Below are positions 1 through 64,000 of a stretch of DNA of 64,000 nucleotides, piece by piece. Position 1 is the stretch's first letter; each line of letters begins with the position of its first letter. The position numbers and the translations under genes are program-made. The stretch spans positions 64,950,984 to 65,014,983 of the forward strand of contig NC_088300.1 in assembly GCF_032854445.1 (NCBI RefSeq), in the 5' to 3' direction. The notes below the pieces were generated by a model. That model saw only the letters and a list, made by a program, of their open reading frames with translations. It was not told where the DNA came from and did not search any database. Origin of the DNA: Liolophura sinensis (Eukaryota; Mollusca; Polyplacophora; Chitonida; Chitonidae).

Positions 1-634
1 CTCTAGGTTTAATTCCGCAGAAGTTCATCACTCTTTGACTGACTTCTTTGAAATGGGATTGCTCATTGCGTTTTCGCCACGCTATTAGGTCATGGTAGAA
101 GGCACTTCTTTCGTCCAGTTCCTCGTCCACGAAATACCTGGCTTCCATGTCTGCTGTTCCCAAACGCTCGCCAGTGACCGGACGGTACCCACGGGCTGCT
201 GAGGACATTTTGGAATCGGGGCCCCAAAGCACTTCCGGTCTCTGTCGTCTGGAAGACGCTGTCATCGGACGAAGATCAACCTTCCACTTCTGTAAGTCCA
301 GGAACATGGACATGTCAATCTTGGGAGGCGGTGCGGTAGCGGGGCGAATACGGGTCTTCCTTTGCCGTCTCAAAGGAGTGTTTGACGTCAGCCTCGGTTG
401 ATGTTTCTTCAAGATGTCTTCTACAGTGAGCGCCAGTCCTGAGATCTCCTCCCCCATCAGATCTCTCTGTCGGTCCCGATACCGTTGCAAACGACGCTTC
501 ATTTCTCTCTGCGACTTTTGAATATCCATGGCAACCGTTTTTTGACTTTTGCTCAACAGCTTCACTTGCTTTTCCAGTCGCTTCTCCTCCACCAAGTTCA
601 TTCGATGTGATTGTCGTTCGTGTTCACTCTCCAT
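1..634 (-). CDS. Unrecognised basic coiled-coil protein, 5' part (partial)
   Basis: An open frame runs on the minus strand from an ATG at 634 off the left edge, giving about 211 residues with no stop. The ATG is the first in frame after an in-frame TGA at about 727-725, and its context (TTAATCATGG) is good. Residues about 14-70 are rich in Glu, Lys, Arg, Gln and Leu and look like a charged coiled coil. A basic Pro/Arg stretch follows (RKTRIRPATAPPP), then a mixed region with aromatic residues (MFLDLQKWKVDLRP; EARYFVDEELDERSAFYHDL). There is no signal peptide or membrane segment. I do not recognise the family. RPxTA-type basic stretches occur in some ciliary and microtubule-associated proteins, but that is only a resemblance. 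Whether the gene has introns cannot be seen because the 3' end is outside the window. Confidence 0.7.
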   Translation of the reverse strand, partial: MESEHERQSHRMNLVEEKRLEKQVKLLSKSQKTVAMDIQKSQREMKRRLQRYRDRQRDLMGEEISGLALTVEDILKKHQPRLTSNTPLRRQRKTRIRPATAPPPKIDMSMFLDLQKWKVDLRPMTASSRRQRPEVLWGPDSKMSSAARGYRPVTGERLGTADMEARYFVDEELDERSAFYHDLIAWRKRNEQSHFKEVSQRVMNFCGIKPR

Positions 635-1159
635 GATTAAACCTGTCCACGCGTATGGGAAATCGATATCCTTAAAACACAATGGCGCTATTTGTCTTGT
701 CACTACATGAATTGTATTGGGTTTTCACTCGACAAACTGGTATGCCTACCAGAAAGCCATCCCTGTTGTAGTTCACTACAAACCTGTGTTAAAATTCTTT
801 CCACCATATGCAGGGCATCTGTTCAGATCTGGAAAGACAGAGTAAACAGATTAGCGTGGTCACAATATCCCGCCTGTTCAAAATGACAGGTCCCCAGACT
901 GGTACTTACAGATGTCAGCTAAAAGTAGTATGTCTCAACTCATTACATATATTGTAGGCCCTACGTCATGAATAGATATGACGTATTGGCTATACCAATG
1001 TGACCAAGTGCGAGACTAAAGTCAAATAAAATATTTAAAATTTACGCTGTCTGAGACCATGTTGTTCTCCAACATGTTGGAGAAAAAAAAAGAAAACTAC
1101 AGCATTATATAGACAGTACAACGAGAATAGCGACGACAGTCTGATAGTTGGTAAATACA

Positions 1160-1235
1160 TGGCAACGCGTAACCGGTGAAATGAGGCTACGCAACCGGTG
1201 AAAATGAGGTAAGGCGTAACCGGTGAAATGAGGTC
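1160..1235. repeat. Short tandem repeat (ACCGGTGAAATGAGG core, 3 copies)
   Basis: Three imperfect copies of a roughly 25-30 bp unit with the core AACCGGTGAAATGAGG. The copies differ by small indels. No function is apparent. Confidence 0.7.
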
Positions 1236-2094
1236 CCATGATTTCATACCACAGTTATCTAGGATTTCATTCTAACTTCTCATGCAAAAACAAAAATTGT
1301 GGCAACTTACTCGCCTCCTACGGCAGAGAACCGTAGCCTACATAGGTCTACTAAACCTATACAACCTCCGGTAGGTGAGATCGGTCTGGCGTGGAGAAAG
1401 TATCCTCGTCTCCTTGCACAATCGTTTAAACAGAAATGGGTAAAAAAGATAGCAACACGGAGAATTCCATTCCTAAGGATTTTGTGGATCGATCTGCACA
1501 AGTGTATACCGTACCATGTCTTTTCCTCAGAAAATCCCTGTTGTCGTCTATAATAAAAGCCACTTAACCAAATGTACACTTTTCTAGGATCTTCTTGAAT
1601 ACTTACCTGGATAAATAGGCACTCTGTGTGGAAGTGTGTACGCATGCACATAACATAAATTGGCACTATACTTATAAAGGCCTTGATGCAGAAGTACTTA
1701 TACATTGCTATGACTGCAGTGAAAGGTTGACAAAGCACTTCAGATCTGTAATTGCCCACGGCTCCCCATTATCACTATTCAAGTCATTTCGACGAGGAAC
1801 GGCAATAAAGATTATTGTGAGTCCCCGAACCGAGAAATTAGCAGAGAGTGGTTAACAACTGGGCATGTATGATGTCACTTTTGTGTCGAGGACGAAGCGA
1901 AAACGCCTTTGTGAACGTTATTAGTTAATTGTACACGTGATTATATACGGGGTTCGACCAAAACACTCAGTAAGGGGTCTGTTGCAAAGGCCGTGGATTG
2001 ACTGCCATGTCCCTCCGACAATTCCGTTGGGTGAAACCAATAAGGATTTACAACTGTTAATCATGGTATCAAAAATAATTTATCAAGCTTAAGA

Positions 2095-2355
2095 GGGGCA
2101 TCCGTGGTCGAGGTGGTTAGCATTCCAGCACAACGCATTGACCCAGGAGGATTTCGCAAATGCGGTCGCTGTGAATTCAGTTGATCCAGCTCATGCTGGA
2201 TTCTTTTCCGGACTTGGGAAGGTCTGCCAGCAACCTGCGGATGTTCGTGGGTTTCACCTGGGCTCTGCCCGGTTTCATCCCACCATAATATTGGTCGACG
2301 TCGTATAAGTGAAATATTATTGAGTATGGCGTAAAAGACTTATCAAATAAGTGAA
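2095..2355 (+). repeat. tRNA-derived SINE, full length, degenerate
   Basis: The head (TCCGTGGTCGAGGTGGTTAG) is tRNA-like. It is followed by the conserved middle (TGGGAAGGTCTGCCAGCAAC) and the family 3' end (GTATAAGTGAAATATTATTG), with an A-rich end of the type ATCAAATAAGTG. This is the main SINE family of the window. Confidence 0.85.
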
Positions 2356-2861
2356 TTAACTTAAATTTAGCAAAATGCCAGTAGCATCTGATCGATGCTA
2401 TAGAATGTTTTCCGCTATTGCAGCAGATTATTCTGTTAAATATAAGACACATACAAACATTCTGTTAGATTATCATGATATTATGTTGAATATGACACAA
2501 TATTGTATACATTCTAGCATTACTGTTAAAATTAACACATTAATCTTTTTAGTGTATAAGGCAACAGGTCAAGCACTTGCCAACCCAGGTGTCTGTATAT
2601 GTATGACAATAGGTGGAATACCAGTTTTTTAGGTCTCAGAATCACGACGCTGTCTTAAACATAAGTCAAATTTAGTCTTGTGGTGGATTATTTCTGAGCT
2701 TAAATTTAAACATAAAATCTAATTTTCATTTTTGTCTGGAAGATAACTCTAAGGTAAGTCACTTTCAACGCAGTTTACTACTTTGAAACGGGACCGTGGA
2801 TCCAACACTTCCTCTATATGCACGCTACAATTAAGGAAACATCATCGTGTTATAACAATTT

Positions 2862-3112
2862 AGTGGCCTCCGTGGTCGATGTGGTGGTTAGCTTGTCAGT
2901 GCGGCACAATGACCCAGAAGCCTCTCACCAAAACGATCCAGCTTATGCTGACTTCCTCATGCTGACTTCCACTCCTGCCGAACGTGGGAAGGTCTTTCTG
3001 CAACCTACCGATTGTCGTGGGTTTCCGCCGGTCTGCACCCACCATAATGCTGGCCGCCATCGTATAAAGTGAAATATTGCTGAGTACGGCGTAAGCACCA
3101 ATGAAATAAATT
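2862..3112 (+). repeat. tRNA-derived SINE, full length
   Basis: Same family: head GGCCTCCGTGGTCGATG, body with GTGGGTTTCCGCCGG and CACCATAATGCTGGCCGCC, end AGTGAAATATTGCTGAGTAC. The middle carries a small local duplication of the phrase TGCTGACTTCC. Confidence 0.85.
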
Positions 3113-5017
3113 TAAAAAATATAACAATTAAACAAAGTTACAATATTAAAAATAGCAGTAGTTTAGCACTGTAGGCATATATATATTCCACACAGCTTTT
3201 GATCACCATCTCAGCTTAACTTCAGAAACCTCTTTCCAGTAGCTCCAGAGATATATCGGCTACAACAATAACGAAAAGTATGTTGATAGAACTGATTTGA
3301 GGCCAAAAGAAAGAAAGAACAATAAAAAAAAGAACAAAAAGTATGACTGCTAACCTGCTTTGCCCTGTTTCTGTCCATTATAACTCAGGACGAGATCGAG
3401 CATCCAGCCTGTACAAGTGACCAAATGAACTGGGAGCATAACCCCATGCAGTTTGTATACAGCCTGATATTAAGTGAATGTATAAACGCATTCATTTTCA
3501 AACCGTTGTAAATCAATATATTCGTATAACGTTGTATTCGTATACATACTTATAATATATACAATCTTATACATAGGCCCGGAATTTGCACAATGTACCG
3601 ATGTTAATTCACGCCTGAATTCTACAACACAATATTATATCCTCCGTGTCAAATTTGTCGAGATTGTCAACGCCGCAGAATATAAATGACCCGTCCATTG
3701 AAGTTTAAAGGTAGTCGAGAGCTTTATAAGAATGGACACCCTCATTTTTTCGAGGGTAGCAACTCTGTCCATATTCAGTAGGTTACTGTACGTAGGCGAT
3801 CTGACGATCCACTTTATACAGGTCTTATTTTGTTAATTTCACCTTACTTGCCTACTAAATTGCAGGTTTGTTGATGTGTATAAGAACAAGATGTAAAAAA
3901 ATCTTTCTAGAGGTCACTTATTTGGTTTGACGAATGTCACGTGGCCGTGAATTGACCAATGGAAGCCAAGAATCACTCCGTGAAGCATAATAAATGCTAT
4001 GATCAGTATCAGAAACGGATAAAATTTACATAACCAATTGCCTGCATTAATCTCGAATTTTGCAAAAGCCAATCCAAAATACCTAAATGGAGTGGTGAAG
4101 GTAGAACTTTCAATATCTAGGACCCAAAAGGCCGGGTGTGTGTGTTCAAACCGAGCCTTATAGGCTACGGGGATTAACGTTCGTTGAAGGTTTCTGTCAT
4201 TATGCAGTCAAATACAATGACCTCATTTTTTCCTGTTCCATATGTATCTTAATCGATTTAGAGAATAATTTCGTGGAGGAAGTTCTGACCAAGCCTCTTT
4301 CGCCAATACTGGCGTGTATTTGTTTATTCGTCACACGTTGGAAGTATCGTCAGTACAATTAACTTGCCAAAGGTTGGTGGTTTACGCCGGGCATTCCGGC
4401 TTACCCTGCCGTTAAAGCTGGCGCGAACATTTTTTCAGCAATCAATCAGTTTGAAAATACTTTCATTTTTTCATTTAATTTCCTAAAGGAGAACAGTCAT
4501 GGAAATGTTTCTAACTTTAATTACCTGTCAACGGACTTTATTGACCATACAATATTCTTAATTATTAACCTTTGACCGGTTCTTAAATGGTTTTTAGCAT
4601 GGAGTTGGAACTTAAGAATTAGAATTTTATAATTAGCATATCTCAAAGCATCTAAATCAGGTAAATACAAAATTCCTCGTACGTCAAATGACCGCTGAAA
4701 GTAATAAGTGGCGTCAAGTAGGCCGTTCTTAGATGGTTTAATGCATGGGCTGGAAACTTAAAAATTGACTTTTAGTGATTAGGTTGTCATGAGGAATGTA
4801 CAAAATGAGTTTCATCCTCGCACGCAATCGTGACCGATAAAATTAGATTTGGGGTACTTTCCACCCCACCCCTAGAGGGCTGTGCACGGTTGCCACACTT
4901 AAGAATCACCATTTTGGCGTTTCCCCATATGGTTTTGTATATGATCAATGTGTCAAACCTTTCGTACTCGACCTGACAGATAAACCGCTGCAAGATCTCG
5001 GACTAACACAAATACCG

Positions 5018-5191
5018 CTTGATTTCATCATTTTAAATGTACATACGTGTAGATCTGTGAATGCACCCGTCAAATGGATCCTGTAACGAACAATTTTGCA
5101 GGAAAAATATGGATGTGACGTCACTGATACCCTTTGTTTCACTACAGATCACGATAGATTCTGGCGTTTTAAAATCATTGTACTCGATTGT

Positions 5192-5224
<33 letters not shown>

Positions 5225-5300
5225 TCAGACTATTTCCATGGACAGGTCTTTCACCTCATGTACACTTCATTTTAGTGTTTCTTTTGCATTAAAGATGATA
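5018..5300 (+). repeat. Dispersed repeat, copy 1 (related to 16265-16545)
   Basis: Shares ordered blocks with 16265-16545: GATTTCATCATT, TAGATCT.TGAATGCA, ATCACTGATAC, CACTACAGA, then CTTCAT and TTTGC.TTAAAGAT. The two copies are diverged and gapped. No coding capacity is seen, so it is probably an old non-autonomous element. Confidence 0.5.
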
Positions 5301-5575
5301 CTTTTTGCTGCCTCACTTGACGCTCAGTAGGCTTCTGAGAGGTTAGATCGAGGAAACAGGACTGGTTAGCATGGTGTCAGTACAATGTGACTGGCTGGCG
5401 TGTCATGTCTGGTGTTATCTGCATGACACTTCAGTGGCGACAGCATTTTGATGGCATGGACTCGCTATGCCACAAGAAAACACACGATATATGTGCACAC
5501 ACTTAATGACTCCTCGTCATCATATGACTGAAACATTGTCAAGTACGACGTTAAACCCTATGGATTCATTCGGCT
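5296..5575 (+). repeat. Second SINE family, 5'-truncated copy
   Basis: Aligns by eye with 56930-57178. Shared blocks are TTGCTGCCTC.CTTG, AATGTGACTGG, GGTGTCATG.CTGGTGT, GGCATGGACTCGC, TGTGCACACACTTAATGACT and GTACGACGTTAAACC. The tRNA-like head of the 56.8-kb copy is missing here. Confidence 0.65.
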
Positions 5576-6588
5576 TCTTCGGTCATTCATTCTTTTCTAT
5601 ACATCACTGTAAACTGCTGTCTGTATATTTTAACTTATATATATATTCCATTAAAGCTATATATACTTGTAAGAGATTGCGATTTTTTAAAATAAAATTG
5701 GTCTTTATGGCCGAAAAAATTTTAAGTGTGAAATACGACGAAAAAACCTAAGCATATATAGGGGATCTGTATATACATTCAAATATTTGGCTGATTACAT
5801 TTATCCCGCCTGAGCGTTGGTATGGGCCGCTAACCAAAGCTACATATTGGTCGATCGCAGGCTCGAATCCAGCTTTCGCTATAGTAATAAGAAAATTACC
5901 GTCGAATAAGTAAGAAAAAGTTAGATCAAGTGCATTGTTTTCATTTAATACCGGCAGTTTGAAAGATAATCCGGATAAAATATTAAAGATTGTTTTCCGA
6001 TGGAGTTTTACTGGTTTGCTGTAAAGTTTTATTGTCAAACTCATTTGAGATCGGTTAGGCATATTTTTAATAACATTCTAAGACACAAAAAAGGAACACA
6101 GTGATAGGGTATTGCTTTACTGCATTTAAAAACTGACAACCGTTAAATGCATTAATCTATACATTTGAAATTTGACCTTTTCGAAACAAATATGTAAGAG
6201 AATATATACAGTGCTCATGCCGATGCCATTAAAATTTCAAGCTGATCAAGTTCTGAATATTTAACTGTGTGTTTGAAATTATTCCAAAGATAATTGCCTA
6301 AACACAGGTCGGCCATAATACCGGTACGGTTCATAACTCCAGACCGACGTTTCATTTCTCTGTATTTTTTTTGTTCAAATCCGGATATTGAAATTAGATT
6401 TGAAGAGTAGGCCCATTTTTATACGTCTTTACCGATATTGGTATAGTAGTACATTGAAATGTGTACCGACATTTGAGAAAATAACGATACTTAGATCAGC
6501 GCGAGACTGTCAGTGGATGGTACATACAGCACGTCAAGGGGAGGTCACTCTAACAGAAAAATGAAGATGGCGCGTCAATCTCTTCATC

Positions 6589-6600
6589 CGCGCATGCGCG
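6589..6600. promoter_or_regulatory. NRF1-type palindrome upstream of the BUB1-like gene
   Basis: CGCGCATGCGCG lies 72 bp upstream of the ATG at 6672. It contains the palindromic GCGCATGCGC core bound by NRF1 in animals. The surrounding bases are CpG-containing, unlike most of the AT-rich window, as expected of a housekeeping or cell-cycle promoter. No TATA box is evident. The assignment rests on the motif alone. Confidence 0.5.
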
Positions 6601-6671
6601 ACGCGGCTGATTTTAAAAGAAAGCATCAAGAAAAAACAATCGTTGTGTTTTGGATATTTTTGCCATGAAAT

Positions 6672-26772
<20,101 letters not shown>

Positions 26773-27715
26773 ACCTAAACTGTAACTCTGCTGTAAATCT
26801 GGCGCATACTTTCACTAGGATTTTAGCCGAAATGTTGTTCAGCGCAAATTCAATCCAATTTTTTCTATTTTAGAAAAGCACAAATAATTACCATTTACAA
26901 AATATCCGCCGCATCTGTACATGTTACTGTTCAAAATCAGTTATAAAGCTCCGGACTTCAGGAATTTCAGTTGAGTCAACAAAAGTTGAACGATGTTGGA
27001 TAATCTGGCCGGGCTTAACAGTCAGAAGTAGTCGCATGTTAATAGGTTAGTTCTGTGTTAGAAGCTTTTACCACTACCCCAAGAGGCGTCCTACAGGTAT
27101 CTTAATTTTGGTGTGGTATTTTACTAAGGGTAATTTAGCGAGGCTAAGTAACATTTTGTACTGAGAATGTCACAAAAAGACTTGAAACATACAAATAGAT
27201 AGGCCTATACTCCAGCTGGCATGCCGATGTCACTCGCTGTGAGCGTTGCGGGAGACATGTGATTTTCCGGCTTACTTTAGGTGCGTCTTACTTAGTGAGT
27301 GTCTGTAATTATTGAGAAGGTAGATTACATATTGTGGCATCTAACTATTTGTAAAGGTTATAAATTTATATTTACCAAATTGAAAGTAACAAGCATTTGA
27401 CTAAATCTAAATGAATCAGGAGCCGTATTTTAATTCCGTATTTCCATCTCATATAAATATTTTTTATACAGAAAATGGATGTTCACGGTTTGGAAAATCT
27501 AGATAAATATTATCATGGTATCACGCTGTTTGGTAATCTGTGGACATGTAGTTTGAACAATCCACCGTGATCTTGTATACATGTTTTAATGCTTGTGATA
27601 CTGATTACATATATTGATACTATTTAACCACACCGTACGAGATAAGTATTTTAAGTAACAGGAAGTAGCAAACTATGTCTATTCATTATTATTGAATAAA
27701 CAGTTAAATGTTTAT
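26773..27715 (+). other. Probable 3' UTR of the BUB1-like gene with poly(A) signal
   Basis: Non-coding AT-rich sequence follows the TAG at 26770-26772. The first good AATAAA in plausible context is at 27695-27700 (TTGAATAAACAG). No splice sites or coding segments are evident. The actual cleavage site is not shown by sequence alone. Confidence 0.45.
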
Positions 27716-28639
27716 AATCTCTGTTATGTGATCAGTGTACATTTTAAGGAGTTCACTGCCTGTTACAGAAACTAGTCTGTGACAATATCCCATTGAGACC
27801 CTTGCAGGTTAAGGTTTTTCAAATGTTTGCATTCTAATCAGCACAGCTGTACAACTAAGCACCCAACGCCTAAACACAAACATTCTTTGGGCATTTTCAG
27901 TATAGTGCGAAATAACACTGTTATGCATGGTATTTTCTCGTAACATATCTAAATGTTTTATAAGTGAAGGCAGTTTTATGTTAGTTTTTTCAACTTTCAG
28001 TGTGAATAAGTTCATTTTATTGATCTTTTTTTTTTCTTTTCCTTAGTGCCCGAGAATTGTGACTGGTTCATTTCAACATAACATGTTTTAGTTGTTAGCA
28101 ATTTTAACTTTCCAGTGTCCAGATATAAACACTACAATCATGTTTCAAATTTTGACTTAATGTCAAATCTGGCTTTTAGGAATTAGTGCTGGATTGCTTC
28201 CATTGCTAACCACCTCAATTGTTTCCATTATTATTCATATTTTCAAAAACAAATTGTTGAAATGAGCATATTCGACATGGAAGTAAAATTGTTCCAAAAA
28301 TGGGAACCAGTGTACGACAACTCACATTAAAGGCTTTCAAAACCTGCGGAATTTGATGAAAAAAGAAAAAAACATTTGTTTACTGATGTTTGATAGTTTT
28401 ACGGTGCATTATTTTATACAATTATTATATTCACCTCACTGCATTGTTTGAAATGAAACCCACAAATTCCACTGTACAATTTTCCAGCATTCATGTGCTT
28501 TGAACAAATAATCACATCTGATTAAATTTAATAAGGATGTTTGTAAATGATTAGCGTTTGCCAGTATGAAGTTCTCCTAGACAGCCAAAAGCAGAATGAA
28601 AAATATGATTTGTATCAATTAAGAGTGTTCACTCTGCGG

Positions 28640-28797
28640 TCATACGTGGGAAGTCTATCAGCAACCTGATGATGGTCGTGAGTTTCCACTGGGCTCTACC
28701 TGGTTTTCTCTCGCCGCAATTCTGGTCGCCGCCCTGTAAGTGAAATATTATTTACTACGGCGTAAAGCATCAATCAAATAAATAAATAAATAAAAGG
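28640..28797 (+). repeat. SINE, 5'-truncated
   Basis: Begins in the body (CATACGTGGGAAGTCTATCA) and keeps the tail GTAAGTGAAATATTATTTAC and CAATCAAATAAATAAATAAA. Confidence 0.85.
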
Positions 28798-30008
28798 ACT
28801 TTCATTTTATGAGTTTAGGGTGGAAGTGTCAGACCATTTTGTGCGGCAAGAAGCTGACGAATGTCCATGCATGGTAGACATAGAAATTAAACTTGAGGGC
28901 ACTAATTGCTTGAGCGTACAAGACTGCCTTAGGTCTGACTGATGAGGTGGATCTAGTGTTCGAATCCAGCCGTGCGTCATGCGTTGTACTTTGTCATTAG
29001 AAACCCGTTTTCCTTCTCCCTCATGTCTGAAGGCGATAGATTTATATACATTTGCAGGCCGAAAATATTCTTTAGTTTTTCTATTTGACCTTAGAAAGCA
29101 AGGTCGCCAAGGTCACTATCACACTTATTTTTACGAAAATACGCTAGCCATGACTTCTTGTCCAGCCACAATCTGAATAAAACTCATCAAGATGTAGGAA
29201 CATAAGATTATGCAACTGGTTTTATTCAGATCGAGGAGTTTAAGGGTCAAGAAGTTTATTTAGCTTATGTCACTATAGCTTCAAGAATCACCGTTTTTAT
29301 TACCATATTCACGACTGATTAACCCTTGTCAATTGCGCCTTTGAACTACTGAGCCCGGATGTCCAAAACTGTTTTTAAGACTTAATGCCAAATTTAACTT
29401 TATCCCAAGTCTTCAGTTTTGTACTTGGCCCTACAGTTATTGCGTAACAGCGCATTAAATGGCAACTAAATGCGCTACAGTAATACTTTGATTTTGGACA
29501 GCTGCACTCGTAGCTGAGTTTGCCCAAAACTGACGATTGCTGCGAATTTAACATGCCAATTCGCTCCACAAAACATCGAAGTATTGTGGTAGTGGTCATG
29601 AGCATAAAATGTAAGTGAATCGTGTCAGATCAACATGGCAATAATACGGTTGGTTGATTTCACTTATAGGTCAGTATGGTTTAATCAGGGTTTAACGCCC
29701 CTAATCCACCATGGTGTTCCAGCATGAAAGATAATCTGGTGTTAAAGTTATACGCACAATACACAGTCATTCCAATATGCATGTACGGACCTCAGCATTA
29801 TAGGGTTCAAAAATCGTCACGAAGGAGCACATATTATTAAAGGATTTGGATCCAGCACATGTACGCCTATCGGAGTTATTTACAGTTGTGTATGGTCAGA
29901 CGTATACATGTTAACCATCTACTTCTCAGCTGGTGATTTTACATAACTTGGTAGGTATATATGTATGTATGCATGTATATGTCCACATTTTCGCTATTTT
30001 CACATTTC

Positions 30009-30272
30009 GGGGGCCTCCGTGGATCAGTTAGTTAACGCGCTAGCGCAGCGTAATGACCTAGAGAGTCACTCACCAATGCGGTCGATGTGAGTTCAAGTCC
30101 AGCTCGTGCTCGTTTCCTCTCCGGCCGTACGAAGGTCTGACATCAACCTGCGGATGGTCGTAGGTTTCCCCTGGGCCTGCCCTGTTTCTTCCCACCATAA
30201 TCCTGGCCGCCGTCCTATAAGTGAAATATTCTTGAGTACGACGTAAAGCATCAATCGAATAGATAAATAAAT
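30009..30272 (+). repeat. tRNA-derived SINE, full length
   Basis: Head GGGGCCTCCGTGGATCAGTT, B-box-like GTGAGTTCAAGTCC, tail TATAAGTGAAATATTCTTGA and end CAATCGAATAGATAAATAAA. Confidence 0.93.
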
Positions 30273-30696
30273 ATTCTCACATTTCGGTTAATGCACAAGT
30301 TGTTGATGTTATTTGGTGCCGTTTAATATTGATATACGCTGTCAGAAAGTTCGATGCTCTAAATTCTTGTCCGTGTGCAACAAGAATAGTTACTAACAAA
30401 TAAGCCTGGTATTCCAAAGCATTAAAGATCTTCGTAAGTATGCCCCTGCTACTAGTAAAGAAGCGATCCCGTACGCACAAAACTCATCCGTATGTGTCAA
30501 TGCATGGGAGGGCACAGTCGTAAGTCCGTCATTCTATTATTCCGTCATTGAACAAGATGGAAACAAAGAAGAACTTTCTTCGTTCGAGACGTTAGACTGT
30601 ACAGTTAAGGAAACACTTTGTTCTACGTTGAACTGTATTTTGAAGAGTGCGCCAATTTGCTCAGTTCCGGTTGTATATACACGCCAAACAACTTCG

Positions 30697-30835
30697 GGTG
30701 TCTCTGTAGCCCAGTGGTTACGCGCTAGTCCAACGCAATTACCCAGGATCTAGCATTTCACCAATCCTACTTCTGTGAGTTCAAATCCAATTCATTTGCT
30801 GGCTTCCTTGTCACGGTGAATAAAATGGAGATATA
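30697..30835 (+). repeat. SINE head only (3'-truncated)
   Basis: Contains the tRNA-like part (GTCTCTGTAGCCCAGTGGTT; GTGAGTTCAAATCC) and the start of the body (TTTGCTGGCTTCCTTGTC), then diverges. No tail. Confidence 0.65.
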
Positions 30836-30969
30836 AAAATCATGTTGAATAAAATTGCCATGCTGGATGTAAAGAACGGTTGCCATAGTTGCAACTGAGA
30901 TAAATATTGTTGAAAAACTACAAGTTGTAAACCAGTGCTATGCACGATTTTGAATGCCGATTGAATTTA

Positions 30970-31260
30970 CGCCCATAAAATTTCTTGGAGGCATAGATCA
31001 TCTTTTAAATAGGGAAAATTCTTTAAACTCCCAATCCTAATTTATTACATGTTCTTTATATATATAAATTTATTATATATATTATATATTAAATTTATAT
31101 CCTAATTTATTACATGTTCTTTATATATATAATTTATTACATGTTCTTTATATACATGTTCTTTATATATATAAAGAACATGTAATAAATTAGGATTGGG
31201 AGTGTAAAGAGTTTTCATTGTTTAAAAGATGATCTATGCCTCCAAGAAATTTTATGGGCG
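30970..31260. repeat. 290-bp foldback (inverted-repeat) element
   Basis: The first about 85 bases (CGCCCATAAAATTTCTTGGA, GGCATAGATCATCTTTTAAA, and on to CAATCCTAATTTATTACATG) return inverted at the right end, which closes with GAAATTTTATGGGCG. The loop has three copies of TTATTACATGTTCTTTATAT-like units and AT-rich runs. The transcript would form a long hairpin. It is probably a foldback MITE. Confidence 0.85.
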
Positions 31261-31600
31261 GAAGAAATAATGTTCGCGTCAGGGTAGTCTAACGGTAGCC
31301 TGACATCAAAATCGATGTGGAAGAGTTTATATTTTAGGCCATTTTGTTTCTTTGTTTATATTTGTCGTCTGCTTTATTCAACGAAAACAACAAACTCTAT
31401 CCATCCATAGAACTACAATAGACCCGTCCAGAAGTCAAACGCTTCTGTCTCGTGATCGGGGCGTCTAACGACTTAGGTAATGTACACTTGGCACAATGTC
31501 AAGCCGTGCGTTGTGTGTAATAAAAAGGATTCGAATGGTAATAGAATACTCAATATAGGTTTATGTCTTTTTGCACGAAAGCGCTTTTCACATATTAACG

Positions 31601-31608
31601 TGACGTCA
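31601..31608. promoter_or_regulatory. Perfect CRE (TGACGTCA) upstream of the intronless ORF
   Basis: The palindromic TGACGTCA lies 48 bp upstream of the ATG at 31656. It is followed by GTGACGTCG and ATGACGCC, two further TGACG half-sites. This spacing and clustering suggests a CREB/ATF-type promoter. Motif evidence only. Confidence 0.45.
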
Positions 31609-31655
31609 TCTTTTCTATAGGTTATGGTGACGTCGCGGATGACGCCACAATCAGT

Positions 31656-32969
31656 ATGATGTCACAAACTCGAAATCCCGAAGTGAATCTATCAGAACGT
31701 CATGGCTTTGCGCACAGAAGAGAAGAGGACAGGCGGGCGGAGGCACTGTGCCCTTTACTGAGGAGAGCAGGCCGTGTTAACATCACGATGAAAATTGACA
31801 GGGTCAGGTACAATCGGCCTGGGCTGCCATCAGGAAACATGACGCCTCCTTCCCCAACGCCCAGAGACTTTACCTTTACTCCCACACAAAGACTGTATAT
31901 CCAGGACTACATCGCTAGGAGTGAGGTGAAATCTCCAGGCTGCCATCAGGTCAGGGACAACTTGCTGTTGTCACACCTCAATATAGCCATGACGGACAAA
32001 GAAAGGGCGAAGATGTGCCGGAAAGGACCCACATACGCCATTCAGCAGAAAGTTCTCGGGAGTGACCGATATGTGGTACCACAAACACGCCCTTTGGGAA
32101 GCTTGGTTGTCCAACAGATATCCCCGTGTCCCCCAGCGGAAAACAAGAGAGCAGCATCCGCCGCTCTCCCTTTAGAATGCCACGAGGCTAAACAGAAGAG
32201 TCCCAAATATGACAAAAGATATCGAAAAACTGGCCTTTTCAATCGCTTCCAACTGGACGCTACTCAAATTACCCTTCCATACGATGACCGTAGCAGCCTT
32301 CCCAAAACTTCCGAAAGGTTTGTCCATTTCGCCGAGAACATGCCTAAGGGGAAGTCTGGCGAGCAACGCTGGAATGGTCCGGAAGTTCATTACGCATGCA
32401 GACATCAGTTTGGAATGTCCTTCGAGGACAATAGAGATGCCGGGTCCTGTGGCTGTCCAACCAACAGGGCTGAAATGGTCCTGCCCAAGGTGGATCTGAC
32501 GTCAGCTATCGAGGACGGGGTTCGGGCAACCGTTCACGCCATACTGACAAACCGTGCCGCTTCCCCGCGACAACTGCTAAGCCAGCGAGAGCAAACCATT
32601 CTGACATTACTGAGTACGAGAGAATTCGGCGAGATAAAACCTGAAACCAAGAAAACACCACGGCGAGTGCAGATGAAGAGATGTCTAACGGCTCGCCCTG
32701 TCCAGGAGGTATCTGATGACTACGTTGATGACAGGCAACCTCGAAGCCCCACCAAGGACGCTGCCCCTGATACAACACGGACGAAGAGTCCCGTGCCGGA
32801 GCGGGCGACCTCACTGATGGACAAAGAGCCTGTTCCCGACTGTCATTTGATAGGATTCGATATGGGTCCAGCTGACAGAAGGGTACCACGATGTCCCAGT
32901 GCTCGAAGGTGTCCGAGCCCCCGGCAGAGCGTCAAAATGCAAACGTTTCAAATGACGATGCCATCATGA
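31656..32969 (+). CDS. Intronless 437-aa protein of unknown function
   Basis: One uninterrupted frame from ATG ATG at 31656 to TGA at 32967-32969. It is markedly more GC-rich than its surroundings, as expected of a real coding exon. The protein is basic and Pro/Arg/Ser-rich, with few hydrophobic runs, no signal peptide and no membrane segment. Landmarks: HRREEDRRAEALCPLLRRAG near the N-terminus; PPSPTPRDFTFTPTQRLYIQ at about 64-83; a short Cys-containing stretch GSCGCPTNRAEMV at about 263-275; a possible helix VDLTSAIEDGVRATVHAI; and an Arg/Ser/Pro C-terminus (CPSARRCPSPRQ). I do not recognise the family. It could be a lineage-restricted, mostly disordered protein. A CTATAG just upstream (about 31615-31620) could be a splice acceptor, so a 5' non-coding or coding exon is possible. 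Confidence 0.75.
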   Translation: MMSQTRNPEVNLSERHGFAHRREEDRRAEALCPLLRRAGRVNITMKIDRVRYNRPGLPSGNMTPPSPTPRDFTFTPTQRLYIQDYIARSEVKSPGCHQVRDNLLLSHLNIAMTDKERAKMCRKGPTYAIQQKVLGSDRYVVPQTRPLGSLVVQQISPCPPAENKRAASAALPLECHEAKQKSPKYDKRYRKTGLFNRFQLDATQITLPYDDRSSLPKTSERFVHFAENMPKGKSGEQRWNGPEVHYACRHQFGMSFEDNRDAGSCGCPTNRAEMVLPKVDLTSAIEDGVRATVHAILTNRAASPRQLLSQREQTILTLLSTREFGEIKPETKKTPRRVQMKRCLTARPVQEVSDDYVDDRQPRSPTKDAAPDTTRTKSPVPERATSLMDKEPVPDCHLIGFDMGPADRRVPRCPSARRCPSPRQSVKMQTFQMTMPS

Positions 32970-33900
32970 AATCTGTTTACAATGAACATACAATACACTG
33001 TTTACTCTGTGGAGAAAAAACAAAGGCCAAGTAAAGAAGGAAAGTAACATCGCAATATAATTAGTTTTATTTCCTTGCAGATGGTCTGACAATAACTTGG
33101 GAGAATTGATATAAACAGCCAGTCGATTTTTCAAGATCTTCCCTGCAGTTGGTAAGGACAAATTGTCATTTAATAAATGATGTATCAAGAAATTGATTAA
33201 TTGCTTTCTTAATTCATCATCACAAACCAAATGTTTCACTCAAAATATACACGCCTTATTACGTTTTGTACAGCTAATCGTCTAAAAAAGAAAAACTCTT
33301 CCAAATATCAGAAAGAGCTCATCAAGTAATTTTGTTCCAGTATGTTTACTTAAACCCTGGTTTTGGAAATCTACCGACCGTCGCGCCGTTTTTTGTTTTC
33401 AGGAACCCAGGACCACGTTTTTCAACGTAGCGCTTTGTTCACGTTACTACCATGATAACTTAATACCTACCGTACTGGGCCCCGTTTCACAAAGCGCTCG
33501 TAGTTCTACGTTCACAAAACTACCATGGCGACGTAATACCAACAATATTGGTCGCCATGGAAGTTACGTGCGCTTTGTGAAACGGGCCCCTGGTCCCCAT
33601 GGAAGTTACGTACTCGTAACGTCACGTGTGGCTTTTGACTTTGTCCCGTATATGAAATGTACTCCTATCAATATACTTGGATAAAATTAAGATATATCTT
33701 AATGCTTATATATGTCTCAAAGCACAACAGAGATACGTACTTTTCATTCACGAAAACTTGTTTACTTGCAGGCTTAGTACGCGCGATTTGGATATTACTG
33801 ATCATATTTACACGCCTAAGACATTGGTTACGTCTTTCTTGCATGATTGTCAACTGTTGACTGCTTCTCCTAACATGTGAATCTGTGCTAGTGGCTTGTA
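32970..33900. other. Intergenic: 3' flank of the intronless ORF and MITE
   Basis: A possible poly(A) signal AATAAA is at 33172-33177. A MITE occupies 33477-33591, with related CpG-rich palindromic words on both sides (ACGTAGCGCTTTGTTCACGT; GAAGTTACGTACTCGTAACG). No gene is seen. Confidence 0.5.
33477..33591. repeat. MITE with GGGCCCCGTTTCACAAAGCG terminal inverted repeats
   Basis: The left end GGGCCCCGTTTCACAAAGCG is answered by GCGCTTTGTGAAACGGGCCC at the right. The inside is also palindromic (TACCATGGCGACGTAATACC ... GGTCGCCATGG). This terminal sequence is typical of short non-autonomous DNA elements widespread in marine invertebrates. Confidence 0.8.
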
Positions 33901-33904
33901 ATCA

Positions 33905-33970
33905 TAGGTTATTGGATTGTATGATCCTGTATGGACGAGTCCATACAGGACCATACAATCCAATAACCTA
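33905..33970. repeat. Palindrome, left inverted repeat of a 1.1-kb element
   Basis: TAGGTTATTGGATTGTATG continues with A TCCTGTATGGAC, then GA, then the inverted copy back to CAATCCAATAACCTA. The whole is a near-perfect 66-bp hairpin. A third copy of the arm (GAGTCCATACAGGACCATAC and on) is at 34999-35036. Confidence 0.85.
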
Positions 33971-34216
33971 TTTATTATAGGCCTACACCCACTTGTCAAA
34001 AACGTAAGTAGATAAACTCGAAAGCTGAACAAATTGAGTAAAACCGTGCTAATTATTTCATATCGCGTAACAATAGCCGATAGCCGGTTGCGGATGAATA
34101 TGGAATACTGAATGGAGCACTTTCATTGGCTGACGGAAAACTGAGCCGCACGTGGCCGAAGCGGTGTTTTACAAACAGAAGTGTAAAGAAAAGGAATGCA
34201 GACGTTTCAGTGAAAA

Positions 34217-34853
34217 TTAAGTGCAGTTATTGAAAACTGCGCCACCGAACAGACTAGTGTAATCTTTACAGGATGAGGACGAAAGAGAAGTAGAGTTTAC
34301 TGACAGCTGATTATCCTTGGGATTCTGTGCGGAAGTTGATGGCATCGAAGTCGTGAAAATTTCGTTTGTGTGCACTTGAACTGACCGGCCAGGGAGTGGA
34401 AGCGCGAGAGATGGTTGACTAAAGGCGCGATTGCCCTGAAGTAAACTCGACATTTGCTTCTGCTCTACGTGATCTAATTTAGAATCATACTCCTGGATGC
34501 TAGCAAGGGATTTGTGTCCGGTGACCTGCATAATTTTATGTGGAGCGACGCCAGATTTTACAAGGGTTTGGACGGTTGTTTTTTCGGACCGAGTGATTAG
34601 TTTTCCGGCCTTTCAGTCCAGCAGCCTCTGCTGCTGCCCTCTTCATTAGCTCTCCCAAACGATGCTCTCCCATTCGAGTGGAGTAACACCACACAGCTGC
34701 ATCAGGTTTGAGGCAACATTCGGGAATTGGTGTGAGGTAAAACGGACTGTCCAGAGACAGAGATTTTTCTGGACGAACATCGTGTTGTGTCGTCTGCTTG
34801 TTGACAAACAAAAAGTAGTCCGTACGTGTGACGTCACAGTTACAACTGTCCAA
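34217..34853 (-). pseudogene. Broken Crypton-like tyrosine recombinase, C-terminal part
   Basis: Two minus-strand frames, 34536-34853 and 34217-34531, form one interrupted domain. The first has FYLTPIPE, WCYSTRMGEHRLGELMKRAA and AGLKGRKTNHSVRK; the second has QVTGHKSLASIQEYD and ends in a polar tail with LFGGAVFNNCT. The R...HSxR and VTGHKS..I..Y pattern is that of the catalytic C-terminus of tyrosine recombinases of Crypton (DUF3504-type) elements. Near 34588 an A-run of six is one base too long and shifts the frame; the conserved continuation is in the next frame. The N-terminal half is not seen. It sits inside inverted repeats (33905-33970 and 34999-35036), so it is probably a decayed mobile element. 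Confidence 0.72.
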
Positions 34854-34950
34854 TATATTAAAAATATTGGACAGTTGTGTTTACTACATAATATAGTAGG
34901 CGCTGGACACTTAGGTGTATAATAACTTGATTTATTATACACCCAAGCTC
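34840..34950. repeat. Two adjacent hairpins
   Basis: CAACTGTCCAATATATT and AATATTGGACAGTTG form a near-perfect stem at about 34844-34878. TAGGTGTATAATAA and TTTATTATACACCCA form a second at about 34913-34944. They lie just inside the right inverted repeat of the recombinase element. Confidence 0.75.
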
Positions 34951-34998
34951 GTCCTTTTCCTGGGCGCCCAGGACGAGTCCCTTTCCGGCGCCCAAGAC

Positions 34999-35036
34999 GA
35001 GTCCATACAGGACCATACAATCCAGTAACCTATAAA
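34999..35036. repeat. Right inverted repeat of the recombinase element
   Basis: GACGAGTCCATACAGGACC continues to CCAGTAACCTATA; it is the inverted counterpart of the sequence at 33905-33937 with about two mismatches over 32 bases. Confidence 0.75.
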
Positions 35037-36101
35037 TACTTCACTCTTTGCCATGTTGTGGTTTGTGTTGAACGTTGCTATGAAAATACTGGTCTTGCGA
35101 TTATTCACCTGGTACGTCCAATATGTAGTTGACGAATGGTGTACGAAATGTCTATTTCGACCTCTATAGATTCTCACTAGCGGTAAACCTAAAATGTACT
35201 GGAAGCGGGGAGAACGGCATCATGAGAACAGGTTAAATATAAAATCTGATAAGTAAATGTCCAAGGTTTCTTCCTATTTCCTCCAGGTGAATCGCCGTTG
35301 TAACTTTTAATTTTCCATTTAACACAATTGTCCCTCAGTTCCGACTGTTCTCTTTCCCTCAAAATGTTTTACATTTGTCCTTCTCTCGTCGTTATCTCGT
35401 GTAATACTATAGACGGAGAATTTCTGTTCCGGGAATAATTACGGACATATCGTACACTTTTGTTCACATCTGTTTAACCCCTTTCATCTGACGGATCTAG
35501 CATATCCTGTAGATCAGATGTTATATATACCACGCATGAAGGCATTTCCATTGGCATATTTTGTATCTCCTTTATTGTTAACATCCTTGGTACCCTGGTA
35601 CAGCGTATACATTTTTCCAATATAGAGATGGATGAACGAGCTGTTTCTATTCCAGTATAGGTTCCCATGGACGCATGCGTTGGCCTAAAAATTCGAAATT
35701 CGTCTTGTATCTGATTTCTGAAGCCGTACCATTCAAATTACAGCCGCGAAGATGGAAAAATATACAAGTTCACATATCAAATCTAGGACATCAATGATTT
35801 GAATTATGATTAGTGATGTTGGTAGGAGAGAATGAATAAAAACTCTCGCTGTAAGATACACTCGGCACTTCTCGTGCATCTGTATTGGGTACACTAGTAC
35901 GTGTCTATATGCGTCAGGATCTCATGCTATATTTACACCTACAAGCCATATAATAAAATAGATATCAGCAAAAGTTCAGAAGCGACATGGTGCAAGGTCC
36001 ACGATCGTCAGAAGTAGAACATACTGTGGGTTTCCATAAGTTCCCGCAGACTGTAGGCACATTTTATTTTACAAAACATTTATGAAGGGACGTCTCCCAA
36101 A

Positions 36102-36347
36102 GATTTATTTATTTGATTGACGTCTTCAGCCGTGCGCAAAAGTATTTTACTTATACGATGTTGGGAGGATACTTACAGAGCCCAGGGGGAACCCACGACC
36201 ATCCACACGTTGCTGGAAGACCTTTCCACTTACGGCCGGAGAGGAAGCCAGCATGAACTGAAGTTGAACTCACACCGACTGCATTAGTGAGAGGCTACTG
36301 GGTCATTGGGCTGTGCGTCCTAAACCCGTCAACCAAGGAAACCCCCG
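36102..36347 (-). repeat. tRNA-derived SINE, full length, minus strand
   Basis: On the plus strand it starts with the inverted tail (TTATTTATTTGATTGACGTC) and runs to the inverted head (CAACCAAGGAAACCCC). Body words AGCCCAGGGGGAACCCACG and GAAGTTGAACTCACA identify the family. Confidence 0.9.
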
Positions 36348-38071
36348 CTTCCTAAGAAACGTCTCGCATATGGCTCGACTGCATTTTTAGCTGCACGCCG
36401 GCTTACGCAAAACAATGTCCACGTTCCCTCGGTTTCTTCAGAATAGTGCCTTAATTTACTCGCAGCAAATTGTAATGAGTAGATGTTACTTTTTCTTTGT
36501 AATTGACGTTATTTGGGTATATATCTATTGCGCCACAGGTCTCTGGAAACACTGACCACATCCGTGAATATTACGCATGAATTTATATAGTTATAACTGA
36601 TTTATACAGTACCAATGTCTGGGGAACAATGGAATCATGGGGAATATTGAAAATTCCGACTAATTAATAGATTAATCCCATGTTTCGGCCGACCGAAATA
36701 AGTGGACGAAGATAAGTGGCTTTTTACAGAAGTATAATTGAACAGACTGCCACGCCACGCCAATCCACGCCACGCACGTGGGATAATTGTAAACTCATTA
36801 CATTATATACTGTTTTTCCCGTTTTTTTTTGTTCTTTTTTTTGAAATCGTACTATAATGCAGATTTTTAATTACAGGTGCCACGATCAACTGGTAAAATT
36901 GAATAACACAGTAACCCAACACTTCACTTTTTTTTTCAATACATCTCACATTTTATTCACCCAAGCTCCAGGGATATCTATCTGATCAAAGCATATAATT
37001 GCTGCTAATAAATAAATTAGCAACCTTTGCTATGAAAGAAGAAATAATATCTCATAAATAAGTTCTTTATACAAAATAATATTCAAATATTTTGAAAGTA
37101 AAAAAAAATACATAAAGTTTATTAAAAAAATAACTAATCTTGTAACTCCCACTACCGCCCTTGTGAATGACTACAGCTGCAGCTTCAAGGTAGACCGAAA
37201 ATATCACTGAGTATCTAACATCACACAAATCTACGAACAATGAAATATTTTTGAAGAATTATCAACACAAAAAGTCAAAAGTAACTGGACTGAAACCGTT
37301 TTTTATGAACAGTCCAGAAAGAAATTGGAACCAATTCTGAAATCGATTAAACATAGAGATCAAAAGAATTAAATCAAAACAATTAAATCCAATGAACAAC
37401 CACAGCACATGAGTCATCAAATCATACAAATCTTTTGAAACAATTTTAAGGCGTCGGAAATACACAGCAACCATTTACGAAAGTAGCACACAGTTTAAGA
37501 ATTCTCTCAAGATCAATGCTTACTGAAATGAACTTTTGGCTTGTCCGACAGACCTAACATCTATTTTGATTTTATCCATTTGACTGTTATACAGTACTGG
37601 TAGAGGTCACAAATTTACCGATTTCAATATAGTACGTAAAATGAATAAATAAGCAAATATATAATCCAAAACTGAGTCAGAATAAATAACATCATAACTA
37701 TAATACCCAGATGTGAGATTCTTCCAGCAGAGTGTATGGAATATGTACATGTATAGTCATGGGAGCATGGTCAACCAATGTCCGAGCTCTGTACTATCTG
37801 AACTTTGATGTGAGGAGAGTGTCACTAGCAATATTATGATAACATCATGAATCTGAGACATACAGGGCCAAACAGTTTACTTTGATTCTTTTCAAAACAC
37901 AACCTGATGACACATAAATCAATGACAGGATATCACAATGACAGGGAATGCTGGGTAGAGTGCCATTAAAAACTTTTTCATCTTGACTTGTTTTGTGGAA
38001 GATAACATCTGGATGGAAGTGACACTGAACGAATGTGTAATGAAAGGATAGCAAAATGAATTTGTCAGAGC

Positions 38072-38412
38072 TAATGTATACCGCCAGAGTTTCCAAATGA
38101 CTAAGCTGAACGAATGTATACAGCCAGAGTAGCCAAATGACTAAGCCTGAACTAATGTATACAGCCAGAGTAGCCAAATGACTAAGCCTGAACTATTGTG
38201 TACAGCCAGAGTACCCAAATGACTAAGCCTGAACTATTTTGTACAGCCAGAGTAGCCAAATGACTAAGCCTGAACTAATATATACAGCCAAAGTAGCCAA
38301 ATGACTAATCCTGAACTAATGCGTACAACCTAGGATTAACCTCAGATACAACCACAGTAGAAAATTAGCTAAGCCTGAACAGGCTATACCACCAGTGTTG
38401 TTAAATGACTAA
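38072..38412. repeat. 41-bp minisatellite, about 6 good and 2 decayed copies
   Basis: The unit is AATGTATACAGCCAGAGTAG followed by CCAAATGACTAAGCCTGAACT. Copies 1-6 are regular; after 38320 the array decays. The minus-strand frame over it is an artefact. Confidence 0.9.
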
Positions 38413-38984
38413 GCCTGAGCCCATGTAACACCATACAAATAAATTACCTCAGTACATCTAAGCTCTGATTTATACCATGTTTATAGATATATGTTTACTA
38501 TTTACATCAAGACTCATATTTAAATATACAGTGTGTTAAAGGTCCTACAATGTCAATGGTATAGGTGGGGCATTCAAGATCATTTATGTACATGAAACAA
38601 ATAATTTTTTAAATATACTACTAATGTGATCCATTTCACCATTTCATTATCTTAATGGTACCAGAAAATATAAAATGACCATCAATGTGTTGGGTATGGA
38701 AGGAACATGGAAAATGAGCTGTCACTCTTTGGTTTGACAACAAAGGAATATAGCACCTAAGGCAGATTATTGATCTGTGGACCACAAAATATGTTAGATT
38801 TTTACATATTGTAACATCATTCACATCCTAATACAGAATCATTGGGCTTTTATTTATTTATCTGTTGGTGTTTAATGTTACTCTTTTAAATTTTTCAATT
38901 ACATGATGACAGTGGTGAGTCTGGGTAGAAAATCCAGATATGGCAGAAAAAAACCAGTAGCCCATTTGTCACGGGCATGACTTA

Positions 38985-39130
38985 TTTATTTGATAGGTAT
39001 TTTATTGCCGCACTAAAGAATATTTCATTTATACAATGGTGCCCAGCATTACAATGGAAGGAAACTGGGCAGAGCCCGAGGGAAACCCACAATAATCTAC
39101 AGGTTGCTGCCAGGCCTTCCCCTGTATGAT
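38985..39130 (-). repeat. SINE fragment, minus strand
   Basis: Inverted tail (GAATATTTCATTTATACAAT) and body (GAAACTGGGCAGAGCCCGAG; CAGGTTGCTGCCAGGCC). Head missing. Confidence 0.75.
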
Positions 39131-40092
39131 TTTTTCAATTATTTTATGGCAATCAGTTTTGTGAGTTGACGGCAATCCACGGATCTTTGGCAAATTACAG
39201 ATGAACTTTTTCCACGTACAGTGTACATTCCATATTGGAGGAAAATGAGCGGTCGTGTTAGCCTGCTTAAATAAGCTTTGTTCGATAACTTACCGTCGGC
39301 AAGGTTCTACAAACAATGGGATCAAGGCAATCTACAAGTTGCTTGTCCATACCAGGTTTGAACCCACACTTTGTTGGCCCTTGCTACTGAAAATGCTTGC
39401 ATGTTAACTCTAGGGCCACAGCTTGTTCTCCAAAACTAAGTTAATTAAAAGATTAAATATTCTTTATAGAACAAATGGCAGAGCTATATAGGCATATATA
39501 TGTAATGTTACATCAGACATCAACATGGATGGAATATACTGATATGGCCATCTACATGGTCTTGTAAAATATCATCAACAAGAGTTCTAGGAAATGGAAC
39601 AAAAATCTTGTCAGAAAATACATACTCTATAAGAAGACAAAATTATTTTTCAGCTTTTCTAAATACATGTGGATCTACATATGAATGTTGCATCTGTTTT
39701 GCAAAAACCACACCTTACCTACATATACCAACAACTACCACTGCAACATTGCACCTACAGTAATTATCTCGCCATGGTAGTTGTTGTGAGCATGTAGATG
39801 TAGCATTATGGGTACTTTGCATTATGGGTATTTTGCATGTCAAGAAAAGGTACCCTATTTCTTCTAATTTTTGGGACACCTGGTCTGCTCATTTTAGCCA
39901 ATATATATGTAACTATAGCAGGAATAATGAGTTTCTTTTTCCTCACATGGTTAGATCATCTGATGAACAACATACACATATCTTCACTTTTCCAAAAGGC
40001 TGGTAAAGAAATGTAATCATCTACTTTCAACTCTACTAATATCTGTCCCAAATTTTAGAAGAAAATTCTCAAAAAACAACTGGTGGTGGTTG

Positions 40093-43000
40093 TTAAGGCA
40101 TCGGTTTGGTCAGCACAAGCATGACTGGGTAATGTAGGTTCTCAACATACACATCATTGCCCTGTGACAAAAACTGAAATCAAGAAACAGACCAAGTATA
40201 ATGATAGTACTATAATTATAGTGGCAAGAACTCAGCAGATATGTAAATCAAAATTTATCTGTACAGGTACTTTAAATTCTTAACAAACTCAACCAGTGAA
40301 GTAAACCTTAAGATGCATTTCAAAAACATAATCTATAATATTTAAAAACAGAAATATATTGTTCGGGTAGGGGTACATGCATGTATGAACTTCACATCAA
40401 TTATTTGAATAATTTATCTATGTCAGAAAATGTGCACCATGTCTGTGGTTGAATTTATTGAGGATTATATTGATCACCTTTTAAAGTTTATTTTTTACAT
40501 ATGAAGACAACTGTTAACCAAAACGAAACTTTGACAGCGTGCAGAGTGAAAGTTTCAGTAAAAACAGTTTTTTGGTTAACGTTGATCTTCACAATGTAAA
40601 TTAATGACACAGTGCCTCGCTTGAACGAAGAAATGACGTTTTTGATCCAGAGTGCATTTTTGGTGGGTTTTACTAATAAATCTCTTTTATGGCCATGTAA
40701 CTCTCATGGGTGATTTCCACCAAGTTTCATACTTTTGATTTTGAAATTTACAGAATTGTGCTGGGATTTTGAAACCTGCACTTTCCTGCACCTCATCATA
40801 CCAGGTCCTTTAAATTCTTCAGTTGTAATAAATTCAGAGAAAAATTGTACCATAAAATTTAAATAATTTTAAGCATTATTTGGTGAGATGCCGTCTTCTC
40901 ATTCCTATAAACCCTCAGCATCCCTTGAATTTTGCACTGACTCTGATATTTGTTATTTAACTAAAACTGTATTTGGGGAGATGAATAACAAAAAATGTAT
41001 TTGGGGAGATGAATGCAGTTTGGGCCGAGGTGGCATGCTACTGTCTGACATAATTTGTGATGCCAACGTTGAATATTACACAGCTTGTAAATCAACTGAT
41101 TTTACATCTTTGGTGGTCCGTAATTGATACACACCTGCCCTACAACACTTTGTGAAATGGCCTTCCGCTACATGTAACTAAATTGCTGTAAATGATCTCA
41201 AAGTGAGTAGTCCTGTGTTATCATATGTCACTTCATGGAGTGAATGGGTAAAGGTTACGTCACAGCTTAGACCACACAATCTGATAGCAACATGTTTGAT
41301 TGGATAAAATTCTCAAGATGGCTGCCTCGACTCACACCAGCCATTTGTGCAGTACTCTCATTTTGTTCTTCATGTTATTTGGTGAAATCTCATTAAAATA
41401 ATAAAGTATGAAACTTTTTAGACAGCTTGAGTATGCTTGAGTATGCTGTCTTGTCCATTAACAGTGCAATGTTTTTGATCTCATACATATATTTAAACAC
41501 AAGGTTACCTCTCTTCCTTTCCTTGACTAATAATTAACACCTTACCTTTTGATGAAGATTCCAAACTATATCATCATAATTTTTCTTTACTTCAAGTTCG
41601 AAAGTTTTCAGGGCAAGTTTTGTAAACTCATGGAATGTATTTCCCCTGGTGGGTGCGAACATTAGGGCTTGGCCCTGGAAAAAAAAAAGACAGTATCTGT
41701 ATTACATGTGTATGTACCAGGGACAAGGACACCATTTCTAAAGTGATTCGGCCAGGGTCCGGGGACATGTCTAACAAAATGGCTGCTCTTGAAAACGGCA
41801 AGTGCAGTGGGGCGAGCTGAAGCCCCAGCCCTTCTAGCTCTGCAGCCACTGCACACTATCTGTTGTTACGGCTTCAAAATTCTTTTTTGATCTCAAATTT
41901 AAAACATTCCACGTGCGCATTCATACTGGCTCTGTTGAGCATCAAAACTAATAGAAATAGTGTTCTTGCAAATGAACATTAAATTTATGGGTATTTGTTT
42001 TTATTAATGTTTAATACTGTACCCAAGAATATTATAATATTATTATTATTAAAATTACATAAAGGTGATCAGTTATATTGGAGGAGAAGATCAAAAGCAG
42101 TCCAGACAAAACCAGAACAATTCATCACATTCAAGCAATCCTCTGTTGTAATTTACTCCTGTCCTGCTCAAGTCCTGCTCAAATCCTCCTAAAGTCCTGC
42201 TCAAATCCCACAAAAACACATACATTTATATACCCACAGATAAAAGAATCCTAATGCAATGTCTATTAGCATGATCTTTCACATAACACACAGTACTTAC
42301 CCCTGGCTTCAGCATCAAGGACAGCATATTTACTAGGTGCTCTCTGCCTTCATCAAAGAACAAACTGGATCAAAGAAAACACAGATACATGTAAATACAC
42401 ATATTGTTGTTTAACACCATACTGCAGAATGTCTTTACTTGTATGATGTAAAATACACACAGACACACTGCAAGTGTTCAGTTTTGTGTGTGTCTTCCAT
42501 AAAAATCAATTGAAAAGCGTTAGAAGATTTAATTTTGTGATGGTGATTTTAGTGAAATTCTCCATGCATGGGGTACAAATGTTTACAAAAATGATCTTAA
42601 AGTAGTGAAGATTTTATAAAAGATTCTTGAGACATTTGATCTAAACACTGTGATCTTGTCAAATAATTATGACAACAACAGCCCTACCAATCAGCACACA
42701 GAATAGAGTCAAACTTAGACTCTAATTCTGGCATGTTCAAATCTGGGCCCCAGCGTAGTAATCTGAAAATGAACAGGAAAGAGTAACTGTTTTCAAAACT
42801 GACAATCATACACCAACTAGTCTTACGTGCTTGTCATTCTCAGCTTTTTCCACTGATATGTTAGTTAGCCTATAAAAATTTTACTTTGTGTTTTATGGGC
42901 AAGCCAACACTAAAAAATCTAAAGCAATGGAATAAAAATAAAAGTGAAAATCAAACTTTTTATTTTTTATTATTTTCCATTTTTTAAAAGTTTTTCCGTC

Positions 43001-46000
43001 ATGTAAATACATGTCCTCAAAGGGAAAGATAACTGGGACAGTCCACATTTCCCATAAATCACAAGAGATTTAAGTTAAATTTTTTTTTTTAACTCTCCTC
43101 TGACATTTAGATGATTCATACTGCCTGTAAAACAAAAATTTAAATTGGAGTGGTCTCATACTTAAGGATGGAGGAAAACAAACAAAGGAATGCTTTACGT
43201 AGACTTAAATATGCCACCTCAATGGTCAATGGCTATAAACAGGTCAATAAATGTCTTGGTAGAAAGGGCAATTGTTTTTCTTATACAGATATTTACTAGA
43301 AATGTACCCACAGTCCCGTTTTCCATAGTAAAAGAAAAACTTTAAAACCATCCTGTGATAGTCACAGTTTGTAAAGTTACACAGTGTATACCACTTACCT
43401 AGCTGAGCACTTAGTGGAGCCAACAGACTGCTGGTTTCTAGCAACTGTGTAAGTCAGGTCTGAAAATAAAATAAAAAATTGTTAAGATATCACTTATAAT
43501 GATATCAGTCATTTGTGTAGGGTTACTCCACACTCTAATATGTGTATGATACAAGTCAGGTGAATTATTTTCACCACATTATAAAATAAAGGCATAAGAT
43601 CTGATTTATAAGTCACTCAGACAAATCTTTACCCTCTGTCTTTTAATATGGACCATTCACTTAATGAATGTGAAATGTTACAGCTACTGTAACATAAAAT
43701 TCGTGCACTTCGCTCGTACATGTCAGTGGCAAGCAGACGAACGAGGTGAAAAATAACATGGGAAGGTATAGGGAAATGAGCAACATTGGACGATACTCAG
43801 AGAAGTATGGCTAATAATAGTATGTAAGTCAACAGAACAATGTGCAGAGTGTATAAAAACTGTGAATGTCAACACAACCTGATTTTGGGCTTATGAGTTT
43901 TATATTAACTCCCATGTTATTTAAACTATGTTTTCAAAGCTGTGTGTGAGCGAGTATGCGTGTTGGTGCGAGTAAAACAGCAAATACCCACATGTTCGCA
44001 CTCTCGAACAGGGAGAAGTGTGCCTCCTTCTCTTTATACACATATGGTTCCCCATCTAGTTCCTCACACTCCACTCTGATTGGTGCACACACTCGCCATT
44101 TAACAGCTATAGATAATCTGACATTTCTATTTACAGATGAATGCATCACAAATGCATTCTGGCGAAAATGACAGTACTTGCTGACAAAGACACTGACACT
44201 TATGCAGACTACAAATTATTTCTCATAGTTCCTTGGCATTGCCTAGTGTATTTTCAGTAACATCACCCCAGTGACCTATCAGAGACCTAAATAGAGATAG
44301 TTATTTGTTTGGTGTTTTAATATTTCACTTATATGATGGTGGCCAGCATTATGGTGGGAGGAAACTGGGCAGAGCCTGGGGGAAACCCACGACCATCCGC
44401 AAGTTCCTAGCAGACCTCCCCACATAAGGTTGGAGAGGAAGTCAGCATGAGCTGGACTTGAACTCACAGCAGGAATACAGCTATGTGAACTGCCAAATAA
44501 TGTTGTGACAAGCTTCTCTCCATTTATGTACTTCTGATCACAGTGTATGTCTATATATGGCCTATAAAACATGCCACAAGTACTTTGTAGAAAGAGAAAA
44601 CATACCTCATGATTCAGCCAGGGTTCAGGTATGCAAAGGTAGCGGTTGAGACACCAAGTGGCTATAAGAGTTATTACTTACTAGTCATTTCTTTTTTTTT
44701 TTTTTAGCCGTGGACTGACTACTGGGCATTTATTCATATTTGTCACCACGCTTTTACACTGTCCCATGCAATGCCATGTGGTCTAGAGATGCAAAGGGCA
44801 TGGCTTTATACATTTTCACTTTGCATGCTTACATGTATACATTTCACAACACACTATAAATGCTTTTTTATTCGCTTGGTACTAGCATTCGTGGATTTCG
44901 TCGCAAACACATTTCCGCAAAAATAAAGGCCATTGAATATAAAACCCATGTAAGTAATTTATTAATGTAGCATGTGTTACAGTTATAATTCAAGCACTAC
45001 AGTTCTAATACTTTTTCAAATACTTAATTAGAAATACCTAATTAGAATGTTCACTCAAAGTTTCACTCACACTAGTGATGCATGAGAATTAAACAGTGGG
45101 ATTTATTTATATCACATTTAATCCTTCATCGTCTATCGGGGTGAGTGACACGAATATTTGCTCACACAGCAGGTAAGGGCTTCGTCTTATGAAGATTAAC
45201 AGTTTTCAAAAGATTAAAAGCTTAGGAGGATTAACTGCCTTTGTCTGATCAAGTTACTGTATTGTATAGAATTTTTGTCATATCGTACAAACAAGTTTAA
45301 ATGTTATTTGAATGCTTGAGTTGTTTTATTACTTGACGTTTCTGTATTTAAGTTTGATTTTTGTTTATCAATTGTCCAAAAATTCTGTTAAAAATTCTGC
45401 GAAAGTTGTTTCCTTCAAATGTGTCTTCTTACCAAATTCGCGAAAGTTGATGCCCGCGAATAAAAAGGCATTTACAGTAACCCTGATTACATGTATGGTA
45501 AACTGGTCTGATAGTATAGTTATAACTATATACAGAATAACTCACAATACGATGATATAACACAATGACCCCACCCCCTGCCCAACAACGCATGACTCTC
45601 GTAAGGTCAGGATAGATGAGAAGGCTATCAAAAAAAAAAAACTTTGTTATAATATGAGGTTTCAAAAATTTTACCCATTAAGTTTCTGCATGATATTTTC
45701 TATATTCTCTATGTAGCTATTAAGCCCGTAAAATATACTGAAGTTTCGCCATGGTATCTCATAAAAATGTAATACTTAGCATAAAAAATGTGAAAGTTCA
45801 ACATTTTATTATTACTATTTCCTTCATCAAAACAGCTGAATATCACATGGTCAGATTTAAGAGTTATCCCTGTGTACAGAACTGAAGTCCTCCAATTAGA
45901 AAACGACATTAAAGAGTATTGAAGCTTTACACACGAGAAAAAATGATGTTTCATTGTATCAATTTCTCTGCCGCACATAGAACATGAGGGAATGTCACAG

Positions 46001-49000
46001 AACATGAGGGACTGTCATAGAACATGTTAGTTTTACTAGTTTACTAGTTGCCGATTCTCTGTTTAATGTTCAATAAAAATATTTTGTACAGACTTTGGGG
46101 TCATTTATTGCTAACCTTCCAACCGCTGGAATTTCAACCTTATCCTTAGGTCTAATGGTACTTAACTGTACCTGTTTATTCGCAGGGAAAGAACTTAATG
46201 CTTTGTCCAACTTATTCCATAAATATAATTGTCATAATCAACACCGATTTTATATATAATATGTATGTCTCTTAACCATACAATTTTGCTTTCATTGTTC
46301 AGAACATCTCTGCTAAACACAATACCTGGTGATTACCAAGTATCAAAATATAACGACTTCCTGGAATAGAGGACATTTTTATTATCCCAAAGGATATGGT
46401 TAGCTGGTTCAATGTCTTTATTACTAATTTCCTCTTAAGCGTCTAGCATTAGTTCGTAGAATTCTGGTAACTTTATATTTAATTTGGATGAACTATAGCT
46501 ACAATAAAGAAGGAATCACAATCCTGTCCTGCTCAATTACATTGTTCATCATCAATTCCCAGTGACCAGGTTAGTTCCCAAACAAAAATCCTTATCTTAG
46601 TGAGCTTTAAAGTCTTAATCATAATACTACAATCTATTGGACTGACACCCAGAGCTGACAACTTATTTATCATAGCTATTCTTTTAATTTTATCCTTCTT
46701 GTTACACCCAATAAACTTAAACAGTTTTTGATTGATTTGAGTGCAGTAACCTATTACTTACTTGTTAGTTATTTGGCCCGTGACTTCACTCAGTTACCTT
46801 CACTTGCTCTATAGACAAATATAGACTGAATGTACTCACTGTTCACTGACTCTTCGTTGCCATCTGTCAGGACCACTTCTGCAGCTTCTGTACAAACTGC
46901 TGTCTGCAAATTGGAAACACTGACTGACTGACTGGGGTTTTAAAAATTTTTCACTCATATGATGGTGGTCAGGTTTATGGGATAAAGTAGGCCTAGGTGA
47001 CAACCTCCTGATGTAAAGCTGCAGCCAGAACTGTAAGAGCTGCAACCTCATTGGGTAAGGACCTCACAGTTGTAGCCAACCAGGGCATTTACCCCCTGAG
47101 CCAGCCGGGCCCCAGGAAATTTAAACAATGCCCTACACAAATGACTCATTCATTGTTTTGACTTGAGTTTTAAGCCATACTCAAGCAGCAAGCATTATGG
47201 TAGGAGATAACCTATGACAATCTGCAGGTTGCTGCCAGACTTTCCCAAGTATGAGTGGAGATTACGCCAGCGTGAGCTGGATTTGACCCTTTATAACTGA
47301 AATACCACAAACTAAATGCACGCATGATAAGTACTGTTGAAAACTATGGTTAGTATTATGAACATTTTTATACTATGAACATCTTACATTTTAAGAAGCT
47401 CTAAAGGAGATCCACAGAGAAACACGTCAAACTTCCTCAAAAGCGCTATGTGATTCTCCATTATGCAGTTTGTATTTTATTGCCTCACAAGCAATACCTT
47501 GTTGTCATTTTAAAAACCCACATCCAAAATGCATCCAATGAGATGAAAGAATGAATGAGTGGATGACTGATTATGGCTTTGTCACCTCAGCAGTATATCC
47601 CCGACAGTGACACTGCCTGAACCAGAAACCAGCATGTATGGACATATGGACATGCATGCATGCATGCCAAAATTTTAAGTACATGCACTTTGTTGTGTGT
47701 CTGTGTGTAGATTGAATAGTGGACTACGCACACACAGTTATGACAAGGTGGTTATAGCATCCTACTACGTGTAATGGTCATGAAGGGATGCTAGTGTTGA
47801 GTTACTGATATGCTAGTAGTGAGCTAGTGGTGTGCTACAGGTGAGCCAGTGGCATGCCATAAACTAGCACTCAAAATACTAACTGTCATATAACATCCGC
47901 AAATATTAAAAATTTCACTCATTCATAAGGCACATTTAACTTAATTTCTAGAAAGGGTAACCATGACTGATAACTTACAAACACGCCAGCTAAACAGGTC
48001 ATCCCTCCTCCAACTTCACAAACCACTTTGGACCTGCAAAGCAGAGTTGTTGTGAAATGAAGACCTATTTTATTCTTGCATTCTGTAGGTGTACTCAAGA
48101 GCATTTCTCTCATGAACGTATGATGATATTCACATTTATCATAGGAGGAAAGGCTTGGCTAACCCTGTACCTCACCAAGTCCTCGCCTAAAGCTGCAGCC
48201 AGTCTAGCAAGACTAGGTTTTGGACCTGCATCTTCTTCGGTCAATAGCTAAGACTTCAGGCAGAATCCTTAAACCACTTAGTCACCAAAGATCCCTGCAT
48301 TCACCAACCAAAAACACGGACCAAAGACAGCAAGACAAATAATGGCATTTCATTTCTTGTTCCACATCTTCACCCTCGAGACATAACGTTTGAAACATTA
48401 GTGAGTTTTATGACAAAGAAGAAAACAATAGTAATCATCACATCATAAATAAATAATCAAGGTTGGAGACAATAATCGTCTTGTGACATACATGGTAAGA
48501 GAATACAGGTTCTTGACACATTACATCACTGAGGTAGTCTGACACCAGCGACATGCAATGCACAGTAACCTGATCTGACAACTCCTAAAGCCAAGAAGAA
48601 CTAGACAGACATGTTCGCTTGTATGGACAAACTTTCCGTTGACGATTCAGAGAAAAATATGCTGGCAATATTCACAGAGTAAATTAAACAGGTTACATAT
48701 TAAGCAACTTTTTTTATCTGTCACAGAAGTGTATATGGATGTTGTGATCTGGTAAAATGTGAACAGGCGAATAATAATTTTGTGCTATTTAATTGGTCAA
48801 TTTTGGTTATACTGATTCAATTATTGTATTTGTCCTAAAATGTAGCTTATTTCTAGTGATACATTTTCCTTAATTCTGATTTGTTCATCCAGGGCCACTT
48901 AAGAGTTTCATGTGAAGTAAGATTTATTTTGTTATCAGAAAAAGTTATGTTTAAGGGATTTATGCTCTTCTGAAAGTCCATTTTTACACACCAAATTTTA

Positions 49001-52000
49001 GGTGAAATACGGTACCTGAAGTCTTCCCTGTGTTTCAGACAGTAATAAGCCATGACTTCTTCTGAGGGCCATACACCTTCCAAATAATAACAGAAATAGG
49101 AATATATTTCTTGAGAACATAATAAAAGTTATAGAACAGGTAGTTATCCTAAGTCACCAGACTTGGGAGCCCCATGCACACAATGGCTAACAGGAGCTGA
49201 AGGAGACGACTTCCACAGATGACGCCATTTGATGCCAAGTAAAGAGAATATTGTGGATGGCAACAGCAGGCCACTTTATATTGGCTTCTGTTCTTCCATC
49301 ATTTTTCCTTTTTGGCCAATTATCATCAAACTTTTGGCTCTACTTCAATACAATCATTATCAACTGTAGTTCCAATTTCCACCACATTTTAGGGCAATAA
49401 TCCAGCAGCTATCGGAAGCGTGAAAACAGAGAGGACAGTTATCACAGTTCACAGGACGCAGTACCGAGTGTGTCCACTGTTAGCATCATGAAGAGCATCA
49501 ACTGTGATTACCAACCACTCTGTTTTCATGCTGCCATAGCTCCTGGATTATTGCCCTAAAATGTGAAAATCTGGGGGACAATGACGCCACAATTAATACT
49601 GAGACAAAACAATATAAAAATGCTTTGTGCGTTTATATTTTTGTCGAGTATAGATATACTGCATTCAGCTTTCACCGGACAACTTTTGGATTTACTTCAA
49701 TACAACTGTATTTATGTAGCTGAAAGGAACAGCAAATTTTGTACACACTTCACCTTATTTATGTCGTACAATTGGTCTGCTCAGCACAGAATTCATCAAA
49801 TAATCTTCTACCCTTCAATCTAACTATATATACGTATAGCTTATGACAACAGCAATTTTCACACAATCTTCAGCTATTTTGTATCAAAAAACCTATCAGT
49901 ATGGGTTTTGTCAACATTATTGGTGAAAGCTACTCGATACAAGACTTCGTATGATGATAAAATTAAGAGCATGTTGTTAAAAATTTATTTATTTATTTGA
50001 TTGGTGTTTCAAGCCATACTCAAAAAATATTTCACATGTACGACGGTGGCCAGCATTATGGTGGGTGTAGTTGAAATTTTTGAATCCACTGCATATAAAA
50101 AAAACCAACAGCCTGGCATAAAAAAGCAGCTGATGACTCGATGAATGATATAGGATTCAGACCATACATGTAACTGTAGTATCTCAGGGATGTCATGTTG
50201 AAAACATAGCCATGCTCCTTCTCTTCAGATAATTGTGGGATTTTCTCGGTTTCCTCCCAGCAGAATGCTGGCTACCGTTGTATACAAATAAGTGAAATAT
50301 TCTTGAGTACAGCATAAAACACCAATCAAATAAATAAAATGGATAAATGAAAACATCCATGGTGATGACTCTCAGACATGTCAGATTACAATACCTGGAG
50401 TATCCCATACAATACTTAATATATAGCACACTGTTTAAATTATACATTTGGGCCTGATACAGGTCATTTTTGAACCTGTCAAAAGGGTTTGGGGGTCAGA
50501 AGTTCGGGAATCCAAAATAAAAAATTTTCACTGCGTTATTTGCATATGTAAAGGGTACCCAAACTATTCAGCTAAATCAACACCTGTTTATATATACACT
50601 TCCAATATTACAAAGATAACATTTAGGTACACACATGAACTTCCCTACATTCCACACCCAAAATACTTCAGGGAGAAAACTTTCCTGCTGAGCCAGGTGT
50701 AACTTACACACATTGCCTGTGTTGTTGAAGCCCAGCAATGTATCCAGTGTGACATTGCCCTGTAGTTGTCTGTAAAGAGAAGAACATAAGAAGTATGTGT
50801 TACTCGTGCAGGAATTCTTCATTTTCATATGCAGCTTTACCCATGTTATGATGCATTTGACAAAATCATGCGCTTACTTCTTGATCTCAACATACATGTA
50901 GACCTACCTCACAATGATTTTATATATATATATAAATTTTCTTTCTGTCTCTTTTTCTTCTGTATTACCCGTCATTTAGGTGAGAAATAATATATTTCAT
51001 CCTGACTCCAGGAGTATAAATAAAATGAAATAACCATTCTTTAATGTCACTTTCTGTAACCAACAGTAATTAATCCTCAAAAATCATGCAAGTATGTGAT
51101 AACTTACCTTACAAAAACTTACCTTAAGGGTCTAACATTATACAATGTTAGACAATGTATAATTGATGTGTAAGATAAAGTTTCACAACAAGACCCAGTT
51201 GTTCAAAAGTGTAGTAGCAGTTAAGTTTTGTATTAGGATAAGACTGGTTCTAAGATTTAAGCATGGCTTAACTTTTAATAACACTTCTGAACAACTGTCC
51301 CCAGGACCATAGGATCTAACATTTAGTACCAAAAAATAGGACAAAGAGGAATAACATGTGTAAATTATTAAAATTTAAGGAATTAGGATCTAGCTCAGCT
51401 CACAGATGGACATGAGAGTTCAACATAAAACTTAATACTGTGAGGTTAGGATTGTATTGTCACACCAGGATTGGAAATCAGGTATCAACAGCTGAAGTCC
51501 AGTGCACTACTGACTGAGTTGAGGGGAAATTCCCACTAGCTACTGCTGGTAGAAGTACTGGAAAGCTGCTCCCGCTGCATGATAATTTGGCCTCTTGCAT
51601 GTCCATACAATATTGCTGTTACACTCGATTTCTTGTTTTCCTGTCACCACGCACACACCATTTTAATCTGTCACAAATCTTGACATTATAAAAAAAAAAA
51701 GAAAATTCTTCTGCTGCCTGCATCAGTTTTCCAAAATACTGGGATGAGAAACAAGAAATTGAATGCCAATAGCCTCATGCTCACATTTACAAATACGGGT
51801 ATACCTGATAACACAGGAGATGTCCGCAAAATCCTTAGATGAATACTCAAGCCAGACAGAGTTGGAGTCTTTGCTAATCCCATCTTCATGAACTCTGACC
51901 TCCAGTAAGCCAAAGTTGTTGAAGCGGCGGACAGACACGGAGTTGTTTTCTGGGTCACTCAGATAATCTGGCTGACGAGTGATAACCTGGCAGAAGACAG

Positions 52001-52627
52001 TTAAAGTTAGTGTGGGTTTTAACAGGTAGCTCCTTAGTGAAAACTATGTATGCATCGTTGATTTATTCGCTTCTTTGATGTCTGTGGTGGTGAGGAAAGC
52101 ATATACATGCCTGGGATGATTTATTGCAGTTAACAACATTATATATAAACCTGTAATTACTGTATACAACATGACTTGTTATCCGTTTCATGCAATGTAT
52201 GCGTAAGGAGTTATATAGAGGATTCATAACTGAGCCATAAAGCTTAATCTCCAGTATTACATGTTTGCTGGTCAACTTAATTTTCAGGAGGGTACAGTAC
52301 GTATGTTTGCTGGTCCAGCTTAATAAATATTTTTCAGCTGAAGCATTGCTCGATGTTGCTTGCTGGAGAAGAAACATATAGTCGTAACTACGATCATTCA
52401 ATGCATCGACTGAAAATATAATGTGCCTTTCAATGCAGTAGAAATAGAATAAGTGAGTGTAAGACTTAGAAGATTGTAGACGCTTAACCTCTAAATAACA
52501 TTGAAAGAATAAGATCTGAAACTCCAAATAGAATGAGTTTATGTGCTCTGTACTTTGGGGTTAATTCAACCTGCGCAAGAAGCTTCCATCGTTGCCTAGA
52601 TATGGATATTTTGCCATTCTCTGCCAT
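40093..52627 (-). CDS. CAMKMT: Calmodulin-lysine N-methyltransferase, complete, 11 exons
   Basis: Exons on the minus strand, 5' to 3': 52571-52627, 51805-51986, 50708-50769, 49016-49076, 47979-48033, 46840-46903, 43399-43459, 42688-42762, 42301-42364, 41546-41674, 40093-40161. All phases agree; the CDS is 879 nt, 292 aa (human about 323). Shared with human CAMKMT: RWKLLAQ in exon 1; VSVRRFNNF; LLGFNNTGNVCVWPSEEVMA across exons 3-4, then YYCLKH; VCEVGGGMTCLAG, the SAM-binding motif I of seven-beta-strand methyltransferases; VVLTDGNEESV; LRWGPD; ILCADCLFFDEG; MFAPTRGNTFHEF; and the C-terminus ENLHYPVMLVLTKPMP. The enzyme trimethylates Lys115 of calmodulin. The start is the ATG in exon 1 (MAENGKISISRQRWK), shorter at the N-terminus than in vertebrates. 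The first exon faces the RING-fusion gene across 377 bp. Confidence 0.94.
44308..44470 (-). repeat. SINE, minus strand, CAMKMT intron 6
   Basis: Inverted tail (TTTCACTTATATGATGGTGG), body (GGAAACTGGGCAGAGCCTGG) and part of the head (GACTTGAACTCACAGC). Confidence 0.88.
45709..46740 (-). mobile_element. Degenerate LINE (non-LTR retrotransposon) 3' remnant
   Basis: The minus frame 45709-46005 encodes CSMCGREIDTMKHHFFSC, a C-x2-C-x8-H-x4-C pattern typical of the zinc-binding C-terminus of LINE reverse transcriptases. It is followed by DHVIFSCFDEG and MLNFHIFYAKYYIFM, which resembles the closing helix (LLxxAKYYIY) of the same proteins. Farther upstream to about 46740 the minus strand has related coding-like fragments (IKRIAMINKLSALGVSPI) broken by stops. 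It lies in CAMKMT intron 6 on the same strand. No intact ORF. Confidence 0.55.
46925..47060 (-). repeat. SINE-related fragment, minus strand
   Basis: TTTTTCACTCATATGATGGTGGTC resembles the inverted SINE tail; what follows (AACCTCCTGATG, GTGAGCC-like) is too diverged for a firm call. Confidence 0.35.
47155..47290 (-). repeat. SINE fragment, minus strand
   Basis: Words TTTTAAGCCATACTCAAGCA, CAAGCATTATGGTAGGAGAT, CTGCAGGTTGCTGCCAGACT and GTGAGCTGGATTTGA match the inverted body of the main family. Confidence 0.65.
49384..49564. repeat. 180-bp foldback element, CAMKMT intron 3
   Basis: ACATTTTAGGGCAATAATCC, AGCAGCTATCGGAAGCGTGA and AAACAGAG at the left return inverted as CTCTGTTTTCATGCTGCCAT, AGCTCCTGGATTATTGCCCT, AAAATGT at the right. 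Arms are about 48 bp with a few mismatches and a loop of about 85 bp. Probably a foldback MITE. Confidence 0.85.
49982..50068 (-). repeat. SINE tail fragment, minus strand
   Basis: Inverted tail and 3' body: TTATTTATTTGATTGGTGTT, CATACTCAAAAAATATTTCA, CGGTGGCCAGCATTATGGTG. Confidence 0.85.
50230..50345 (+). repeat. SINE tail fragment, plus strand
   Basis: GGTTTCCTCCCAGCAGAATG, AAGTGAAATATTCTTGAGTA and ACACCAATCAAATAAATAAA. It faces the minus-strand fragment at 49982-50068. Confidence 0.85.
51194..51302. repeat. MITE with CAGTTGTTCAAAAGTG inverted ends, CAMKMT intron 2
   Basis: CCCAGTTGTTCAAAAGTG at the left is answered by CACTTCTGAACAACTGTCCC at the right; inside, AAGATTTAAGCATGGCTTAA is partly palindromic. 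About 109 bp with no coding capacity. Confidence 0.75.
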
Positions 52628-53004
52628 TAAATGAGCGACCTAAAAACAAGCGGCTGTCAACGACCACTTTCGCTTTCCCGCTGGTATGCAAAGTTAATCG
52701 CATATTTGTAACCGCAGTTTCGAAAGCAATTTTTGTTAGAGTTTTTTTTTCCATAAATGCTGAAGTAAATGTCAATCACTTTGTTTTAAACGACAGGAAC
52801 TGTGTAACAAAACACCCGTTTATATTAGGGTACTTTTGTTGACAACAATATGGAATAGAAGTGCTAGATACGAAACTGCGGCCGTGGTTAAGGTTTTTAT
52901 GTGGGCAGATCGGTTTGACAGCTAGCACATTGTTCATTGTGATTTTTACTTACTTTGACATATGTTCACGTTTTCGAATAAGGCCTTCAGTTACTTTTAG
53001 CGCC
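52628..53004. promoter_or_regulatory. Shared promoter region between CAMKMT and the dehydrogenase-RING gene
   Basis: The start codons of the two divergent genes are 377 bp apart, so both promoters and 5' UTRs must share this interval. It contains TTTCCCGC (52674-52681), a perfect match to the E2F consensus TTTSSCGC, and ATGCAAAG (52687-52694), which resembles an octamer. No TATA box is obvious. The bidirectional role is inferred from layout. Confidence 0.6.
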
Positions 53005-56000
53005 ATGGTTAAAATCGCTGTTTTAGGATGTGGGCTAATGGGTGTCAAAATAGCAGGTAAGTTGTCAGAACTATGCATTTCATTTACGCTGTCTACTGCC
53101 ATACTGGCTGCATGTCTGTTGTTGGATTGTGATAGCCTGGCTATACTGTGCATGAAAGGCAAAATTTCTGACGATAAATTTAATTATTTTGAGGTATTGT
53201 GAGATAAGTTAAGAAAATAGACTGTAAACAGGTAATGAGTCGAAACAGAGTGTAAATAGGTAAGTATTAATAGGTCAGTGTATAGGCTACATGTAACTGC
53301 ATGTGCCCCTTTACATTGCGTGATTCTTTCACATGGAAACGTGTACCAGTGGTAATGATAATCATAATATTAATAGATCAAACCAGACGGTAGTTGTAAT
53401 CAGGTACTAATAAGTACTCATTTAAATTGTTTAAGCCCATATTTTTCTATCTCTGGATCATTAACATAATATGTGTACCATGTGATCAGTCAGTCATATC
53501 AAGGTTTCCATCATGGATATAAATAGACATTGAGTAAATGCTTTGAAGCCAGTCAAGGTTGAGTAGTTGAGACGAAGTTTTCTATATTTCTCTTTTTTTC
53601 GGTGTTCTTAATTGGGGCCTTGTTGGCAAAACAGCAGATAGCTAGTGCCCTCTTATGTGGCTATATGTATATGTTCATTGGAGGCAACTTGCCTACCACC
53701 TGTCTAACATATTCATGGAAGAGTTATATTAAAAACATAACTTGGCAAAGTTCATGTTTTCACTTGATATTTTTATATCACTGGCTGCTTCACTTTTGAC
53801 TTGTTTACACCTTAATTGCTATGTGCAAAATGTACAAAGAAAAAATACACCAGTAATGTGAATTATTATAGTTTGTTTATTATTGTAGGGGAGCTGGCAT
53901 ATCATGGACACCGGGTCAAGGTGTATGACTCCAACATGAACTCTCTGAACACAGTGTTCGAGAGGATGGAGGAAGACAAGCGCTACCTGCGAACTGAGGG
54001 ACTTCTGACTCATAAAAACTTCATTGTAAGGCATTTCTATACATGCAGCATAAGTCTGAATGTATTCCATCAGGAGCAAATTGATCAGGATTTGCTTTAC
54101 ATATAGCCTTATTCTTCAACCTTTTCAACCGCCTCTGCAACCAATATTTGGAAACATTCCGAGAGATCTATGGGGGGTTAGAGAAATAATTGCACAGTTT
54201 TATGAAGCTTGCGTATTTAATGACACGAACAAATCATTTCTAGCAGCATTGTCAAAATCAAATCTAGCTGTCGCTGCTTCGGCTGAGGCTTTATGTCAAG
54301 AGGTTTTGTTATATAGCCCAGCTCATGCTGGCTTCTTCTTCGGCCATACGTGGGAAGGTTTGCCAGCAACCGATGTGGGATTCCCCGGGCTCTGCCTGAT
54401 TTCATCCCACCATAATGCTAATTCCTGTTGTATAAGTGAAATATTCTTGAGTACGGCGCCAATCAAATAAATAAATAAATAAATGTAAGGTATTTAGCAA
54501 TTAACGTGGGCGTGCATGGCATAGTGTTCAACACCAGTCAGTCAGTTGTAGAATGTTGTGATACAGAGAGAAGACTTATCTAGATATTTCGGCTCTTTAA
54601 TTGTTCATTGGCTAAAACAGAATTATTACTCAGATAAATTATATTGTGATTTTTGGTATTAATTGTAATTAATTCTTTTTTTTTATTGTTACTTTAGGGT
54701 CAAATTTTATGCATGAGCCGTCTGGAAGAAACTGTCAGTGACGCTGATTTCATTTTTGAGGCAGTGGTTGATGACCTGGATGTCAAACAGGATTTATTTG
54801 AAAGTAAGTTAATAAGTATTGACCTACACCTTCAATGTACAAGTGTGGTGCAATAAATACTTAAAAGACAGCTTAACCTGAAAATGTGTTCTAGGGCTGG
54901 CTTGTATTTACTGAAAAGTTGAAGCCGCTGGCCACCCTTAACTGTTATGCTTACTCCATGTTATAGCTAACACCTAATCTCTTGGCTAAATGCATCTTTA
55001 GTGTTCAAGTTTTGCTTTTACCTGACTGTAATGACTTAAAAAACCCTATATATGTCCCATGAGTATGGCTTTAAATAACAATGAAATAAAATAAATAATT
55101 CTTCATAAGACTGAGTAGAGGCTTGTGTAAGTCTTTCAGCTCTTCACATTTCTATTGTGCATTGGTGTAAGAGCCCTGGGATAGTGACATCTCTCTTACA
55201 TTTTTTTTTTCATTTTAGTTTTTCAGCATGGTTTCACCTGTGTAAGAATAGCCACGCCTCTCTTACAACTCTTCTCATTTCTGTTTCTCAGATTGTCACA
55301 CTAGTGTAGGAAGGATGCTGTAATAGCCACACCTCTCTTACAACTTGTGTCATTTCTGTTTCTCAGATTGTCACACTAGTGTAAGAAGGATACTGTGATA
55401 GCCACACCCCTCTTACAACTCTTCTCATTTCTGTTTCTCAGATTGTCACACTAGTGTAAGAAAGATGCTCTGATAGCCACACCTCTCTTACAACTCTTCT
55501 CATTTCTGTTTCTCAGATTGTCACACTAGTGTAGGAAGGATGCTGTGATAGCCACACCTCTCTTACAACTCTTCTCATTTCTGTTTCTCAGATTGTCACA
55601 TTTGTGTAAGAAGAATACTGTGATAGCCATACCTCTCTTACAGCTGTTCTCATTTCTGTTTTTTAGGAGTGTCACACTTGTGGAAGAAGGATACTGTGAT
55701 AGCTATATCTCTCTTATAACTCTTCTCATTTCTGTTTCTCGGGAGTTTCTCACTGGTATAAGAAGGATACTCTGATAGCCACACCTTTTACAGCTCTTTT
55801 CTGTTTCTCAACAGGTTCTCACCTGCATAAGAAGGACGCTTTGTAAGTTACACCTCTCTTACAATTGTTCTAATTTTTGTTTCTCAGGAGTGTCTCACTT
55901 GTGTAAGAAGGATGCTGTGATTGCCACCAACACCCTGAGGCTGGATGGAGCTGCAGTTGTGGCGAGGACCTCATTTCAGGAGGTAGCTAAGTCAATCTGC

Positions 56001-58612
56001 ACATTGTGGTGTGAAGTACGGTACAGCACACATTACATGTATATTGTTTTGATGTCTCTGCACATGTAATTGTGTGACTGTTCTGTGAAGCTGGGCCTTG
56101 TTTATAATATATTCTATGATGTATACATGATGTGTATTAGAAACATACATTTTACTTGGTTAAAAAAAGAATTCACTTTTTTTCCTGATCTGTGTTTTAT
56201 GGCCTTTGCCTGTAAGTGCATGTCAGTAAAAAGCATTCTTGACATGTAAGGGTTTTTTTTATGTACCAGAGGACGACAGGTCTACGCTTCTTGTTTCCTG
56301 TCTATTACATCCCAGAGGTGGAGATCACACCTAACACCTTTACCTCCCCTGCCACTATTGAGAAAGGTAAGTGTTCATCTTGCATTTAACTGCACAATCC
56401 TCAGCAGCCCTGCTTGGGCTGTTTGCTACCGCTTCCATTGAATGGGTTGGGCAGGCTTTTACAAGGGGAGGCAACTCTCCCAATGAAGGAAGGATTTTTG
56501 GGGGGGAGGGGGGTGGCAGGGTTGATGACATAGTTGCCATACCCTCTGCAAGATTTCAAGGATATGTGTAAAGTTTTGTAATAAGCTTAGGTCATAGTAC
56601 ATATAGTAGGTATTTAAAATCAGCTGTAGCTTCTGCATTGTGGTTGGGTAGGTTGTTGGGTGGCAATTCGTGTCTAATTTGATTGACATGTGGACTGGAA
56701 GCCTCCTAATCATTAAGGAACATTCTGCCCTCCCAGAGCTGCTTTTGTTATGTTGTTGTTAATCACATGTGGCAGGTTTTGTCTTCAGTTTAGTAATGAC
56801 ATCACATCTATGCTGATAGTGTTTTATCTGTTGTGATGAGACTACTTCAATGGCCTAATGGTTAGAGCATCGGCCTCCAAGTTGGGAGACCGTGAATCAA
56901 ACCCTGGTCAAGTCATACCATATACTTTGAAAATGGTACTTGTTGCTGCCTCGCTTGGCACTTTGCACTAAGGTGTTATGCGGTGTGAGCATAATGTGAC
57001 TGGATGGGGTGTCATGCCTGGTGTCTTCAGCGTGATACTTTAGTTGTGGCAGCACTTTGAGGGCATAGACTCGCCACAAGGAGACAAGGTTCATGTATAT
57101 GTACACACCTAATGACTCTTGGTGATCATAAGACTTTTTAAAAATATTTTGAGTACAATGTAAAACCGCAAGCATACATTCTTTCACTGGCATGATCTAT
57201 GTTTCTAGTACGTCTATTATTGGAGAAGATGGGAAAAACTCTGTTCTTTCGATCTGGTGGAGAACCTTTGATTTTATCTGAGGATCAAAGAGAAGAAAGA
57301 AAGAGAGGTAAGTTTTGCGAAGAGAAAAAGCCCCTTGTTCATGGCTACACTGGTTTAGGGAATTCTGAATTTCCAGTTTTCGTTGTTATTTGTTCTGGCA
57401 TTTCACATCTGTGGAGCAAACTTTTAGTTAGAAACAGGGGTGAATGGGTATTCAGGTGTAGGCTATTTTTAGTTAGGCCTGGTGTTAACTTTAGCGAGCC
57501 TCCTTGGCCAAGGTGGTTAGCGTGCCTAGGGGCCTTTCACCAATGTGGTCACTGTGAGTTCAAGTCCAACTCATGCTGGCTTCATGTCTGGCCGTACATT
57601 GGAAGGTCTACAACCTGTGGATGGTCGTAGATTTCCTCAAGACCCTGCATGATTTCTTCCCACCATAATGCTGTCTAGCACTGAATAAATAAATCGTGTT
57701 AATTTCAGTCTGGATTTGACTGAGACTGATATGAAGCTTGACTTAGGTGTTAATACAGTTGCCATCAACTGACCAAGTGTATATGGCAGTTTGTGGAATG
57801 TGGACACAGCCTCCCTTAAACAGCTAAGGAACTACATGTTTGTGATTTAATACAGCTCCTCCACTTTCATTTGGACATTCCGTTGTTAAAATTGGTGTCC
57901 TGTCCTTCATCCCATTGTCATTTGTGCACGTTCATATATTGCAGCTCGACTGGAACAAATTAGAAACTCCAGTGGCATGACCTATTTTTTTTGAGAGCAC
58001 TCTGCCTGCTTTGTCTCATCGTGGGAACAATGCTCCACCCCCAGATGATGAAGAAGGTAAAGCAGGTTTTCTTTTTTTTTTTTCTAACTTGAAGTCCCCT
58101 AAAATTGCTTAAAACTTACTATGTCATGTAGACAATTGCCAGTATAAATATTCTTTCATTAGTGTATACTAGTAATGTCTCAACTCTTGTCACTAAGTCA
58201 AATATAAAGGCTAAAGCAATAATAACATAATCATATATCATCAGTTCTCTTTGTTTAATCCATAGTCTTTGTGAATATTTTTTTCTTACAGCTTTTTACT
58301 GTACTCTTATATACAGGGAAGTACATGTAGATGTAGATGTATCGTGTATTTTCAAGGTTTCAGTAGAAAAGCACTGTTGGGTGACCTGCTGTTGACTTAT
58401 TCAGTCATGTTTATTTCACCACAGTCGTGTACCGCAGTGAACACGATCATGACTGTGCCATCTGCATGGATCGAAATCGAGACTGCGTCCTCTGCCCTTG
58501 TCATCACATGATCACCTGCCACGAGTGCTCAAAAATGTTGCTGAACAGACGAGATGGCTGCCCTATTTGTAGGAAGGACATATCAGAGGTCATACCTGTG
58601 TACCTCTCTTGA
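53005..58612 (+). CDS. 3-hydroxyacyl-CoA-dehydrogenase-like NAD-binding domain fused to a C-terminal RING finger
   Basis: Exons: 53005-53056, 53889-54025, 54698-54803, 55888-55982, 56270-56366, 57209-57307, 57945-58056, 58425-58612; about 294 aa allowing for one extra base in exon 7. The N-terminus MVKIAVLGCGLMGVKIAG is a Rossmann start with GxGxxG (residues 8-13); VYD (D31) closes beta-2 as in NAD-specific enzymes; DADFIFEAVVDDLDVKQDLF and ATNTLRL follow the dehydrogenase pattern. Where HADH has the catalytic GLHFFNP, this protein has GLRFLFP (about 134-140). Only the N-terminal domain is present; the substrate-binding helical domain is absent. Residues 243-281 are a C3HC4 RING: C243, C246, C258, H260, C264, C267, C278, C281. 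The chain ends VIPVYLS. It is likely an E3 ubiquitin ligase with a non-catalytic nucleotide-binding domain. An in-frame upstream extension without ATG exists; the ATG at 53005 starts the fold correctly. Confidence 0.88.
54312..54486 (+). repeat. SINE, 5'-truncated, intron 2 of the RING-fusion gene
   Basis: Body AGCTCATGCTGGCTTCTTCT, CATACGTGGGAAGGTTTGCC, tail TATAAGTGAAATATTCTTGA, end AATCAAATAAATAAATAAAT. Confidence 0.9.
55196..55887 (+). repeat. Tandem array of the 3' splice site plus start of exon 4 (75-bp unit, about 8-9 copies)
   Basis: The unit is CTCTTACAACTCTTCTCATT, TCTGTTTCTCAG, then ATTGTCACACTAGTGTAAGA, AGGATACTGTGATAGCCACAC. Anchors fall at 55291, 55366, 55441, 55516 and 55591 (exactly 75 bp apart), with more diverged units on both sides. 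The last unit runs into the real acceptor at 55887 and exon 4 (GAGTGTCTCACTTGTGTAAG, AAGGATGCTGTGATTGCCAC), so each unit is a copy of the intron end and the first about 40 bases of exon 4. Most copies keep pyrimidine tract plus CAG, but the exon-like part contains TAG, so use of a decoy would truncate the protein. Confidence 0.92.
56847..57178 (+). repeat. Second tRNA-derived SINE family, near full-length copy
   Basis: The head TTCAATGGCCTAATGGTTAG is tRNA-like (A box), with a B-box-like GTGAATCAAACCC about 40 bp on. The body (GCTGCCTCGCTTGGCACTTT; GTCATGCCTGGTGTCTTC) is shared with 5296-5575. It is clearly different from the main SINE family. Confidence 0.75.
57493..57690 (+). repeat. SINE, internally shortened, intron 6 of the RING-fusion gene
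   Basis: Head GAGCCTCCTTGGCCAAGG, B-box-like GTGAGTTCAAGTCC, body GGCCGTACATTGGAAGGTCT and CCCACCATAATGCTG; the TATAAGTGAAATATT segment is deleted. Confidence 0.85.
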
Positions 58613-59629
58613 TGGCTGTCCAGTGGCCATATCACCTGGCCAGTATGTGTAGTAGTTGTCTGTGATATTTTAGAATTGTGCAGTATTTACTCCCTTCTAA
58701 AACAGCTAAAACACCTGACGTAATGGTTCCAGAATTTAAAGTATGGTAGAACACCCTTAGTTTCATGCAATTTTCCACACACTACTCACTACTTGAATGG
58801 GAGGGTGGTGAAAAGTTGGTGAAAACTCACATAAAATTTAAAGAGTGAAATAAAAAATAAAAACAACTAAGTAATAATGAAAAAAATAGGATGTCAGAAA
58901 TTTGAGGGAACGACTGACGAACGAACCGACAAACTGACTGACTGACATATAGTGACCTTAAATATAGAGCTGCTTTTTGCTGTTAAAAATATGTTAAAGT
59001 ATCTTGAGGTAAAGATTTCATTTTTTTTTCTTGTGATGAATTATTGGGATGAAGTTTTAGTGGCCTTTTCCTTGATGTATTGTTACTTTCATATATTTAT
59101 TTGACATTGAATACCACTTTTGTTACAGATCTAAACATATGTATATCCATCCCACAAATTTTTTTTTAGATTTAAACAACATCATATTTATCATCCAAAT
59201 ATCAAGTTATTCTTGTACCTTTTTGTTTAGCAATGTGTGAATAATTTCATAAGTATTAATAAGTTATAAGTATTACTTACATCTAAGCGTCTGATAGCAT
59301 TATGCCTTGTGTTGGTAAAATGTTGGTAGTATCAAGGATTGTGCCCAGTGAAGAATTGTCCCCAGTATTTAGAATAATTGTATTTTGTCTGTGGGATTTG
59401 AAGTGACATCACATGATGTGCCAGTGAGACAAAAAGCCGACAAATGTTAAATGGATAGAAAAGATCTCCACTGTAGAGCAGAGTTAATGAGCTGTATATA
59501 TCAGTATATTTGTTAGTGTGTAATGCCTGTCGGTTTTGTTTAATATAGTTATCAGTTAAAAATGTCAGTGCTTTTGTTATATACATGTATTATAATTGTT
59601 GCAATCTCTGGGATGCTGTTGTTATACAA

Positions 59630-59765
59630 ATTCTTTATTTATTTATTTACTTACATTTACTAATTCAGTATTTTACTGAAAATGTTTCACTTGTATGATG
59701 GGAACGACCCCAAGCTGTCCATTTCATGGCTGAAGGAAGCAGGGCAGAGCCCAGAAGAAACCACT
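59630..59765 (-). repeat. SINE fragment, minus strand
   Basis: TTTATTTATTTACTTACATT, AATGTTTCACTTGTATGATG and GGAAGCAGGGCAGAGCCCAG match the inverted tail and body. Confidence 0.7.
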
Positions 59766-60529
59766 GCACCTTGTGACATACACAGTTCCACTTTCACAAG
59801 TCCTTTTTTTTTTTTTTTTGCAAGAGACATGATTTATGAGAAAAGTTAAGAAAAACTGATTGACATATTTGTATGAAAGTGGGCCCAGAGTGACAAACCT
59901 CTTGAAAGTGTATAATTCTGATGAGGTAGTTGCATTGTTTCAATTTATTTGACCATATATTTGGTTAATTAGTTGATCTACTGCAGCTGATTGGCCCTTG
60001 ACTGTTTTAAGTCGTCTTCTCAAATACAGTTTCCACAAATTCCACTGAGTTTGAAAGTCAGAAAGTTTGTAAGGTTTCAGAGAAAGGACCTGGCATTCAC
60101 GGTTTCCTTCAGCAATAAACCTGTCCATCATTACACAAGTGAAATATTCTGCAGTACAGCCTTAAACCCCAAATCAAGTAAAACAGAAATGTTGATTCCA
60201 TATTACAGGATGTGCCTGGTGTTAACAACAAAGTGATAACATTGTACTATGATGTATTTTATCCTTGTTTTTTTGTGACATTTTTGTGAATAGATTAGAC
60301 TGTTTTGTTATTGTATACATGTATTACACTATGAGTGATAGGAGCCTCTCTTCTTTTCAGTACCATGTAGATTCAGTGAGGAGAAAACAGAAATCATATT
60401 TGAAAAAAATCATTGCTTGAATAATTGTACTTGTACCTTTCGTTGCAATATTTTTGTAGTAATATTAGAACACGTCGATATTTGTATCATGGCAACACAA
60501 AATCCTAATGTTTACAGGAGCAACTTGCT

Positions 60530-60655
60530 ATGGTCATGGGTTGCCTTGGTCTCTGCCCAATTGACTCCCACCATGAGGCTGGCCACTGTCGTATAAGTGA
60601 AATAAGAGTACTGCCTAAGACACCAATCCAATAAATCAATAAATAAAATGTATAA
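60530..60655 (+). repeat. SINE fragment, plus strand
   Basis: CTATGGTCATGGGTTGCCTT, GGCCACTGTCGTATAAGTGA and CACCAATCCAATAAATCAAT match the tail half of the main family. Confidence 0.75.
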
Positions 60656-60915
60656 ATAGATAAGAGGCATCCTTTCTCACACATGCAGTCTTGGATGTGG
60701 AGATGTAAGGCTGTCTTGCAAGACATTTACCGTACCTTCACTGCCATGAGAATGCAGCTGTTTGTAAAAAAATTTTAAATTCTAAGGAGAAGTTTGTACT
60801 ATAATTGACCACACAATTGATGCAACTTTGGTGATGTGACACAAACTTTCAATGACTTGCAGTTTCTTAATGGAGGATCTAATGTCATTAAGGCTTTAAT
60901 AAAATTGAAAATTCA

Positions 60916-63900
60916 AATACCTGTGTGTAGTTGTTTGATTCTCAAGTAACTTTCCAACGGTGAACTCTGGCAGAATGAACAAGACCTGTACAGCTTGTAC
61001 CTGAAATGCTTTAGGTTAGGAGAAGAAAAGACTATTGAAATGAATTCATGCAAACATTTCACAAAAGTGGTTTGCTTTTCTCCAGTTGGAAGAATTTTTG
61101 TGTGTCTGTGTTAAGCTCTGGCACTGTGGCTCATGAGAAGTGTAAACGGAAGGGACCAAATGAAAGTAATCTTTGAATGACACAGCTTTATTTTTACTGA
61201 CAACCAGCAAATGTGACTTTGTGCATTTACTCTTTCAAAGTTATTTTCCAACAAGTTGTAAGAATAACTATCATTTTTGACATTCTGATGATCAGCCAAG
61301 CCAGATGTACACTAGTTACTTGTGAAATGTATTGGAATGCCCTGCTCAAGAGTATTTAATTTTTGCTGATAGCAGTCGGGTTCCTGATTGATTGTGTTTT
61401 AATGCCAGACTCAAGACTGTCATGGTTACATGACATTGGTGGCCAGTATATTATGGGTGGAGAAAACCATAGATTTTCGGAAGGTTTTTCATTGGTGAAA
61501 TTTTCCAAGTGTGACATGTCATTTTGCTGGAAGGCAGGTGGTGGCCAGCAAACTTCATGTAAGGCTACATGATGCAACACTGGCGACCACATACAGACTT
61601 TTCCGAACTGTTAATCAAGAACTGGCAATCGACCAATCATAAGCAGTATTGTTACAAATGGGTCAACTGATGTGGGATACATATTGGTTTCTGATGTCAC
61701 AATTGCTTTCATCAGGAATGGAATGAAGAGTACGAGTCACAAGAAGGGGTGGGGGGCCCTTCGGATGTGTTGTATCCAACCAGTGCTATCAAGACCTCGA
61801 GAACCATGGAAGCAGGGGAATCTTGAAAATTCCATGTCGGTAAATTGTCAATAAATCTTGTGTGACACAGAGACTGAAGAGGAGAGCATCTTAACCACAT
61901 TGTGGTGAGTATAACCCTTGGGGGGAGTTTTCATGGGTGTTAATGACAGGCATGCGGTTACCATGACAACCGCACAAGTGGACAAATGTATCGACCACAG
62001 ATGAAAACTATGCGAAAAACAGTTGAAGTTATAGCCCCAATACGAAATCATTTCTATTTATATAGTATATATAAGGAAAATGGCTATGTGGTTACCAGGA
62101 CAACCGTGAAAATGGACAAACGTGAGTTGCTACACATCATCATCTGTGTACCTATGTATCCACTAAAAATTAAAACTGTACAAGGAAAACTTTAGGAGTT
62201 ATAGCCCAGACACGAATACGGATGAGAATTGTCAGTGGAGCTGCAGGATTTGCAAACCTCAATGGTTATCCTAAATTCTTGAACAAAATATTTAGTTTTT
62301 TGAGGTATATTACTATATCTTGAAATTTGGGTGAAGGGGAGACCTTGCAGGCCTTTGCAAGTCAGCACAACAAACCGCATCACTAAAACAGGGTTTAACC
62401 AGATAACATTAGCTCATCAGTGTCTCTTTTAACACGGTGGTTGCACTATTTTCAAGTCTGTAGTGCTGCCGCAGTGAACCATCAGTGAACAGACTGAACA
62501 TTGTGGGCGTAGTCCTGTCCCGTCAAGGCCGAATAACCAGCAAAGTCGGAACTAGGGCATACAGTAGGCACAATCTCAATGCTGTCAATCAAAACAACCC
62601 GACGGATTATCACTGTCTCACCTTTGTATCAGTTTACAAGGTACTGTAATTCTTCAACCCCTTTGACCTCTAAAGTTCATTTTTCAGTGGAATTTGTACA
62701 TACAGTTATACAGGAAAGTGGCGTCAAAAATGATTTCATTTTAATGTAAGCTTCATAAAACTGAGTGCAGTAGATTATTTCTCTATACCCCATGGTTGTC
62801 TGGGAACGTTTCAAAATATCGGTCACCGTGGTGGTAAAGAAGATTAAAGCATTAGGGTAATCATACTTTGTGCAACACAGCTAGTTTACCCATCAAAATA
62901 ATCAGTAGAAATTTGAATGGATCAGTTCTTAAATTTTGCACATCTAGATGGTGATGCCTCAACTTCTTCCTTATCACTGAACCTGTGTACCACTAAGAGT
63001 TCAAATCATTATAGCGTTTGCAATTTGTTGTGGCAAACTACAGTTTGAAGTCCTGAATATTTCTTTGTTTTATTTGATTGTTCTTTTGATTCAGTATTAA
63101 AAAATTACTCAATTACACGATGGTGCTTATGTTTATGGATGGAAGAATTGTTTAGAGTCAGAAGTTTGAAATCCCAAATGAAAATTTTCCCTTGGGAATT
63201 CCAGTATTTCTTGATCAGAATTCTGACCACACAAACGGCAAATCGGGTTGTGGAAATACTGAAACACACAAAAACAAAAACACCAGAAATTCTGTAAAGA
63301 CAGAAGGAAGTTTATTCACAAGCAGACGTCACCCATGATATCCCTGTGCCGACAAGGTCAGCGAAAAACCACTCGCCATCTGTAAGCTTTAATACACTAT
63401 AACAGCATTCATCATTAGTAATACCGACCATAGAATCAGCAGCAAAAGCGAACATGCAAAGCGAAAGCAGAGGACTATATGATCAAAATTCAAAACAAAG
63501 ACTGGCAAGATAACAAACTGCATATTTAGGACGTAGATTTCTTACAACAAGCCAGTTTCTTTGTTTTTCAGGAAACTATAGTGCTCCATATAGTGCTAAC
63601 ACCGAGAAACTATCCTCTGTCATGGATTATACATTTGTTCCAACATTATCACAATCAATCAATCAATCGACGCACAGAGTCAGATGGGGATGACTCTTCC
63701 AAGCTTAATCATGACCTGGGCTAGAGCAAAACAAAATGGCCTACAAACCTTATCTTGCTTTGGTCAATGCTTTAGAAATCAAGGATTCAAAAACTCACTG
63801 GGCAGTGAGAACAATTCAAGTAGTCTACCACTCATTTCTTTACATAAATAAAAATTACCCCCCCCCCCCCCAAAAAAAAACGAAAAAAAAAATTCTCTGT

Positions 63901-64000
63901 GTACATAGCTTTGAGTTTTTTTTCTTGCCTAAATTTAACTGCCTGCCAAGAAAAGAAATTCAAAAAATTGTTAAGAATTCACTAAGTCTTACATTTCAAT
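60916..64000. other. Intergenic region; no gene recognised
   Basis: No exon with a recognisable product is seen. It contains a decayed SINE-like stretch (61365-61575), an imperfect 130-bp tandem duplication (61955-62220), CAAT tetranucleotide repeats near 63650 and a poly-C/poly-A run near 63858-63890. The short open frames here have no family features. Confidence 0.5.
61955..62220. repeat. Imperfect tandem duplication with X-box-like words
   Basis: The two copies share GGTTACCATGACAACCG / GGTTACCAGGACAACCG, then GTGGACAAATG / ATGGACAAACG, and GTTATAGCCCCAATACGAAA / GTTATAGCCCAGACACGAAT. The unit is about 130 bp. The first copy contains GTTACCATGACAAC (61957-61970), which fits the RFX X-box consensus RYYNYYATRRNRAC. 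Confidence 0.55.

Follow-up and report, generated by a model that had tools for sequence, protein, structure and literature searches.

A predicted chiton gene joining a dehydrogenase-like NAD-binding domain to a C-terminal RING domain

A predicted eight-exon gene

We analysed a 64,000-nucleotide stretch of the Liolophura sinensis genome (contig NC_088300.1, positions 64,950,984 to 65,014,983), referred to here as the window. The assembly, GCA_032854445.1, was published as Liolophura japonica (PMC11068029), and the name has been corrected to L. sinensis (PMC12441733). On the plus strand, we rebuilt from the sequence a fusion gene at 53005-58612, with its start ATG at 53005 and its stop codon at 58610-58612. 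An earlier note on this DNA had proposed eight exons over this interval, and we found GT-AG borders at all eight, whose lengths total 886 nt.

Exon 1 (53005-53056) carries the ATG in the context GCGCCATGG and encodes the dinucleotide-binding GxGxxG loop, MVKIAVLGCGLMGVKIA. Upstream of this ATG, the frame is open from 52843 and holds no further ATG. Exon 2 (53889-54025) encodes Rossmann strand 2 with VYD (Asp31), and the Rossmann domain continues with DADFIFEAVVDD in exon 3 (54698-54803), IATNTLRL in exon 4 (55888-55982) and GLRFLFPVYYIPEVEI in exon 5 (56270-56366). The end of the domain and a charged linker, EDQREERKR, lie in exon 6 (57209-57307), which has the donor GAG/GTAAGT. Exon 7 (57945-58056) is a linker exon of 112 nt as assembled. 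Finally, exon 8 (58425-58612) encodes a C3HC4 RING, the C-terminal tail SEVIPVYLS and the stop codon.

The same note had described the exon phases as consistent. This holds for exons 1-6, but exon 7 breaks the frame, where a run of eight T leads into a TGA. When the window was simulated with a first-order Markov model, an exon of any of the seven lengths used had a 2-14% chance of an open frame. The two domain E-values given below, together with exons that are open in the required frame, are more than chance would give.

The N-terminal half is a dehydrogenase-like Rossmann domain

The Pfam search identified 3HCDH_N (PF02737), the NAD-binding domain of 3-hydroxyacyl-CoA dehydrogenase (HAD), at residues 3-173 (E 2.7e-37; 128.9 bits against a cut-off of 22). 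The alignment covers positions 1-173 of the 180 in the profile, almost the entire domain. This is the Rossmann domain type assigned by the earlier note, and both motifs named there, GCGLMG and VYD, are present. The note had also stated that the helical domain of HADH is replaced by a charged linker. We likewise found that the residues after 173, where EDQREERKR of exon 6 lies, have no match to PF00725, and neither protein piece (211 aa and 87 aa) matched this helical 3HCDH domain in Pfam. A genome-wide search gave four PF00725 matches, none on C6, a negative that is weak alone because this exon-by-exon approach can miss weak exons and, when used for PF02737, omitted this gene's own exons.

We compared the catalytic positions with those of known enzymes. 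In HAD, His158 accepts the substrate proton, Glu170 anchors His158, and Asn208 belongs to the dimerisation domain (PMC10988713). In FadB2, the equivalent of Ser137 is essential and the dimer is formed by the helical C-domain (PMC6333283). For human HAD (1f0y), the assignment was made from match coordinates, which span the same length in both proteins and place Leu115 (exon 4), Arg136 and Glu148 (both exon 5) at 137, 158 and 170. The rat MFE1 alignments agree, in that its Ser, His and Glu face the same three residues; given an inferred 20-residue chain offset, those facing Arg136 and Glu148 would be His431 and Glu443. The catalytic Ser137 is therefore Leu in the window protein and the catalytic His158 is Arg, while Glu170, the partner of His158, is kept as Glu148.

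The bacterial relatives keep Ser, His and Glu at these positions in 10/10 cases, although the set holds three near-duplicate pairs (L007/L009, L010/L011 and L012/L014), so that the independent cases number fewer than ten. In contrast, Gly8, Gly10, Met12, Gly13, Asp31, Glu84 and Asn113 are identical in the window protein and in 10/10 of these relatives. We take Glu84 and Asn113 to belong to the NAD site, and an Asp that follows strand 2 speaks for NAD(H) rather than NADP(H). Compared with the HAD NAD-binding domain (PF02737; human HADH 1f0y, rat MFE1, bacterial 9fbd), the window protein thus shares the GxGxxG loop and the equivalents of Met26, the strand-2 Asp and Glu170, but has a linker and a RING in place of the helical substrate and dimerisation domain.

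Controls from the same genome were less uniform. Of five HAD genes (L001-L005), three carried the Ser motif (L001, L004, L005) and two of these three also the His motif (L004, L005), whereas L002 and L003 showed neither by the motif patterns. A looser His pattern applied to L001-L003 gave one match, in L003, which resembles a chance hit, and tblastn of the window domain against all five gave three short exon matches (L001, L003, L004). Since L002 and L003 may belong to another HAD subtype, the bacterial set served as the main control for the catalytic residues. Furthermore, among the NCBIfam models for HAD, the best score was that of PRK08268 (96.9 bits, where the cut-off is 508), and none of the best 25 of 68 families reached its cut-off.

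The change of His158 to Arg and of Ser137 to Leu, the missing helical domain, and the retention of Ser and His in 10/10 bacterial relatives indicate that the Rossmann half is very probably a pseudo-dehydrogenase, whose NAD site looks kept and whose chemistry looks lost. Of the two ligands suggested in the earlier note, NAD(H) is plausible from the kept motifs. An acyl-CoA-like ligand is less likely, because the searches turned up no substrate and dimerisation domain and because Leu and Arg stand in for the catalytic Ser and His.

The C-terminal half is a RING with an aromatic tail

The C-terminal C3HC4 RING proposed earlier was recovered by the domain search as zf-C3HC4_3 (Pfam E 1.9e-14). All eight zinc ligands are present, in the right order and spacing, and an Arg after the last zinc Cys presumably occupies the linchpin place. 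The nearest solved RINGs were those of XIAP and cIAP1/2 when the 87-aa piece was the query, and those of MUL1, cIAP1 and MEX3C with a 58-aa query. The alignments with cIAP1 and cIAP2 reach the last residue and that with MUL1 the last but one, whereas those with XIAP stop before the tail. In the tail, VIPVYLS of the window protein aligns with VIPLYN of MUL1 and VRTFLS of cIAP1, and the Tyr of VYLS faces the tail Phe of cIAP1 and cIAP2, Phe616 in cIAP1. This Phe616 packs on the donor ubiquitin in trans, from the other subunit, and a tail Phe or Tyr is common to BIRC7, RNF4 and MDM2-MDMX (PMC6349121). It is a natural reading that the window RING would likewise be homodimeric and active.

In Pfam, neither of the two protein pieces matched a BIR, UBA, CARD or MUL1-type domain. 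The window protein shares its zinc ligands and short aromatic-bearing tail with the zf-C3HC4_3 C-terminal RINGs of MUL1/MAPL and of the IAPs (cIAP1, XIAP, BIRC7), but differs from them in carrying a HAD-type Rossmann domain. The MUL1/MAPL family carries a MUL1-type intermembrane domain and two membrane helices. MEX3C and MGRN1, whose RINGs are among the structure matches, are examples of single-subunit RING E3s that unite a recognition domain and a RING in one chain, as here; the difference is that the recognition domain of the window protein would come from a former metabolic enzyme and would bear a nucleotide site.

A frame break in exon 7

The T8 homopolymer of exon 7 lies at 57985-57992 and runs into an in-frame TGA that starts at 57992. 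The assembled sequence thus encodes a product of 211 residues, made up of the 3HCDH_N domain and the charged linker, before it stops. In its second half, exon 7 is open solely in a different frame, which continues into exon 8, and this half together with exon 8 encodes 87 residues including the RING. The phases of exons 6 and 8 are compatible, and skipping exon 7 gives one open fusion of 257 aa. Loss of a single base at any of 16 of the 886 exon positions would also give one open frame through to the RING stop; this is a count of positions and makes no claim that any base is wrong.

We considered alternative splice sites as a rescue of exon 7 and rejected them. Although 39 donor/acceptor pairs are formally open (donors 57215-57899, acceptors 57800-58055), only two use the GTAAGT donor at 57307, and these leave an exon 7 of 12 nt or 3 nt (acceptors 58045 and 58054). 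The remaining 37 rely on other GT donors. Exon skipping or a different length of the T run is therefore simpler. Since the frame is open on either side of the run, an ordinary coding exon that differs in run length is suggested. The assembly report gives 14x HiFi coverage and a heterozygosity of 1.24% (PMC11068029), which leaves scope for a consensus slip or for an allele at this site. Exon 7 is probably either a skipped or optional linker exon or one whose homopolymer length is wrong or allelic in the assembly. A second haplotype or a paralogue of the gene was also rejected, since the exon-7 DNA has one match in the genome, its own locus, and both protein parts match their own gene best.

One gene or two, intact or broken

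We hold with high confidence that the NAD-domain and RING exons, judged from the sequence, form a single gene. The phases match across exons 1-6 and from exon 6 to exon 8. There is no Met ahead of the RING in the open frame of exon 8 (58385 onward), nor in the second half of exon 7, and a RING without its own upstream Met needs an upstream coding exon. It is quite unlikely that the locus holds two adjacent genes instead, a truncated HAD-like gene that ends within exon 6 or beyond it, and a RING gene with an unseen first exon. The read-through of exon 6 stays open until 57630, and AATAAA occurs at 57684 and 57688, as such a division would have it; yet AATAAA and ATTAAA are frequent locally (17 across 53000-61000), so that the polyadenylation argument is weak. 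Moreover, two genes would fit poorly with the GAG/GTAAGT donor of exon 6, with the lack of a Met in the exon 8 frame, and with junction phases that, the T run aside, suit one coding unit. The fusion claimed in the earlier note is thus supported by the sequence, but the frame break in exon 7 needs explaining.

That break might be real and regulatory, with exon 7 as a poison switch that yields the 257-aa ligase when skipped and a RING-less 211-aa protein, or decay, when included. Exon 7 is bordered by AG and GT, exons 6 and 8 join in frame without it, and its inclusion puts the stop 62 nt before the last exon junction, a position at which the transcript as assembled would suit nonsense-mediated decay. 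However, the second half of the exon is open in the exact frame of the RING, as in a plain coding exon that differs in T-run length, and the coverage and heterozygosity cited above allow for a consensus error or an allele. We consider this switch unlikely. There is a similarly small chance that the gene was broken recently, the fusion having once existed and its RING having been lost by a frameshift in the present allele or species. The in-frame TGA of the assembled exon 7 speaks for such a loss, but T run aside the 886 nt of exons can be translated in a single frame up to the stop of the RING, with GT-AG at the borders, the RING beyond the break retains its eight ligands and tail, and skipping exon 7 still yields an intact fusion. 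Least likely among the rivals is an active NAD-dependent acyl-CoA-type dehydrogenase with an attached RING that sets its level or its partners. The N-terminal domain is clearly HAD-homologous and keeps Glu170 and the NAD-loop residues; the Arg and Leu in place of His and Ser, and the absence of any detected C-terminal substrate domain, the carrier of Asn208, led us to rule out this highly improbable candidate.

Copy number and relatives

Whole-genome searches found one copy of the fusion gene. All six genome matches of the 211-aa part fall within its own gene, and among the 37 matches of the 87-aa part, identity exceeded 52% only in two, both from its own gene. With a single copy found, there is no paralogue to show that the architecture has been kept. 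We also compared by eye the genome-wide matches listed for the two domains, at least 129 for zf-C3HC4_3 (150 of 304 candidates scored) and 21 for 3HCDH_N (a search of limited sensitivity, which missed this gene's own exons), and found no pair within 100 kb.

In bacterial genomes, 86 pattern stretches led to the ten confirmed relative loci, with 27-32% identity. Plasmids gave 635 records, each below 60% identity, and viral contigs gave no relatives, with one pattern stretch that was unconfirmed.

The earlier note knew of no standard family with this domain order. We compared the order with papers, PDB, Pfam and NCBIfam. Among the literature matches listed, titles and abstract openings describe neither an NAD-domain-RING architecture nor an NAD-linked RING ligase, and '3HCDH' and 'zf-C3HC4' co-occur in no paper. 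The word 'dehydrogenase' is absent from the main text of a study of oyster IAP architectures (PMC8917759). The novelty of the NAD-domain-RING architecture is provisional.

Proposed function

To our reading, there is about an even chance that this one chiton gene encodes a single-subunit dimeric RING E3 with a dead NAD(H)-binding domain as its docking or sensing module. By sequence, its N-terminal module is the NAD-binding half of 3-hydroxyacyl-CoA dehydrogenase with the catalytic Ser and His replaced. The RING and its tail would mediate dimerisation and recruit E2~ubiquitin, and the dead Rossmann domain, probably loaded with NAD(H), would provide the docking surface that selects the substrate. 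More speculatively, nucleotide occupancy or redox state could switch docking or the RING dimer. Such nucleotide-gated activity is attractive but unsupported.

RING ligases usually recognise their targets through protein-binding domains. If the proposal is true, the recognition part of this ligase would be a domain retired from a metabolic enzyme, with a nucleotide pocket that looks intact, and there would be a direct, testable path from NAD(H) level to protein degradation. A broader version, which we regard as doubtful, would posit an animal E3 lineage whose dead dehydrogenase domain reads NAD(H) and gates RING dimerisation or docking, thereby linking redox to ubiquitination, with the exon-7 switch giving a RING-less form. 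The proposal is narrow and can be checked: for this species, RNA-seq data from five tissues are public under PRJNA973839 (PMC11068029), sampled from a different individual than the genome, and the HiFi reads are SRX20411988.

Exon-edge tandem arrays and surroundings

Intron 3 contains a tandem array of 9.1 copies of a 75-bp unit (55248-55927, plus strand), which extends 40 nt into exon 4. Each repeat is made up of the polypyrimidine tract, the 3' splice site and the opening ~40 nt of exon 4, and the last unit forms the real exon border. None of the nine upstream AGs listed with a pyrimidine-rich tract is in phase with exon 4 (0/9), and seven of them run into a stop when read in the frame of exon 4. 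A comparable array of 38.3 copies of a 45-bp unit lies in another HAD gene (L004:1980-3689, on C14), where the unit comprises a 3' splice site and the beginning of the exon that follows, coding VGMHYFSPVDKMQ. With six HAD-domain genes examined, the presence of exon-edge minisatellites in two of them hints that such a process recurs in this genome.

The surroundings of the gene gave few matches. Neighbouring open reading frames had no Pfam match at E 0.01 (10 of the 30 window ORFs of at least 105 aa were scanned), and a 456-aa open frame at 31599-32969 on the plus strand likewise had none at this threshold. Rfam gave no match within 44000-64000, and the window contains no tRNA. Elsewhere in the genome, a 3HCDH_N-containing gene occurs in three tandem copies at C1:50569240-50593696. 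At C8:37880506-37891931, we observed eight consecutive molluscan haemocyanin beta-sandwich domains, whose individual open frames are 429-529 aa long.
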